64,000 nucleotides of DNA from Hydrogenibacillus sp. (GTDB taxonomy: Bacteria; Bacillota; Bacilli; Thermicanales; DSM-22653). Positions 1 through 64,000 of this stretch are shown piece by piece (position 1 is the stretch's first letter; each line of letters starts with the position of its first letter). The stretch is from the NCBI GenBank assembly GCA_014896255.1, contig JADBKT010000027.1, positions 1-64,000 of the forward strand, in the 5' to 3' direction. The notes beneath the pieces were generated by a model. It was not told where the DNA came from. It saw only the letters and a list, made by a program, of their open reading frames with translations, and searched no databases. The translations under genes were made by a program, and so were the position numbers.

Positions 1-680
1 ACCTCCTCCGGCGTCCCGACCTCGACGATCTCCCCCTGGTCCATGAAGACGACCCGGTCGCCGACTTCGCGCGCAAAGCCCATCTCGTGCGTCACGACGA
101 CCATCGTCATCCCTTCGCGGGCCAAATCTTTCATCACGTCGAGCACTTCCTTGACCATCTCCGGGTCGAGGGCGCTCGTCGGCTCGTCGAACAGCATTAC
201 CTTCGGCTTCATCATGAGCGCTCGGGCGATCGCCACGCGCTGCTGCTGTCCGCCGGAGAGGGCATCGGGGTATGCGTTTTCTTTTTCCGCCAGACCGACT
301 TTCTGAAGCAGTTCGCGCGCCTCGCGCACCGCCTCCTCCCGCGGCCGGCGGCGCACCTTCATCGGCGCGAGGATGAGATTCTCCAACACCGTCATGTGCG
401 GAAAAAGATGAAAGTGCTGAAAGACCATACCGAGTTCGCGCCGCACGGCGTCGACGTCCGTCTTCGGGTCGGTAAGGCGCACGCCGTCAATGACGATCTC
501 CCCGGCGTCGATCGTCTCGAGGAGATTCAGGCAGCGGAGGAGAGTACTTTTCCCCGAACCCGAGGGGCCGATGACGACGACGACTTCCCTCGGGTAGACG
601 TCGAGGTCGATCCGCTTCAGCACGCGATGGGCACCGAACGACTTTTCCACGCCGCGCACGGTAATGAGCGGTTCCGACAT
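1..680 (-). CDS. Amino-acid ABC transporter ATP-binding protein (partial, 3' end outside window)
   Basis: ATPase of a polar amino-acid importer of the GlnQ/HisP class; it would hydrolyse ATP at the inner face of the membrane to drive the permease encoded just upstream. The visible 226 codons carry Walker A (GPSGSGKS, about residues 34-41), the Q-loop (VFQH), the signature LSGGQQQR, Walker B ([12 protein letters not shown]) and the switch histidine (VTHEMGFA). Start ATG at 680 is chosen because AAAGGAG lies about 9 bases upstream. The frame runs off the left edge, missing perhaps 15-20 residues. It is the last gene of the order binding protein, permease, ATPase. The substrate cannot be told from sequence. 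Confidence 0.93.
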
Positions 681-708
681 CCTTCAAACTCCTTTGAACG
701 TCGCCTCA

Positions 709-1389
709 TCATCCGCTTCGCCCTTGAGCGAAGCGCGCTTCGACCCGGCTGACCAAATAGCTGATGACGAGCGACAAGATCAAATACAGGACGAGCACCG
801 TCATGAACGCTTCCCACGGCCGCTGCAGGGCGCCGTTGACGATGCGTCCGGCGTTCGCCAGCTCCGGCGTCGCGATGGCCGAAAGGAGCGACGAATCTTT
901 GAGCACGATCAAAAATTCGTTCCCCAGCGGAGGGATCATCCGCCGAAGCGCCTGAGGCAGAATGACGTAGCGCATCGCCTGGACGTGGCTGAGGCCTAAA
1001 GAGCGGGCCGCCTCCATCTGCCCGCGGGCGATCGACTGAATGCCGGCGCGGAAGATCTCCGCGATGTACGCCCCGCTGTTTACGGCCAGCGCCACGATGC
1101 CGGAGACGATCGGACTTTGCGACTGACCGAGGAGTGTAGGCAAGACGGCAAAATGAATCAGCAAAATCTGTACAAAAAGCGGCGTCCCGCGAAAAAACTC
1201 GATGTAGATGATCGTCGGAATGCGCAGCCACGGAAACCGCGACAGTTTCGCCATGCCGGCGAACAAGCCGATGACCAGCCCGATCGCCACGCCGGCGACG
1301 GATAAAATAACCGTATAATAAGCGCCGCGGATGAACAGTTCTCGATAATCCCAGATAATCTCCGGACGAAAATCGAGCCATTCCAGCAC
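709..1389 (-). CDS. Amino-acid ABC transporter permease (HisM/GlnP family)
   Basis: Integral membrane subunit, 226 residues, typical length for this family. Hydrophobic segments are visible near residues 24-45, 55-80 and 185-210. The cytoplasmic EAA loop that docks onto the ATPase reads EAARSLGLSHVQAMRYVILPQ around residues 143-163. Start is GTG at 1389, with GGGAGG eight bases upstream. It lies 28 bases before the ATPase gene, so the two are probably cotranslated. A terminator hairpin at 1579-1613 separates it from the upstream binding-protein gene, which suggests lower expression of the permease than of the binding protein. Confidence 0.92.
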   Translation of the reverse strand: MLEWLDFRPEIIWDYRELFIRGAYYTVILSVAGVAIGLVIGLFAGMAKLSRFPWLRIPTIIYIEFFRGTPLFVQILLIHFAVLPTLLGQSQSPIVSGIVALAVNSGAYIAEIFRAGIQSIARGQMEAARSLGLSHVQAMRYVILPQALRRMIPPLGNEFLIVLKDSSLLSAIATPELANAGRIVNGALQRPWEAFMTVLVLYLILSLVISYLVSRVEARFAQGRSG

Positions 1390-1578
1390 GAACCCATACC
1401 TCCCGCCGGTACGACACGCACGTTACAACGACGCGCTCGGCCAAACCCGGGCAATGCGGCATGATCGTAACGAATCCGTCTCAATGCTTCTAAGCTAAAC
1501 GATCCAAAGCTTGCCGTCAAGCGCAAAAACATGGCGACGTCCGAGCGCGGAGCGGCCAAGCAACACGATTTTGTTCAC

Positions 1579-1613
1579 AAAAAAGAACTGCCCTGCCATC
1601 CTCGGCAAGACAG
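1579..1613 (-). terminator. Intrinsic terminator between binding protein and permease genes
   Basis: On the minus strand a 10-bp stem (arms 1604-1613 and 1588-1597, two G-U pairs) with a 6-base loop is followed by TTCTTTTTT. It sits inside the roughly 307-base gap between the binding-protein and permease genes. Partial read-through here would explain a binding-protein excess, as is known for many ABC operons. The rest of 1390-1696 holds nothing I recognise. Confidence 0.75.
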
Positions 1614-1696
1614 CGCATGAATCAGGTCCAACGCTGGGCACCGGCCTCTTCCGCCCGGTTCACCGACAGTCGTACCGCCCGCGATCCTCGTGCGGT

Positions 1697-2554
1697 TTAC
1701 TCCACGTCGGCGCCGTAGATCTCCTTAATGACGCCTTCCGCCTTCGCCTTTTCAATCGCCGCGTTGATCATGTCCAGCACGGCTCGATTGCCTTTCTTCA
1801 CCATAATGCCGTAATACTCTTTTTCAAACGACGGGTCGTCGAAATAACGCAGTTTCACTTTCGGATTGTTCTTCACGTACTCCACGACCACGGCATTGTC
1901 GGCGATGACGGCGTCGGATCCGCCGTTTAGCATATCCTGAATGGCGAGCGGCGTCGACTCATACGATTTGATCTTCGGGCTCGTCTTCCCGAGCAGGTTT
2001 TGAGCGACGATATGTCCGGTCGTCGCGTTCTGCACGCCGACATAGCGCACGTTCTTCAGATCGTCCAACTTCTGAATCGGCGAATCTGCTTTGACCAAGA
2101 CGAGCTGATTGGCGACGAAATACGGTTCACTGAAGTCGTACGTGTCCTTACGGTCTTCGGTAATCGTGATCGCGGAGATGGCCGCATCAACGCCGCCGTT
2201 TTTCACCTCTTGAAAAAGAGAATCCCACGGCAGGTTGCGGATCTCTACCTCAAAACCGCCCAGTTCGCCCAACTTCTGGATGAACTCGATGTCCAAGCCG
2301 ACGATTTCATTCTTGTCGTTGACGTATTCAAACGGCGCATACGCCGCGTCCGAGCCGACGACGATTTTCTTCGGCGCCTCGCCGGCTGCCGCGTCGGTCG
2401 AGTCGGTCGTGCCGCTCGATGGCGAACTCGCCGCGCCGTCCGTCGGCCGGGCGCCCCCGCCGCACGCCGCAAGTGCCGCCACCATCACCAACACGATCGC
2501 GATGAGCCCGAAAGTTTTATGGACAGCGACGGCGGGCGCGTGATTCTTCGGCAT
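1697..2554 (-). CDS. Amino-acid ABC transporter substrate-binding lipoprotein
   Basis: Extracytoplasmic binding protein, family 3 (SBP_bac_3), 285 residues. A signal peptide with hydrophobic core ends in the lipobox LAAC with Cys31 as the lipidation site, followed by a Gly/Ser/Thr-rich linker of about 35 residues. The mature domain shows the family hallmarks IVVGSDAAYAPFEY, a central GLDIEFIQKL and DAAISAITITEDR. ATG at 2554 is preferred over an in-frame ATG 36 bases upstream because AGGGGGAAG sits just before it. It is the first gene of the operon, behind the promoter at 2635-2662. Confidence 0.93.
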   Translation of the reverse strand: MPKNHAPAVAVHKTFGLIAIVLVMVAALAACGGGARPTDGAASSPSSGTTDSTDAAAGEAPKKIVVGSDAAYAPFEYVNDKNEIVGLDIEFIQKLGELGGFEVEIRNLPWDSLFQEVKNGGVDAAISAITITEDRKDTYDFSEPYFVANQLVLVKADSPIQKLDDLKNVRYVGVQNATTGHIVAQNLLGKTSPKIKSYESTPLAIQDMLNGGSDAVIADNAVVVEYVKNNPKVKLRYFDDPSFEKEYYGIMVKKGNRAVLDMINAAIEKAKAEGVIKEIYGADVE

Positions 2555-2634
2555 TTTCTCTTCCCCCTTGTGTTTCCTATCCTCTTTCATTTCACTTGCA
2601 TATTTATGCTTAAACGCACATCTGCATACGTCTT

Positions 2635-2662
2635 ATTCTACGTCTTTCTTCGCGTTTGTCAA
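2635..2662 (-). promoter_or_regulatory. SigA-type promoter for the amino-acid transporter operon
   Basis: On the minus strand a perfect -35 TTGACA (2657-2662) and a -10 TAGAAT (2635-2640) are separated by 16 bases. The 5' leader to the ATG at 2554 is about 70 bases. No riboswitch is recognised in it. Confidence 0.8.
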
Positions 2663-2805
2663 GCTTTTCCCTCATTTTTGGACAAAAAAGTCCTGCCGCC
2701 TTTGTCCGGCGCGGCCGTTCGCCTGATCGACACGCGCCCGGCAGCACGCCGGATGGCGACAGGACGAAACCACCGAATACGGCACCCGACGTTCTCCGGC
2801 GCACC

Positions 2806-5496
<2,691 letters not shown>

Positions 5497-5606
5497 ATGC
5501 CGCCTCCTCCTTTGCTGCGTGTTCGTCCACCGGGGCATCGGCGATGCGCCCGCGGTGAACCGCTCGTTGTTTCGACACATGGAACCATGTTTCTGTAGTT
5601 AATACC

Positions 5607-5635
5607 ATTATACCGGATTTGGAAGCGTTCGTCAC
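5607..5635 (-). promoter_or_regulatory. Promoter for acnA
   Basis: On the minus strand -35 GTGACG (5630-5635) and a perfect -10 TATAAT (5607-5612) are 17 bases apart. The leader to the start codon is about 100 bases. No clear CcpC or citrate-responsive box was recognised. Confidence 0.7.
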
Positions 5636-5689
5636 TGATCATTTTGTCCCGGAAGTCGGCCAGGCCATCGTAGGTGCGTTTTTTGCTCC

Positions 5690-6075
5690 AAGTGGATGCA
5701 TAGAACCGTCATTACCGCCACGAAGGATCGGAAACCACAAAAAACGCCCGGGCATCCGCGCCGAGCGGCGCGGGTTTCCCGCGGCCGAATTGCAGATGAG
5801 GCTTTTGGAGTTTGCCATCGCACAAGGCCTTCCGGTCGGTCGGACGGTGAAAGAGATCGGTTCCGGCCTGAATGGGAAACGAAGGGAACTCCTTAAACTA
5901 CTCGCCCACCCGAACGTCACGACCATCGTCGTCGAAGAAAGAGCAATCGACGACGACCTCGTGCGGGACATGACCGGGGCCTGACTTCATGGGCCGCAAG
6001 CTTTTTTACGGCAAGCACTCGGCCAAACGCCGGGCCAAAAAGGCGTTGGAGGCGCTGCAAAATGAAGATTCATAA
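5690..6075 (+). pseudogene. tnpA: IS607-type serine recombinase TnpA remnant
   Basis: Three pieces lie in three frames. ARVS, containing the expected catalytic serine, is at 5768-5779. Next comes the family hallmark LPVGRTVKEIGSGLNGKRR followed by LLKLLAHPNVTTIVVE in another frame (about 5810-5940). The C-terminal GRKLFYGKHSAKRRAKKAL is in the third frame (5992-6075). The stretch normally holding HRDRLARFG and about 25 further residues after IVVE is deleted. The N-terminal helix-turn-helix is missing or unrecognisable. The motifs are characteristic of IS607 resolvases, so I am fairly sure of the family and certain it is non-functional. Confidence 0.8.
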
Positions 6076-6330
6076 ATCCTATCGCTACGAACTCGATCCA
6101 AACGCCGAACAGCGCCTCCCCCACCAAGCACGCCGGAGCTGCACGCTTTGCCAATCTTTGATGCCTCGCCCGGTGGAAGGAGATTGGCAAACGAACGGCC
6201 AGAGGATCGAACACCCCAAGTTTCGAAAAAAGGGCCAATCGTTGGTAACCTGCTTCCCGGAAGCATCCACGAAGCTCGCGTGCGCCCGACGTTCGCCTTC
6301 GGCGGTGTCGGACAAACTTTCGCATCGGGT
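6062..6330 (+). pseudogene. tnpB: TnpB (RNA-guided nuclease family) N-terminal remnant
   Basis: The start MKIHKSYRYELDPNAEQR is a textbook TnpB N-terminus. The reading then shifts: KHAGAARFAN follows in the next frame at 6126, interrupted by a stop before CLAR, and HPKFRKKG, typical of TnpB, returns in the first frame near 6210. Everything after that, including the RuvC-like catalytic residues and zinc finger, is missing or scrambled. An open frame continues by chance into the downstream ATPase remnant and gives a misleading long chimeric protein. Confidence 0.72.
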
Positions 6331-6582
6331 TTCGGATGAACGTCCAAGATTTACGAAGGGTATGGGGGCTCTGCTGAAGGCCCTGTTGGGTCACCGGAAC
6401 GGATGGGCGTCTCGCCGACGGAAGAAGCACGTCCCGAAGCTGCGAACAAAATGGCAAAAAAACACGGCGAACCGAATCCACGTTTCGATTTTTCTGTTTG
6501 CGTTTGCCATGTTCTCCGTGTCGGGCATGAAGTCTTCCCGACGCAACCCCCCTTCCGCGACAGAGCGGTGTGGCGGGTTTAT

Positions 6583-7415
6583 GATTCCGATCGACCCGGA
6601 AGGGACGGCCCGCGTCTTCGAGACGATCGCCAAGATCGCGTCCGGACGGACGCTCGTCATCGTCGAACACAACATCGAACAAGCGCTCCCGCTCGTCGAG
6701 CGCCTCATCGTCCTGGACGAACGTGGCCGGATCGCGCTTGACGGAGACGTCGCCCGCACGTTCGCGCGCGCGAAGGCGGATCTGTTGCGCTATGGCGTAT
6801 GGTATCCCGGCGCCTGGGAGGACATGAAAAGGCTGCGTCCGCCGCTTCCCCCACCTGAGATCGGCGGGTCGCCGAGGCTAGAGATTGCCGATTTTGCCGG
6901 CTACATCGGGCGCGAAGCAAAGATCGTCATCGAACGGGCGACGGTTCGGCCGGGAGAATGGATCGCCATCACCGGGCCGAACGGAGCCGGGAAAAGCGTG
7001 CTCCTCTATGCCCTCCGCGGCCTCATCCGCACGTCAGGGACGTATCGTATAGACGGTCGGCCGGCAACGCAGACCGACCTTACGCGCATGTTCGGTTTCG
7101 TCTTCCAGAATCCGGAATTTCAGTTCGTCGCGCAGACGGTCGCGGCGGAAATCGGCTATACGCCCGCCGCGCTCGGCGAACCGCCGGCACGCGTTCAGTC
7201 GTGCGTCGCGTCCGCGCTCGATGCCTACCGCCTCGGCCCGTACCGCACGCGCCACCCGTTTCATCTCTCGCTCGGGCAAAAGCGGCGGCTCAGCGTCGCC
7301 GCCGCGACGGCTCATGCCCCGCCGCTCTGGCTGCTCGATGAGCCGACGTTTGGCCAGGATGCGCAAAACGCCTTTGCCCTCCTGGACGCGATCGAGCACG
7401 CCAGGGAGCACGGTG
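6583..7415 (+). pseudogene. Truncated ECF transporter ATPase (two fused ABC domains, YkoD-like)
   Basis: The sequence begins in the middle of a first ABC domain, just after Walker B (DPEGTARVFETIAKI), with its switch histidine VIVEHNIEQA. It continues into a second ABC domain with Walker A GPNGAGKS, Q-loop VFQNPEFQF, signature LSLGQKRRLS and Walker B LWLLDEPTFGQD. The first half of domain 1 is gone, replaced by the IS607 remnant. The end of domain 2 is cut near 7415, where the frame meets an EcfT fragment. Fused double-ATPase EcfA proteins accompany vitamin transporters such as the thiamin-precursor system YkoEDC. Substrate is inferred only from that resemblance. Confidence 0.75.
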
Positions 7416-7417
7416 CG

Positions 7418-7650
7418 GCGGACGATCCGCTACCTGCTGCCGCTCTTTGCCGCAAGCATCCGACGCGCCATGCGGCTTGCCTTAAGCATCGAAGCGCGGG
7501 CGTTTGACCCCGCACGACAAAGAACGTACTACGATGTCCTGCGCATAAGCCCGGCCGATGCGCTGCTCGCCCTCCTTTTGCTTGCGGTCTTAAGCTTTGC
7601 CTTGGGCCACGCGCTCCCTCTCTTCCCCGTGCACGACGTGCGGCCGGCGG
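7418..7650 (+). pseudogene. EcfT transmembrane subunit C-terminal remnant
   Basis: In a different frame from the ATPase remnant the sequence reads RTIRYLLPLFAASIRRAMRL, then ALSIEARAFDPARQRT, the two coupling-helix motifs of EcfT (xRRA and ARAF), followed by one hydrophobic segment. The N-terminal two thirds of EcfT and the end of the ATPase are both missing, so one deletion near 7415 removed the gene boundary. No stop belongs to it: the frame runs on into the converging dehydrogenase gene. Confidence 0.7.
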
Positions 7651-7678
7651 CGCAGCCCCTGGAAGCGATGGCACCGCA

Positions 7679-8653
7679 TTACGGCACCTCGACCGGATCG
7701 AGCGGGGCCTGCCCTGTGAGCACCGCGGCAATGTTTTGGACGGCGCGGCGCGCCATGGCGAGGCGCGTCTCCACCGTGGCGCTGCCGATATGCGGCAGCA
7801 AGACGACATTGTCCAAGGAAAGCAGCGGGTGATCCGGCGCGATCGGCTCCCGTTCATAGACATCGAGCCCCGCCGCATACAGCTTGCCGCTTGCGAGTGC
7901 CGCATAAAGCGCCGCCTCATCGACGATGCCGCCGCGCGAGACAGCGATCAAGATCGCCCCGTCCTTCATCATGGCAAGCGCCGCCGCGTCGATCACGTGA
8001 TGGAGCACAGGCGCGTAAGGCACGAGCACGACCAGGATATCGGACGTCCCCAAGAGCGTCTCCCAGTCGACGTACGTCGCGCCGAGCGCGTCTTCGATCT
8101 CTTTCGGACGGCGCCGGCGGTTGTGGTAGATGATGTCCATGGCAAAACCTTTCGCCCGGCGGGCGACGGCCTGCCCGATGCGCCCCATGCCGAAGATGCC
8201 GAGCCGCTTGCCGTAAACATCGCGACCGGCAAAATCAAACGGCGCCCATCCCGACCACTGCCCGGCGCGAAGCGCCCGCTCCGCCTGCGGCAGGCGCCGC
8301 GCAGCGGCGAGGATAAGCGCAAAGACGAGATCGGCCGTCGTCTCGGTGAGCACGTCCGGCGTGTTTGTCACGATGACGCCGCGCGCATGCGCCTCGGCGA
8401 CGTCGATGTTGTTGTAGCCGACGGCCATGTTGGCGACGACGCGAAGCCGCGGCGCGTCGGAGAGGAGCGCGCGGTCGACCGTATCGGTGATCAGCGTAAG
8501 GAGCGCATCCGCCCGCGCCGCCTCCGCGCGCAACACATCCGGCGGCACGGGCACACGCTCCTCGGGCCAAACGACGACCTCGCCGAGCGCGCGCAGCGGG
8601 GCGAGCACGTCATCCGGCAGCTTGCGCGCGACAAACATGCGCGGCATCATCAT
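7679..8653 (-). CDS. D-2-hydroxyacid dehydrogenase (glyoxylate/hydroxypyruvate reductase type)
   Basis: NAD(P)H-dependent reductase of 2-keto acids, 324 residues, normal length. The Rossmann motif is GIFGMGRIGQAVARR. The catalytic Arg lies in VSRGGIVDE, the Glu in LDVYEREPI, and the His in LLPHIGSAT. The substrate-binding VANMAVGYNNID is typical of glyoxylate reductases (GyaR/GhrB). The start lies in a run of three ATGs (8653, 8650, 8647) after AGGAGAGG; any is possible. It stands alone, converging on the ECF remnant; 8654-8933 holds no gene or signal I can support. Confidence 0.9.
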   Translation of the reverse strand: MMMPRMFVARKLPDDVLAPLRALGEVVVWPEERVPVPPDVLRAEAARADALLTLITDTVDRALLSDAPRLRVVANMAVGYNNIDVAEAHARGVIVTNTPDVLTETTADLVFALILAAARRLPQAERALRAGQWSGWAPFDFAGRDVYGKRLGIFGMGRIGQAVARRAKGFAMDIIYHNRRRRPKEIEDALGATYVDWETLLGTSDILVVLVPYAPVLHHVIDAAALAMMKDGAILIAVSRGGIVDEAALYAALASGKLYAAGLDVYEREPIAPDHPLLSLDNVVLLPHIGSATVETRLAMARRAVQNIAAVLTGQAPLDPVEVP

Positions 8654-8933
8654 CACCTCTCCTGGCATTGGCTTGTCCGGCGGACCGGGTTTGACCCTCT
8701 CCCCGCCGCGGTAATCTTGCTCAAACCTTTCGCAGCGGGTGCATAACCGCAAAGCAAAGCGATCATCGGTAACTCGGCGGCGGCGACCGCGTAGCGGACA
8801 AACGTACAGCTCTTCGTCTCAAGACGCACGCGCCCGCGACGGTAAACAGCAGCCGGTAGGCAGCCGCAACCGCCGTCGGGAACTCGGCATGATCATCCCC
8901 TGCGCCTGTCCCCCCGATCGCCTAAACGACCGC

Positions 8934-10769
8934 TCAGTCAGCGGATGCCGCCCCGCCGCCTGTTGCCGCCGGTCGCTCCGAAGCCGCCGCCGCACCACCT
9001 TGCTGCATGCGGTACATCGCCGCATAGAGGCCGCCCCGCGCAAGCAGCTCCGGATGCGTGCCGCGCTCGACGATTTCGCCTTGGTGCAGGACGAGGATGA
9101 GATCGGCGTCTTGGATCGTCGAGAGGCGGTGGGCGATGACGATCGTCGTCCGGCCCCGTCGCATGCGCGCGAGCGCTTCCTGAATGAGCCCTTCCGTCTC
9201 CGTGTCGATGTTCGCCGTCGCCTCGTCGAGGACGAGGATTTTCGGCTGACGGACCATCGTCCGGGCAAAGGCAATAAGCTGCCGCTCGCCGCTTGACAGC
9301 GTCGCGCCGCGCTCGACGACCGGCTCCTCATAACGTTGGGGCAGCCGCTCGATCAGCCGATCGGCCTGCACGAAGCGCGCCGCCTCCTCAACCGCCTCAT
9401 CGCTGTAGTCGTCGTGCAGGCGAATGTTGAAGGCGATATCGCCGACGAACAACACCGGATCTTGCAGGACAAGCCCGACCTGACGGCGCAGCGCCGCCTC
9501 GTCATACAGCGCAAGCGGCACGCCGTCGATCAAAATCTCGCCGGACGCAGGACGGTAAAAGCGGAGCAGGAGATTGGCGATCGTCGACTTGCCGCTTCCC
9601 GTGTGGCCGACGAGGGCAACCGTCATCCCCGGCTCGGCGACAAACGAGATGCCTTTCAGCACCTCCTGCTTCCCGTCATACGAAAACGTCACATCGCGAA
9701 ATTCGACGCGACCGTGCGGGATCTCGAACGCCTCCGGCGCCTCGGGGACGGGCTCGCGCTCGTCCATGTCCATCAGGCCGAAGACGCGTTCACCGGCGAC
9801 GAGCGCCTGCTGGAAGCTCGTCAAACGAAACATCATCTCGTTGATCGGCTCAAACATCCGGTCGATATAGCTGATAAACGCGTACATCACACCGAGTTCG
9901 ACCGGCCCGTGCCATGAGCGGACGCCGAAAACGGAGAGCAAGACGACCGCGGCGACGAGGTAGAGCACGTCGACGGCGGGCCGGACAAGCAACCCGTTGA
10001 TCTTGATCTGGCGCAAAAAAGAATGAAAATAATCCGCCGACAGCGACGCAAAACGCGTCCTGAGACGCTCTTCCTGACGAAACGCCTGCACGATCGACAT
10101 GCCCATGAGCATCTCGGACAACATCGTGTTCACATCGCTTAACTTCTCCCGCGTGCGGTGGATGATCGGGCCGCTCACGCGGCGATACACCCACATGAGG
10201 AGCAGCACGACGGGGACCACCCAGGCCAGATAGAGCGCCATCCCCGCGTCGAGATAAAACATGCCGATAAACACGCCGAGCAAAAAAACGATGTTTTGCA
10301 CAAACGCGGCGAGCACGCTGACATAAAGTTCCTTGATCGCCTCCGTATCGTTGGTCACGCGCGAGACGACCCAACCGACCGGCGTGCGGTCGAAAAAGGA
10401 AAGCGCCATCCGCTCTACCTTGGCAAACACATCGACGCGAATCGCGCGGATGATCCGCTGCGCCGCTTCGTTAAACTTGACATACTGCAGGTAATGAAAA
10501 GCCGGCGAGACGACCAGCAACGCGAAATACAAACCGGCGAGCGCGGCGACCGGACCGAACGGAAAATGAAGCGGCGTCAAATAGCCGTCGATGAAATGCT
10601 TCAGCACCACCGGGCCGCCGACGTCGGCGAGCGTCGCGATCGCAAGAAAGAAAAAACCCAAAAGAAGCGTGCGCCACTCCGTGAACGCATAAGCGAGAAG
10701 GCGCCGCGCGACGCGCGGTTTGGCAGATCGGGGCGGCTTGGCCTGATCCTCATGATGAACGTGCGGCAT
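8934..10769 (-). CDS. Heterodimeric ABC exporter subunit (YheH/BmrD-like)
   Basis: One half of a type IV ABC exporter, 611 residues: six transmembrane helices in residues 20-310, then a nucleotide-binding domain with Walker A GHTGSGKS, signature LSSGERQL and Walker B LVLDEATANID, keeping the catalytic Glu. The C-terminal Ala/Gly-rich tail is low complexity. ATG at 10769 lies 20 bases inside the upstream partner gene, so translation is probably coupled. Pairs of this kind are known as multidrug exporters; the substrate here is not known. The partner has Asp in place of the catalytic Glu, as expected for a heterodimer with one degenerate ATP site. Confidence 0.9.
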   Translation of the reverse strand: MPHVHHEDQAKPPRSAKPRVARRLLAYAFTEWRTLLLGFFFLAIATLADVGGPVVLKHFIDGYLTPLHFPFGPVAALAGLYFALLVVSPAFHYLQYVKFNEAAQRIIRAIRVDVFAKVERMALSFFDRTPVGWVVSRVTNDTEAIKELYVSVLAAFVQNIVFLLGVFIGMFYLDAGMALYLAWVVPVVLLLMWVYRRVSGPIIHRTREKLSDVNTMLSEMLMGMSIVQAFRQEERLRTRFASLSADYFHSFLRQIKINGLLVRPAVDVLYLVAAVVLLSVFGVRSWHGPVELGVMYAFISYIDRMFEPINEMMFRLTSFQQALVAGERVFGLMDMDEREPVPEAPEAFEIPHGRVEFRDVTFSYDGKQEVLKGISFVAEPGMTVALVGHTGSGKSTIANLLLRFYRPASGEILIDGVPLALYDEAALRRQVGLVLQDPVLFVGDIAFNIRLHDDYSDEAVEEAARFVQADRLIERLPQRYEEPVVERGATLSSGERQLIAFARTMVRQPKILVLDEATANIDTETEGLIQEALARMRRGRTTIVIAHRLSTIQDADLILVLHQGEIVERGTHPELLARGGLYAAMYRMQQGGAAAASERPAATGGGAASAD

Positions 10770-12525
10770 GTCCGCGCAAACCCCCTCCCGCTTCGACGAA
10801 CGCTTCGAGTTTTTGTTTCTGGTACATCGCCGCGTACCAACCGCCCCGGCGAAGCAGCGCGGCATGGTCGCCGTGCTCGATGACCCGCCCGCCGTCGAGG
10901 ACGATGATCTGATCGGCGTGCTCCACCGCACTCAGGCGATGGGCGCTGATCAGCGTCGTCTTGCCCTGGCGCACAGCCTTAAGATTGGCGATGATCGCCG
11001 CCTCCGTCTTCCCGTCGACGGCCGACAAGGCATCGTCTAAGAGCAGGATCGGCGGATTCAAAATGAGCGCGCGCGCGATCGCGAGGCGCTGTTTTTGTCC
11101 CCCGGAAAGCGTCACGCCGCGCTCGCCGACGACCGTGTCGTAACCGTCCGGAAAACGGGCGATGTCTTCGTGGATATGGGCGAGCCGCGCCGCCCGCTCG
11201 ATCTCCTCTTGGGTCGCGTCCGGCTTGGCGAACGCGATATTTTCCCGCACCGTGGCGGAAAAAAGAACGTGGTCCTGCGGCACATAGGCGACCGCACGGC
11301 GGAGCGCATCGAGCGTGACGTCCGTAATCGAGACGCCGCCGATCGCAATCTCTCCCTCATCGATGTCGAATTCGCGGACAAACAGGCGCATGAGCGTCGA
11401 CTTGCCGCTTCCCGTACGTCCGACGATGCCAAGGGTACCGCCGGCAGGGAGCGTCACGTGAACGTCCCGAAGCGCCGGCGTCTCCTGCCCCGGATACGTA
11501 AAGCGGCCGATGGCGATCACCACATCGCCGTCAAGCGCGACGTCGCGGGCGCCCGGCCGGTCGGCGATCGCCGGCGGTTCGCGAAGCAGCCGCTGGATGC
11601 GCTCGTAGGAGGCGCTGCCGCGCTCCATAATGTTGAACAAAAAGCCGAACGCGAGCATCGGCCAGATGAGATGCCCGAGATAGATCGTAAACGACGTAAG
11701 CGTCCCGAGCGTCATCGATCCCTGAACGATGAACAGCGCGCCAAACCCGACGGTGAGCATGTACGAAAGCCCGACGAAAAACGTGATCACCGGGCCAAAC
11801 AGCGCGTCGACCCGGGCGACGGCGACGTTTTTGGCCACGACGTCATCGGTCAAGCGGGCGAATTGGCGGATCTCTTGATCCTGCTGGCCGAACGCCTTGA
11901 TCGCGCGCATGCCGCCGATATTTTCCTGCACCTTGCCGGTCAGTGCGCTGAACGCCTCCTGCGCGCGCTCAAACCGGACGTGAATGAGATCGGCGAGACG
12001 CCGCGTCGCGAAGGCGATCGCCGGCATCGGAACGAGCGCGATCAGCGCGAGCCGCCAGTCGAGGGTGAGCATCGTCACAACGACCAGGCCGCCCATGCTG
12101 AACGAGTCGACAAGCGTCATCACGCCTTCTCCGGCCGCGCTTTCGACCGCCTGCACGTCGTTGGTCGCGTGCGCCATCAGGTCGCCGACGCGGTGGCGGT
12201 GATAAAACGCGGGGGAAAGCCGCGTAAACTGATGAAACAAGCGGTTGCGCAGGATCATCCCCAGCTTGAACGCGCTGCCGAAAATGAAAAGACGCCAAAA
12301 ATAGCGCAGCACGTAAGAACACGCCGCGACCGATAGGATGAGCGCGATCGTCCAAAGAAGCTCGCGAGGGGTAAGCGTACCGAAGCGTATCCCGTCGACG
12401 ACACGCCCGATGAGATACGGCGGCAGCAGGTTGATGAAGGCGATCACGATCAAAAAAAAGGCCCCGAGCGCGTAGCTTTTAAACTCCTGTTTAAAAAACC
12501 AACCGAGCTCACGAAAAATGCGCAA
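10750..12525 (-). CDS. Heterodimeric ABC exporter subunit (YheI/BmrC-like)
   Basis: Second half of the exporter, 591 residues. Six transmembrane helices occupy residues 15-310; the ATPase domain has Walker A GRTGSGKS, Q-loop VPQDHVLF, signature LSGGQKQR and Walker B ILLLDDALSAVD. The residue after the Walker B aspartate is Asp, not Glu, marking the degenerate, poorly hydrolysing site of such heterodimers. The start is TTG at 12525, eight bases after GGAGG; the in-frame extension upstream contains that Shine-Dalgarno and is not coding. First gene of the two-gene operon. Confidence 0.9.
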   Translation of the reverse strand: MRIFRELGWFFKQEFKSYALGAFFLIVIAFINLLPPYLIGRVVDGIRFGTLTPRELLWTIALILSVAACSYVLRYFWRLFIFGSAFKLGMILRNRLFHQFTRLSPAFYHRHRVGDLMAHATNDVQAVESAAGEGVMTLVDSFSMGGLVVVTMLTLDWRLALIALVPMPAIAFATRRLADLIHVRFERAQEAFSALTGKVQENIGGMRAIKAFGQQDQEIRQFARLTDDVVAKNVAVARVDALFGPVITFFVGLSYMLTVGFGALFIVQGSMTLGTLTSFTIYLGHLIWPMLAFGFLFNIMERGSASYERIQRLLREPPAIADRPGARDVALDGDVVIAIGRFTYPGQETPALRDVHVTLPAGGTLGIVGRTGSGKSTLMRLFVREFDIDEGEIAIGGVSITDVTLDALRRAVAYVPQDHVLFSATVRENIAFAKPDATQEEIERAARLAHIHEDIARFPDGYDTVVGERGVTLSGGQKQRLAIARALILNPPILLLDDALSAVDGKTEAAIIANLKAVRQGKTTLISAHRLSAVEHADQIIVLDGGRVIEHGDHAALLRRGGWYAAMYQKQKLEAFVEAGGGLRGHAARSS

Positions 12526-12592
12526 ACAACGGTCCTCCTTTAGGCGCCTCCCGCCGCCCTCCGTCCGGCGCAAAACGACCGCCCGCACGCGC

Positions 12593-13564
12593 CTAGCGTC
12601 GCTTTGCGCGTTCCCACATCGACGGCGGGATCTTACCGACCGTCTCCATGAGGAGATCGTACAGCACCGCGTCGGAAACGGCGAGGCGTCCGTCGGTGAG
12701 CCGCTCGACAGGCATGCCGGCCGCCTCGAAGAGCTCCGACAGCGTCATCTGCTTGTCGCGAAGCGTCCGCATCGCCCGCCGCCAGCGGGGGACATGCGGC
12801 CCGTGATAATCATAGAGCGTCTCCCACTTTTCCCGGTCGATGGCGAGCACCGCCTCCCACATGTCCGAGACGACGTCGACCGTCGCGCCTTGCGCGCCCT
12901 TCTCAAACAGCCGCTGGCGGAAAACGTTTTTGATCAGCGCCTCTTCGCTGAATTCCAACAAAAACGGCGGCATGACGTACCCGACCGGCAGCGAGGAACG
13001 CATCGCCTGCAGCTGTTCGGGGTCGTCGTTCGCCTCCGAGCGGGTGACGGCCTGTACGACTTCGCGGATACGCGGGAGATTCATTTCAATATAGCGCTCC
13101 GGATGCTTCGCCTCCACCGGCACCTCGTACCCCCACGGCAGATTCGCCCGCTGCCCGGCGGCGATGCGCGTCGTCCGCCCGACGCTGTACGTGACCAGGT
13201 GATCGTACACCGGCTTGCCGACGCCGATATATAAAAACAGCACCGACTCACCGCGGATCGGTTCGTACGAATGTTCGGCGCGCACCATTCTCTTCAAAAA
13301 TCGCTCCCGGTTGGCGAGATCGTGATAATTCCCGAGATAAATCGCCGCCTTGAACGCCGACACCAACCGGTCGTCGTCGGTGGCCCGGAGCGCCACCACC
13401 CGCCGGTGCTGAACGACCGTCTCCCCGCGGGCGACAAAAATCTCGTTGATCGCCCGTTCAATATCATCCAGATGCCGATCGATCGGAATGAGATCATGCA
13501 AAAAAATGACGCGCGGATGCGCGTAGATGGCCTCTCGATCGAGCCGAAACCGTCTTCTCTCCAT
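12593..13564 (-). CDS. Divergent ThyX-like protein (flavin-dependent thymidylate synthase fold, function uncertain)
   Basis: 323 residues with no membrane segment. Parts follow the layout of ThyX: a region HSYEPIRGESVLFLYIGVGK leading to a basic motif GRTTRIAAGQRAN, then LQAMRSSLPVGY (like the AR-x-LP motif) and VFRQRLFEKGAQGATVD (like the R...AQ-E helix). The diagnostic RHRxxSxxExSxR is absent, replaced by the GRTTR segment, so thymidylate synthase activity is doubtful. The assignment is by eye and weak; it could be an uncharacterised family. It is followed by a HAD phosphatase gene upstream in the same orientation and is 67 bases from the exporter operon. Confidence 0.45.
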   Translation of the reverse strand: MERRRFRLDREAIYAHPRVIFLHDLIPIDRHLDDIERAINEIFVARGETVVQHRRVVALRATDDDRLVSAFKAAIYLGNYHDLANRERFLKRMVRAEHSYEPIRGESVLFLYIGVGKPVYDHLVTYSVGRTTRIAAGQRANLPWGYEVPVEAKHPERYIEMNLPRIREVVQAVTRSEANDDPEQLQAMRSSLPVGYVMPPFLLEFSEEALIKNVFRQRLFEKGAQGATVDVVSDMWEAVLAIDREKWETLYDYHGPHVPRWRRAMRTLRDKQMTLSELFEAAGMPVERLTDGRLAVSDAVLYDLLMETVGKIPPSMWERAKRR

Positions 13565-13651
13565 CCTCGTAACCTCACATCGCGCCTCGTAACCCCAACG
13601 TCACGATGCGCTTCGCTGAACTCTCCGCAGCCTCGCATGACGTCACAACCG

Positions 13652-14464
13652 TCATCTCGACTCCGGAACGCGTCCGAACAGGTGTTCCGAAAGCGCCAGA
13701 TAGACGCCTTCCTCGTTGTTCGAAGCGGTCAGCGCATCGGCCCGCGCCTTGACGTCGTCCGGGCTGTTCGCCATGGCCACGGAAAAGCCGGCGAGGGCGA
13801 ACATCTCCAGATCATTGTAATAATTGCCGATCACCAGCGTCCGCGCAAGCGGGATGCCGTACGCCTCCGCCACCGCCCGAAGGCCGGCGCCCTTATTCGC
13901 TCCCGGATGCACGACGTCGATGTACGTCTCCCCGCTTCTGAGCACGCGGTAGGCCGGAAAACGCCGAACGATCTCCGGATACAGCCGATCGACGTCCGCC
14001 TCCGCGCCGACCATCGTCACCTTGATCACCGGCTCGCGGACTTCCCGCCAATCGTCGACGACGATCGGCTTGGCGTAATACGCATCATATAAGGCGGCCA
14101 TCGCCGGATCCACGCGATCGACGTACAGGTGGAACGTCGTATTCACGTCATAATGCAGCCCGTTTTGCCGCGCGAACCGAAACAGCCGATCCAATCCTTC
14201 CCAACCGAGCGAAAACGTCAAGAGCGCCTCGCCGCTCCGCGGCCGAAAGACGAAAGCGCCGTTGTGCACGATCAGCGGGCCGTCGATGCCGAGTTCGACG
14301 AGTAGCGGCACCGTCCCGCTCGGATTGCGCCCGGTGGCGAGCGCCACAACGACCCCCGCCTCGTACGCCTCGCGGATGATGGCCCGCGTTTTCGGCGGAA
14401 TTTGGAACGCGTCATCGATCAGCGTGCCGTCGACATCGATGGCCACGAGGTCATATGGAAGCAA
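13652..14464 (-). CDS. HAD superfamily hydrolase, Cof subfamily (IIB) phosphatase
   Basis: Cytosolic phosphatase of 270 residues acting on sugar phosphates or similar small molecules. Motif I is VAIDVDGTL with nucleophile Asp10 and acid Asp12. Motif II is VALATGRN, a lysine lies in PGANKGAGLRAV, and motif III is VIGNYYNDLEMF. The C2B cap sits between motifs II and III. The start is TTG at 14464, preceded by GGAAGGAGGG; a GTG 18 bases upstream falls inside that site. One position usually Asp in motif III (GDxxND) reads GNYYND here. Confidence 0.88.
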   Translation of the reverse strand: MLPYDLVAIDVDGTLIDDAFQIPPKTRAIIREAYEAGVVVALATGRNPSGTVPLLVELGIDGPLIVHNGAFVFRPRSGEALLTFSLGWEGLDRLFRFARQNGLHYDVNTTFHLYVDRVDPAMAALYDAYYAKPIVVDDWREVREPVIKVTMVGAEADVDRLYPEIVRRFPAYRVLRSGETYIDVVHPGANKGAGLRAVAEAYGIPLARTLVIGNYYNDLEMFALAGFSVAMANSPDDVKARADALTASNNEEGVYLALSEHLFGRVPESR

Positions 14465-14560
14465 AAACGGCCCTCCTTCCACCGCGCTTCATCCATTGTA
14501 CGCGATCGAAGGCGCCGTAATCAAATCGCCTGCTTGAATCGCCCGCGCACACAGTCCGCT

Positions 14561-15094
14561 TCAACGGACATCGCGGAGGTCGAACTGTTTGATCTTATAA
14601 TATAGCGTCCGGAGGCTGATGCCCAGCGCTTCGGCCGTCTTGCGGCGATTGCCGCGGAAAAGCTTCAGCACGTAGGCGATGTGCTTCCGCTCGACCTCCT
14701 GCATGGAAATCGGGTACGCCTCATCTTCACGCTTGTCCGACAACTGCTTGAGCACAATCTCGCGCAGGCTGTCGATCGTCACCGGCTTGGCCAGATAATC
14801 GTTGGCCCCGGATTTCATCGCCTGCACCGCCGATTCGATCGACCCGTAAGCGGTGACAATGACGATGCGCGTCATGAGATCTTTGTCGCGCACTTGCTTG
14901 AGCAGGTCCAAGCCGCTTTCATCCGGCAGGTTGAGATCCAGGAGCACGACGTCGTACCGATTGCGCTTGAGCATCTCCAAGCCGTCCAAACCGGTTTCCG
15001 CCGCATACACCTCGATCCCTTCCGGCTCCAGCGCCTCGCGGGCAAGAAGCTCCAGCTCCTTCTCGTCGTCGATGACGAGCACTTTTTTCTTCAC
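14561..15094 (-). CDS. Response regulator with Fis-type DNA-binding domain
   Basis: 177 residues: an N-terminal receiver domain (phospho-acceptor Asp53 in VVLLDLNLP, acidic pair Asp9/Asp10, Thr in IVTAYGS, Lys in YLAKPV) and a C-terminal Fis helix-turn-helix (RKTAEALGISLRTLYYKIK). There is no AAA+ domain, so the layout resembles RegA/PrrA regulators rather than NtrC. The GTG at 15094 is chosen from the GAGG nine bases before it. No kinase gene is adjacent. Its own promoter lies at 15158-15185. Confidence 0.87.
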   Translation of the reverse strand: MKKKVLVIDDEKELELLAREALEPEGIEVYAAETGLDGLEMLKRNRYDVVLLDLNLPDESGLDLLKQVRDKDLMTRIVIVTAYGSIESAVQAMKSGANDYLAKPVTIDSLREIVLKQLSDKREDEAYPISMQEVERKHIAYVLKLFRGNRRKTAEALGISLRTLYYKIKQFDLRDVR

Positions 15095-15157
15095 ATCGCT
15101 CACCCTCAATCCAATGATAATATGCAACCATGAATGAGCACGATTTTCGCCTCTTTT

Positions 15158-15185
15158 ATTGTACCACATCATAGAAAAGATGCAA
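15158..15185 (-). promoter_or_regulatory. SigA-type promoter for the Fis-type response regulator
   Basis: On the minus strand -35 TTGCAT (15180-15185) and -10 TACAAT (15158-15163) are 16 bases apart. The leader to the GTG start is about 60 bases. Confidence 0.7.
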
Positions 15186-15226
15186 TGCACCTTTTGTCGG
15201 AGCTGTTGGATTAGGCGGACAAACGC

Positions 15227-15258
15227 GCCTCGTCCCACATACGCTATAGCGACGAGGC
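15227..15258 (+). repeat. Inverted repeat in front of the HtrA-like gene
   Basis: GCCTCGTC (15227-15234) and GACGAGGC (15251-15258) are perfect inverted arms. Between them lies a second small palindrome, CGCTATAGCG, partly overlapping. The structure ends about 8 bases before the ribosome binding site of the protease gene. It could be an operator or a leader hairpin; there is no T-run after it, so it is not a terminator. Confidence 0.5.
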
Positions 15259-15273
15259 AACTCGAGGTGGGGG

Positions 15274-16005
15274 ATGATGAAGCCGATGAAAAAGAAACGT
15301 TTGTCGCTCGATTTGTTGCGCGCCCAGTCGGCGCCGCCGGCGGTGCATCCGGCCAACATCTTCGTGGACGTCATCGACAAAGTCAAGGACACCATCGTGG
15401 CCATCGAAACCGACCGCGCGCGGGCCTTCGGGCCTTTCGCCCCGTTCTTTTTTTCGTTTTTCGCCATCGATGAAGAAGAAGACTTCCCGCCGGGCAAAAG
15501 CTTCGGCTCCGGCTTCGTGATCCATCCGCGCGGCTATGTGCTCACCAACCAGCACATCGTCGACGGCGCGGCCGAAATTCGCGTCCGCCAAGGCGACTTT
15601 ACCCGGCCGGCGCGCGTCGTCTGGCAAGACAAGATGCGCGACTTGGCCGTGCTCAAAATCAACGCGCCGATGCTGTTCAAGCCCGCCGTCCTGGGCAGTT
15701 CGAAAAAAGCGCGCGTCGGCGAATGGGTGATCGCCATCGGCAATCCCCTAGGTCTGGAGAACACCGTCACCGTCGGCGTCATCTCGGCCAAAAACCGAGC
15801 GCTGAAGACGGCCCAGCATCTCTACGAGGACGTCATCCAGACGGACGCGGCGATCAACCCGGGCAACAGCGGCGGCCCGCTGTTCAATCTGTACGGCGAA
15901 GTGATCGGCATGAACGCGGCGATCGTCCGCGATTCACAAAGCATCGGCTTCGCCATCGCCATCGACGGCATCAAGCCGCGCATCGCCGCTTACCTCCCGC
16001 GTTAG
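15274..16005 (+). CDS. Trypsin-like serine protease (HtrA-like, no PDZ domain)
   Basis: 243 residues of an S1C protease domain only. The triad is visible: His94 in TNQHIVDG, Asp123 in RDLAVLKI and Ser199 in PGNSGGPL. The N-terminus is basic (MKPMKKKR) with no signal peptide or transmembrane helix, and no PDZ domain follows, unlike DegP/HtrA. It may be cytosolic, as proposed for the B. subtilis YyxA class (that one has a membrane anchor), so location is uncertain. ATG at 15274 follows GAGGTGGGGG. Its last 72 bases overlap the converging Hpt gene. Confidence 0.88.
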   Translation: MMKPMKKKRLSLDLLRAQSAPPAVHPANIFVDVIDKVKDTIVAIETDRARAFGPFAPFFFSFFAIDEEEDFPPGKSFGSGFVIHPRGYVLTNQHIVDGAAEIRVRQGDFTRPARVVWQDKMRDLAVLKINAPMLFKPAVLGSSKKARVGEWVIAIGNPLGLENTVTVGVISAKNRALKTAQHLYEDVIQTDAAINPGNSGGPLFNLYGEVIGMNAAIVRDSQSIGFAIAIDGIKPRIAAYLPR

Positions 16006-16392
16006 ACGATCCGCTTCCAGGCGCTCGATCGCTTCCGCGAGGGCGCGCCGCGCGACCAAGACCACGGCCGCCGGATCCGCCGCACGTTCTTCTACCGTCG
16101 CATGTTCTCCGTCCGCCGCCTCTGCCTTGGCGCCGCGCGTCTCCGGCGCCGTAGAGCGCACCTCCCGCATATCTTTCGCCAAGCGAAAGCGCGCCTCGAG
16201 CGCCGCTCCGGCCTCGCGAACGGCGGTGAGGCCGAAGTAGTGGGCGCCCGAGTTCCCTTTGAGCGCGTGCCCTGTCTGCGCAAGCGCCTCCAGATCCCCT
16301 TCCGCCCAGGCGCGTTCGATCGCCTGATCGGCCTCTTTGAGCGTCCGCATCAAACTGTCGCGAAGCCGCGCCTCCGCCTCCCGACTGAGCAA
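15934..16392 (-). CDS. Hpt (histidine phosphotransfer) domain protein
   Basis: A 152-residue protein with an Hpt domain in its first 90 residues: the phospho-histidine His42 sits in TGHALKGNSGAHYFG, the hallmark of the four-helix Hpt bundle. The C-terminal half is Ala/Glu-rich helix. Such proteins relay phosphate between hybrid kinases and receivers. TTG at 16392 is chosen because GGGGAGG is eight bases upstream; a GTG at 16401 is too near that site. The gene overlaps the 3' end of the converging protease gene. Partner proteins are not adjacent; the kinase and receivers at 14561 and 25223-27702 are candidates by proximity only. Confidence 0.75.
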   Translation of the reverse strand: MLSREAEARLRDSLMRTLKEADQAIERAWAEGDLEALAQTGHALKGNSGAHYFGLTAVREAGAALEARFRLAKDMREVRSTAPETRGAKAEAADGEHATVEERAADPAAVVLVARRALAEAIERLEADRLTREVSGDARLDAVDGDGEADAL

Positions 16393-16448
16393 CCCGGACA
16401 CCTCCCCAAAAGTCGCGCCCGATGCACGCTTGGCGAATCGCCAATCGA

Positions 16449-17090
16449 CTACTTCAGGCGCCGGCCCCGCATCGGGGTTACCCGGCCGCGATCCATTTCC
16501 CGAGGCGATCCGAACGAAAGCTTCGGCTCCTCCCCGATCAGAAGCCGCCGGATGTTCGAACGGTGCAGCCAGATCGCATACGCGCCGATGGCGTAGGAGA
16601 TCAAAATAAAGAGCGGATCATGCCGAAACAGCGGCGTGAGCAGCGGGTAGACGGCGCTCGCGGTGATCGAGCCGATGGAGACCGTCCTTGTCCAAGCGAC
16701 GACGATGAAAAAAACGAGGGCGGTCAGGAGAATCGCCCACGGGTTCAAATATAGGAGGACGCCGAACGAGGTGGCGATCGCCTTGCCCCCGCGGAAACGC
16801 AAGAACAGCGATTTGGTGTGGCCGACGATGATGAGGAGCCCGACCGTATACAGCGCCCACGGCGACGCGACCAGCGGGGCGAGCATCACGGTGCCGATGA
16901 GTCCTTTTAAAATATCCGCGACGAGCGTAAGCACTCCGACGACGGGCCCGGCGCAACGAAACGCATTCGTCGTGCCGATGTTGCCGCTTCCGCAGTTCAG
17001 CAGATCGACCCCCACCGCCCGGGCAAACAGGAACCCGAACGGAATCGAGCCGATCACGTACGCCGACACAAACGCCAAAACCGTGCTCAT
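16449..17090 (-). CDS. plsY: Acyl-phosphate:glycerol-3-phosphate acyltransferase
   Basis: Membrane enzyme that makes lysophosphatidic acid, the first step of phospholipid synthesis. 213 residues with about five hydrophobic segments. The three PlsY motifs are visible: an N-terminal GSIPFGFLFAR then SGNIGTTNAFR, GHTKSLFLRFRGGKAIATSFG in the middle, and a late HRSNIRRL loop. ATG at 17090 overlaps the stop of the upstream glycosyltransferase gene by four bases (ATGA), so the pair form an envelope-lipid operon. Confidence 0.96.
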   Translation of the reverse strand: MSTVLAFVSAYVIGSIPFGFLFARAVGVDLLNCGSGNIGTTNAFRCAGPVVGVLTLVADILKGLIGTVMLAPLVASPWALYTVGLLIIVGHTKSLFLRFRGGKAIATSFGVLLYLNPWAILLTALVFFIVVAWTRTVSIGSITASAVYPLLTPLFRHDPLFILISYAIGAYAIWLHRSNIRRLLIGEEPKLSFGSPREMDRGRVTPMRGRRLK

Positions 17091-18244
17091 CGACGAACCT
17101 CCTTGACGTGAGCGAGAAAGCGCTCCAGTTCGCGGACAATCGTCGTCTGGTGCATGTCGCGCTTCAGCGGTTCAAAACGCGCCTTCATCGCCGCGCGCAA
17201 GCCCGGTTCCTTCATCCAGCGCTCGAAAAAGGCGTGAAGATCTTCCATCTGCCGCGTCACCACGGCCACCCCGGCCGCCGACAAAAACGCCGCGTTCGCC
17301 GCTTCCTGGCCGGGGATCGGCTTGAAGAGCACCATCGGGACCTCCATGGCCACCGCTTCCGACGTCGTAAGCCCCCCCGACTTGGTAAACACGAGGTCGG
17401 AGAGGCTCATCAGCTCGGCGATATTGTCCACGAAGCCGAACACGCGCATCCGATCCATGGCCCCTTTGGCGACCTCGGCCATCGTCTCATACAGCCTGCG
17501 GTTCCGACCGGTGACCACGATCACCTGCAGCGGGTCCGGCCGATCGAGCAAATATTTTCCCAGCGCGACGATCTGTTCCGATACGCCGAACGCCCCGGCG
17601 AGGACGAGCACCGTCGGGATCTCCGGGCGAAAGCCGAGTCTCTTGGCCCCTTCGGCGCGGTCGTACGTCAGACGGAACGGACGGCGCACGGGAATCCCGG
17701 TGACGCGGATCTTCTCCGCCGGGACCCCTTCGGCGAGCAGATCGTCGCGCACGCGCGACGCTCCGACAAAAAAAAGATCCGTCTCTTGATGAATCCACTG
17801 CCGGTGCGCCGCGTAGTCGGTAATCACCGTAAACGACGGCACCCTCGTCTCCCCCTGCCGCTTCAGTTCGGCATGGGCGCCGGCGGACGACGGGAAAGTA
17901 TGAATGACGACGTCCGGACGAAAATCGTTCAAATATTCCAGAAGTTTTCGCCCGCCGATGATGTGGCCGATCCTGCTCATGCTGCGGCTCAACGTCGAGT
18001 CCGTCGGAATGCGGTTGAACTGTTTATAAAAAAAGCCGTACAGCACGGGGGCATGTTTGATCCCCTGGATGTAAAAAAACTGCGCAAAACGACTCCATGC
18101 CGGATTGATCGTCTGCATGTAGTCGACAATCTCCACCGCCGCCTGCGGATGGTGGTGAAGGAGTTCTTCTTTGATCGCGCGCGACGCCTGGCGATGGCCT
18201 TCGCCGAAGCTCGCGCTCAAGATGAGGACGCGGTATGGCGCCAT
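17087..18244 (-). CDS. Processive diacylglycerol glycosyltransferase (UgtP/MGDG synthase family, GT28)
   Basis: 385 residues. The N-terminal half matches MGDG_synth (LILSASFGEGHRQASRAI, then VIHTFPSSAGAHAEL). The C-terminal half carries the GT28 UDP-sugar site with FTKSGGLTTSEAVAMEVPM and a final PIPGQEAANAAFL. It would add glucose or galactose to diacylglycerol, making glycolipid anchors for lipoteichoic acid. ATG at 18244 follows GAAGGAGG. First gene of an operon with plsY. Whether it is UgtP itself or one of the paralogous spore or vegetative enzymes cannot be settled here. Confidence 0.92.
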   Translation of the reverse strand: MAPYRVLILSASFGEGHRQASRAIKEELLHHHPQAAVEIVDYMQTINPAWSRFAQFFYIQGIKHAPVLYGFFYKQFNRIPTDSTLSRSMSRIGHIIGGRKLLEYLNDFRPDVVIHTFPSSAGAHAELKRQGETRVPSFTVITDYAAHRQWIHQETDLFFVGASRVRDDLLAEGVPAEKIRVTGIPVRRPFRLTYDRAEGAKRLGFRPEIPTVLVLAGAFGVSEQIVALGKYLLDRPDPLQVIVVTGRNRRLYETMAEVAKGAMDRMRVFGFVDNIAELMSLSDLVFTKSGGLTTSEAVAMEVPMVLFKPIPGQEAANAAFLSAAGVAVVTRQMEDLHAFFERWMKEPGLRAAMKARFEPLKRDMHQTTIVRELERFLAHVKEVRR

Positions 18245-18267
18245 CGTACATACCCTCCTTCATGTCT

Positions 18268-18298
18268 ATAGTATGCAGGCGACGACGGCAAAAATCAA
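18268..18298 (-). promoter_or_regulatory. Possible promoter for the glycosyltransferase-plsY operon
   Basis: On the minus strand -35 TTGATT (18293-18298) and -10 TACTAT (18268-18273) are separated by 19 bases, longer than ideal. It lies directly after the rnpB terminator, where a promoter is expected. Confidence 0.4.
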
Positions 18299-18309
18299 TA
18301 AGAACGCCC

Positions 18310-18351
18310 ACAAAAACAAAACCGCCGACGTGAACGGCTTCACTTCGGCGG
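18310..18351 (-). terminator. Terminator downstream of rnpB
   Basis: On the minus strand CCGCCGA ... TCGGCGG form the outer stem (18322-18351) with an inner GTGAA/TTCAC extension, followed by TTTTGTTTTTG. It stands about 25 bases after the RNase P RNA 3' end and would end that transcript. Confidence 0.85.
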
Positions 18352-18375
18352 CGTATGAAGGCGCCCATGTGGGCG

Positions 18376-18869
18376 ATCAGGAGCACTATAAGCCAGATTC
18401 TGTCCTCCCGTACTGCAAACGGGTGCCCAGCCCTCGTACAGGAGGCGTAGCCATCTTTCTATCGGCCGCCTGAGTGCGCTGGAGCGACCCGGTCGACCGA
18501 TCCCTCCGCCGATTCATTTCTCCTTGGAGGGTTCCCCTACCATGATTTGGGTTTCTCGCTTGCGGGGTTTACCGCGTTCCACCTCTTCCGTCGCCGGAAG
18601 AGCTCGTCTCTGTGGCACTTTCAGGCTACTGGGAACTCCGGGAGTTCCGTTCACCGCCGTCGACGAACCCGGCTCCCGGACCGCCTCTTTCGGACGCCTC
18701 ATGCGCCGAAGCGCGCCTCGAAGCGGTACGGGCCGCTCGCCGCCCCGGCTTGCGCCGGGCGCAAACACTCCGAGCATCGCAGCTCGGGCGAGTCTGGACT
18801 TTCCTCTACACCGCGCGGCTCGCGCCAAAAGCGCGAGCAGGCGATGCAGCGGCTACGCGTGCCCCTGAT
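18376..18869 (-). ncRNA. rnpB: RNase P RNA (type B)
   Basis: Catalytic RNA that matures tRNA 5' ends. On the minus strand the conserved 5' block GAGGAAAGTCCAGACTCGCC, the central GAAAGTGCCACAGAGACGAG, the block GTGGAACGCGGTAAACCCC followed by AGCGAGAAACCC, then GTTTGCAGTACG and the 3' GACAGAATCTGGCTTAT all occur in order. These central blocks match the Bacillus (type B) class. The ends are set by the P1 helix: ATCAGGGGCAC pairs with GTGCTCCTGAT with one G-U pair. At about 494 nt it is longer than the usual 400, from expanded GC-rich helices. Confidence 0.95.
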
Positions 18870-18908
18870 GCGCATGGGCGCTTGTTCACGGGGGTTATGG
18901 GACGGACA

Positions 18909-19000
18909 TGGTGGAGGAGGTGGGATTCGAACCCACGTGGGCCGCATGGACCCCAACGGTTTTCAAGACCGCCCCGTTATGACCACTTCGGTACTCCTCC
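18909..19000 (-). tRNA. tRNA-Ser(UGA)
   Basis: Class II tRNA with long variable arm. Acceptor GGAGGAG pairs perfectly with CTCCTCC, the T-arm GTGGG-TTCGAAT-CCCAC is normal, and the anticodon loop CTTGAAA carries TGA. CCA is encoded. It is intact and is the last tRNA before rnpB, 39 bases away. Confidence 0.92.
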
Positions 19001-19099
19001 GCGTGCGACCGAACGCCGTCACCGCCCCCTTGACCTCCAAGCGGCCGGAATCACCGACGCCTCTGCGCCCCGTTCGCTGCCGCGCCACCGCGTCATGCG

Positions 19100-19174
19100 T
19101 GGTGGGCCCTGCAGGATTCGAACCTGCGACCAATCGGTTATGAGCCCTGCTCTATCCTGTTGAGCTACATTGGA
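19100..19174 (-). pseudogene. Degenerate tRNA-Met(CAU)-like gene
   Basis: The 3' half is a normal tRNA: T-arm GCAGG-TTCGAAT-CCTGC, acceptor AGGGCCC, discriminator A and encoded CCA; the loop CTCATAA gives anticodon CAT. The 5' acceptor strand, however, reads TCCAATG where GGGCCCT would be needed, so it cannot pair. The anticodon stem has only GGG on the 5' side, two bases short, and its 3' side CCGAT does not match. Either a dead gene or a sequence problem. Confidence 0.7.
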
Positions 19175-19179
19175 ACGCA

Positions 19180-19254
19180 TGGAGGGAGCACCCGGATTCG
19201 GAACCGGGATCGAGGTTTTGGTGACCTCTGCCTTTACCGCTTGGCTATGCCCCC
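19180..19254 (-). pseudogene. Degenerate tRNA-like gene, anticodon CCA (nearest tRNA-Trp)
   Basis: Acceptor GGGGGCA pairs with TGCTCCC (one G-U) and CCA is encoded. The anticodon arm GAGGT-CACCAAA-ACCTC puts CCA at the anticodon, but position 33, almost always U, is A. The T-loop TTCCGAAT has eight bases rather than seven, the D-loop carries an extra A, and the discriminator is U where Trp has G. These four departures make normal function unlikely. Confidence 0.6.
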
Positions 19255-19360
19255 CACCTCGCGCATCCATGATAAAGCCGTGAGATGCGAACCGCTCGGG
19301 TAAGATATGGCTCGCCCCGGAACGGGCGAAGCGATTGCGGCGCCGCGCCGCACGGGTATA

Positions 19361-19435
19361 TGGCAGGGGCGGTAGGAATCGAACCCGCGCCTGCGGTTTT
19401 GAGACCGCCGTTCTTACTCATTGAACTACGCCCCT
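19361..19435 (-). pseudogene. Degenerate tRNA-Trp-like gene with six-base anticodon loop
   Basis: The body matches tRNA-Trp closely: acceptor AGGGGCG/CGCCCCT, discriminator G, encoded CCA. The anticodon arm is GCGGT-CTCAAA-ACCGC, one base short; restoring a C gives the Trp loop CTCCAAA. The D-loop is two bases longer than the usual AATGGTA, with the GG pair interrupted, and the T-stem has a C-A mismatch. Read literally the anticodon is undefined. Confidence 0.62.
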
Positions 19436-19442
19436 CAAGGCC

Positions 19443-19531
19443 TGGTGGAGTGAGAGGGACTTAACCCTCGCCGGGCAACGCCCACTAACGGTTTAGCAAA
19501 CCGTCCCCTTCGGCCTCTTGGGTATCACTCC
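19443..19531 (-). tRNA. tRNA-Ser(GCU), T-loop one base short
   Basis: Class II tRNA with long variable arm. Acceptor GGAGTGA/TCACTCC and anticodon loop TTGCTAA (anticodon GCT) are fine, and CCA is encoded. The T-arm reads GAGGG-TTAAGT-CCCTC, a six-base loop lacking the invariant C56 of the common TTCAAGT. The G19-C56 contact would be lost. It may be functional but impaired, or on the way to a pseudogene. Confidence 0.65.
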
Positions 19532-19585
19532 ACGGCACCAAAGACGTAAAAAAGCCCCGCTTGAGGCTTCGGCAGATGATGAAAT

Positions 19586-19661
19586 TGGTGGAGCCGACCG
19601 GGATCGAACCGGCGACCTCGTGAATGCCATTCACGCGCTCTCCCAGCTGAGCTACGGCCCC
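19586..19661 (-). tRNA. tRNA-Ala(GGC)
   Basis: Acceptor GGGGCCG pairs with CGGCTCC (one G-U), the anticodon arm CGTGA-ATGGCAT-TCACG carries GGC, the T-arm GCCGG-TTCGATC-CCGGT is normal, and CCA is encoded. Intact. First tRNA of the array, about 20 bases after a strong promoter. Confidence 0.95.
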
Positions 19662-19681
19662 ACTTCACGCCGGCACGAACT

Positions 19682-19710
19682 AATGTATCACGCCTTGGAG
19701 AAAAAATCAA
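19682..19710 (-). promoter_or_regulatory. Promoter of the tRNA array
   Basis: On the minus strand -35 TTGATT (19705-19710) and -10 TACATT (19682-19687) are 17 bases apart. The tRNA-Ala 5' end is 20 bases downstream. No terminator is seen before the one after rnpB, so the tRNAs and rnpB may share a transcript. Confidence 0.7.
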
Positions 19711-19794
19711 CCCCTCACCTCGTTTTAAGGGTAGCGCAAAAGTTTCCTTGCCCAAACGTCGGCGCCTCCGCATGCCTCGCCGTCCGGATAACGC

Positions 19795-20652
19795 TCAAGC
19801 GTCGGGCTGCGCTTTGGCCCACGGCGCCAAAATGTCGATGAGCTCCGGCGCCACGTCACGGTGCGCGGCGAGAAAGCCCAAACGCGGAACTTCCAGAGAC
19901 AGCGGCGTACCCAAAAAATCGACGACTGCCCCGCCGGCTTCCTCGATGATCAGCTTTCCGGCCGCAAAATCCCACGGCGAAAGCTGAAGGGACAGGTACG
20001 CATCGAGCCGACCGGCGGCGACGTAGGCCGTCTCCAGGGCGGCCGCACCGAGCGAGCGGATGCCGCGGGAACGCTCGCCGATCGTCCAGATCCGGTCGAC
20101 CACGCCGGCCTTGCGCGCCCGTTTGATCCACGTGAGGCTCGTCCCGATGAGGCTTTCTCGGAGCGTCTTCGGCGCGTCCAGTCGAAGACGACGATCATTG
20201 AGGTACGCGCCGACACCGCGGGCCGCCCAGAACAATTCCTCCCGCATCGGATCGTAGACGACGCCGACAAGCCCCTGGTCACCTGCGTAAAGCGCGATGG
20301 ACACGCAAAAGTTGACGCGCTGATGAATGAAGTTCGTCGTCCCGTCGATCGGATCAAGCACCCAGACGAGACCGCGGGCTTCGGGACGGCCCGCTTCCCT
20401 GGCTCCCTCCTCGCCGAGCACGCCGTGCGCGGGGTATTGGTGCCGAATCCGGCTTACGAGCAGCGCCTCGACGGCGCGGTCGACGTCGGTGACGAGATCG
20501 CTCGGTCCGGATTTGGTGCCGATATCGATCCGCGTGCCGTTCTCCGCCGCTTTAAGCCGTTCTTTGATCAAAGCGCCGGCGTCGCCCGCCAATAACCGGG
20601 CAAACCGGAGCCACTCGCCGATCTCATGCCCGTCAAGCGTATGCGCCGTCAA
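19795..20652 (-). CDS. Inositol monophosphatase family protein
   Basis: Mg-dependent phosphatase of 285 residues (SuhB/CysQ class). Metal ligands are visible: [23 protein letters not shown] and the late [17 protein letters not shown]. The substrate may be inositol-1-phosphate, fructose-1,6-bisphosphate or 3'-phosphoadenosine phosphate; the motifs do not separate these. TTG at 20652 is chosen because AAGGGAG precedes it by about nine bases; it lies inside the end of ung (20 bases overlap), so translation is coupled. Confidence 0.88.
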
Positions 20653-21370
20653 GCCATCCGTCTCCCTTCTCGCGATGCCCCGTAAAACGTTGTCGGTCGA
20701 TATCCGGAAGCCGCCAGTCGATGGGGCCGCGCCCGTGTTCGAGCAAAAAACGATTGGCTTCGGAAAACGGCCGCGAGCCGAAAAATCCGCGCGACGCCGA
20801 GAGCGGACTCGGATGGGCCGAAGCGATGATGAGATGATTCGGGTGGGTAATGAGGTGCCTCTTGGACTGCGCATCGCGCCCCCAGAGGAAGAACACGGTC
20901 GGCGTCTCCCGAGCGCCGAGCGCGGCGATCGCCGCATCGGTGAATTTTTCCCATCCGCGGCCGCGGTGTGAGCCGGCTTGGCCGGCGCGCACGGTGAGCA
21001 CGGTATTGAGCAAAAGCACGCCTTGCTTCGCCCAATGCACCAGATGGCCGTGTCGCGGCACAGGAATACCGAGATCCGCCTCCAGCTCCTTCAATATATT
21101 GACCAACGACGGCGGAATTTCCACCCCGGGCCGGACGGAAAAGGCGAGCCCGTGCGCCTGATTCGGCCCGTGATACGGATCCTGACCGAGGATGACGACG
21201 CGGACATCCCGAAAAGGCGTATAGTGAAAGGCGTTGAAGATATCATACATATCGGGATAGACCGTCGTCGTGCGGTATTCCTCGATCAAAAAACGGCGCA
21301 GCGCCTGATAATACGGCTGTTCAAATTCGCGCCCCAGGATGTCCTGCCAGTCGTTTTTCAAAATGGCCAC
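20633..21370 (-). CDS. ung: Uracil-DNA glycosylase, family 1
   Basis: Removes uracil from DNA in base-excision repair. 245 residues, standard for Ung. The water-activating motif is GQDPYHG with Asp64, followed by GLAFSV, the uracil-pocket Asn in [10 protein letters not shown], and the Leu-loop motif [16 protein letters not shown] at 21370 is chosen, six bases after GGAAGGTG; upstream in-frame codons overlap the M42 peptidase gene. It shares an operon with the phosphatase and lies 34 bases from the M42 gene. Confidence 0.97.
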
Positions 21371-21404
21371 AGAATCACCTTCCTTGCGTGCGCCTCTTTG
21401 GACG

Positions 21405-22487
21405 TCAGTCGATGCCGCCGAGGATCGCCTCAAGCGCCGCCCGATCCAGCCTTTTCACCGCGGCGATGAGGAGCGCCTTGGCCGCTCGGTAGTCGTCCAA
21501 ATCGATGATCGATACGTGGCTGTGGATGTAACGCGCCGGAATGCCGATCACCGCCGACGGGACGCCGATGCCCGTCGTATGCACGCGGCCGGCGTCGGTT
21601 CCGCCTTGCGAGACAAAAAACTGATACGGGATGCCTTCCGCGTCGGCGAGATCGATCAAAAAGTCACGCAGTCCCCGGTGCGTGATCATCGTGCGGTCCT
21701 TGACGCGAAGGAGCACCCCGCCGCCGAGTTTGCCCATCCCGGTTCCGCCGGGCATGTCCCCCGCCGGTCCGGCGTCGAGAGCGAAGAAAACGTCCGGTTT
21801 GACGAGCCGCGCCGCCGTTTCCGCGCCTCGCAGGCCCACTTCCTCTTGTACCGTCGCCCCGGCGTAGAGCGTGTTCACCCGCGGCGCGCCGCGCATCACT
21901 CTTAAGAGCTCGATCGCCAGCCCCACGCCGTAGCGATTGTCCCACGACTTGGCGAGTATCCGGCGGCCGCCGAAAAGGGGCGTATACGCACCGACCGGTA
22001 CCACGGGATCGCCCGGGCGGATGCCTGCCTTCGCCACGTCGTCCCGAGAAGTCGCGCCGATGTCGACGAAAAGTTGATCCAAGGCGATCGACTGCTTCCG
22101 CGCGTCATCGCTCAACCCGTGCGGCGGCGGAGCGCCGATGACGCCGGGAACCGCCCCGGCTCGTCCAAGGACGACGACGCGCTGGGCGAGGAGCACCGGT
22201 TCGTAGAAACCGCCGAGCGCCGTCAGGCGAAGGAATCCGTCATCGGTCACCTCGCTGACCATCAGCGCCACTTCGTCCAGATGTCCGGCGACCATGACCT
22301 TCGGTCCGTCCCGAGGGCCGTCCAACACGCCGAAGATGCTCCCCAGCCGATCGCGCACGATGCGATCGACCACGCCTTCCATCGCCTTTTCCGCGATCCG
22401 CCTCACGTCGCCTTCGAATCCCGGTGCAGCGGTGCTCTCCGTGAGCGCCCGGAACAGCGCCTCATCGTACGGCAAATCGTCGGCCAT
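21405..22487 (-). CDS. M42 family metallo-aminopeptidase
   Basis: Cytosolic, di-metal aminopeptidase of the glutamyl-aminopeptidase/YsdC/FrvX class, 360 residues. Metal and catalytic residues are visible: His69 in VAGHLDEV, the bridging Asp in KSWDNRYG, the catalytic [10 protein letters not shown], a later ALDAG, and a final IPARYIHSH. It degrades peptides from the N-terminus. ATG at 22487 follows GAGGGG. First gene of the unit M42-ung-IMPase, behind an extended -10 promoter. Confidence 0.93.
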
Positions 22488-22532
22488 CCGTCCAACCCCT
22501 CTTGGTTGATTTCCGCCTTCTGCCCGCCGTTT

Positions 22533-22561
22533 ATTGTACCACGTTTAGCCGGGCGAATGAA
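22533..22561 (-). promoter_or_regulatory. Promoter for the M42-ung-IMPase unit
   Basis: On the minus strand -10 TACAAT (22533-22538) is preceded by TGG, giving an extended -10. A weak -35 TTCATT (22556-22561) lies 17 bases upstream. Confidence 0.6.
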
Positions 22562-22664
22562 CCGCCCCCTTGTCGTTCTTTCAAAAATGTAGTACCATAG
22601 ATGCGACACCCGGTATGTGTAACACAATCAGCTGTCTTACCTGAACCGATAAGGAGTGATGGGC

Positions 22665-23318
22665 ATGGGCATCATCGCCGAGAAGGATAAAGAGACGATC
22701 CGCGACATGTTCGGCAAGATGACGGGACCGGCGCACATCGTCTTCTTCTGGAGCGACGAAGAAAACAAGGAGTACGGCGAGGCGACGAAGCAGATTCTCG
22801 AAGAGCTCAGCGCACTCACCGACAAGCTCCACGTTCAGTATCACAAGCGCGAAGAAGCGAGCGCGCTCGCCGAGCGCTACGGCGTCGACAAAACCCCGGC
22901 GATCGTCTTCGTTCAAGCGGACGGCTCGGATACGGGCGTACGCTTCTACGGCATCCCGTCCGGATACGAATTCACCACGTTGATCGAGGACATCATCGAT
23001 CTCGGCAGCGGCACGCACGGCCTCTCCGAAAAGACCGTCGAAGAGCTTAAGCAGATCGACAAAGACGTGCACATCCAGGTGTTCGTCACGCCGACCTGCC
23101 CGTACTGCCCGCGTGCCGTGCGCATCGCCCACTTCATGGCGATGGTCCATCCGAAAATCCGCGCGGAGATGATCGAAGCGACGGAGTTCCCGGAACTCGC
23201 CAACGCGTACAACGTCTACGGCGTGCCGAAGACGGTCATCAACGACGGGGCCGAAGAACAGGAAGGCGCCGTCCCCGAGCAGGTCATCCTGCAAAAGATC
23301 CTCGCCGCCGTCCGCTGA
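22665..23318 (+). CDS. Protein disulfide oxidoreductase / glutaredoxin-like protein (tandem thioredoxin folds)
   Basis: 217 residues made of two thioredoxin-fold units. The second has the active site CPYC at residues 145-148 and the cis-proline in YGVPKTV. The first unit has no CxxC (FFWSDEENKEY) but keeps its cis-proline in DKTPAIV. This layout is the PDO family, common in thermophiles, where it helps form intracellular disulfides. ATG at 22665 is preferred, eight bases after GGAG. It stands alone with a strong terminator. The single active site is a real departure from two-site archaeal PDOs. Confidence 0.9.
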   Translation: MGIIAEKDKETIRDMFGKMTGPAHIVFFWSDEENKEYGEATKQILEELSALTDKLHVQYHKREEASALAERYGVDKTPAIVFVQADGSDTGVRFYGIPSGYEFTTLIEDIIDLGSGTHGLSEKTVEELKQIDKDVHIQVFVTPTCPYCPRAVRIAHFMAMVHPKIRAEMIEATEFPELANAYNVYGVPKTVINDGAEEQEGAVPEQVILQKILAAVR

Positions 23319-23336
23319 GCGGGCGGCTTTTTCTTG
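23308..23336 (+). terminator. Terminator of the disulfide oxidoreductase gene
   Basis: GCCGTCCGC-TGA-GCGGGCGGC forms a 9-bp stem with one G-U pair, followed by TTTTTCTT. The stop codon lies in the loop. Confidence 0.85.
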
Positions 23337-23350
23337 CGGATCGGAATCCG

Positions 23351-23566
23351 TCAGCATCCGCCCGCGCGAAGCGCATCTTCCCGTTCCTTGAGCGCATGAA
23401 GCGCCTGCGCAAGCGTCTCTTTGTCGATCAGGCGCGCCTCATACAGTTCACGCAGCTCATCCCGCATGAGCTCGATTTCACCGAGCGCATCGCCCGTATA
23501 GATGACCGTCCTAAAGCGGCGAAGCAGACGGTGCACGTCGTCCGCCGTGCGGATCGGACCCCACAT
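23351..23566 (-). CDS. yqgQ: YqgQ family protein (DUF910)
   Basis: A 71-residue cytosolic protein of a small family conserved in Bacilli. The diagnostic stretch is VIYTGDALGEIELMRDELRELY, matching the family pattern FGTIIYTGD...IELMxDELKELY. The function of the family is not known. ATG at 23566 is chosen because a GGGGGG run ends seven bases upstream; the ATG at 23572 is too close to it. It is divergent from rsmF with 34 bases between the start codons, so each promoter must lie within the other gene or overlap. Confidence 0.82.
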   Translation of the reverse strand: MWGPIRTADDVHRLLRRFRTVIYTGDALGEIELMRDELRELYEARLIDKETLAQALHALKEREDALRAGGC

Positions 23567-23600
23567 GGCCATTCCCCCCATAAAATCGGAAGGTGAAGCG

Positions 23601-25199
23601 ATGGTCGTGACCCAGAAAACATACGCATCCCCATCCGGCGTCTTATCGCCTCGGGATCGCCCGCCGCTCCCCGATGCGTTCCTTCGACGACTGCGCCGGG
23701 ATTTCGGGGAGGCAGCGGATGCGCTGCTCGAAAGCTTGACCCGACCGCCGGTCTTAAGCCTCCGCGCCAATCCCTTGAAAATCGATCGGGCCGAGCTCGC
23801 CGTACGCCTCGGACGCGCTTACCATCTTCCCCCGCAAGCTTTCGAACCCGTCCCGTGGTCCGACGAAGGGCTCTATTTTCCCCGGACGATCGAGCCCGGC
23901 AAACACCCGTATCACGCCGCCGGACTGTATTACATTCAAGAAGCGAGCGCGATGGCGCCCGTTTTCCTTCTCGATCCCGGGCCCGACGAACGCATCCTCG
24001 ATCTCGCCGCCGCACCCGGCGGAAAAACGACGCAGATCGCCGCGCGCCTGACGGACGGCGGCTTCGTCCTGGCCAACGACATCGATCCCGGTCGCGCCTC
24101 GGCGATCATCGAGAACGTCGATCGGCTCGGACTTCCCAACGTCCTGGTCACCGTGCTTAATCCGCGAAAGCTCGCCGAGATGCTCCCCGGTTTTTTTGAC
24201 CGCGTCCTCGTCGACGCGCCGTGCTCGAGCGAAGGGTTGTTCCGCAAAAAACCGGAGGCGATCTCCCACTGGTCGGAAGCGGCGGTCGACCGCGCCGCGC
24301 GATTGCAGGCGGAGCTGCTCGACCTGGCGGTCGAGCTCGTCAAACCCGGCGGGACGATCGTCTACAGCACGTGCACGTGGAATCGCCTGGAAAATGAAGA
24401 GACCGTCGAACGGTTTTTATCTCGCCACCCGGACATCGCGCTCCATCCGCCGACCGAAGACGAAGCGGCGCGGCTCGTCGGCGCCGATTTTACCCCCTTC
24501 GGCGTTCGGCTCCTGCCTCACCGCGCCCGCGGCGAGGGACACTTCATCGCCCGCTTCCGTCGCACACAAGACGCCGACGGACGTTTATCCGCCGCACCCG
24601 GCATGGGCACGGACATGCCGGCCGAGCGCTTTCGGCCCGTCTTCCCTCTTGCCCGTCCGCTCGAACGCCGAAGCCCCTCCCCGGCGAAAAAAGCGGCGCG
24701 CCAAAGAGCGCTTTCGCCTCCCGACGCGACCATCGTGCAGCTTTTGAAACGGTTTTTTGACGATGCGCTCCCGGAAAGCCCCTTACGGCCGGATGACTCC
24801 GGCCGCGTCGCCATAACGCGCGGCGGCATGACCCTCATCTGGGATCCGCCCCACGTCGAGGCACTGCCCGCGACTCTCGTCGCCGCCGCGCTCCATACCC
24901 TCCCGCTCCGCCTAAGGGGCCTGCGCCTCGGGGAAATGCGCAACGGTCGATTTCTCCCGTCTCACGCGCTGGCGCTCGCCCACCGCCCCCATGAACTCAC
25001 CGGCGGGCGCCTCGTCCCGCTCGATCTAAGCGCTGCCGAGCGTTACCTTCGCGGCGAGACGCTGGAGCGCCCCGGCACTCCCGACGGGTATGCCCTGGCC
25101 GTCTTGGACGGCTTCCCGCTCGGCTGGGTCAAAGCGACGGGCGGCACGCTGAAAAATCACTACCCCAAAGGACTTCGCCGGAACGTCGGCAAACCTTGA
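23601..25199 (+). CDS. rRNA cytosine-C5 methyltransferase (RsmF/NOL1-NOP2-Sun family)
   Basis: SAM-dependent m5C methyltransferase, 532 residues. The SAM site is ILDLAAAPGGKTTQIAA, the PC catalytic motif is VLVDAPCSSEG and the second cysteine is in VYSTCTWN. An N-terminal LSLRANPLK precedes them. The C-terminal 130 residues match the RsmF/YebU RNA-binding tail (LRLGEMRNGRFLPSHALA, ending GLRRN). A Pro/Arg-rich linker separates the halves. ATG at 23601 follows GGAAGG. In other bacteria such enzymes act on 16S rRNA C1407 or nearby; the site here is not known. Confidence 0.92.
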   Translation: MVVTQKTYASPSGVLSPRDRPPLPDAFLRRLRRDFGEAADALLESLTRPPVLSLRANPLKIDRAELAVRLGRAYHLPPQAFEPVPWSDEGLYFPRTIEPGKHPYHAAGLYYIQEASAMAPVFLLDPGPDERILDLAAAPGGKTTQIAARLTDGGFVLANDIDPGRASAIIENVDRLGLPNVLVTVLNPRKLAEMLPGFFDRVLVDAPCSSEGLFRKKPEAISHWSEAAVDRAARLQAELLDLAVELVKPGGTIVYSTCTWNRLENEETVERFLSRHPDIALHPPTEDEAARLVGADFTPFGVRLLPHRARGEGHFIARFRRTQDADGRLSAAPGMGTDMPAERFRPVFPLARPLERRSPSPAKKAARQRALSPPDATIVQLLKRFFDDALPESPLRPDDSGRVAITRGGMTLIWDPPHVEALPATLVAAALHTLPLRLRGLRLGEMRNGRFLPSHALALAHRPHELTGGRLVPLDLSAAERYLRGETLERPGTPDGYALAVLDGFPLGWVKATGGTLKNHYPKGLRRNVGKP

Positions 25200-25222
25200 C
25201 GGACAAGCCGGATATGGCCTGT

Positions 25223-25666
25223 TTATGTCCCGTTTGCCGCACCGTCGCCGGAAGAATGAACGTCCCCCGCGCCGCCGGCCGACGCCGCCTTGCGCCCGCG
25301 GCGGACATAGCGCTCGACCGCCTCGACGAGCGTCTTGATCTCCACCGGTTTGGTGAGGTAGTCGTCAAAACCGGCGGCGTACGCCTCCTGAATCTCCCGT
25401 TCGGTGACCAGGGCCGACAGCCCGACGATCGGCACGTCGTCGAACTCCGGCGTCGAGCGAATGGCCCGGGCGACGGACAGACCGTCCAGCCCCGGCAGGT
25501 GAATATCGAGCAAAATCAAATCATAACGACGTTCCCGTTCGAGCAGCGCAAAAGCCCGCTCGCCGTCCGGCGCCACATCGACCGCATACCCGCGGGCGGT
25601 GAGCACGTCACTGAACAATAAGGCATTCGTCTCATTGTCTTCCACGATCAAGATCCGTCCGGCCAT
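25223..25666 (-). CDS. Single-domain response regulator (CheY/DivK-like)
   Basis: 147 residues of receiver domain: acidic pair in LIVEDNETN, phospho-acceptor Asp54 in LILLDIHLP, Ser in VGLSALV and Lys in YLTKPVEI. A 20-residue Ala/Gly tail follows; there is no output domain. It overlaps the end of the histidine kinase gene by 19 bases and has GGAGGG before its ATG at 25666. The likely role is to accept phosphate from that kinase and act by binding a partner, perhaps the Hpt protein at 15934; this link is inference. Confidence 0.9.
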   Translation of the reverse strand: MAGRILIVEDNETNALLFSDVLTARGYAVDVAPDGERAFALLERERRYDLILLDIHLPGLDGLSVARAIRSTPEFDDVPIVGLSALVTEREIQEAYAAGFDDYLTKPVEIKTLVEAVERYVRRGRKAASAGGAGDVHSSGDGAANGT

Positions 25667-27702
25667 CGTTCCCGGTCCCTCCTGGATATGGGACGATCAT
25701 CCGCAGCATGCCTGTCGGGCAGGTTGAGCGCTTCGGCGGAAGAACGTTCGACGACGTCCCGTTTTAAATACGGCTGAAGCGCCCGAAGCACGGCCTCGCG
25801 TTCCGGCGGAACGATCGCCTTGGCCCATCGGAACAGGTGGGCTTTCGCCGAAAGCGAAAGCTTGGCCGGCGTCACGGCAATGATCTCTCCGCCGGCCGAC
25901 GAAAGCCGCTTCAGCACCTCGGTCGCGCCCTCCGGCGCGTCAAAGCCGTAGACGACGACCGCTTTGGCCCGCAGAGACCGGCGAACCGCCGATTCCGCCG
26001 CCGTAAGATCTTCGACGACGATCACGGAAATCTGTTCCTCCTCCAACCGCACCCGAAGCGCATCGGCAAGCGGCGGTTCAAGGCCGGCGAGGATGACCCC
26101 AGGCGGCCGCGAAAGCAAAGTCGAGCGGACGTCGAGCGGATGAACCGACCGCCCGTCTTCACACGGCGCTTCCGGAATCACCACCGTAAAGCGCGAACCC
26201 GCCCCCGGCGCGCTGTCCACCTCGATGCGGCCGCCGTGAAGTTCGACCAACCGTTTGGTGAGGCTCAAGCCCAATCCCGTCCCCTCATACCGACGGCCGA
26301 GCGCCGAATCTTCTTGTACGAACGGGAGAAAAATGCGCTCCAGCGCCTCGGGGCGAATGCCGATGCCGGTGTCCGCCACGTCAACGACCAGCGCGCCGTC
26401 TTCCCCGTCCCGCAGACGAACCGTCACCGTCCCGCCGGTCGGCGTGAACTTCACCGCGTTGGAGAGAAGATTGTTCATGATCTGCCGCATGCGGAGGGGA
26501 TCAAAGCAGAAGCTCTCGCGGCGGGTCTCATGTTGGAAGCGCAGCGTGATCCCGCCCTTTTGCGCCCGTGCCTCGACGACGGTGAGCGCCTCGCGGAAAA
26601 AGTCCAAAATCCGAACTTGCTCGCGATTGAGCACCATCGCGCCGGCCTCGACCTTGCTCAAGTCGAGCAGATCGTTGATCAGCGCGAGCAGATGCTGGCC
26701 GTTGCTTAAAATGCGCTGAACGTATGTTTTTTGCTTTTCGTTCAACGTACCGAAATCATCGCCGAGGAGCACCTCGGAAAACCCGATGATCCCGCCCAGC
26801 GGCGTGCGAAGCTCATGCGAGATGGTCGCCAGAAACTCCGACTTCGACCGATCGGCAGCTTTCGCCCGGGCGCTTTCTTCGGCCAGATACGCGTTCGCCG
26901 CGCGCAACGCCTCGACGAGGGTTTGAATGCGGGATCCCATCACGTCGAACGCATCGGCGAGAGCACCCAATTCATCGCGGCGGGACAGGTTCAAACGTTC
27001 TTCAAACTCACCGCGCCGATACCGCTCCGTCGCCGCCCTCAGGCGCGCCACCGGCCGCTCGATGGAACGGAACAAGAGCATACCGACGAGCACCGCGACC
27101 GACAGCTGGATCGACCAGATGACGCCGGTCGCGATCACCGCCTCACGCCCGTAGGCGGCCGTCTCTTCCGTGAGCGTCGCGATCTCCGTTTCTTTCTTTC
27201 GGCTGAACGTCTCCAGCCGGGCGAGGAGCGTGCGCGCTTCTTCTTCGACGTCCGTGAGCAAAGTCTCCCAGGCATCGTTAAAGTTTCCCAATTCGTAGAC
27301 CGGTATGACCCGGTTACGGAGCGTGAAATCAAACGTTCGCTGATCACGAAAAAAATCGGCGAGCGCCGCTTTTTCCGCGCCGGACGTGGCTTGTTCCAGA
27401 GAACGCTCCAAGACCGCGACGCGCTTGGCGGTCTCTTCAAACTGCTCGCGATACGCTGGATCCCCGGTGGCGATGTACGCCGTCACGGCGTGAATGCGCG
27501 CATAGATGGTGTTTTTGTATTCCATCTCCCAAAACCAGATGTGCTGCGCCGTCATCACGCGATCGTACGAATGAATGATCTTCACGAACAAAAAAACCGA
27601 GAGCAACGTCGAGAGCACCGTCATGCTGACGATGGCGCCGATCGTCAAAAACAGCTTACGCGCAAGCGGAAGATCGAGCCAGAAGCGGCGCCAGCCCGTC
27701 AC
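25648..27702 (-). CDS. Membrane sensor histidine kinase with degenerate receiver
   Basis: 684 residues. A transmembrane helix near 18-42, an extracytoplasmic helical region (about 45-190), a second helix near 192-212, HAMP to about 265, then HisKA with phospho-His296 in TISHELRTPL and HATPase_c (N box NLLSNAVKF, G1 VADTGIGI, G2 GTGLGLSL). The last 150 residues resemble a receiver (GVILAGLEPPLADALRVRL) but the acceptor Asp is missing (AVVVYGFDAP), so it is probably a pseudo-receiver. It overlaps the lipoprotein gene by four bases and the receiver gene by 19, forming a tight three-gene signalling operon. Confidence 0.92.
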   Translation of the reverse strand: MTGWRRFWLDLPLARKLFLTIGAIVSMTVLSTLLSVFLFVKIIHSYDRVMTAQHIWFWEMEYKNTIYARIHAVTAYIATGDPAYREQFEETAKRVAVLERSLEQATSGAEKAALADFFRDQRTFDFTLRNRVIPVYELGNFNDAWETLLTDVEEEARTLLARLETFSRKKETEIATLTEETAAYGREAVIATGVIWSIQLSVAVLVGMLLFRSIERPVARLRAATERYRRGEFEERLNLSRRDELGALADAFDVMGSRIQTLVEALRAANAYLAEESARAKAADRSKSEFLATISHELRTPLGGIIGFSEVLLGDDFGTLNEKQKTYVQRILSNGQHLLALINDLLDLSKVEAGAMVLNREQVRILDFFREALTVVEARAQKGGITLRFQHETRRESFCFDPLRMRQIMNNLLSNAVKFTPTGGTVTVRLRDGEDGALVVDVADTGIGIRPEALERIFLPFVQEDSALGRRYEGTGLGLSLTKRLVELHGGRIEVDSAPGAGSRFTVVIPEAPCEDGRSVHPLDVRSTLLSRPPGVILAGLEPPLADALRVRLEEEQISVIVVEDLTAAESAVRRSLRAKAVVVYGFDAPEGATEVLKRLSSAGGEIIAVTPAKLSLSAKAHLFRWAKAIVPPEREAVLRALQPYLKRDVVERSSAEALNLPDRHAADDRPISRRDRERWPDGS

Positions 27703-28712
27703 GACGATTTCTGACTCCCCGACACAAGCTCGGCTTCCGTGATCCGCCCGCTTTGAAGCGCCTCGTAAAGCGCGCGCATCTTCTGTTCAACGTCTTTCGG
27801 CACCATCGGTCCAAAGGGCGAAAGGCGCTCCCCGCCGCTTTGCACATCCAATACCTTGCCGCGCAGTTCGCCGAGCGTGCCGTCGCACGCCCGGCGGTAG
27901 ATGTCGTCATACAGCTCGCGAACGTTCTGCATGACGCTTGTGACCACCGTGTTGCGCGCGATGAACGATTGATCTATGATGAATCCGACCGCATAGCGAC
28001 CGCTTAAGCGCGCGACATCGATCACCTCGATGGCGAACGCGTCGCCGGCCGGAAAGAGCACTTCCGCTCCCTGGTCGACGAGCTGCTTCGCGGCGGCCCG
28101 ACCGCCCGCCCGATCCCCCCAGCTGCCGACAGCGGCGGTGAGTACGCGGGTATCGGGGTTCACATAGTGGGCACCGTCGCGAAAACCGTCATTTTCCGCC
28201 TGCTCAGGGTAAGCGCTGACGATGCCTACGATGCCGTGGCGGGACATGAGCGCGGCCATGGCCCCGGCCAGAAAACCGGTGGAGTAGCCGGAATAAAAGA
28301 GCGGCACGACGTTCTCCCCGTCGGCTTCGCCGTTGATCGAGACGAACATCGTCTGAGGGTAACGACGGCCAAGCGCCTCCAGCACCGGAGCAAACACGGC
28401 GCCGTGGCCGACGATGAGCGTGCGCCCTTCGGCGATGAGCCGTTCGACGGCTTCCCGCACGCGCACGGGCGTCGCTCTATTGTGAAATTCCACGTATGTC
28501 ACGTCGGCCCCGTACGTTCGATCGAGCGCCGCAAGCGCAGCATACGCTTCCGAATCCCAACCCTGATCGTAGACCGAACCTTCGATCAGAACCGCCATGC
28601 TGAGCGGAGCGCGTTCCGCCGGACCGGAATTGTCGTACGACGGCGTCTTGATACAACCGCCGAGCAACAGCATTCCCACAACCGCGATGACGAACGCCCG
28701 CTTTCGCATCAT
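27699..28712 (-). CDS. BMP-family (PnrA-like) substrate-binding lipoprotein
   Basis: 337 residues. A signal peptide ends in LLLGGC with Cys20 as the lipid anchor. The body follows the basic membrane protein family that binds purine nucleosides: VLIEGSVYDQGWDSEAYAAL near the start, then FSGYSTGFLAG-like FYSGYSTGFLAGAMAAL, and VGFIIDQSFI late. ATG at 28712 lies six bases after GGAGG. No transport genes are near; it is followed directly by a kinase and a receiver, so it probably serves as the sensory ligand-binding part. B. subtilis Med is a relative that affects signalling, which fits. Confidence 0.85.
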   Translation of the reverse strand: MMRKRAFVIAVVGMLLLGGCIKTPSYDNSGPAERAPLSMAVLIEGSVYDQGWDSEAYAALAALDRTYGADVTYVEFHNRATPVRVREAVERLIAEGRTLIVGHGAVFAPVLEALGRRYPQTMFVSINGEADGENVVPLFYSGYSTGFLAGAMAALMSRHGIVGIVSAYPEQAENDGFRDGAHYVNPDTRVLTAAVGSWGDRAGGRAAAKQLVDQGAEVLFPAGDAFAIEVIDVARLSGRYAVGFIIDQSFIARNTVVTSVMQNVRELYDDIYRRACDGTLGELRGKVLDVQSGGERLSPFGPMVPKDVEQKMRALYEALQSGRITEAELVSGSQKSS

Positions 28713-28742
28713 CCGCTTCCTCCCCGTGGCATCGACAGCTTT

Positions 28743-28751
28743 ATTGTAGCA
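28743..28751 (-). promoter_or_regulatory. Extended -10 promoter for the lipoprotein-kinase-receiver operon
   Basis: On the minus strand TGC-TACAAT (28743-28751) is an extended -10. No good -35 is visible at the right distance. The leader to the ATG is about 25 bases. Confidence 0.5.
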
Positions 28752-28848
28752 CGTCAAGCAGCGTAAATTGAGCCCATGGAGGAGACGACTTCTGCACCGC
28801 GCTATTTTTACCCGAGTCGGATCCCCGTCCAGAACGAGGGAGTTGTAC

Positions 28849-29610
28849 ATGCGAACCGTACATACATCGCTCATCGAGGCGCTCCGGCCGTGGTTCGCAC
28901 GCCGCCGGACGATGCATGCGGCGGTCCTCAGACTTCGGCAACCGCTTAGCCCCGAGGACCGCCGAGCGCTCGGCACCGTCGCCGAAGCGTACGGGTTGAA
29001 CGGCGTTTGGCGCTTTTTTCGATCGCCGACGCCGCCGTCGGACGGACGCGTTGTCCGCGAGACGCTCAGCGATCCTGCGGACGACCGGGCGCTGTTTTGT
29101 TTTACCGCCCCCTTTTTGAAACATGCGGACGACATCGATGACGCCGCGTCCGGGCTCGTCGACGCCTGGCTACAGGAAGCGCACCTCACCGTCGCCCTCA
29201 CCTACGACGGCCCTTTCGACGCGGTGGAAGTTTTCGCCGCCGTCCTGCCCTGGATGATCCGCGCCGCCGAACATGTCCCCTTCGGCGCGGCCGAACCGTG
29301 GCCGCGGCGACTCGGCGCGCTCGTGGTCGATCTCCTTGCGGACGACGCCCGAAGGCCACTGGCCGAAGCCGTCCGGGCACGCTACGGCGCCCGGTGGCCG
29401 GAAGGCACCTGGCCCACCGTCCGCGCCCTGTGGGCCGAGCGCCTCAACGTCTCACGCGCGGCGCGCTCCCTCGAGGTGCACCGCAACACCTTGCTCTACC
29501 GTCTCGGACGATTAAAGGAAGCCACCGGTCTGGATCCCCGCCGCTTCGACGACGCACTGGCCTTGTACATCTTGGCGCGGCTTGCGCCGGACGTCGACGA
29601 GCGGCCGTAA
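28849..29610 (+). CDS. PucR/CdaR-type helix-turn-helix regulator
   Basis: 253 residues. The C-terminal 60 residues carry the HTH_30 motif of sugar-diacid and purine regulators: LWAERLNVSRAARSLEVHRNTLLYRLGRLKEATGLD..FDDALALYIL (shown in part). The N-terminal part is not recognised and lacks a clear ligand domain. ATG at 28849 follows GAGGGAG by about six bases. It is divergent from the BMP lipoprotein operon. Since PucR regulators respond to purine breakdown and BMP proteins bind nucleosides, a link is tempting, but only inferred. Confidence 0.8.
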   Translation: MRTVHTSLIEALRPWFARRRTMHAAVLRLRQPLSPEDRRALGTVAEAYGLNGVWRFFRSPTPPSDGRVVRETLSDPADDRALFCFTAPFLKHADDIDDAASGLVDAWLQEAHLTVALTYDGPFDAVEVFAAVLPWMIRAAEHVPFGAAEPWPRRLGALVVDLLADDARRPLAEAVRARYGARWPEGTWPTVRALWAERLNVSRAARSLEVHRNTLLYRLGRLKEATGLDPRRFDDALALYILARLAPDVDERP

Positions 29611-29654
29611 AACATCCGGCGGCGAGACGACCGCTTTTTTGTGCACCTTGTCCA

Positions 29655-29683
29655 TTGTCCGAATGAACCGGGTGCGTTAGGTT
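29655..29683 (+). promoter_or_regulatory. Possible promoter for the msmX-like gene
   Basis: TTGTCC (29655-29660) and TAGGTT (29678-29683) are 17 bases apart, 45 bases before the ATG. The -10 is weak. Confidence 0.45.
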
Positions 29684-29728
29684 GGGGATGCGTCTATCGA
29701 CAAAGACTTCGAAGAAAGGAGCATCCCC

Positions 29729-30826
29729 ATGGCCTCCGTCACGTTGAAAAACATCACCAAGCGCTACCCGAACGGCTTTGTCGCCGTCAAAGACATCAAC
29801 CTGGAGATCAAAGACGGTGAATTCGTCGTGCTCGTCGGCCCGTCCGGCTGCGGCAAATCGACGACGCTCCGGATGGTCGCCGGGTTGGAAGAGATCAGTG
29901 AAGGAGAACTTTACATCGGCGAGCGGCTGGTGAACGACGTGCCGCCGAAAGATCGGGACATCGCCATGGTGTTCCAAAACTACGCGTTGTACCCGCACAT
30001 GAGTGTGTACGACAACATGGCCTTCGGCCTCAAACTCCGCAAATTCCCGAAAGACGAGATCAAAAAACGCGTCCACGAGGCGGCGCGCATCCTGGACATT
30101 GAGCATCTGCTCGACCGCAAACCCAAAGCGCTCTCCGGCGGGCAGCGGCAGCGCGTCGCTTTGGGCCGGGCGATCGTCCGCGAGCCGCAGGTGTTTCTGA
30201 TGGACGAGCCGCTCTCCAACCTCGACGCCAAGCTCCGTGTGCAGATGCGCGCGGAGATCATCAAACTGCACGAACGGCTCGGCGCGACGACGATTTACGT
30301 CACCCACGACCAGACCGAGGCGATGACGATGGGCGACCGCATCGTCGTCATGAAAGACGGCGTCATCCAGCAGGAAAGCTCGCCGGACGACATCTATCAC
30401 CACCCCGTGAACATGTTCGTCGCCGGATTTATCGGTTCGCCGGCGATGAACTTCGTGAGCGGAACGATCCGCGAAGAAAAAGACGGCCTCGTCTTCCAAA
30501 ACCCGCACCTGACCGTCTCCGTACCGGAGGCCAAAGCCCGCGTGCTGCGCGATCGGGGGTACGTCGGCCGTACGGTCGTGCTCGGCATTCGGCCGCAGGA
30601 CATCGTCCGAGACGGGCCGGAAGCCATGCGCTTCACGGCGGAAGTGGAAGTGGTCGAAAACATGGGCTCCGAACGCTATCTGTACCTTGCGCTCGACGAA
30701 CAGACCGAAATCGTCGCCCGCGTCGACGCGGCGTTCAACCCGGCGCTGCACGAACGCGTCACCCTCGCCCTCCATCCGGAAAAAATCCACTTTTTCGACG
30801 CCGATACAGAAGCGGCCATCCGCTGA
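29729..30826 (+). CDS. msmX: Carbohydrate ABC transporter ATPase (MsmX/UgpC family)
   Basis: Shared ATPase for sugar importers, 365 residues, standard length. Walker [10 protein letters not shown]-loop [12 protein letters not shown], signature LSGGQRQR, Walker [13 protein letters not shown] and switch [10 protein letters not shown] are all present, followed by the OB-fold regulatory domain ([19 protein letters not shown]). No permease or binding-protein genes are adjacent, as for B. subtilis msmX, which serves several importers from its own locus. ATG at 29729 follows GAAAGGAG. Confidence 0.9.
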
Positions 30827-30833
30827 AAACGCG

Positions 30834-30867
30834 GCGACGTTTCTCCATGCGGCGACGTTTCTCCATG
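30834..30867 (+). repeat. Short tandem duplication after msmX
   Basis: A 19-base unit (GCGGCGACGTTTCTCCAT with its neighbour) occurs twice in tandem just after the stop codon and before the terminator. Two copies only; probably slipped-strand duplication. Confidence 0.7.
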
Positions 30868-30904
30868 ACGCCCGACGGCTGCGCGCAGCCGTCGGGCGTT
30901 TTTG
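30868..30904 (+). terminator. Terminator of msmX
   Basis: A perfect hairpin, ACGCCCGACGGCTGC followed by its complement (30868-30899), then TTTTT. Very stable, 15-bp stem. Confidence 0.9.
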
Positions 30905-30949
30905 GTACCGCTCGCCGCGTGCTATGCTTCTTTTTGCGGTGTCGTGTGC

Positions 30950-30996
30950 TTTACTTCGGCGCGCTTAATTATTATAATTCTAATGTAAGTGTTAGA
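30950..30996 (+). promoter_or_regulatory. Promoter and possible operator of the truncated P-type ATPase gene
   Basis: -35 TTTACT (30950-30955) and perfect -10 TATAAT (30973-30978) are 17 bases apart. The dyad TCTAA-N8-TTAGA (30979-30996) overlaps the expected start of transcription, where a metal repressor of the ArsR or MerR type could bind; this is inference. The AT-rich patch stands out in GC-rich DNA. Confidence 0.6.
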
Positions 30997-31028
30997 CTAA
31001 AAAAGAAGACCAACGGGAGGGCTCGTTC

Positions 31029-31355
31029 ATGGTTTATACATCGGACAAAGCACGCGCCGCCGAAGCACACGTGAACCAAGCGCGTTCCGCATGGGCGCTC
31101 AAGTGGGCGACCTACGGCGAGCTCGTCCTCGCCCTCGCCAGCGGGATATTGACGGCGATCGCTTGGACATCGGACGTCTTTTCCGCGCCGGCGACCGTCG
31201 TCGTGCCGCTTTTTCTGCTCGCCTACGTGATCGGCGGATACCACAAGGCCAAAGAAGGCCTCCGCACCTTGGTCCGTGAAAAAAAGCTCAACGTCGACGT
31301 GTTGATGATCGTCGCCGCCGCCCTTGCCGCCTCGATCGGTTACTGGACGGAAGGT
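31029..31355 (+). pseudogene. Heavy-metal P-type ATPase (P1B), N-terminal fragment
   Basis: About 109 codons of a CadA/ZntA-like pump: one or two hydrophobic segments, then YVIGGYHKAKEGLRTLVREK, LNVDVLMIVAAALAASIGYW and TEG, which is the end of transmembrane region B in this family. The match ends abruptly at about 31355; the actuator, phosphorylation DKTGT and nucleotide-binding domains (about 600 residues) are missing. The sequence continues straight into a SpoIIB-like gene in another frame. ATG, GGGAGGG site and promoter survive, so a short membrane peptide may still be made. Confidence 0.8.
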
Positions 31356-31432
31356 TCAAAACGCGCGTCTATGAAAAATGGTTCGGCGAGGCGTCGCATG
31401 CCGACGGCGATGTCGATCGCCTGCATCACGCC

Positions 31433-32404
31433 GTGGTGGAGGCGGATGACCCATCAGGGCCCGGGAAGGCGCGGCACGGTCCGAACGTCGTGGATGGGGA
31501 ACGCCTTACCCGACGGCGCGCGTTCGTTCCCTTTCAGCCGGCGGTCCGCCGGCGCCGAGAACCCGTCAAGTGGGTGTTGTCGATCCTTTCGGCGGTCGTC
31601 TTCGGGGCGCTGTTCGGATACATTCTCCTTTGGCTGTGGATCGGCATGGACGGAACGTTCGCCCGTCTGCCGGGCCGGACAGGGGCGCCGCGCGCACCGG
31701 AACAAGGCGCGCGCGTCGTGGACAACGGAACGAACGCCGGGACGCAAGGCGCTTCCAACGTCGCACCGTTCGTCGGTTCGGGAATGCTGCCGTCCCAGAC
31801 GTTTTACGCCATCCAAGGCGGGGTGTTCAACGATCGCGCATCGAGTGAGCCCCTGTTGAAGCGCGCCGAATCCGAATCGGTCCCGGCGACGCTCGTCGAG
31901 GGCGAACCGCTGCGCCTCTTCTACGGCGTCACATACCGCCTGGACGATGCGACGGAGCTTGCCGCGTACTACGTGGGGAAAGGCTTTGACGTGTACGTGC
32001 GGCCGTATGCCCTCTCCGGCGGGGCCATCCAGGCGACGTTCGATGCGGAGGACGCATCGCTCATCGGATCGTTTCTCACGCACGGGTTGTACTTGTTCGA
32101 TTTGAGCGGCCGTTGGACGGCGCTGGGGCTTCATGAACCGGTGGTCATCGATGACGCGTCGTGGAAAGCGTTCAAAGAGACGCATGGTCGATTCCTGGAG
32201 GAGGGCAATCGGCTGAAAGATCGGCTGAACGGAGCGGCCGGCAAAGACGTGGAGACGATGACCACGGCGCTCAATCAGGCGGTCATGGGTCTCGTCGAAT
32301 ATATCAAAGCGCCCAGTGAGGCGTACCTCCTCGCCAATGAACAGGCGCGACTCGATTATTTCAAGGCGCTTTTGGCCTTTTATGAACATGCGGTGGCACG
32401 TTAA
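31433..32404 (+). CDS. SpoIIB-like SPOR-domain protein, 5' end altered by deletion
   Basis: 323 residues from the first available in-frame GTG. A cytoplasmic charged segment precedes one transmembrane helix (KWVLSILSAVVFGALFGYIL, about residues 44-68), then a low-complexity linker and a SPOR-like region (FYAIQGGVFNDRASSEPLLK). The layout fits stage II sporulation protein B, which binds peptidoglycan at the septum; its place before maf-radC-mreBCD matches Bacillus. In-frame codons extend back to the ATPase junction at 31355 (RFKTRVYEKWFGE), probably the true N-terminus whose start codon was deleted. No good ribosome site precedes 31433. Confidence 0.72.
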   Translation: MVEADDPSGPGKARHGPNVVDGERLTRRRAFVPFQPAVRRRREPVKWVLSILSAVVFGALFGYILLWLWIGMDGTFARLPGRTGAPRAPEQGARVVDNGTNAGTQGASNVAPFVGSGMLPSQTFYAIQGGVFNDRASSEPLLKRAESESVPATLVEGEPLRLFYGVTYRLDDATELAAYYVGKGFDVYVRPYALSGGAIQATFDAEDASLIGSFLTHGLYLFDLSGRWTALGLHEPVVIDDASWKAFKETHGRFLEEGNRLKDRLNGAAGKDVETMTTALNQAVMGLVEYIKAPSEAYLLANEQARLDYFKALLAFYEHAVAR

Positions 32405-32422
32405 GGATCGCCGGAAGACACG

Positions 32423-32451
32423 CGGGCGATTTTTGTGATCGCCCGTTTTTT
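32423..32451 (+). terminator. Terminator after the spoIIB-like gene
   Basis: CGGGCGAT-TTTTGTG-ATCGCCCG forms an 8-bp perfect stem followed by TTTTTT. Confidence 0.87.
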
Positions 32452-32459
32452 GTTGTGCG

Positions 32460-32489
32460 TTGTGTTCGTTTGCCGAATTCCGATATAAT
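32460..32489 (+). promoter_or_regulatory. Promoter for maf and the shape-gene block
   Basis: -35 TTGTGT (32460-32465) and perfect -10 TATAAT (32484-32489), 18-base spacer, 81 bases before maf. Confidence 0.6.
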
Positions 32490-32569
32490 AAACCTGATCG
32501 GTCGAACGACGCCGTTCGCCAAAGCCTGACAAGCCAAGCTCACGAAGGCGATGACGGGGGATTCTCACC

Positions 32570-33178
32570 GTGGCCATGAAACCGCCGATCGTACTCGCTT
32601 CACAATCGCCGCGCCGCGCGGCGCTGCTTCAGATGATCGGTCTGCCGTTTGCTGCCTTGCCGAGTGAGGTCAGCGAAACCCTTGATCCGGCCGAATCGGC
32701 GGAAGCGAATGCCGTGCGCCTGGCGCGCGCCAAAGGGGACAAGATCCGCGCGCTCAGACCGGAGGCGCTCGTCCTCGCTTTCGACACGATCGTCGAATGT
32801 GAAGGGCGCCTGTTCGGTAAGCCCGAAAACGATGAGGCGGCGGTAGAGATGCTGCGCATGCTTTCGGGCACGACGCATCGGGTCGTCTCCGGGCTGTATG
32901 CGGCCTACGGGACGCGGACGGAGACAGCGTACGAAGTGACGCGGGTGACGTTCGATCCCCTTTCCGATGATCTCATCCGCGCCTATGTGCGCACCGGAGA
33001 ACCGCTGGACAAGTCCGGCGCCTACGCGGTTCAAGGGCGCGCGGCGTTGTTTGCCTCGCGCTTGGAGGGCGACTATTATAATGTCGTCGGTCTCCCGCTT
33101 TATGCGCTCTGTCGATTGCTGCTACGGCTGGACATCGACCTCTGGTCGTACATCGCTCCGCAATCGGCGAAAGCGTAG
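32570..33178 (+). CDS. maf: Maf family nucleoside triphosphate pyrophosphatase
   Basis: 202 residues. Hydrolyses non-canonical or canonical NTPs (dTTP/UTP in the YhdE-type branch) to monophosphates; in Bacillus linked to septum control. Motifs: N-terminal LASQSPRRAALLQ, the catalytic FDTIVECEGRLFGKP, THRVVSGL and GAYAVQGRAALF. The start is GTG at 32570, nine bases after GGGGG. It precedes radC and mreB exactly as in Bacillus. FDT in place of the usual ADT is a minor departure. Confidence 0.93.
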   Translation: MAMKPPIVLASQSPRRAALLQMIGLPFAALPSEVSETLDPAESAEANAVRLARAKGDKIRALRPEALVLAFDTIVECEGRLFGKPENDEAAVEMLRMLSGTTHRVVSGLYAAYGTRTETAYEVTRVTFDPLSDDLIRAYVRTGEPLDKSGAYAVQGRAALFASRLEGDYYNVVGLPLYALCRLLLRLDIDLWSYIAPQSAKA

Positions 33179-33257
33179 GCGCCGTAAACGGGGACGGCCG
33201 GTTGATGCGCCTTGGATGCCCCCGAGGAGACGTCGGCGGAACAATGCCGGAGGGAAA

Positions 33258-33971
33258 ATGGAGAAAGGCGGTGACGAAGCCCCCATGCGCATCAAGGACG
33301 TGCCGGAAGAGGCCCGACCCCGGGAGCGCCTCAGGCAGCTCGGTCCGGAAGCGCTCTCCGACGTCGAACTCATCGCCATTCTGCTCCGCACCGGGACGCG
33401 GGGGGAGAGCGTCCTGCGCCTTGCGGAACGCATTCTCGGCACTGCCGGCAACTTGCGTGCGTTGCTCGGCATGGGGGTGGAAGAGCTTTCGGCGATCCGC
33501 GGGGTCGGTATGGCCAAAGCGGTTCAGCTGCAGGCCGCCTTTGAACTCGGCCGGAGGCTTTCCCGGGCGTTGCCGAAGGCGCGCGTCATCCGTTCGGCGG
33601 GCGACGTGGCGCAGGTGATGATGGATCGCATGCGCTATTTGAAGCAGGAACATTTCGCGGTTCTTTTTTTAAATACAAAAAACGAACTGATCGGCGATAA
33701 GACGGTGTTCGTCGGCACGCTGGACGCCTCCCTCGTTCATCCGCGGGAGGTGTTCCGGGAGGCGGTGCGCAAAAGCGCCCAGAGCATCGTTCTTGTGCAC
33801 AATCATCCGAGCGGCGATCCGACGCCGAGCCAAGAAGATCGCCGCGTGACGGCGAGACTCGTGCGCGCCGGACGCATCATGGGGATCGACGTGCTCGACC
33901 ACGTCATCATCGGTGACGGCGATTACGTGAGCTTGATGGCGCTCGGTCTGATGAACGCGGAAGATCATTGA
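33258..33971 (+). CDS. radC: RadC family (JAB/MPN domain) protein
   Basis: 237 residues. A helix-hairpin-helix (GVEELSAIRGVGMAKAVQL) precedes the JAB metalloprotease-like domain with the zinc motif HNHPSGDPTPSQED. RadC proteins are widely conserved; a DNA-repair role has been withdrawn and the true function is unsettled. ATG at 33258 follows GGAGGG; a second ATG at 33285 (MRIKDVPEE) is the start seen in many homologues. Lies 38 bases before mreB. Confidence 0.95.
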   Translation: MEKGGDEAPMRIKDVPEEARPRERLRQLGPEALSDVELIAILLRTGTRGESVLRLAERILGTAGNLRALLGMGVEELSAIRGVGMAKAVQLQAAFELGRRLSRALPKARVIRSAGDVAQVMMDRMRYLKQEHFAVLFLNTKNELIGDKTVFVGTLDASLVHPREVFREAVRKSAQSIVLVHNHPSGDPTPSQEDRRVTARLVRAGRIMGIDVLDHVIIGDGDYVSLMALGLMNAEDH

Positions 33972-34009
33972 GGTCGTGTCGACGGCCTAAAAGGGAAGGA
34001 TGAACATCC

Positions 34010-35059
34010 ATGTTGTTTGCGATCGCCCGCGACATGGCGATTGACCTCGGCACCGCCAACACGCTCGTCTACGTCAAGGGCAAAGGCATCGTCGTCAAGG
34101 AACCGTCGATCGTCGCCGTGAACACGAAGACCGGCGCGATCGAGGCGGTCGGCATAGAGGCCAAACAGATGGTCGGTCGCACGCCGAGCAACATCGTCGT
34201 CAAGCGGCCGATGCGCTCCGGCGTGATCGCCGACTTCGACACGACGCAGATGATGCTCCGGTATTTCATCCAGAAGGCACAACGGACGCGCGGCCTCATC
34301 AGCCGCCGGCCGAACGTCATGGTCTGTATCCCGTACGGGGTCACGCCGGTGGAAAAGCGGGCGGTGGAAGAAGCGGCCCGGGAGGCCGGAGCGCGCGAGG
34401 CGATGACGATCGAAGAGCCGTTTGCCGCGGCGATCGGCGCCAATCTGCCGGTGTGGGAACCGACCGGAAGCATGGTCGTCGACATCGGCGGCGGGACGAC
34501 GGAGGTGGCGATCATCTCTTTGGGCGGGATCGTCACCAGCCGCTCGGTGCGCACGGCGGGCGACGAGATGGATGAAGCGATCATCCAGCACATCAAGCGG
34601 CGGCACAATCTGCTCATCGGCGAGCGGACGGCGGAAGCGCTGAAGATCGAGATCGGCGCCGCGCGCCCACCGCGCAAGGAAGCGACGATGAGCGTCCGCG
34701 GGCGGGACCTCATCACCGGTCTGCCGAAGACGATCGACGTCACGGCGACGGAAATCGCCGAGGCGCTCTCCGAAGTGGTCGGGTCCATCGTCGAGTCGGT
34801 CAAAGTGACGCTGGAGCAAAGCCCGCCGGAGCTGGCGGCGGACATCATGGATCGGGGGATCGTCCTCACCGGCGGCGGCGCGCTCCTGCGCGAGCTGGAT
34901 CAGCGCCTTTCGGAAGAGACGGGCATCCCGGTCTTCGTCGCCGAAAATCCGCTCGATTCGGTGGTCATCGGCACCGGACGGGCGCTGGAGAATCTCGATC
35001 AGTACAAAAAACACCTGTTCGATCCCAAAAAGGCGGGGAAACGCTCCTTCTCCGGCTGA
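34010..35059 (+). CDS. mreB: Rod shape-determining protein MreB (actin homologue)
   Basis: 349 residues. Forms membrane-bound filaments that direct lateral wall synthesis. The actin-fold nucleotide motifs are clear: phosphate 1 [17 protein letters not shown], phosphate 2 [18 protein letters not shown] and adenosine [14 protein letters not shown]. The N-terminal MLFAIARD could be a short membrane-binding helix. Followed by mreC after 18 bases, in an operon with mreD and PBP2. Confidence 0.98.
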
Positions 35060-35077
35060 TGCGGGGAGGCAAACCCG

Positions 35078-35941
35078 ATGCACCGCTTTGGCCGCCGCAT
35101 CATCATGTTGTTTATGGCCTTCATCGCCCTGGCGGTGGCGCTGGCGTTCACGCCGGTGCCGCGCGGGGTACTTTCGCTTCCGGAACAGTTCGTGAAAGAT
35201 GTCGTCGGCGTCGCCGCCTGGGCCGTCCAGCAGCCGTTCGGCTGGGCGAAGATGTGGGCGAAGCGCATCGCCGATCTCGGCGATACGTATGCGGAAAACG
35301 AGGCGCTCAAGCGCTCGCTCGTGCAATTTGCGCGGCTTAAGGCGGAATACGACCTCGTCCAGGCGGAGAACGAAAAGTTGCGCGCGCTTTTGGAAGTCAA
35401 GGCCACGAGCCGCGATTACGCGCTTTTGGCGGCGGAAGTGATCGCCAGGAGCGATGATGCGTGGTATCATCAGTTTACGATCAATCGCGGGCAAAAAGAC
35501 GGCGTCATGCCGCGGGAAGCGGTGCTTTCCGAAGGCGGCGTGCTCGTCGGCGTCGTCGATCGGGTATCGGCGTTTACGAGCGACGTGCGGCTCATCACCG
35601 ACCTCGAAGGGATGCTGCACATCGCGGCGATGACGGTCGGCAAGACGCCGGCCTACGGCGTCATCGACGGCACCGACGTCGAACACGGATGGCTGACGAT
35701 GAGCAAAATTCCGCTGGACGCAGACGTCCCCGTCGGCAGCCGGGTCGTCACCTCCGGCCTCGGCGGCGTCCTCCCGAAGGGGATCATCATCGGCGAGGTG
35801 GAACGCGTCGTACCGTCTGGCGACATGCTCACGTACACGGCGATGGTGAAGCCGGCGGCAGATTTGTACCACCTTGACTGGGTGCTCGTGGCAAGCCGCT
35901 TGGATCGCGCGCCGTCGGCGACGGGAACGGAGCATCGGTGA
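35078..35941 (+). CDS. mreC: Rod shape-determining protein MreC
   Basis: 287 residues, one N-terminal transmembrane helix (about residues 7-26), a coiled coil (about 65-105, LKAEYDLVQAENEKLRALLEV) and the two-barrel domain with VIARSDDAWYHQFTINRGQKDGV and VTSGLGGVLPKGIIIGEV. It couples MreB inside the cell to the wall enzymes outside. ATG at 35078 follows GGGGAGG. Its stop overlaps the mreD start. Confidence 0.97.
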   Translation: MHRFGRRIIMLFMAFIALAVALAFTPVPRGVLSLPEQFVKDVVGVAAWAVQQPFGWAKMWAKRIADLGDTYAENEALKRSLVQFARLKAEYDLVQAENEKLRALLEVKATSRDYALLAAEVIARSDDAWYHQFTINRGQKDGVMPREAVLSEGGVLVGVVDRVSAFTSDVRLITDLEGMLHIAAMTVGKTPAYGVIDGTDVEHGWLTMSKIPLDADVPVGSRVVTSGLGGVLPKGIIIGEVERVVPSGDMLTYTAMVKPAADLYHLDWVLVASRLDRAPSATGTEHR

Positions 35942-36489
35942 TGAGAGGTTTTTTGTCTTTTTTGCTGTTTTTCGGGGCTTTGGTCGCCGATTTTACTCTT
36001 GCCCACCTCCTCCTTCCCGGATCGCTCGTGTCTCAATATCCGGTGCGCCTGCGTTTTGCCTTGACGTTGCTCACGGTGTACGCCTTCGCCCGCGGCGCCG
36101 AGCGCGGGGCGGCGGTCGGCGCCGTGCTCGGTCTCGCCACCGATATGGCGTTCGGCCGGGCCATCGGTCCGAACCTGTATTTCGACGCCGTATGGGGACT
36201 TTTGGCGGGCGAAGCGCGGCGGATCGTCTATCGCAACATTTGGACCGCCGCCCTGCTCTCGGGCCTCGCCGCGTTGTTGAACGACGCTTTTTTGTACGGC
36301 CTCTTTCGCCTTTTTCGCTGGACGGAGGTCGAGCCGGAGTACTGGTTCCGGCATCAGGCGATGTGGGATGCCCTGCTCGGGGCGGCGCTCTGTTTGCTGT
36401 TGTATCCGCTGGGAAGCGTGTTCCGAGATTCGGATGCGGAAGCGACGGAAGCCGCGGACGGAGAGCAAGAGGGGGCGCATGAGCGGTGA
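35941..36489 (+). CDS. mreD: Rod shape-determining protein MreD
   Basis: 182 residues with five to six hydrophobic segments, the membrane partner of MreC. Typical family features are LFFGALVADFT at the start and a GLATDMAFGRAIGPNL stretch. ATG at 35941 overlaps the mreC stop (TGATG) and has GGAG nine bases before. The last 20 residues are acidic. The end overlaps the PBP2 start by four bases. Confidence 0.92.
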   Translation: MRGFLSFLLFFGALVADFTLAHLLLPGSLVSQYPVRLRFALTLLTVYAFARGAERGAAVGAVLGLATDMAFGRAIGPNLYFDAVWGLLAGEARRIVYRNIWTAALLSGLAALLNDAFLYGLFRLFRWTEVEPEYWFRHQAMWDALLGAALCLLLYPLGSVFRDSDAEATEAADGEQEGAHER

Positions 36490-38483
36490 AACGCGTCGTA
36501 CGGCGGTTCAACCTGTTGTTCATCTTCATCTTTGTGCTGTTCACCGCGCTCATCTTGCGGCTCATGCAGCTCATGCTCGTCGACGGCCCGATGTACGCCA
36601 AGGCTGCGGGACAAGTCAATATCAAACAAGTCTCGGAGGTCGCGCCGCGCGGGTGGATCTACGATGTGAACGGCGTTCCGCTGGCCCAAAACGTGCCGGT
36701 TTTCCGGTTGTCGTTTTTGGATGAGGGCTTGAGCCGAGACGACATCATCCGCACGGCGATCGCTTTGGAAGCGCTGCTTCGGCCGCTCGGTCCGTCGCTG
36801 AACAAGGGGCTGAACAATCGCGTGGACATCTTGGAGGCGCTCGATGTCGGCTGGCGCTATGTGCCCGTTTCGGGCGACCTGAAGGCGGCCAGGCAGGCGC
36901 TCCGCGACGGGAAGCCGTTTCAAGATGCGGAATGGAAGCTGGAAGAAGCGCCGCTCATGCTTCCGCGCCACCTGCCGCGGATCATCGCATTCGGCAATAC
37001 GCCCGTCGATCTGCCGGAAGACGTCGTTTTTCAACTGGGGGAACGGCTGGACGATTTTCCCGGCGTGCGCGTCGTCACTACGGCGGAGCGCATCTACCCG
37101 TACGGGGACCTCGCCACGCAGGTGATCGGCTACACGCGCCCGGTGAAAGTGCGCGCGCCGGAGCGCATCGAAGAGCTTCTTTCCGCCGGCTACAGCATGG
37201 ATGAACCGTACGGCGAGATGGGCGTCGAGGCGTCCTACGAATCGGTGCTGAAAGGCATGCCCGGCGTCGCCGAGGTGCATGTCAACAATCTGACCGGACG
37301 GCAAACATTTAAGCCGGTCTATGCGGCAAAGCCGGGAAACAACATCGTGCTCACGCTGGACGCGCGTTTCCAGCGTACGGTGGAGTCGATTCTGAAAGAA
37401 GAGGCGGAGCGTTTCAACGCGATTCCCGAGCAACAAAAGGCCGGCGCGCTCACAAGAGCCATGGCCGTGGTCATGAATCCGTGGAACGGGGATATTCTCG
37501 CCATGGCCAAGTACCCCGGCTATGATCTGAACTGCTGGAACAAGCCGTCCACCTGTGATTGGGCGACGATCGATCAGTTCAACAGCTTGACGGGCGGCGG
37601 CTATCTGCCCGGTTCGACGTTCAAATTGATCACCGTCATGTTCGGCCTGAACGAAGGGCTGATCGGACCGCAGGAGAAGGTCTTGTCGACGGGGACGTAC
37701 CGCATCGGTCGGGACATCAAGAAAGACTGGAAAAGCGGCGGACACGGCTGGACGGACGGCATCAAGGCCATCAAAGAATCGATCAACACGTATATGTACG
37801 ACATCGCCATGCGCTTGTACCGCCGGAGCGGCGATTACGCTTCGCAGTTCGACGTCGTCCGCCGCTTTGCCGCGCAGTTCGGGTTGGGCGTGAAAACGGG
37901 CATCGATCTGCCGGATGAGGGGACGGGCAAAAAAGAAAACCAACCGCTTCTCGGTCGATTGGCGGACATGATGATCGGACAGTACGACAGCTACACGCCG
38001 ATTCAGCTCGCTCAATATGTCTCCACCATCGCCAACGGCGGCCGGCGCATCCGCCCGCACGTCGTCCATTCGGTGAACCTCCCGGTGGAAAACGCCAAGG
38101 GTCCCGGTCCGGTGGTCTATGAGATCCAGGGCGAAGTGCTCGGGCACGTGGAGGTCGATCCCCGCTGGCTCGACTATGTCAAGGAAGGCATGCGCCTGGT
38201 GACCGAGCCCGGCGGAACGGCAGGCGGGACGTTTGTCGGATCGGCGGTCAAGGTGGCGGCCAAGACAGGGACGGCGCAAGTCAAGCTCGGCGTCAACAAT
38301 TCGCTGATCATCGGTTATGCGCCGGCGGACAAACCGGAAATCGCTTTCGCCGTCGTCGTGCCCAACGTGAGCGCCAATGCGGAAAAAATCGGCGGACCGA
38401 TCGCCCATCGCATCGCCCGGCGCATCATCGACGCCTATTTCGGCGTCACGCCGCTCGAGCCGCTTCATCCGGTCGTCCCGTAA
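36486..38483 (+). CDS. mrdA: Elongation penicillin-binding protein 2 (class B transpeptidase)
   Basis: 665 residues. Membrane anchor near residues 8-28, a pedestal domain (APRGWIYDVNG), then the transpeptidase with SxxK at Ser377 (STFK), SxN at Ser432 (SIN) and KTGTA at Lys593. It crosslinks lateral wall peptidoglycan together with RodA, encoded downstream. GTG at 36486 is preceded by GAGGGGG; it overlaps mreD. A cysteine pair (NCWNKPSTCDW) just before the active-site serine is unusual. Confidence 0.96.
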   Translation: MKRVVRRFNLLFIFIFVLFTALILRLMQLMLVDGPMYAKAAGQVNIKQVSEVAPRGWIYDVNGVPLAQNVPVFRLSFLDEGLSRDDIIRTAIALEALLRPLGPSLNKGLNNRVDILEALDVGWRYVPVSGDLKAARQALRDGKPFQDAEWKLEEAPLMLPRHLPRIIAFGNTPVDLPEDVVFQLGERLDDFPGVRVVTTAERIYPYGDLATQVIGYTRPVKVRAPERIEELLSAGYSMDEPYGEMGVEASYESVLKGMPGVAEVHVNNLTGRQTFKPVYAAKPGNNIVLTLDARFQRTVESILKEEAERFNAIPEQQKAGALTRAMAVVMNPWNGDILAMAKYPGYDLNCWNKPSTCDWATIDQFNSLTGGGYLPGSTFKLITVMFGLNEGLIGPQEKVLSTGTYRIGRDIKKDWKSGGHGWTDGIKAIKESINTYMYDIAMRLYRRSGDYASQFDVVRRFAAQFGLGVKTGIDLPDEGTGKKENQPLLGRLADMMIGQYDSYTPIQLAQYVSTIANGGRRIRPHVVHSVNLPVENAKGPGPVVYEIQGEVLGHVEVDPRWLDYVKEGMRLVTEPGGTAGGTFVGSAVKVAAKTGTAQVKLGVNNSLIIGYAPADKPEIAFAVVVPNVSANAEKIGGPIAHRIARRIIDAYFGVTPLEPLHPVVP

Positions 38484-38558
38484 AGACCGCTGGGGGACGT
38501 CGGCAGGAAATCGACCGCCCAAAAGCGAAATGGATAGCGGAAAGCGAGGGGACGTCTG

Positions 38559-39215
38559 TTGGCGGCGACAGCACCGCGCATCCACATCAAAGGCACACGC
38601 GACGGGCTCGTCTTTTATTTCGATCCGACCTGTTCGATCGATGAACTCCTGAGCACCCTGTCCTATCGCCTTGAGGAAGGGCTCGATCGACTGGCGGGGC
38701 GGGGCGGTCCGACGCCGGTGGTGCTTCATTTCGGTTCCCGTTACGTGCCCGAGGACGTCCTTCGGGCCATTCTTGCCGAATTTGAGCGCCGTCCGTCGCT
38801 CGCCGTGCGGGAAGTCGTGCGCGACGTCTATCTGAAAGAAGAGGTCGAGGCGATGCTTCGGCGTGCTAGGACGCATACGGAAGTGGGCATCATCCGCTCC
38901 GGGGAGCTCGTCGAAAGCGAGGGAGATATCCTCATCTTGGGCGACGTCAACCCCGGCGGGGTCGTGCGCGCCGGCGGGAACATCTTCGTCTTCGGCCAGT
39001 TGGCCGGCTGCGCCTACGCCGGCGTCGGCGGCCGGCATCGGCTCATCGTCGCGCACGACATGCGGGCGACCCATTTATCGATCGCGGACGTGCACGCCGA
39101 AGACGTGCCCCCGGCGTACTACGGCCGCGGGGCGTTCGTTCGGTTGGAAGACGGGGCGCTCACCTTTCACCCGCTTACGGCGCTCCGGACGCTTGACGTC
39201 TCCTCGACCGCTTGA
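38559..39215 (+). CDS. minC: Septum site-determining protein MinC
   Basis: 218 residues. The N-terminal domain (to about 95) is divergent; the C-terminal beta-helix is typical: RSGELVESEGDILILGDVNPGG, VRAGGNIFVFGQLAG, CAYAGVGG. It blocks FtsZ at the poles with MinD. The start is TTG at 38559, after GAGGGG. Located between PBP2 and minD. Confidence 0.95.
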   Translation: MAATAPRIHIKGTRDGLVFYFDPTCSIDELLSTLSYRLEEGLDRLAGRGGPTPVVLHFGSRYVPEDVLRAILAEFERRPSLAVREVVRDVYLKEEVEAMLRRARTHTEVGIIRSGELVESEGDILILGDVNPGGVVRAGGNIFVFGQLAGCAYAGVGGRHRLIVAHDMRATHLSIADVHAEDVPPAYYGRGAFVRLEDGALTFHPLTALRTLDVSSTA

Positions 39216-39298
39216 GTGGCCTGCCGGGTATGGCCTGACGGCAGAATCAAACGGGTGTGCATGAGATGACGCGAGATGGAAACAAAGGAGCGTTCGGC

Positions 39299-40093
39299 AT
39301 GGGAGAAGTGATTGTCATCACCTCGGGCAAGGGCGGCGTCGGAAAAACGACGACCGTCGCGAACATCGGAACGGCGCTGGCGATGCTCGGCAAGTCGGCG
39401 GTGCTCATCGACACGGACATCGGACTGCGCAATTTGGACCTCGTGCTGGGGCTTGAGAACCGCATCGTCTATGATCTCATCGACGTGGCGCAGGGGGAAG
39501 CTCGACTGGAGCAGGCGCTGGTGCGCGACAAACGTTTTGACAATCGCCTCGTGCTTCTCCCGGCGGCGCAGGTGAAGGACAAGTCGGCGTTGGAGACGGA
39601 AGCGTTCGTGCGCATCGTCGACGTGCTTGCCCCGCAGTATGATTTCGTCCTCATCGATTCTCCGGCGGGAATCGAGCAAGGGTTTCAAAACGCCGTGGCC
39701 GGGGCAAAACAGGCCATCGTCGTGACCACTCCGGAAGTGTCGGCCATCCGCGACGCCGACCGCGTCATCGGTCTGTTGGAAAAACGCGGACTATACGGCC
39801 CGAAGCTGATCATCAACCGTCTGAGGCCGCAGATGGCCCGGGCCGGTGAGCAGGTGAGCATCGAAGAGATCGTCCAGATCCTCGGCGTCGATCTCCTCGG
39901 CGTCGTACCGGACGATGAGGCGGTGATCAAAATGACGAATGAGGGAACGCCGGTCGTCCTCGAGGCGAAGACCCGCGCGGCGCTGGCCTATCGGAACATC
40001 GCCCGGCGCATGCTCGGCGAAAGCGTACCGCTGATGAATTTCGAAGAACATACCGGCCTCTTTTCGCGGATGCGTCGGCTATTCGGATGGTGA
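39299..40093 (+). CDS. minD: Septum site-determining ATPase MinD
   Basis: 264 residues. Deviant Walker A VITSGKGGVGKTTT, switch LIDTDIGLRNLD, and VLIDSPAGIEQG are present. The C-terminal membrane-targeting amphipathic helix is GLFSRMRRLFGW. ATG at 39299 follows AAAGGAG by about seven bases. Its stop overlaps the rodA start. Confidence 0.98.
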   Translation: MGEVIVITSGKGGVGKTTTVANIGTALAMLGKSAVLIDTDIGLRNLDLVLGLENRIVYDLIDVAQGEARLEQALVRDKRFDNRLVLLPAAQVKDKSALETEAFVRIVDVLAPQYDFVLIDSPAGIEQGFQNAVAGAKQAIVVTTPEVSAIRDADRVIGLLEKRGLYGPKLIINRLRPQMARAGEQVSIEEIVQILGVDLLGVVPDDEAVIKMTNEGTPVVLEAKTRAALAYRNIARRMLGESVPLMNFEEHTGLFSRMRRLFGW

Positions 40094-41244
40094 TGGGCAA
40101 TTCGATGAACGCGCGGTGGATGCTCGAACCGTGGCGTCACTTCGATTGGATGACGATCGGGCTCATCCTCTCTTTCGCCGTTTTGAGTTATCTGGGCATC
40201 AGCGGCGCGAATCCGTCGTACGGGGAACCGTTCAAGCAGATCGTCTGGTACGGCATCGGCTTGGTGCTGCTTCTGGCCGTCCAATGGTTGGACGGGCGGA
40301 CGGTCATGCAGCTTACGCCTCTTTTTTACGGTACGGCGCTGTTTCTTTTGCTCGTCGTATTGGTTCTGGGATCCTCCACCGGTGAAATGCGCTGGCTGGA
40401 GTATAAGGGCATCAAGCTGCAACCGGCGGAAATCGCCAAACTGGCGACGATTTTGATGGGTGCCCGGTGGTTTGCTCTGCGCGAGGAAGAAGGGCGGGAG
40501 TCGGAGCGTTTTTGGGACCTGTGGCCTTTTTTTGCCTTGTTTGCCGTTCCGGCCGTGCTCATTTTGCTCGAACCGGATCTCGGCAATACGATCGTCTTGC
40601 TCTTTGTCCTCATGGCCGTGTTGGCCGTGGCCGCGCGCGTGCGTCACGTGCTCGCGGTGATCGGGATATACGCCGCAGGGGTGCTCGCGCTCGGCGGGCT
40701 TTATTGGTTCGCCAATCCGCTTTTTTTCAAGATCATCAAAGTGTACCAGTGGAATCGGATCACGGCCTTTTTGGTCGATCCGCCGAACCCCTCCGATCCG
40801 GATCAATATCAGATCTATATGTCGCTTCTGGCCATCGGTTCCGGCGAGATGTCCGGAAAGGCCGGTTCGGACGCCTATTTGCTTACCCAGCATCACTGGG
40901 TGCCGGAAGCGCAGACGGATTTCATCTTCGCCGTGATCGCCGAGCATTACGGCTTTTTGGGCGGGGCCACGGTGGTTTTGCTTTACTTTTTCTTGATGTA
41001 TCGTTTGATCCGCATCGGCATGGAAGTCCGTACGCCGTTCGAACGCTACGTCGTCGCCGGATTGGTGGGCATGTGGACATTCCAGATTTTTGAAAACATC
41101 GGCATGACGATCAAACTCACGCCGATCACCGGCATCACATTGCCGTTTTTGAGCTACGGCGGCAGTTCGCTGACGACGAATTTGTTCGCGCTGGGGCTGG
41201 TGCTCGCTTTCGGCTGGCGTGCGCGGCGCGCGCCGCGCGTTTGA
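40093..41244 (+). CDS. rodA: Peptidoglycan polymerase RodA (SEDS family)
   Basis: 383 residues, ten hydrophobic segments. SEDS features: LQPAEIAKLATI, LLEPDLGNTIVLLFVL, the long extracytoplasmic loop with VPEAQTDFIFAVIAEHYGFLG (catalytic Asp region) and GITLPFLSYGGSS. Polymerises glycan strands as partner of PBP2. ATG at 40093 overlaps the minD stop; 40087 and 40105 are alternative ATGs. FtsW or SpoVE cannot be ruled out by motifs alone, but the context favours RodA. Confidence 0.92.
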   Translation: MGNSMNARWMLEPWRHFDWMTIGLILSFAVLSYLGISGANPSYGEPFKQIVWYGIGLVLLLAVQWLDGRTVMQLTPLFYGTALFLLLVVLVLGSSTGEMRWLEYKGIKLQPAEIAKLATILMGARWFALREEEGRESERFWDLWPFFALFAVPAVLILLEPDLGNTIVLLFVLMAVLAVAARVRHVLAVIGIYAAGVLALGGLYWFANPLFFKIIKVYQWNRITAFLVDPPNPSDPDQYQIYMSLLAIGSGEMSGKAGSDAYLLTQHHWVPEAQTDFIFAVIAEHYGFLGGATVVLLYFFLMYRLIRIGMEVRTPFERYVVAGLVGMWTFQIFENIGMTIKLTPITGITLPFLSYGGSSLTTNLFALGLVLAFGWRARRAPRV

Positions 41245-41295
41245 CCGGAATACTTCCCCCGGGGATGTACTATAGATGCATCAGGGGGAGAGGTC

Positions 41296-41895
41296 ATGCG
41301 CGGCGTGCGCCGTTTGTCGTTTGCGCTGAGTGCGCTTTTGGTGTTGATCGTCGGGTGGCGGGAAGCCGGTGCAAACGGTTCGCCGGGCCTGCTCCAGCGC
41401 TTCGGCGCGTTTGAACGCGTGTTGATTTCGGTGAACGATGGACGCGTTCCGCACTTTGAGACGCCCGATCTCGGAGCGGCGGCGCTCCGCTTTCGGGAAA
41501 CGCTATTTACGCTGTTTCCGGCGTTTCGGACGCGGGAGGGGCGGTCGAAGGTCGTCTACCGTTTTCCGCTCGACGGCGCGGTGTACGCATCGCCAAGCGC
41601 CGGAGATGCCGTGGTCATTGAGACGCGGGCCAAAAGCGCGGTGCACCCGATTGCGGAAGGTTGGGTGCTGTCGGTGACGGACGACGCCGCGCTCGGGACG
41701 ACGATCACCATCCTGCACGCCGACGGAACGGTGAGCATCTACGGCTATCTCGGCGCGAACGCCGTGCGTCCGGGCGACTGGGTCTACCCTGACGGGGTAC
41801 TTGGCCAGGTGCGGGAACAGTCGCTGTACTTGGCCATTGAGCGCGCCGGCCGGCGACTGGACCCACGGGACGTGATCCGCTTTGAAGGGCGCTGA
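41296..41895 (+). CDS. spoIVFA: SpoIVFA-like protein with M23-type domain
   Basis: 199 residues. A signal or anchor helix at residues 6-22, an unrecognised middle, then a C-terminal LytM-like domain (VIETRAKSAVHPIAEGWV, TITILHADGTVSIYGYLG, GQVREQSLYLAIERAG) missing the HxH zinc residues. SpoIVFA holds SpoIVFB in check in the outer forespore membrane during sporulation. The name rests on position between minD/rodA and spoIVFB and on this domain. ATG at 41296 follows GGGGGAGAGG. Overlaps spoIVFB by 14 bases. The preceding ATACTT...TACTATAG is a poor SigE match. Confidence 0.72.
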   Translation: MRGVRRLSFALSALLVLIVGWREAGANGSPGLLQRFGAFERVLISVNDGRVPHFETPDLGAAALRFRETLFTLFPAFRTREGRSKVVYRFPLDGAVYASPSAGDAVVIETRAKSAVHPIAEGWVLSVTDDAALGTTITILHADGTVSIYGYLGANAVRPGDWVYPDGVLGQVREQSLYLAIERAGRRLDPRDVIRFEGR

Positions 41896-42832
41896 ACGGG
41901 TCCGGCTCCGCGTACATCCGCTGTTTTGGCTCGTCATCGCGCTCGGGCTGATCGGGGAACGGCGGGCGGAGATCGTGCTGTTGTTCACGCTCGTCCTCGC
42001 CCATGAGCTCGCCCATGCCATCGTCGCCGAAGCGCTCGGTTACCGCGTCCGCTCCATCGTCCTGCTCCCGTTCGGGGGGGCGCTCGAAGCGGATCCGCCG
42101 CCGCTTGCGACCGCCCGCGAAGAAGCGCTGGTGGCCATCGCCGGTCCCTTCGTCCATCTGCCGCTCCTCGTCGTCGGCGCGGCGCTCGCCGAATGGGGCA
42201 TCTTGCCTGAATCGGCGGCGCTCCTCTGGCAAAACGGAAATGCGGCCTTGCTTGCGGCCAATTTGCTGCCGTTGTTTCCGTTGGACGGCGGGCGGATTCT
42301 CCAGTCCGCGCTCACCCTTTTTATGCCCTATCGCCGGGCGCTCGTCATCTCGTACGGTTCGACGATGGCCATGGCGTGGGCGCTTCTCGCGTTGTTCATC
42401 CGGGCGCGGCAGGACGGATGGGCCGTGGCGTCGCTTTCTCTTTGGCTGATCGTCGTCTTTGCGGCTTGGACGAGCGTTTTCGCCTGGCGGGCCTTGCCGG
42501 TGACGATGGCCGCTTTCTGGACGGCTCGGCGGGTGTTTGCGACGGACGTTCGCCGGTATCGCTTGAAAGTGATCACCGTTTACGAACCGCTTCCGATCGT
42601 TCGGGCGCTTAGTCTTCTCTTTCGCGAGCGCTACCACCGCTTCGTCTGTCGGCCTGGCCCGCGGCGCGTCTTCGCAGGCGGCCGAACGACAAAGACATCG
42701 TCAGAACGGCCGGCGGAATCGGCGACCCGCGGGTACGCGGTCGATGAGTTTGAGTTGATCGACTGCCTCTCGGAAGCGGACGGCCAAAAGGCCACCTTCT
42801 GCGGTGATGGGCGTGACGAGCGTGCGCATTGA
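41882..42832 (+). CDS. spoIVFB: Intramembrane metalloprotease SpoIVFB (M50B)
   Basis: 316 residues. Cleaves pro-SigK in the mother cell. Zinc motif HELAH at residues 41-45 in a membrane segment; second motif NLLPLFPLDGGR with Asp135. About five membrane segments in the first 210 residues are followed by a cytoplasmic, CBS-like tail. TTG at 41882 is used; no strong ribosome site is visible, so it is probably coupled to spoIVFA. The tail runs over the promoter of the next gene. Confidence 0.9.
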   Translation: MKGAERVRLRVHPLFWLVIALGLIGERRAEIVLLFTLVLAHELAHAIVAEALGYRVRSIVLLPFGGALEADPPPLATAREEALVAIAGPFVHLPLLVVGAALAEWGILPESAALLWQNGNAALLAANLLPLFPLDGGRILQSALTLFMPYRRALVISYGSTMAMAWALLALFIRARQDGWAVASLSLWLIVVFAAWTSVFAWRALPVTMAAFWTARRVFATDVRRYRLKVITVYEPLPIVRALSLLFRERYHRFVCRPGPRRVFAGGRTTKTSSERPAESATRGYAVDEFELIDCLSEADGQKATFCGDGRDERAH

Positions 42833-42857
42833 AACTTTCTCCGCGGCGCTGTATAGT
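42829..42857 (+). promoter_or_regulatory. Promoter for the CofE-like gene
   Basis: -35 TTGAAA (42829-42834), -10 TATAGT (42852-42857), 17-base spacer, 35 bases before the GTG start. Confidence 0.75.
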
Positions 42858-42891
42858 GATACCGTGTGAACGCGCGAAAGGGGGATGCGGC

Positions 42892-44463
42892 GTGACGGAA
42901 CAACCGAAAACGGAGCGGGTGCCGCTGGCCTTGCCGGCGTCGGTGCCGATCGCGGCGTTCGGGGTGCGGACCGGGCTTATCCTCCCCAACGACGACATCG
43001 CCGCCATCGTTGCCGAGGCGGTCGGCGATTGGGTCGAGGACGGCGATATCGTCTGCGTCACGGAGGCCGTCGTGGCCCGGTCGCAAAACCGCTATATCGA
43101 TTGCCGCACGTTGGCCGAGGACATCCGTCAAAAACTCAAACTCAAGCCCGGCGCGCGGCTCGCCGTCGTCTCGCCGATTGCCAGCCGGAACCGTTTTGCT
43201 CTTGTGCTCAAAGCGGCGGCCATGAGCACCGGCGGCGGGACGGTCGTCGTCCAGTTCGCCTTGCCGCACGACGAAGTCGGCAATCAAGTGATCGATCCGG
43301 AATTCGCCTGGGCGCGCCTGCGGCTCAAAAAAGTGTACAAAAGCTTGCAGGAAGCGCGGGAGAATACGCCGCATCTGAACATCTTGATCCGGGAAATCGT
43401 CGCCGCCCTCGTGCTCCAGCAGCACGGCCTGGCGATCATCGGCATGCGCAAGATCATGGGCCGGGGCATCGCCGACCTGACCGTGCGTACGTCCGAGGGG
43501 GCCGTCGCGCCGGTGGAAGTGACATTTTCCGACTTGGACAAGGCTGCGGCGAAGTCCGTCGAATTGAAGGGCGATATGCCGGACGCCACCCGCGCCTATG
43601 CCGCCGGTGTGGACCTCGCCCGGCGGGTCGTCGCGCTTTACGACGCCGAGGCGTACGTCGGCGGGCGCACGGAGGCCCTGTTCGTCTACGACTATGGGGA
43701 CGTTGAGGCGGACATGCTCGATCCGGAGGCGATTGCCGAGGCGGAAGTCGGAGAAGGGGCGTTTCGTCACCCGATCACCGGCGTCGACTACCGCCGCCTG
43801 TACAAGGAGATGATTCAGTCCGCCGGCGCGACGGCGGAAGTGTGGTTTTCCAACAACCCGCTCAAAGTGTACGATCGGGGCTTTTTGGACGGGGTGATCA
43901 TCGGCGAGGTGCACGGCCGGGAAGCGTCGCGCGAGTTGTTTACGGCGTTCGGGGCGAACGTCCCGATCGTCACGCTGGCCGACATCGGTCCCGCGCCGTG
44001 GGGCGTCATCGGTTCCAATGTGTCGAATTATGACGATTGTCGCTTGAAGCTCCTCCCCGAAGACGCCGACGCTTCGGCGGAAGCGATCCGTCGGCGCGTC
44101 GCCGAACGGAGCGGCAAGGCGGTCGAAGTGCTCATCTTCGGCGACGGTGCGTACAAAGACCCGGACACGGGCATCTACGAGCTCGCCGATCCTTATCCGG
44201 CGCTCGGCTTGAGCGAGGGCTTGCGCCAGGCCCGGCTCAGGACGGGACGAAAGCTCAAGATGCACGTCGATACGCTCCATCAACAGGGCCTCACCCGCGA
44301 GGCGATCGCCGAGCGCCTGGCGCACGCGGATGCCGCCGATGCCGGTGAGGTCGGCACCACGCCGCGGAACCTGTCGAGCATCGTGGCCACGGTCGCCGAT
44401 CTCATCGCCGGGAGCGCCGATTCCGGAACGCCGATCGTCGTTGCCCGGGGTTATCTCCGGTAA
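42892..44463 (+). CDS. CofE-like protein (coenzyme F420:L-glutamate ligase family, function uncertain)
   Basis: 523 residues without membrane segments. The N-terminal part follows the F420_ligase pattern: TGLILPNDDIAAIVAEAV, then EDGDIVCVTEAVVARSQNR. The last part ends in GSADSGTPIVVARGY, also like that family. The protein is about twice the length of archaeal CofE, and no other F420 genes are in the window. It could be an amide ligase on another substrate. GTG at 42892 follows AGGGGGA. Its own promoter and terminator make it a single-gene unit between spoIVFB and pyc. Confidence 0.5.
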   Translation: MTEQPKTERVPLALPASVPIAAFGVRTGLILPNDDIAAIVAEAVGDWVEDGDIVCVTEAVVARSQNRYIDCRTLAEDIRQKLKLKPGARLAVVSPIASRNRFALVLKAAAMSTGGGTVVVQFALPHDEVGNQVIDPEFAWARLRLKKVYKSLQEARENTPHLNILIREIVAALVLQQHGLAIIGMRKIMGRGIADLTVRTSEGAVAPVEVTFSDLDKAAAKSVELKGDMPDATRAYAAGVDLARRVVALYDAEAYVGGRTEALFVYDYGDVEADMLDPEAIAEAEVGEGAFRHPITGVDYRRLYKEMIQSAGATAEVWFSNNPLKVYDRGFLDGVIIGEVHGREASRELFTAFGANVPIVTLADIGPAPWGVIGSNVSNYDDCRLKLLPEDADASAEAIRRRVAERSGKAVEVLIFGDGAYKDPDTGIYELADPYPALGLSEGLRQARLRTGRKLKMHVDTLHQQGLTREAIAERLAHADAADAGEVGTTPRNLSSIVATVADLIAGSADSGTPIVVARGYLR

Positions 44464-44466
44464 CGG

Positions 44467-44495
44467 TTGATCATCCTCGACATTTGTCGTAAAAT
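44467..44495 (+). promoter_or_regulatory. Possible promoter upstream of pyc
   Basis: -35 TTGATC (44467-44472) and -10 TAAAAT (44490-44495), 17-base spacer. A terminator hairpin lies immediately downstream (44508-44532), so if used, the first nascent RNA would contain it. Confidence 0.5.
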
Positions 44496-44507
44496 ACTTG
44501 TAAAGTG

Positions 44508-44532
44508 CGCCGATCTTGCGATCGGCGTTTTT
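44508..44532 (+). terminator. Terminator after the CofE-like gene
   Basis: CGCCGATC-TTGC-GATCGGCG followed by TTTTT. Perfect 8-bp stem. Confidence 0.85.
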
Positions 44533-44572
44533 GCTGACGGTGGGATGATTGATCCGATCGAGGGAGGTCCGC

Positions 44573-47500
44573 ATGGAAAAAACGATACGCCGTTTCACCA
44601 AAGTCCTGGTCGCCAACCGCGGCGAGATCGCCATCCGCGTCTTTCGCGCATGCTCGGAGCTCAAAATCCGCACGGTGGCGATCTACTCCGAGCAAGACAT
44701 CGCCTCCCTCCATCGTTACAAAGCCGACGAGGGGTATCTGGTGGGCGAAGGGAAGGCGCCGATCGAAGCGTATCTGGACATCGAAGGGATCATCGACATC
44801 GCCAAGCGGCACGGGGTCGATGCCGTGCATCCGGGATACGGTTTTTTGGCCGAGAACGCGCATTTTGCCCGTCGCCTGGAGGAAGAAGGCATCGCCTTCA
44901 TCGGCCCCCGGCCGGAGCATCTGTTGATGTTCGGGGATAAGGTGGAGGCGCGGAAACGGGCCGTGGCGGCGGGTCTTCCGGTCGTCCCCGGTACGGAAGA
45001 GCCGGTTCGGGACTTGGCCGAAGTGGAAGCGTTCGTCCGCGAATACGGCTTTCCGGTGATCATCAAGGCCGCCGCCGGCGGCGGCGGGCGCGGCATGCGC
45101 GTCGTGCGCGAACCGAAGGCGCTTAAGGACGCTTTTGAGCGTGCCCAGTCGGAGGCGAAAGCGGCCTTCGGCGACGACCGCGTGTATGTCGAGAAGCTCA
45201 TCGAGCGGCCCAAACATATCGAAGTTCAAATTTTGGGCGATCGTTACGGCAACGTCGTCCACCTGTACGAGCGCGACTGTTCGATCCAGCGCCGCCACCA
45301 GAAGGTGATCGAGGTCGCGCCGGCGCGGACGCTTTCTCCCGAACTCCGGGAGCGAATCGCTCAAGATGCGGTGCGCCTCATGCAGTCGGTCGGTTATGAG
45401 AACGCCGGGACGGTGGAATTCCTCGTCGGCGAAGGCGGCGCGCACTATTTCATCGAAGTGAACCCGCGCATCCAGGTGGAGCATACGATCACCGAGCTCA
45501 TCACCGACATCGACATCGTCCAGGCGCAGATTCGCCTCGCCGAGGGGTATGCGCTCACCGACCCGGAAGTCGGCGTGCCGCCGCAGGAGGCCATCCGGAC
45601 GAAGGGCTACGCCATCCAGTGCCGCATCACGACGGAGGATCCGGAAAACAACTTCTTGCCCGACACCGGGCGGATCCTCGCTTACCGTTCCCCGGGCGGC
45701 TTCGGCGTGCGCTTGGACGGCGGGAACGGGTTTACCGGAGCGGTCATCACGCCGTACTACGATTCGCTCCTCGTCAAGGCGAGCACCTATGCGCCGACCT
45801 TTGAACTTGCCGCGGACAAGATGCTCCGCGTGCTTCGGGAATTTCGCATCCGCGGGGTAAAGACGAACATCCCGTTTTTGGAAAACGTCATCACCGACCG
45901 CGAATTCCGCGAGGGGACGTACGATACGCATTACATCGACAATCGTCCGGATTTGCTCCAATTCCCGGTGCGCAAGGACCGCGGGACCAAGCTGCTCAAA
46001 TTCATCGGCGAGGTGATCGTAAACGACCGCCTGGCGCCGGATAGGCCGGCCTTCCGCCGTCCGCCGAAGCCAAGGGCCACGCCGGAGATGAAAGAGGCGC
46101 TCAGGCGGCAGCTTGCCGGCGAAGGCACCGTGCCCTCGACCAAGGTGCTCCTCGATACGCTGGGGCCGGCTGGGCTCGTCGAATGGATTCGGCAACAAAA
46201 ACGGCTGCTCCTCACCGACACGACCTTCCGCGACGCGCACCAGTCGCTTCTGGCCACGCGCGTGCGCACGTACGATCTGGTGCAGATTGCCGAAGCGACG
46301 GCACACTATGCCCCGGAGCTCTTTTCCCTTGAGCTGTGGGGCGGGGCGACGTTCGACGTGGCCATGCGCTTTCTCAAGGAAAGTCCGTGGGATCGGCTCG
46401 ATCAGCTGCGGGCGCGCATCCCGAACATCCTTTTTCAGATGCTCATCCGCGGGGCCAACGCCGTCGGTTACACGAATTATCCGGACAACGTCGTCCGCGC
46501 CTTCATTCATGAAGCGGCCCGGCGGGGGATCGACGTCTTCCGCATCTTCGACAGCTTGAACTGGATCGAGGGAATGCAGGTGGCCATCGAGGCCGTGCGC
46601 GAGACGGGCAAGATCGCCGAGGCGGCGATCTGCTACACCGGCGACGTCCTCGATCCGGCAGAAAAGAAATACACGATGCGCTATTATATCGATCTGGCCA
46701 AGAAACTCGAAGCCGCCGGTGCGCACATTCTCGGCATCAAAGACATGGCCGGGCTCCTTAAGCCCTACGCGGCGTATGAACTCATCCGCCAGCTGAAGCA
46801 GGAAGTGTCGCTGCCCATCCACCTGCACACGCACGACACGAGCGGAAACGGCCTCTCCATGCTCATGAAAGCGGCGGAAGCCGGGGTGGACATCGTCGAT
46901 GCGGCCCTTTCCTCGATGTCCGGGATGACCTCGCAGCCGAGCCTAAACAGCCTCGTCGCCGCTTTGAAACAAAGCGAGCGCGACACCGGTCTCGATCTCG
47001 ACCGCTTGCAGAAACTGAGCGATTATTGGGAAGCCGTACGGGCGTACTACGCGCCGTTTGAAAGCGGCATGAAGGCGCCGGCGGCGGAGATCTACAAGTA
47101 CCAGATGCCCGGCGGGCAGTACACGAACCTCGAGCAGCAGGCGAAGTCGGTGGGCTTGGGCGATCGCTGGCCGGAGGTGAAAGAGGCGTACGCCCTCGTC
47201 AACCGCCTGCTCGGCGACATCGTCAAAGTCACGCCGTCGTCGAAGATGGTCGGCGATTTTGCCCTGTTCTTGGTGCAAAACAACCTGGACGAACGGTCGC
47301 TGTTCGAACGCGGGGAGACGCTCGATTTTCCGGCGTCCGTCGTCGACTACTTCATGGGTTATATGGGCCAGCCGCCGGGCGGCTTTCCGGAGCGGTTAGG
47401 GCGTCTCGTCCTGAAAGGCAAAAAGCCGCTTACCGAACGTCCCGGCGCGATTCTCGAGCCGGTCGATTTCGAGGCGCTTTCGCGCGAGCTGGAGGAGAAG

Positions 47501-48049
47501 CTCGGCCGCCCGGTGCGGCACGAGGAAGTGCTGTCGTATGCCTTGTATCCGAAAGTGTTTCTCGAATACGCCGAGCACGTCGAGCGCTTCGGCGACGTGT
47601 CGGTGCTCGATACGCCCACGTTCTTCTACGGCCTCGAGCCGGGCGAGTCGACGACGGCGGAGATCGAGCAGGGCAAGACGCTCTTCATCCGGTTTTTGTC
47701 CATCGGGGAGGTGGATGGGAAAGGGCACCGCACGCTGTTCTTCGAACTGAACGGCCAGCCGCGGGCCATCGACGTGCTCGACCGGACGATCGCCAAGGAA
47801 TTGAGCGTCCGCCCGAAGGCCGATCCGAAGAACGCCGGGCACATCGGCGCGTCCATGCCGGGGAAAGTGTTGAAAGTCTTCGTCCGGCCCGGCGAACGCG
47901 TCGAGCGCGGTCAGGCCCTTCTCGTCACCGAGGCGATGAAGATGGAACTCACCGTGCAGGCGCCGCGGGACGGCGCGGTGGCCGAGGTGCTCGTCCGCGA
48001 GGGAGACCCGGTGGAAGCCGGGGACCTCCTCATCGTTCTGGAAGCGTAA
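44573..48049 (+). CDS. pyc: Pyruvate carboxylase
   Basis: 1158 residues, full-length single-chain enzyme making oxaloacetate from pyruvate and bicarbonate. Biotin carboxylase (to about 450) with KAAAGGGGRGMR, carboxyltransferase (about 530-1000) with LLTDTTFRDAHQSLLATR and a metal site HLHTHDTSGN, and the biotin carrier domain with EAMKMEL near the C-terminus. ATG at 44573 follows GAGGGAGG. Together with acnA it serves the TCA cycle. Acetyl-CoA usually activates this type. Confidence 0.98.
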   Translation: MEKTIRRFTKVLVANRGEIAIRVFRACSELKIRTVAIYSEQDIASLHRYKADEGYLVGEGKAPIEAYLDIEGIIDIAKRHGVDAVHPGYGFLAENAHFARRLEEEGIAFIGPRPEHLLMFGDKVEARKRAVAAGLPVVPGTEEPVRDLAEVEAFVREYGFPVIIKAAAGGGGRGMRVVREPKALKDAFERAQSEAKAAFGDDRVYVEKLIERPKHIEVQILGDRYGNVVHLYERDCSIQRRHQKVIEVAPARTLSPELRERIAQDAVRLMQSVGYENAGTVEFLVGEGGAHYFIEVNPRIQVEHTITELITDIDIVQAQIRLAEGYALTDPEVGVPPQEAIRTKGYAIQCRITTEDPENNFLPDTGRILAYRSPGGFGVRLDGGNGFTGAVITPYYDSLLVKASTYAPTFELAADKMLRVLREFRIRGVKTNIPFLENVITDREFREGTYDTHYIDNRPDLLQFPVRKDRGTKLLKFIGEVIVNDRLAPDRPAFRRPPKPRATPEMKEALRRQLAGEGTVPSTKVLLDTLGPAGLVEWIRQQKRLLLTDTTFRDAHQSLLATRVRTYDLVQIAEATAHYAPELFSLELWGGATFDVAMRFLKESPWDRLDQLRARIPNILFQMLIRGANAVGYTNYPDNVVRAFIHEAARRGIDVFRIFDSLNWIEGMQVAIEAVRETGKIAEAAICYTGDVLDPAEKKYTMRYYIDLAKKLEAAGAHILGIKDMAGLLKPYAAYELIRQLKQEVSLPIHLHTHDTSGNGLSMLMKAAEAGVDIVDAALSSMSGMTSQPSLNSLVAALKQSERDTGLDLDRLQKLSDYWEAVRAYYAPFESGMKAPAAEIYKYQMPGGQYTNLEQQAKSVGLGDRWPEVKEAYALVNRLLGDIVKVTPSSKMVGDFALFLVQNNLDERSLFERGETLDFPASVVDYFMGYMGQPPGGFPERLGRLVLKGKKPLTERPGAILEPVDFEALSRELEEKLGRPVRHEEVLSYALYPKVFLEYAEHVERFGDVSVLDTPTFFYGLEPGESTTAEIEQGKTLFIRFLSIGEVDGKGHRTLFFELNGQPRAIDVLDRTIAKELSVRPKADPKNAGHIGASMPGKVLKVFVRPGERVERGQALLVTEAMKMELTVQAPRDGAVAEVLVREGDPVEAGDLLIVLEA

Positions 48050-48108
48050 GCGTGATCGGGAGGCGCAAGCGGTGTAACGTACGGCGAAGTTGCATCTGAA
48101 CGTCTTGA

Positions 48109-48143
48109 AAACCGCCCTGCGATGATTTCCGGGGCGGTTTTTG
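48109..48143 (+). terminator. Terminator of pyc
   Basis: AAACCGCCC and GGGCGGTTT pair (9 bp) around a 14-base loop, followed by TT after the stem's own T-run. Confidence 0.8.
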
Positions 48144-48150
48144 AAATTTG

Positions 48151-48183
48151 AGGCATTATGACGAAGAGAGGCATTATGACGAA
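48151..48183 (+). repeat. Two-copy 18-base tandem repeat after pyc
   Basis: AGGCATTATGACGAA occurs at 48151 and 48169, period 18. The region 48144-48303 otherwise has no gene or signal I can support. Confidence 0.7.
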
Positions 48184-48303
48184 AACGGTCAGTCGGTCGA
48201 AAACGCGACGGAACGGAACCGCGGGAACGCAGAAGGGAGATGTGGCGGAAGGGGGATCGACATCGGGGTGACGGCGCGCAAAGAGCGGCGAATTTCGCTG
48301 CCG

Positions 48304-48332
48304 TTGACATCTTTGCGAAGGTGTGATAACGT
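48304..48332 (+). promoter_or_regulatory. Promoter of the rplU-prp-rpmA cluster
   Basis: Perfect -35 TTGACA (48304-48309), 17-base spacer, -10 TAACGT (48327-48332). Confidence 0.8.
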
Positions 48333-48337
48333 ACTGT

Positions 48338-48455
48338 CGTTGGTGTACTGCCGTTAACCGCATGCGTGCGGTCGAAGCGCGGGAGGCATAAGCGCCGTAA
48401 GCGCACCTGCGCACCGCCCGCGGCGAGTCCGAATCGAACGAAGGGGGTGTCGGCG
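48338..48455 (+). promoter_or_regulatory. Leader of rplU, possible ribosomal-protein autoregulatory element
   Basis: The roughly 115-base 5' leader contains CCGCA-TGCG-TGCGG and further GC-rich stems before the ribosome binding site. Firmicutes rplU transcripts often carry an L21 leader; I can see position and structure but cannot confirm the consensus. Confidence 0.4.
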
Positions 48456-48767
48456 GTGTACGCGATCATCGAAACCGGCGGCAAGCAGTACCGCGTCGAA
48501 CAGGGCGACATCTTGTTCATCGAAAAACTGCCGGCGGAAGTCGGCGAGACGGTCGTCTTCGACAAGGTCTTGTTCGTCAACGCGAACGGCGAGGCGAAGA
48601 TCGGCACGCCGTACGTCGAAGGCGCGCGCGTCTCGGCGAGGGTCGAAAAGCAGGGGCGCGGCAAGAAGATCATTGTCTTCAAGTATAAGCCGAAAAAGAA
48701 CTACCATAAAAAGCAAGGGCATCGGCAGCCGTACACGCGCGTGCGCATCGAAGCGATCGAAGCGTAA
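48456..48767 (+). CDS. rplU: 50S ribosomal protein L21
   Basis: 103 residues, standard length. [17 protein letters not shown] at the start and [20 protein letters not shown] at the end are the L21 signatures. GTG at 48456 follows AAGGGGG; an open frame upstream is leader. First gene of rplU-prp-rpmA-spo0B-obg, the Bacillus order. Confidence 0.98.
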
Positions 48768-48854
48768 GGGCTGCGTATGCCGGCGCTTCGTGCGCCGAGG
48801 CGGCGTCGGTCGCTCGGCGCGCGCCGGAGCGGTTTCGAGGGGTTGGGGACGGCG

Positions 48855-49313
48855 ATGATTGAGGTTCGCGTGACGCGGAGAGGCGGCGCGCTCGTCGAGG
48901 TCGCCATCGAAGGACACGCCGATTATGCCGAACCCGGCGAGGACATCGTCTGCGCCGGGGTGTCGGCGATCACCTTCGGCGCGGCCAACGCCGTCGTCGC
49001 GCTCTCCGGCCTTGATCCGGTGAAAGCGATGGGACAAAGCGGATATTTGCACTTTCAATTGCCGGCGAATCCGTTGCCGGGGACGCCGCCGGAGCGCCTC
49101 CGCGACGCCGCCCTCCTTTTGGAAGGAATGATCATCGCCCTCAAGGCGCTCGCGGAAGGGTACCCGGCGCACGTCGCCGTCATCGACCCGGAGGCTCCGG
49201 AAGGATCGCACTCGATTGCGGAAAGGAGGTTGAGGCGAGATGTTCCAGTACGGTCTGGACCTGCAGTTCTTCGCTCAAAAGAAGGGCGTCGGCAGCACCA
49301 AAAACGGCCGTGA
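48855..49313 (+). CDS. prp: Ribosomal-processing cysteine protease Prp
   Basis: Cleaves the N-terminal leader of L27. Catalytic His21 in [11 protein letters not shown] and Cys33 in [10 protein letters not shown] are visible. 152 residues as read, whereas the family usually has about 110: the frame continues past the normal end and overlaps rpmA by 74 bases. The last 40 residues (Arg-rich) are probably not part of the fold. ATG at 48855 is the natural start. The substrate, L27, is the next gene. Confidence 0.92.
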
Positions 49314-49554
49314 CTCGATCGCCAAGCGGCTCGGCGTCAAGCGCGGCGACGGGCAATTTGTCTTGGCCGGCAACATCCTCGTCCGCCAGCGCGGGACGAA
49401 GATCCGTCCGGGGATGAACGTCGGACGCGGCAAAGACGACACGTTGTTCGCCTTGATCGACGGCATCGTGCGCTTTGAGCGCGACGGCCGCGATCACAAA
49501 AAGGTAAGCGTCTATCCGCGGGAAGCGGCGGAGCGCGTCGCCCCCGCTCAGTAA
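49240..49554 (+). CDS. rpmA: 50S ribosomal protein L27 (with Prp-cleaved leader)
   Basis: 104 residues. The N-terminus [20 protein letters not shown] contains the Firmicutes leader; Prp is expected to cut after Phe11, exposing AQKKG that reaches the peptidyl transferase centre. The body has [17 protein letters not shown] and [18 protein letters not shown] at 49240 has AAAGGAGG before it, inside prp. Confidence 0.98.
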
Positions 49555-49583
49555 GCGCGCGCCCAACAGACGATTCGACGGGG

Positions 49584-49610
49584 AAACGACCGCCCATCGG
49601 GCGGTCGTTT
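49584..49610 (+). terminator. Bidirectional terminator between rpmA and a converging small gene
   Basis: AAACGACCGCCC-ATC-GGGCGGTCGTTT, a perfect 12-bp stem with A and T ends, so it could act in both directions. T-tracts beyond the stem are short. Confidence 0.7.
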
Positions 49611-49621
49611 GTCGCTGTGGA

Positions 49622-49990
49622 TCACCAGAACCAGGGAGCTTTCGGTGCCGCCGGTGGACCTCCCGGCGGGGCGCCCCCGTACGGGGCGTGATACGACGGC
49701 GGACCGTACGGCGATGCGCCGTAGGGGGGCGCGCTCGGCGCGCCGTGCATCCAGGGGAGCAGTCCGAAGACGAGGATCGGGTATAAGATGAGCGGCAACG
49801 TCGGATTGAGCCGGCGCCCATCGACGGTGGGATCGCCCGGCTCGTTCGCCTGCTGCGGGTCGCTGCGCGGATCATCGCCGCTTACGTTTTCCCCATGCGG
49901 GATCGAAAAAAGCGGTGCGGCGTCCGCGTTCATCCCGGCGGCGGCCGGATGAACGACGGGGATATAGGCGATCATCGGCACCCATTGCAT
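49622..49990 (-). CDS. Small Pro/Gly/Tyr-rich protein with one hydrophobic segment (unknown)
   Basis: 122 residues, not recognised. Hydrophobic stretch PLILYPILVFGLLPWM near residues 70-86; the C-terminus is rich in Pro, Gly, Tyr and Ala (YGASPYGPPSYHAPYGGAPP), ending PWFW. ATG at 49990 has GAAAGGAG nine bases before, which supports a real gene. Such composition recalls spore-coat proteins and the tail of the SafA-like protein at 63334, but this is only an impression. It lies on the opposite strand between rpmA and spo0B. Confidence 0.6.
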   Translation of the reverse strand: MQWVPMIAYIPVVHPAAAGMNADAAPLFSIPHGENVSGDDPRSDPQQANEPGDPTVDGRRLNPTLPLILYPILVFGLLPWMHGAPSAPPYGASPYGPPSYHAPYGGAPPGGPPAAPKAPWFW

Positions 49991-50132
49991 CGAGCCATCT
50001 CCTTTCGACGGGTCGTCTTGCCGTCCTGCGTCGTTACGGTGTTCTAAACGGGTTGACGACGGATGCGGCGGCATTGTAGCCTATGCGTAAGGCTTGATCG
50101 ATGCTTGCGTGCCGACGAAAGGCGGGTCGAAG

Positions 50133-50846
50133 GTGCCTACGGAACAAGACGTATTGGCGCTTCTGGCACAGCGGCGCCACGATTGGATAAACCGCTTTCA
50201 GCTGTTGTACGGCGATCTCGCCCTTGGGGAGACGAAGCGGCTCAAACACCGGTTGGACGCCATTGTCGCCGACTTGCGCCGTGAACAGCGCCTTGTCCGT
50301 CTGGGCGATCCGGTCTTCGCCTATCGGCTGCTGGAACGCGCCTTTCGCGCGGAGGGGACGCCGGTGTTCTATGCGGTGCTGGAAGGCGGAAAGCTGCCGC
50401 CGCGCTTCGGAGACGATGAGCGCTCGTACGTCTGGGCATGGCTTTCGCGCCTTGAGTCGGTGCTCGCGGGTGAAGCAGGCGGTTCTCGAACGCCGTCGCC
50501 CACGCGTTCGGCGGAAGACGTCGCCGAAGGGGATGGCCCTCCTTTGGCGCTCGTGGTCGCCGTCGATGCGTACGGACACATCGGTTATTTTCTTTACGGG
50601 CATGCTGAGGCCAAAGCCGTGCTCGGCGCGGTGCGCGCTGCGCTTGAGTACCGCACCCGAGAACTCGGGTGGTCGGTCCGATCGGCGGAGATCGAAGACG
50701 TCGCGGCGGTGTACCGCGAAGCGTCCGGAGGCTTTGCGTTGAACGACCTGTACCGTGAATTTGGGGACGTTGCCCTGAAGGCAGAGGCTTCGGAACGGAC
50801 GGCACGCAACATCAGTGCCGCGGGCCTATGGCTCGTGGGGAGGTGA
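50133..50846 (+). CDS. spo0B: Sporulation phosphotransferase Spo0B
   Basis: 237 residues. The phosphotransfer helix LLAQRRHDWINRFQLLYGDLAL matches Spo0B, with His16 as the expected phosphorylated residue. The rest is divergent, as usual for this protein, but position between rpmA and obg is exactly that of Bacillus. It passes phosphate from Spo0F to Spo0A. GTG at 50133 is chosen with AAAGGCGGG upstream; ATG at 50094 is possible. Its stop is within 5 bases of obg. Confidence 0.88.
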   Translation: MPTEQDVLALLAQRRHDWINRFQLLYGDLALGETKRLKHRLDAIVADLRREQRLVRLGDPVFAYRLLERAFRAEGTPVFYAVLEGGKLPPRFGDDERSYVWAWLSRLESVLAGEAGGSRTPSPTRSAEDVAEGDGPPLALVVAVDAYGHIGYFLYGHAEAKAVLGAVRAALEYRTRELGWSVRSAEIEDVAAVYREASGGFALNDLYREFGDVALKAEASERTARNISAAGLWLVGR

Positions 50847-50850
50847 GGGC

Positions 50851-52155
50851 ATGTTCGTCGATGAGGTGAAAGTGTTTGTCAAAGGCGGCGACGGCGGCGA
50901 CGGGGCGGTCGCTTTCCGCCGGGAAAAATACGTTCCCTTCGGAGGTCCGGCGGGCGGCGACGGCGGGAGGGGCGGGGACGTCGTGTTCGTCGTCGACGTA
51001 GGGCTACGCACGCTCGTCGATTTTCGGTACCGAAAGCATTTTAAGGCGGAGCGCGGGGAAAACGGCCGCGGCAAAAACCAGCACGGCCGCTCGGCGAACG
51101 ATCTCCTCGTGCCCGTGCCGCCCGGAACGCGCGTGTACGACGACTCAGGAGCGCTGCTCGCCGATCTCATCCGTCCGGGTGAGCGTTTCGTCGTCGCTCG
51201 CGGCGGGCGCGGCGGCCGGGGCAACGCCCGTTTTGCCACGTCGACGCACACGGCTCCGCGGTTTTCGGAAAAAGGTGAACCGGGGGAAGCCCGCTGGGTG
51301 CGCCTGGAGCTCGTGCTGCTTGCCGACGTGGGGCTGATCGGCTACCCGAACGTCGGCAAATCGACGCTTTTAAGCCGCGTGTCCGGCGCGCGGCCGAAAA
51401 TCGCCTCCTATCCGTTTACGACCTTGTCGCCGATTCTCGGCGTCGTCGATCTGGGTGAGGGACGGAGTTTCGTGATGGCCGATCTTCCGGGGTTAATCGA
51501 CGGAGCGCACGCCGGAAGCGGCTTGGGGCATCAGTTTTTGCGTCATATTCGACGGACGCGTCTGCTCTTGCACGTGATTGACATGTCCGCCGCCGAAGGG
51601 CGCGATCCGTACGGCGATTATGGGCGCATCAACGAAGAACTTAAGCTCTACGATCCCGACCTGGCTCAGAAACCGCAGCTCATCGTCGCCAACAAGATGG
51701 ACGTACCGGAGGCGCAGGCGCACTTGGACGCCTTTCGCGCCCGGCTCGACGAGGAGACGCCGATCTTTCCGATTTCCGCTGCGACGGGGGAAGGCATTCC
51801 GGCGCTGCTCGAAGCGGTGTGGGCGCGCCTTTCGGCGCTTTGGGCGGAAGCGGAACCGGCGGTGGAGGCGCCTACCGTCGCGGTGCACCGTTTGCCGGAC
51901 GCGGGGGATGCGGCGGCAGACGCGGATGTGCCGCCGTTTACGATCCGCCGGGACGGCGATGTGTTCATCGTGGAAAGCGAGAAGCTCAAACGCGTCATGG
52001 CCCGATACAATTTCGACCAGGAGGAAGCGGTGAAGCGCTTTGCGCGCCTGCTTCAGCGGATGGGCGTGGAACAGGCGCTGCGCGAAGCGGGAGCCGAAGA
52101 CGGCGATGAGGTGTGGATCGGGGAGATGGCTTTTGAGTTTTCGGACGAAGGCTAA
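50851..52155 (+). CDS. obg: GTPase Obg/CgtA
   Basis: 434 residues. N-terminal glycine-rich Obg fold (VKGGDGGDGAVAFRREKYVP), G domain with G1 GYPNVGKS (164-171), G3 DLPGLIDGAH, G4 NKMD, and a C-terminal OCT domain (FTIRRDGDVFIVES). Acts in large-subunit assembly and stress and is needed for sporulation start in Bacillus. ATG at 50851 follows GGGGAGG. Confidence 0.98.
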   Translation: MFVDEVKVFVKGGDGGDGAVAFRREKYVPFGGPAGGDGGRGGDVVFVVDVGLRTLVDFRYRKHFKAERGENGRGKNQHGRSANDLLVPVPPGTRVYDDSGALLADLIRPGERFVVARGGRGGRGNARFATSTHTAPRFSEKGEPGEARWVRLELVLLADVGLIGYPNVGKSTLLSRVSGARPKIASYPFTTLSPILGVVDLGEGRSFVMADLPGLIDGAHAGSGLGHQFLRHIRRTRLLLHVIDMSAAEGRDPYGDYGRINEELKLYDPDLAQKPQLIVANKMDVPEAQAHLDAFRARLDEETPIFPISAATGEGIPALLEAVWARLSALWAEAEPAVEAPTVAVHRLPDAGDAAADADVPPFTIRRDGDVFIVESEKLKRVMARYNFDQEEAVKRFARLLQRMGVEQALREAGAEDGDEVWIGEMAFEFSDEG

Positions 52156-52825
52156 GCGGTGGGGGTGGGCGACGCGCATCGTGCGGGGCGTTCTGACGGC
52201 GGCGATCGCCGGAAGCCTCTGGGCTGTCGTCGGTGACCGCGCGGCTTCGTGCGCCGAGGCGTTGAACCATCCGACGGTGCCGTTTCGCCTTTATGCCGCG
52301 CCGGGTGCGCACCTTCCCGAAGGAGAGCAGGCGAACGTCCCGGCGCTTTGGGCAGGGCTGCCGAAGGGGTGGAAGCGCGTGGCGCATGAGACCGCCGCGT
52401 CGGGGACGGTCAGGGCGACGGCGGCGTTGGTGAGCCCGGACGGGTCATTGAGGCTCATCCTTCAGCTGATGAGGCTCGATGACGTGCGCACGTATATCGG
52501 ACAAGGGTTGGAGAGCGCGCCGAACGCTTTTGCGGTGTCCGTTCTTCCGGCGACGCCGGGCGGGCGAAGCGGCTACACCGTCCGCTATCTCTCGGGGAAT
52601 CCGAACGGGAAGTGGACGGCGGCGTTGGAGTACTGGGTCGCTCTGAATGAAACGGAGCGCTCGGCGCTTAAACTGGACGGCGCGACATATGTGCGACTGG
52701 CCATTTATGGCGATGGGCGCATCGAATCCGGTGCCGCGGCCAAGCTGCTCCGGATGGTCGAGTCGCTTTCGGTCGGCCCTCGTCCGCCGCGAACGGCTTT
52801 ACCCTCGACCACGGGACAAGGATGA
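52133..52825 (+). CDS. Exported protein of unknown function
   Basis: 230 residues. TTG at 52133 lies six to seven bases after GGGGAG, inside the end of obg. A signal peptide (RIVRGVLTAAIAGSLWAVVG) precedes the mature part, which has no domain I know. It contains a repeating pattern of beta-type segments (LRLILQLMRLDD, YTVRYLSGNP, YVRLAIYGDG). Sits between obg and folC; a role cannot be named. Confidence 0.7.
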   Translation: MSFRTKAKRWGWATRIVRGVLTAAIAGSLWAVVGDRAASCAEALNHPTVPFRLYAAPGAHLPEGEQANVPALWAGLPKGWKRVAHETAASGTVRATAALVSPDGSLRLILQLMRLDDVRTYIGQGLESAPNAFAVSVLPATPGGRSGYTVRYLSGNPNGKWTAALEYWVALNETERSALKLDGATYVRLAIYGDGRIESGAAAKLLRMVESLSVGPRPPRTALPSTTGQG

Positions 52826-52838
52826 AAGGAGGGTCTCG

Positions 52839-54374
52839 TTGGCCCGCGACGACTGGATTTACGCTTCATACATGGCCGCGCTTCCGTACATCCGCGGACG
52901 GCGCGACGTCGACGTGCGCCGGGTCGATTTGGCTGAGAGGCTTCTCGATGCGCTCGGCGCGCCCCACGCGGGGTTGCCGATCGTCCTCGTCGCCGGGAGC
53001 AAGGGCAAAGGCTCGACGGCGGCTTTTTTGGCCGGTTTGCTGCGCGCCGCCGGGTTGTCCGTGGGTTTTTTCTCCAGTCCTCATTTGCTGTCTTTTCAGG
53101 AGCGCATCCGGGTCAACGGGCGGATGATCGACGCGGCGACGTTCGACCGCCATGCGGCGACCGTCCGCGAGGCGCTCGAAGGGTTTGACGTGCGGCCGGA
53201 ACGGGGCGAATATATCGGGCCGATCGCCCTCTGGGCGGCGGTCGCCATGCTCGCCTTTCGCGAGAGCGGGATAGACGTCGCCGTCGTGGAAGCCGGGCGC
53301 GGGGCGCGGTACGACGATACGGCGGCGCTCGACGCCCGGTGGGCGGTGATCACGCCCGTTTTCGAAGAACATCGCAAGGAGCTCGGGCCGACGCTCGCCG
53401 ACATCGTCTGGCACAAAGTCGGCGCCGTGGGGCCCGCGGTGACCGATGTGTTCGTCGGCCGCCAACGCCCGGACGTTATGGCGCGCATTCGCGCGGAGCG
53501 CATCGCGGGAAACGCCGGATCGCCGGAGGTCCGCTGGCATGCGTTCGGCCGTGATTTCGGCGTGCGCGCGGTGACGGCGCGGCGCGACGGGACGGAGGCG
53601 CACGTGTTCCTCGGCCCGCGAGACTGGCGGACGTCCCTCAGGATGCTCGGGAGGTACCAGGCGGACAATTTTGCTTTGGCTTTGGCTGCCGCCGATGCCG
53701 TCTTACGTGCCCTCGGCCGTGGGCCGCTTGCCGATTCGGCGGTCCATCAAGCCGCGCGTACGGCCGTTTGGCCCGGTCGGATGCAGCTTCTTTCACATCG
53801 GCCGCCGATCCTCGTCGATGCAACGATCCACCGCAGCGCGCTCGTACCGGTGTGGGAGTGGCTGGAGCTCGTACGACCAAGGTGCGTGTACGCCGTTCTC
53901 GGGTTGATCGAGGGAAAAGATGAAGGGTTGACCTTCGCCCTCGCCGCGCGGGTCGATGCGCTGTGGATCACTTATCCGAGCAATGCGCACTACGCGCGGC
54001 CGGATCTGGGCGAACGGTTCGCGCGACCGGCGTCTTACGGCGCTTTCGGGCATGCCCGAGTCGTCGTCGAACCCGATGTCCGAGCGGCGATCGCCAATGC
54101 ATGCGCGACGCTTCCGGATGACGGGGCGCTCGTTTTGCTCGGCACCATTTCCTTTGTCGCCGATGTCCTTCGTTTTTTCGGTGCCCGGACGGGGGATCTG
54201 AGTGATCCGCGGATCGCCGATGCCTCGTCAAGCGGCCGGTCATCGCTCGAAGCGGCGCGTGAGTACGGCGACGACTTGATACATGGCGGCCGAGAGGACG
54301 GCGATGAGGACGATCGAGGTCATCACGAGGTTGAAATTGAAAATCTGGAAGCCGTAGATGATCACGTATCCTAG
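52839..54374 (+). CDS. folC: Folylpolyglutamate / dihydrofolate synthase family protein
   Basis: 511 residues as read. Mur-ligase-type ATPase: VAGSKGKGSTAAFLAGLL, FFSSPHLLSFQERIRVNG and VVEAGRGARYDD are FolC motifs, with a C-terminal domain starting near LVDATIHRSAL. TTG at 52839 follows AAAGGAGG. The last 45 residues (after about 54235) are highly charged and lie opposite the end of the ABC permease gene; the expected stop seems to be lost. The DATIHR motif replaces the usual DGAHNP, so substrate specificity may differ. Confidence 0.82.
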   Translation: MARDDWIYASYMAALPYIRGRRDVDVRRVDLAERLLDALGAPHAGLPIVLVAGSKGKGSTAAFLAGLLRAAGLSVGFFSSPHLLSFQERIRVNGRMIDAATFDRHAATVREALEGFDVRPERGEYIGPIALWAAVAMLAFRESGIDVAVVEAGRGARYDDTAALDARWAVITPVFEEHRKELGPTLADIVWHKVGAVGPAVTDVFVGRQRPDVMARIRAERIAGNAGSPEVRWHAFGRDFGVRAVTARRDGTEAHVFLGPRDWRTSLRMLGRYQADNFALALAAADAVLRALGRGPLADSAVHQAARTAVWPGRMQLLSHRPPILVDATIHRSALVPVWEWLELVRPRCVYAVLGLIEGKDEGLTFALAARVDALWITYPSNAHYARPDLGERFARPASYGAFGHARVVVEPDVRAAIANACATLPDDGALVLLGTISFVADVLRFFGARTGDLSDPRIADASSSGRSSLEAAREYGDDLIHGGREDGDEDDRGHHEVEIENLEAVDDHVS

Positions 54375-55034
54375 CCCTTCTTTGGCGGCCAAAAATTCGC
54401 CGACGATGACGCCGATCCACGAAAGGCCGACATTGACTTTCAGCGCCGAGAGCATCGACGGACGCGCCGCCGGAAAGACGATGGTGGTGAAGATCTGTCG
54501 GCGGCTTGCGCCGAACGTCCGGGCGAGCTTGATGTAGTTCGGATCGGTCTCTTTGAAGCTGCCGTGGACGACCAGGGCGGTGACGATGACGGAGACGGCG
54601 AGGGCCATCATCAAGATGGAGGTCATGCCGCTGCCGAAGGCGACGATGAACAGGGGACCGAGGGCGACTTTCGGCATGCTGTTCAAGACGACCAGATACG
54701 GGTCCATGACGCGGGCCAGAAACGGCGAAAACCAAAGGGCCGTGGCGATGAGGATGCCGCTTGCGGTGCCGAGCAAAAAACCGGCGACGGTCTCGGCCAC
54801 GGTGACGGCGATGTGTCGGGCGAGCGCGCTTTCGTGCCACAGTTTTTGAACGGTTTCGAGGACGGTCGTCGGCCGGCTGAACAGAAGCGGGTCGATGCGC
54901 TTTGTCGCGGATGCCCATTCCCAGCCGGCGATGAGGATACCCAGCAGGATGATCTGGGTGATGAGCACGATGATCATTTGTTTTTGCTCTTTTTTGCGGT
55001 ATGCTTGATAAAGCGCCCGTTCTTCGTGGCTCAT
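54240..55034 (-). CDS. ABC transporter permease (SsuC/TauC/ThiX family)
   Basis: 264 residues, about six membrane segments. The ATPase-contact loop is ARTFGASRRQIFTTIVFPAARP. Family members import sulfonates, nitrate, or pyrimidine precursors of thiamin; specificity is set by a binding protein that is not encoded nearby. ATG at 55034 overlaps the ATPase gene stop by four bases. Confidence 0.88.
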   Translation of the reverse strand: MSHEERALYQAYRKKEQKQMIIVLITQIILLGILIAGWEWASATKRIDPLLFSRPTTVLETVQKLWHESALARHIAVTVAETVAGFLLGTASGILIATALWFSPFLARVMDPYLVVLNSMPKVALGPLFIVAFGSGMTSILMMALAVSVIVTALVVHGSFKETDPNYIKLARTFGASRRQIFTTIVFPAARPSMLSALKVNVGLSWIGVIVGEFLAAKEGLGYVIIYGFQIFNFNLVMTSIVLIAVLSAAMYQVVAVLTRRFER

Positions 55035-55810
55035 GCGCCTTCCTCCTCCAGCACACGCCAGACGGCGTCGAACAGCGTCTGAAAGGTCGGATGCTTGCGC
55101 CGTCCGAGGGGCGTGCGCGCGCGTATGTCTTCCGGTACGGGGATGTGCGCGACGATGCGTCCGGGGCGGCCGCCGAGGACGTAGATGCGGTCGGAGAGGG
55201 CGATCGCCTCGGAGATGTCGTGGGTGACGAGCAGGACCGTCTTGTGGTACCGGTGTAAAATTTCAAACAAGAGCTCTTGAAGTTTGAGGCGCGTCGTATA
55301 ATCGAGGGCCGAAAACGGTTCGTCGAGCAACAGCACGTCGGCGCCGGTGACGAGCGTCCGGACGAGGGCGGCCCGCTGGCGCATGCCGCCGGAGAGCTCG
55401 TGCGGGCGGCGGCGTTCCGTCCCGACGAGACCGACTTCGGCGATGAGCGCCCGGGCCCGGTCGATGTCATCCGGGCGCACCCGGCGGCGGAGTTCGACGC
55501 CGTAGAGGACGTTGTCCAAGATCGACCGCCAGGGCAGAAGGTAATCCTGCTGCAGCATGTAACCGACCTTGGACGAAGGTCCGACGACCGTTTCTCCGTC
55601 GACGGCGACGACACCGCGACTCGGCCGGATGAGCCCGGCGATGAGCGAAAGAACGGTGCTTTTGCCGCCGCCGCTTTTGCCGACGAGGGTCACGAATTCG
55701 CCGGGGAGGACGGTGAAGCTCACGCCGCGCAAGGCCATATGCGCGCCGCGGTGCGTCACGTAAACGAGATCGACGTTTTCCAAGGCGATTTTGGGGGGAT
55801 GGGCCGACAT
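55031..55810 (-). CDS. ABC transporter ATPase (SsuB/TauB family)
   Basis: 259 residues. Walker A GKSGGGKS, Q-loop MLQQDYLLPW, signature LSGGMRQR, Walker B VLLLDEPFSALD and VTHDISEAIALSDR. Partner of the permease at 54240. ATG at 55810 follows GAGGTG. No substrate-binding gene on either side; it is divergent from galE. Confidence 0.92.
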   Translation of the reverse strand: MSAHPPKIALENVDLVYVTHRGAHMALRGVSFTVLPGEFVTLVGKSGGGKSTVLSLIAGLIRPSRGVVAVDGETVVGPSSKVGYMLQQDYLLPWRSILDNVLYGVELRRRVRPDDIDRARALIAEVGLVGTERRRPHELSGGMRQRAALVRTLVTGADVLLLDEPFSALDYTTRLKLQELLFEILHRYHKTVLLVTHDISEAIALSDRIYVLGGRPGRIVAHIPVPEDIRARTPLGRRKHPTFQTLFDAVWRVLEEEGA

Positions 55811-55909
55811 GGCGGTTCACCTCATGTGTATCCTATGCGCGGATGGGCGGATGTGCCTCGCATGGGAGACGGACATCAGGCGTCGGAACGGAAAGGAGAG
55901 CGGTCGCTG

Positions 55910-56950
55910 ATGCGCGTGCTGTTGACCGGAGGGGCGGGGTATATCGGCGCCCATGTGGCCGTCGCGCTTTTGGCGCGAGGGCATGATGTGGTCATTTTGG
56001 ATAATTTTTCCAACTCCAAACGCGCCGTTCTGGAGCGCATTGAACGGATCGCGGGGCGCGCGATGCCCTCCTACGCCGTCGATCTTGTCGACCTTTCGGC
56101 GACGGCGGACGTTTTCGAACGCGAGGCGATCGACGGCGTCGTGCATTTGGCCGGGCTCAAGGCGGTCGGCGAGTCGGTTGAACAGCCGTTCCGCTACTAT
56201 CGGAACAATCTGATCGGAACGCTTCATTTGCTGGAGGCGATGCAGCGCTTCGGCGTGTCGGTGCTCGTGTTCTCCTCGTCGGCGACGGTGTACGGCGACG
56301 TAAGCGCTCCGCCCTTTACGGAGACGATGCCGACGGCGCCGACGAATCCGTACGGGCGGACGAAGCGGATGATCGAGCAGATGCTGGAAGATATCGCGGA
56401 GAGCCGGGCGGACGTTTCGTTTATTGCGTTGCGCTACTTCAATCCGGTCGGTGCCCATGAAAGCGGGCTGATCGGCGAAGATCCGGCGGGCGCTCCGAAC
56501 AATTTGATGCCGTATGTGGCGCAGGTGGCCGTCGGCCGGCGGGAGCGGCTGTATATTTTCGGCGACGACTATCCGACGCCGGACGGGACGGGGGTGCGCG
56601 ACTACATCCATGTCATGGATCTGGCCGAAGGGCACGTGCGGGCGCTGGAATTCGCCGCGGAGCGCCGCGGATACGACGTCTTCAATCTCGGCACCGGGCG
56701 AGGAGCGAGTGTGCTCGAGGTCGTACGGACGTTCGAAGCGGTGAGCGGACGGGAGATCCCGTACGTGTTCGCCCCGCGTCGGCCGGGAGACGTGGCCGTC
56801 TCGTACGCCGATCCGTCGAAGGCGGAACGGCTGCTCGGCTGGCGGGCGACGCGCGATCTTGCCGCCATGTGCCGTGACGCGTGGCGTTTTCAAGTGCGCC
56901 ATCCGTACGGCATCGATGTCGGAACGGCGGCGAAAGGTGAGCGCTCCTGA
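55910..56950 (+). CDS. galE: UDP-glucose 4-epimerase
   Basis: 346 residues. NAD motif LLTGGAGYIGAHVA, the Ser of FSSSATVYG, catalytic Tyr and Lys in NPYGRTK, and ALRYFNPVGAHESG. Interconverts UDP-glucose and UDP-galactose for envelope sugars; UDP-glucose is also used by the GT28 enzyme at 17087. ATG at 55910 is chosen from AAAGGAGAG eight bases before. Confidence 0.96.
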   Translation: MRVLLTGGAGYIGAHVAVALLARGHDVVILDNFSNSKRAVLERIERIAGRAMPSYAVDLVDLSATADVFEREAIDGVVHLAGLKAVGESVEQPFRYYRNNLIGTLHLLEAMQRFGVSVLVFSSSATVYGDVSAPPFTETMPTAPTNPYGRTKRMIEQMLEDIAESRADVSFIALRYFNPVGAHESGLIGEDPAGAPNNLMPYVAQVAVGRRERLYIFGDDYPTPDGTGVRDYIHVMDLAEGHVRALEFAAERRGYDVFNLGTGRGASVLEVVRTFEAVSGREIPYVFAPRRPGDVAVSYADPSKAERLLGWRATRDLAAMCRDAWRFQVRHPYGIDVGTAAKGERS

Positions 56951-57065
56951 GTGCGGATCGACCGATGAACGGTCGAGGAGCGCGGCGAAAGATGAGCGGG
57001 CCGATGAGCGCGACGGGGGACGGAGCGACCGGCAAGCGCGACGAGGGAAGGGAAAGGAAAGAGCG

Positions 57066-57845
57066 ATGCGTGAGAGGACATTGATGTCGGCGTCGCGCGC
57101 GATCGAATCGGAGACGCCGGATGTGTCGCGGTTCGTCTTGACGCTTGCCGGCATCGAGACGCCGGACGGTCTTTTCAATCCGTGGCGTGATGTCGACGTC
57201 GACTGGGATGTCGGCCGCCGGGCGCCGTGCATCCGCCGGGCGCAATTCGCGCTGTATCTTAAGATGCGTCTTGGGCACGTCGACTGGCTGTGGGTCGGCG
57301 AGGCGCTCGGGTATCGCGGGGCGCATTTTTCCGGCGTGCCGTTCACTTCGGAGCGGATGCTCCTCGGGCATCATCCGCGCGTACGGCCGGAGATGCTCAT
57401 CGGTCGACGCGGGCTGCGCACGAGCCGGGCGGATCACCCGGAGATTCCCGGGAAAACGTCCCGCGCGACGCGAATGATGGGCTTTGCCGAGGTGAGCGCG
57501 ACCGTCGTCTGGCGCGCCGTCCTGGACAATGATCTTCGTCCGGAGCGCGTGCTTTTTTTTAGCGCCGTCCCGTTCCATCCGTACGACGTCCGCCGGGGGA
57601 CGCTCTCCAATCGCCCTCCGAAGAAAGCGGAGATCCACGCCGCGCTCTCCTTGATTCGGGCGCTCCTGGACGAGATCGCGCGCCATCAGGAGCACGACCC
57701 GCGCATCGTCGCGGTGGGAAACGTCGGCGAATACGCCCTTCAGAAACTGGGCCTTCCATACGCCAAAACGGCGCATCCGGCCCAAGGAAACGCCGCGCGT
57801 TTCCTCGCCGAGATGCGCCGTATCGTCCAAGGTGGAAAAGTTTAA
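57066..57845 (+). CDS. Uracil-DNA glycosylase superfamily-like protein
   Basis: 259 residues. Motifs resemble UDG-fold proteins: WVGEALGYRGAHFSGVPFTS, FFSAVPFHPYD, NRPPKKAEI and a late VGNVGEYAL...KTAHPAQGNAARF. There is no GQDPY motif and no iron-sulfur cysteines of families 4/5. It may be a repair glycosylase or a fold relative without known substrate. ATG at 57066 follows AAAGGAAAG. It ends three bases from the converging glycosidase gene. Confidence 0.62.
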   Translation: MRERTLMSASRAIESETPDVSRFVLTLAGIETPDGLFNPWRDVDVDWDVGRRAPCIRRAQFALYLKMRLGHVDWLWVGEALGYRGAHFSGVPFTSERMLLGHHPRVRPEMLIGRRGLRTSRADHPEIPGKTSRATRMMGFAEVSATVVWRAVLDNDLRPERVLFFSAVPFHPYDVRRGTLSNRPPKKAEIHAALSLIRALLDEIARHQEHDPRIVAVGNVGEYALQKLGLPYAKTAHPAQGNAARFLAEMRRIVQGGKV

Positions 57846-57848
57846 CCG

Positions 57849-58976
57849 TTAAGGAAAGATCACGAAGCTGGAGATGACCGGCCGAGGCTTGCCGTCCGAC
57901 GGCCGGTTCAGCACTTGGCCATTGTACACGAAGGTGCTGGAGCCGCCGCCGTCCAAGTTGTAGGCGTCGCGGATGTTTAAGCCGAGCAGTTTGGTCTGCG
58001 CGTCTTCCAAGGTGACGCCTTCGCTGTAGCCTTTCTGCCGTCCGTCGATGACGATCATGAGGACGTCGCCGTTGGTGAAATGCCCGATGAGCGTCCGCGG
58101 TTCCTTTTTACCCGCCCAATCCTTCGGGATCGCCTGCGCTTTGCCGTCTTTGATGAGCGTCGGGAGGAACGACGCTCCCTCGCGCACGCCGAGCCGTTCG
58201 ATGTCCGAAGGCGTCATCGCCGGTCCGCCGACGAGCCGCCCTTCGCGGTTGAAGCCGATGAAACTGACCGCCTGGTTGCTCGATTGGGAGATCAGCTTGC
58301 CGTCGGAGACGGTGTTGCCGATGGGGTAGATGCGGTTGCCTTTGGCAAAAAAGCCGCCGGCGTTGATGGCCAGTACGCCGCCGGTCCGCTTGGCCATAGA
58401 GAGGACGGTCTCGCCCGGGGAGCCGAGATCGTCGCCGAGGGGCGAGGCCATGACGAGGCGGACGGCGGACGGGTCGTGCAGTTTGACTTTGGCCATATAG
58501 CCTTGATAGCCGACTTCTTTCAGCGAGAATACTTTGATCGTCGCCCGCTTGCCGAATGTCTGGCCGATCGGGTCGCCGAGCTTTTTGGCCAAGATCACGT
58601 CCAGCGTATCCTGCGTTTCTTTGACTTGCGCCCGGCTCCTGGAGACGATGGCGGCGAGTTCCTCGCCGGAGGCGGCGTCTTTGGACCGTTCGCTGTCGGC
58701 GAAGGTGCGCACGGCGGCGAGGTGGGCGCGGATCGCGTCGGCGTCTTTGGCGATTTGATCCTGATCGACGTGGAACTGGTCGATGAGTCGATCCGTTTCG
58801 GCAAATCCGTCGATGAGTTCGGAGGATGCCGAATCCCGCGCCTCGGCCGTCGCTTCAAGGGCCGAAAGCGCCGATTCGATCGCCTCCCGCTCGGCAAAAA
58901 GCGGCCAGACGGCGACGGCGGCGACGGCGAGCAAACCGTACAGCGCGGCTTGAATTTTAGTAAACACGGGCCGCAT
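57849..58976 (-). CDS. Membrane-anchored phosphodiester glycosidase (NAGPA domain)
   Basis: 375 residues. N-terminal membrane helix (residues 8-27), coiled coil (28-130), then a phosphodiester glycosidase domain with GGVLAINAGGFFAKG, TLIGHFTNGDVLMIVIDGRQ, the metal/active region YNLDGGGSST and the ending NRPSDGKPRPVISSF. Such domains act on phosphate-sugar linkages in envelope polymers and exopolysaccharide. ATG at 58976 lies within the end of the upstream gene (20 bases overlap), so both proteins are made together. Confidence 0.87.
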   Translation of the reverse strand: MRPVFTKIQAALYGLLAVAAVAVWPLFAEREAIESALSALEATAEARDSASSELIDGFAETDRLIDQFHVDQDQIAKDADAIRAHLAAVRTFADSERSKDAASGEELAAIVSRSRAQVKETQDTLDVILAKKLGDPIGQTFGKRATIKVFSLKEVGYQGYMAKVKLHDPSAVRLVMASPLGDDLGSPGETVLSMAKRTGGVLAINAGGFFAKGNRIYPIGNTVSDGKLISQSSNQAVSFIGFNREGRLVGGPAMTPSDIERLGVREGASFLPTLIKDGKAQAIPKDWAGKKEPRTLIGHFTNGDVLMIVIDGRQKGYSEGVTLEDAQTKLLGLNIRDAYNLDGGGSSTFVYNGQVLNRPSDGKPRPVISSFVIFP

Positions 58977-59544
58977 CCTCCAGCTTTTGCAGCTGCACGC
59001 GCAACCGCTCGAGTTCTTTGCCGAGATCGGTGATCCGCTGGCTGAGCGCCTGGCGGGTGGCGTCCGTGGATTGGATCGCCTTTCCGGTCTTGGTCAACTC
59101 TTCTTTGACCCCGGCGAATTCCGTCTTCACGTCGGCGAACGATCGGGAAAGTTCCTCCAGCGCTTTGTTTTGCGCTTCGATACGCGCGGAAAGCGCCTCG
59201 ATGTCGGTCCTTAAGGCTTCGTTTTGGCGGCTGAGTGCGGAAAGACGCGCGTCGTAGGCGGCGATCGTCCGTTCGACGGCCTGGTAGCCGAAATAGGCGA
59301 TAAGCCCCCACAGCGAAAGCGCGATGACCCATGGCACGGCCCGCAGGATGAGCGGAGCGCGTTCGCGGGTTCGGGTGCGCAGCCGCTCGAGGGATTCTGC
59401 CAACAGGACATCGGTCTCGTCTTCCGCGCTTACGGTCGGATCGGCGTCGAACGTTCCGCCGGTCTCCAAAGCTTTCGCGGTATTCAAGGCCGCGGCGGTT
59501 TCTCGTGCGCCGGATTCGATCCGTTTACCGCGTCTTAAGTTCAT
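58957..59544 (-). CDS. Single-pass membrane protein with long coiled coil (unknown)
   Basis: 195 residues. Cytoplasmic acidic N-terminus, one membrane helix (about 69-87, VPWVIALSLWGLIAYFGY), and a continuous extracytoplasmic coiled coil to the end. No enzyme motif. Overlaps the phosphodiester glycosidase gene, whose product also has a coiled coil after its anchor; the two may bind each other. ATG at 59544 is preceded by GGTGGGA. Confidence 0.75.
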   Translation of the reverse strand: MNLRRGKRIESGARETAAALNTAKALETGGTFDADPTVSAEDETDVLLAESLERLRTRTRERAPLILRAVPWVIALSLWGLIAYFGYQAVERTIAAYDARLSALSRQNEALRTDIEALSARIEAQNKALEELSRSFADVKTEFAGVKEELTKTGKAIQSTDATRQALSQRITDLGKELERLRVQLQKLEDAARVY

Positions 59545-59627
59545 CCGGATCCCACCTCGATCTGATCGCTATAATACTTGGACGAAAGAAAGAGAAAAAA
59601 GTTGCGCATGCTGTGCAGGCGATACGG

Positions 59628-59656
59628 TTGCAAAACGGAAGTTCTCCCGGTATACT
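59628..59656 (+). promoter_or_regulatory. Promoter for the pheB-thrC-thrB-pheA operon
   Basis: -35 TTGCAA (59628-59633), -10 TATACT (59651-59656), 17-base spacer. The leader to pheB is under 40 bases, too short for a T-box. Confidence 0.78.
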
Positions 59657-59698
59657 GTCTTCATAATGGGCACAACTGTCTGTCAAGGAGGGGCGAAG

Positions 59699-60226
59699 AT
59701 GGCCGAGGCGCGCGCGCTCAGGTACTACCTCGTCCGCGAAGATTTGCTGCCGGAGGCCATGGTGAAGACGGCTCTGGCCAAACACCTCCTCGCGCGCGGG
59801 GCCGTGGCGACGATTTTCGATGCGGTGCGCGCGGTCGGCTTGAGCCGCAGCGCATACTATAAGTACAAGGACGGCGTCTATTGGTACGATGCGTTGCAGG
59901 GGGCGCGCATGTACGTCTTGTCGATGAATCTCGACCATCGGACCGGCGTTCTGTCGCGCGTGCTCACGGCGCTTGCCGAATTGGGCGCGAATATTTTGAC
60001 GATCCATCAGACCATTCCGTTGCAGGAAGTGGCGCACGTGACCGTCTCCCTCGAGCTCGGAAACGGTGAAGAGCGCCCGATCGACGCCGACGCTCCGAAC
60101 GGGGGTCTCTCGCGGGAGGAGCCCGAATCCGTGCTGCTCAAGCGGCTCTCCGGCATCGACGGTGTCTCCAAAGTGGAAATCATCGGACGGGGCAGTCCGA
60201 GCGGCGCGCTCCATGAATCCCGTTGA
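59699..60226 (+). CDS. pheB: ACT-domain protein PheB
   Basis: 175 residues. An N-terminal helical region with a helix-turn-helix-like [19 protein letters not shown] and a C-terminal ACT domain ([27 protein letters not shown]). In Bacillus pheB follows obg and precedes pheA; its exact role is unsettled, perhaps regulation of phenylalanine synthesis. ATG at 59699 follows AAGGAGGGG. Confidence 0.9.
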
Positions 60227-60288
60227 CGCCGAGCCGGATTTCGTTGAATGTGGATCGATCACCCGACAGACAGAAGGAGTGGAGAACA

Positions 60289-61371
60289 ATGTTTTCAACG
60301 CCGCCGCTCGCCGATGACGGCATCATGGCGCGCTACGGGTCGTACCTGCCGATTACGGAGGAGACGCCGAGGCTTTCGCTGGGGGAGGGCGGGACGCCGC
60401 TCGTCTTTGCCTCTCATTTGTCGGAGATGCTCGACATCGCGCTTTATCTGAAACTCGAGGGGTTGAATCCGACCGGATCGTTCAAAGACCGCGGCATGGT
60501 CGTCGCCGTCGCCAAAGCGCTGGAGGCGGGGAGTCATGCGATCATCTGCGCTTCGACCGGCAACACGTCGGCCTCCGCCGCGGCGTACGCCGCCCGAGCG
60601 GGCATCCGCGCGGTGGTCGTCGTGCCTCAGGGAAAGATCGCCGTGGGCAAACTCGCTCAGGCGTTTTTGTACGGCGCCGAAGTGGTGCAGATCGACGGCA
60701 ACTTCGACGAGGGGCTGGGCATCGTCCGCGCGCTCGCCGACGCGCTGGGGATGACGATCGTCAATTCGATCAATCCGCATCGCTTGGAAGGGCAAAAAAC
60801 GGCGGCTTTCGAAATCGTCGACGTCCTTGGGCGCGCGCCGGACGTGCTCGCCGTCCCGGTCGGCAACGCCGGCAACATCTCCGCCTACTGGAAAGGTTTT
60901 ACGGAATATCTGCCGCAGGATGCCCGGCGTCCGCGGATGCTCGGTTTTGAGGCCGAAGGAGCGGCGGCGATCGTCCGCGGCGCGCCGATCGAGCATCCGG
61001 AGACGATCGCCACGGCGATCCGCATCGGCAATCCGGCGAGTTGGTCCTTGGCCGTATCGGCGGCGCGGGATTCCGGCGGCTTCATCGACGCCGTGAGCGA
61101 CGATGAGATTCGCGAAGCGTACCGGTTGCTCGCGGCGCGGGAAGGGGTGTTCGTCGAACCGGCTTCGGCGGCGTCCGTCGCCGGCGTGATCAAATCCGCC
61201 CGTGACGGGCGCATCGCCCGCGGAGAGACGGTCGTCGCCGTGCTCACCGGGCACGGGTTGAAAGATCCGGACATCGCGTTTCAAGAAGCCGAAGCGCGCG
61301 TGGTGACGCTCCCGGCGGACCTCCGGGCCATCGAACGGCATCTGCTTTTGAGCGTGGAGGAGAGAAGATGA
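60289..61371 (+). CDS. thrC: Threonine synthase
   Basis: 360 residues, PLP enzyme converting O-phosphohomoserine to threonine. The PLP lysine is in [11 protein letters not shown], the phosphate loop in [11 protein letters not shown], and [18 protein letters not shown] is present. ATG at 60289 follows GAAGGAG. Overlaps thrB by four bases. The upstream homoserine dehydrogenase gene (hom) is not in the operon. Confidence 0.97.
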
Positions 61372-62408
61372 CGGCGGACGAGAGGTCCAGGATGACCGCG
61401 GAAAGGGCAGAGAATCGGGCCGTGACGATCATGGATCCGATCATATCGCCGTCGCCCGGGTCGTCGTCGACCGCGGAGTGGACGGTTCGCGTACCGGCGT
61501 CTTCGGCCAACATCGGTTCCGGATTTGATACGCTGGGGCTTGCGGTCGATCTGTATTTGACCGTGCGGGCCGTATTCGATCCCGGGCGCCCGGGTGACCT
61601 GAAGGTGCACGTGATGCGCGGAGACGCGTCTATACCGCGCGATGCGGGAAACTTGATTTATCGGGCGCTGTGCGCTGCTTTTGCTGCGGCTCACGAGGAA
61701 GTTCCGGGGGTTCTGCTCGCCGTCGACAGCCCCATCCCCGCCGGGAGCGGTCTCGGTTCGAGCGCGGCGGCGATCGTCGCCGGTCTTGTTTTGGCACAAT
61801 CCGTGCTCGGTCCGCGTTGTCGCAAGGCGGAATGTCTCCGCTTGGCGACGTCGATGGAAGGGCATCCGGACAACGTCGCCGCCTCGTTTTACGGCGGACT
61901 TGTCGCCGCCTGGCGGGACGCCGCCGCCGGCGACGTCGTCGTGCGCACGATCCGCCGCGACGTGCCGCTCAAACTGCTCGCCCTCATTCCTCCGGAGCCG
62001 CTCGCCACGGAACGGGCGCGCTCGGCGCTTCCCGACGCATATGCCCGTGCGGACGTCGTCGACGCCCTCGGCAAGCTCGCGCTCATCATCGCCGCATTTC
62101 AGGACGGCGATTTTTTCGAGCTCAGGCGCCTGCTCGCCGATCGGCTGCATCAGCCGTATCGTTTTCCGCTCATCGCCGGCGCCGATGAAGTGTTGCACCG
62201 CGCCGCCGACCCGCGTTGCCTGGGCGTGTATTTGAGCGGCGCCGGCCCGACGTTGATGGCCTTGTTCGCCGACGAGGCGGCGCGTGAAAGCTGGGAACGG
62301 GACATCCGAACGCTCCTCGACGCCCTCGGCTGGCGGGCGATGCGCATCGCGCCGTCTCCGGTCGGCGCGGTCGTTGAAACGCCGGAAGGGAGGACCATAC
62401 CGTGGTGA
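61368..62408 (+). CDS. thrB: Homoserine kinase
   Basis: 346 residues, GHMP kinase making O-phosphohomoserine for thrC. Motifs: [21 protein letters not shown] loop [14 protein letters not shown] and late [12 protein letters not shown]. The first 35 residues are an extension beyond the usual start; ATG at 61368 has GGAGGAG before it and overlaps thrC. Ends seven bases inside pheA. Confidence 0.96.
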
Positions 62409-63298
62409 CGCTCGCTTATCTCGGGCCGGAAGGATCGTATTCCGAAGAAGCCGCCCGCCGAGCGCCGCTTCCCGGTGCGAAGCGCATCCCTTTGGGGACG
62501 ATTCCCGACGTGCTGGAAGCGGTCGACCGCGAGGAGATCGACTATGGCATCGTCCCTGTGGAAAATTCCATCGAAGGTTCGGTGACGCAGGCCATCGATT
62601 GGCTGATCCATGAGGTTTCTCTTGAGCTGTACGCCGAAATGGTGCTCTCCATCGATCACGGCCTGTATACGTCCGCGTCACAGGCGGACCTTCCGCTGGA
62701 ACAAATCGCCCGTGTCCTGTCCCATCCGCAGGCCGTCGCGCAGGCACACCGCTTCATCCGGCGGACGATGCCCCGCGCGGAGATCGAACTCGTCGCCAGC
62801 ACGTCCGAGGCGATGCGCCGCGTGGCCGAAGCGCCCGAGGCGCCGTGGGCGGCGGTCGGTTCGCGCCGAGCGGCTTTGCGTTACGGTCTGGTCGAACGCG
62901 TCTACAAGGTTCAGGATTATGCTGAAAATGCAACGCGATTCGTCCTCGTCGGTCGCCGAAGCCCTTTTCCCCCGGAGGCGTACCGCGAACGGCCGTGGAA
63001 GTCGTCGGTCTTGGTCACGCTCGGTGCGGATTTTCCGGGCGCGCTTCATCAGGTGCTGGCCTGTTTCAGCTGGCGGCGCATCAACTTGAGCCGCATCGAG
63101 TCGCGTCCGACGAAAAAAGGTCTCGGCAGCTATCACTTTTTCATCGACATCGAGCGCGGAGAAGACCGCCTGCTGACCGCCGCTCTGGAGGAAATCGAGG
63201 CGCTCGGTTGCCGGGTCCGCTTCTTGGGCAGTTATCCGGTGTTTTCCGCAGATTTCGTACAAGCGGAACAAGGGGCATCGACCGACCGCCAGGCATAG
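62402..63298 (+). CDS. pheA: Prephenate dehydratase
   Basis: 298 residues. PDT domain with YLGPEGSYSEEAARR, VPVENSIEGSV and the NATRFVLVG motif containing the catalytic Thr; the ACT domain has PGALHQVLACFSWRRINLSRIESRP, the phenylalanine-binding region for feedback inhibition. GTG at 62402 is preceded by GGGAGG. Last biosynthetic gene of the operon. Confidence 0.97.
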   Translation: MVTLAYLGPEGSYSEEAARRAPLPGAKRIPLGTIPDVLEAVDREEIDYGIVPVENSIEGSVTQAIDWLIHEVSLELYAEMVLSIDHGLYTSASQADLPLEQIARVLSHPQAVAQAHRFIRRTMPRAEIELVASTSEAMRRVAEAPEAPWAAVGSRRAALRYGLVERVYKVQDYAENATRFVLVGRRSPFPPEAYRERPWKSSVLVTLGADFPGALHQVLACFSWRRINLSRIESRPTKKGLGSYHFFIDIERGEDRLLTAALEEIEALGCRVRFLGSYPVFSADFVQAEQGASTDRQA

Positions 63299-63333
63299 AG
63301 TGTAGCGACAACGCCTGCGGGAGGTCAAAGCCC

Positions 63334-64000
63334 TTGAGACTGCACATCGTTCAACCGAGCGAGACGTTGGAGATCATTGCCGAGCGTTACGGCCTTACGG
63401 TCGAAGCGTTGAGAGAAGCGAACGGCCTGAAGGGCGACGCGATCGAGCCCGGCGTAAAGCTCACCCTCCCTGAGCCGAACACACCCCAATCGGACAACCG
63501 GGGGGTAAAGCAGGCGTCGAAAACGTCGTTCCGACTCATGCCGCCGACGTTCCACCGGCCGAATTGGTTCGGCGACGCCGCCCCGGCGATCGAATCCGGC
63601 GCCTCCGCAGAACCCGTTCAAGGCGAAGCGTTGCCGGTCGGTGAGCGTCCGGCGGGAGGGGGTACGGTGAAGACGCCCGCGGTGTCGGGCAAAAACGGCG
63701 TCGAAGAGGCGTCGCCGGCGACGGGCGAAACGGACGCCGCCAAGGCCGAGGGGAAAGCGAAACAGGCGGTCTCGAAAACGCCCCCGTCGGTTTTCCCCGG
63801 GGAGTGGACGGCCTACACGTATCCACCGGCGCCGCCGGTGCTCGACCCGCTTTTCGGGATGCCGCCGCTTCCGATCGCGCCTATGCGTCGAGCGGCCGTG
63901 CCGCCTCCCGTGCCGTCCCCGCTGCCGCCGTCTGATCGACCGATGAGATTTTTGAACGATCGGCCGCCGGCCCTACCGACGGGTTCGCCGATGATGCCGC
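63334..64000 (+). CDS. safA: LysM-domain protein, SafA-like spore coat assembly factor (partial)
   Basis: Open to the right edge, 222 codons seen. One LysM domain (residues 1-47: LHIVQPSETLEIIAERYGLT, LREANGLKG) is followed by a long low-complexity region rich in Pro, Ala, Gly and Glu, then Pro/Met-rich repeats. B. subtilis safA lies near pheA and has the same design: LysM binding to cortex peptidoglycan and a disordered coat-interacting tail. TTG at 63334 follows GGGAGG. Confidence 0.72.
   Translation, partial: MRLHIVQPSETLEIIAERYGLTVEALREANGLKGDAIEPGVKLTLPEPNTPQSDNRGVKQASKTSFRLMPPTFHRPNWFGDAAPAIESGASAEPVQGEALPVGERPAGGGTVKTPAVSGKNGVEEASPATGETDAAKAEGKAKQAVSKTPPSVFPGEWTAYTYPPAPPVLDPLFGMPPLPIAPMRRAAVPPPVPSPLPPSDRPMRFLNDRPPALPTGSPMMP

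Follow-up and report, generated by a model that had tools for sequence, protein, structure and literature searches.

Why would a tRNA array next to the RNase P RNA gene carry structure-breaking changes in most of its members? The window, the whole stretch of 64,000 nucleotides analysed here, is part of the 115,603-bp contig C20 in a Hydrogenibacillus draft genome of 1.92 Mb and 35 contigs. Six tRNA-like loci lie on its minus strand between positions 18909 and 19661, and a class B rnpB gene adjoins them (Table 1). A preliminary description of the sequence had counted two intact genes, tRNA-Ala(GGC) and tRNA-Ser(UGA), and four broken ones, and had placed rnpB beside the array. ARAGORN, the CM scores and the Rfam match to class B RNase P RNA agree with that count and that placement. 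The four broken loci score 54, 47.7, 39.9 and 30.1 bits, compared to about 60 bits for their intact neighbors. ARAGORN calls Ser(UGA), a “Trp”, one locus without an assignable anticodon, Ser(GCU) and Ala(GGC); it does not detect the locus near 19100. Decay of genes made redundant by other copies, repurposed RNAs and a local assembly fault had all been offered as explanations. Our sequence comparisons make it very probable that faulty assembly of a draft genome from a mixed community produced the broken genes, whose lesions are real as sequence but would not reflect biology.

Table 1 Features of the tRNA array and its surroundings in the window.
Feature	Coordinates	Strand	Remarks
tRNA-Ala(GGC)	19586..19661	-	Intact, outside the patch; ARAGORN and Rfam CM, 60.5 bits
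tRNA-Ser(GCU)	19443..19531	-	T-loop damaged; alignment with five relatives
tRNA-Trp	19361..19435	-	D-loop and anticodon-loop lesions; alignment with five relatives
tRNA-Cys	19180..19254	-	Identity from alignment with five relatives and from position and order there
tRNA-Arg(UCU) 5′ part	19147..19176	-	Edge of the foreign patch; 2-nt insertion; aligned to Arg(UCU) genes
CAU tRNA 3′ part	19100..19146	-	Fused to the Arg part; alignment with CAU tRNAs of relatives
tRNA-Ser(UGA)	18909..19000	-	Intact, outside the patch; ARAGORN and Rfam CM, 59.5 bits
rnpB, class B RNase P RNA	18384..18827	-	Intact control; Rfam, 196.9 bits
Foreign indel-rich patch	19146..19484	-	Contains part of Ser(GCU), Trp, the Trp–Cys spacer, Cys and the Arg(UCU) 5′ part

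We compared the locus with orthologous arrays in five relatives, G001 to G005. The nearest of these is Hydrogenibacillus schlegelii MA48 (G001); G003 is Ca. Carbobacillus altaicus AL32, and G002 belongs to another genus of the same family, probably Brockia. All five arrays are intact and follow the order Ala(GGC)–Ser(GCU)–(Met)–Trp–Cys–Arg(UCU)–CAU–Ser(UGA), with extra His and Asp genes in G005. H. schlegelii MA48 and the other family members share the gene order seen here and have canonical tRNAs throughout, and rnpB follows the array in all four family members aligned. The elongator Met gene is present in the H. schlegelii and Carbobacillus arrays but absent here. Its absence between Ser(GCU) and Trp agrees with the pattern in G002 and G004.

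Alignment with these arrays reveals the identity of the broken loci. The locus at 19100–19176, described earlier as a Met-type gene, is a chimera: it opens with ~30 nt from the start of tRNA-Arg(UCU), interrupted by a 2-nt insertion, and ends with the 3′ part of the CAU tRNA that occupies the next position in the array. The switch occurs at the anticodon stem. The Arg(UCU)/CAU fusion explains why the acceptor does not pair and the anticodon stem is short, as had been reported for this locus; the single Met-type identity does not hold. The CAU part is probably Ile2, the one of the three CAU types left by elimination. The locus at 19180–19254 is called Trp by ARAGORN and had been described as a Trp-type gene, with A33, an eight-base T-loop and U73 as lesions. 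Its counterpart in the arrays of relatives is tRNA-Cys, for which U73 is normal; A33 and the T-loop of 8 nt, in a shifted T-arm, do hold. The anticodon loop reads CACC where CTGC is expected, and the D-loop contains one extra A. A Cys tRNA reassigned to tryptophan codons, with a Cys body and a CCA-like anticodon, was considered and rejected, since A33 and the 8-nt T-loop break the structure. Reassignment is also ruled out by the normal form of the same gene in relatives and by the location of the change within the foreign patch described below. The second Trp-type locus is a true tRNA-Trp gene. Its six-base anticodon loop results from a one-base deletion, as described, and alignment with the five relatives adds two D-loop insertions to the list of lesions. 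In tRNA-Ser(GCU) the damage to the T-loop is wider than the loss of C56 first reported: the loop reads TTAAGT, compared to TTCGAAT in relatives. The 5′ half of this gene is clean.

All lesions are confined to one stretch, 19146–19484, and this stretch matches the array of a different genus. Over its 339 bp, the Ser–Trp and Trp–Cys spacers included, 304 positions are identical between the stretch and G002 and 21 are substituted, with 17 gap events; identity outside gaps is 93.5%. The flanking spacers are only 62% (19002–19099) and 72% (19532–19585) identical to G002, and the Ala gene is 83% identical. The Arg part at 19147–19176 has no substitutions at all relative to G002. The match to G002 ends at both edges of the patch. 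On the left, the edge is the Arg/CAU fusion point, next to 43 bp that match H. schlegelii exactly (19104–19146). On the right, the edge enters a 55-bp exact match to Ca. Carbobacillus altaicus (19480–19534), within which the clean half of Ser(GCU) lies. Spacers and genes in the patch have a similar density of indels. Substitutions and indels together amount to a load of ~11% relative to G002, which is the expectation for raw R9-type nanopore reads. Sharing of sequence does not by itself predict damage, as undamaged tRNAs of this assembly, such as Ala(GGC) with 51 bp, also have long exact matches to relatives.

Do the lesions mark genes made redundant by other copies, as the preliminary description proposed? 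Trp, Cys, Ser(GCU) and Arg(UCU) are each encoded by exactly one gene in the two ARAGORN tRNA sets of relatives, those of H. schlegelii (50 calls, one of them spurious) and G002 (48 calls). A search of the assembly with the intact H. schlegelii array returned no intact second copy, only the damaged copies and unrelated tRNAs, in an assembly that misses many tRNA genes. The corresponding codons, UGG, UGC/UGU, AGC/AGU and AGA, are in use in the genes of the window. Real lesions in a complete assembly would leave the cell unable to translate UGG or Cys codons. The single-copy status of these tRNAs and the use of their codons make a strong but not final argument against decay by redundancy, not final because about two thirds of the tRNA genes of the relatives are missing from the assembly. 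We find 16 tRNA CM matches in the whole genome, compared to 50–52 in relatives, and the assembly lacks the large tRNA clusters that the relatives have.

This shortfall means that unseen copies are possible, and with them a biological origin of the patch, in which part of a G002-like array was taken up by recombination and then degenerated into pseudogenes while working copies reside in unassembled tRNA clusters. A patch that matches another genus, spacers too, would fit such an event. However, these tRNAs are single-copy in relatives and sit there in the orthologous array, and the indels are about as dense in spacers as in genes. In addition, like indel clusters occur in hydrogenase genes, and a segment identical to Carbobacillus occurs on another contig (see below). 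We therefore consider uptake and decay very unlikely. Still less probable in our judgment is a genuine recent replacement of part of the array between genera, with the imports rapidly lost and unassembled intact copies sustaining translation.

The indels on their own could also suggest sequencing error throughout a low-quality assembly, as tRNA indels are found in several genes on three contigs. The coding sequences speak against this. Twenty-four coding alignments of reciprocal best matches pair the window with H. schlegelii; they cover 7,296 aligned residues at a mean identity of 74.7% and contain no frameshift. The conserved core of rnpB is free of lesions relative to four relatives, and the tmRNA on contig C31 is clean and specifies the same tag peptide as in H. 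schlegelii. The error is thus local, restricted to short patches, and contig-wide error is rejected as having almost no chance of being correct. The preliminary description was right to doubt random error along the contig as the cause of the cluster, with 17 gap events in 339 bp against no frameshift in the 24 coding alignments and a clean rnpB core. A 16S rRNA family search found none in either of two genomes, and the same search missed 16S in 5 of 14 control genomes. The window also encodes, at 15274–16005, a short HtrA-type protease of 243 amino acids. Its match to the Do-family profile covers the first half alone, so that PDZ domains appear to be lacking; the H. schlegelii ortholog is of similar length.

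Similar patches are present elsewhere in the assembly. In a tRNA cluster on contig C27 (L001 ~960–1380), Arg(CCU) lacks three bases, fMet has three additional bases and Lys(CUU) has an insertion near its start. The remainder of Lys, the spacer and Gly(GCC), ~150 bp in total, match Ca. Carbobacillus altaicus, which belongs to a different genus, at 100% identity, in contrast to 68% DNA identity for the sole protein gene compared with Carbobacillus. On contig C5 (L005 930–1004), tRNA-Gln(CUG) has an 8-base T-loop, with one extra T relative to H. schlegelii and G002. A NiFe hydrogenase operon on contig C13 (~92480–94310; L085 1987–3811) has 91% DNA identity to H. schlegelii, and clusters of short deletions at L085 1987–2169 and 3678–3811 frameshift its small- and large-subunit genes, although gaps are nearly absent from most of the ~5.4 kb alignment. 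An 87-bp run, the longest without substitutions relative to H. schlegelii, overlaps the first cluster. These clusters are probably assembly patches of the same kind, and such a patch would hide the hydrogenase from annotation. Lesions are thus found in short segments with sharp edges beside clean genes, and foreign or shared sequence lies at or inside these segments. The patches therefore sit where sequence is common to relatives from the same communities, in tRNAs as well as in protein genes. Together with the foreign, indel-rich and sharp-edged patch in the array, these observations support the local assembly fault that the preliminary description listed among its options.

The patches on other contigs also bear on the proposal that the broken loci are repurposed tRNA-like RNAs, processed next to rnpB and serving a non-translational role. 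The one point in its favor, proximity to rnpB, is shared by relatives whose tRNAs are intact. By alignment, the altered structures are conserved in none of the five related arrays, all of which are canonical, and one of the loci is a half-and-half fusion at the edge of the patch. The spacers are foreign, the indels resemble read errors, and similar patches occur far from rnpB, including in the protein genes of the hydrogenase. Of all the explanations weighed here, we regard repurposing as the least likely.

How could an assembly artefact of this form have arisen? We propose that short-read contigs ended at tRNA sequences shared with co-resident species, and that the gap at 19146–19484 was bridged by sequence rich in errors, most likely from nanopore reads of a G002-like organism that were raw or had been merged into a thin consensus. 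Bridging of this kind would account for the indels of Ser(GCU), Trp and Cys, and the Arg(UCU)/CAU fusion would stem from sequences wrongly joined within a tRNA gene. Based on genus, divergence and gene content, the genome is probably the metagenome-assembled genome (MAG) Bu13 (BioProject PRJNA663466), which represents a second species of Hydrogenibacillus at 70.4% AAI to MA48 and comes from a coal-fire vent community that also contains H. schlegelii, Ca. Carbobacillus and, as MAG Bu66, Brockia lithotrophica (PMC10215811). That study combined Illumina and MinION R9.4 data in a hybrid metaSPAdes and npScarf assembly, with Flye and Pilon in parallel, and its stated traits for Bu13 are an aerobic CO dehydrogenase, RuBisCO and one hydrogenase group only (PMC10215811). 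CoxL of the aerobic CO dehydrogenase and RuBisCO are both present in the genome studied here, matching Bu13. It has two hydrogenases, one intact and the other the frameshifted copy on C13, and this frameshifting could be the reason why only one group is listed.

In npScarf, contigs are joined by long reads, and the consensus of the reads serves as a temporary filling of the gaps until repetitive contigs take its place (PMC5321748). The two steps would yield both kinds of patch seen here, error-rich and foreign ones. Errors of npScarf-type hybrid gap filling would likewise appear as short error-rich or foreign patches at shared sequences in an otherwise clean assembly, and we infer for the present record that nanopore gap filling was the route and a tool of this type responsible. 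Our literature search turned up nothing specific on damaged tRNAs in metagenome assemblies.

If the broken loci are an assembly artefact, they have no biological significance, and their value is as a caution on hybrid metagenome assemblies. Drafts of this type can hold short, foreign, indel-rich patches at sequences that are shared across a community, such as tRNA arrays and conserved operons. Such patches mimic pseudo-tRNAs, hybrid tRNAs, altered anticodons and frameshifted genes, yet leave completeness and contamination scores looking good. Before unusual tRNAs are claimed from such genomes, the loci should be searched for matches to co-resident species that extend into the spacers.
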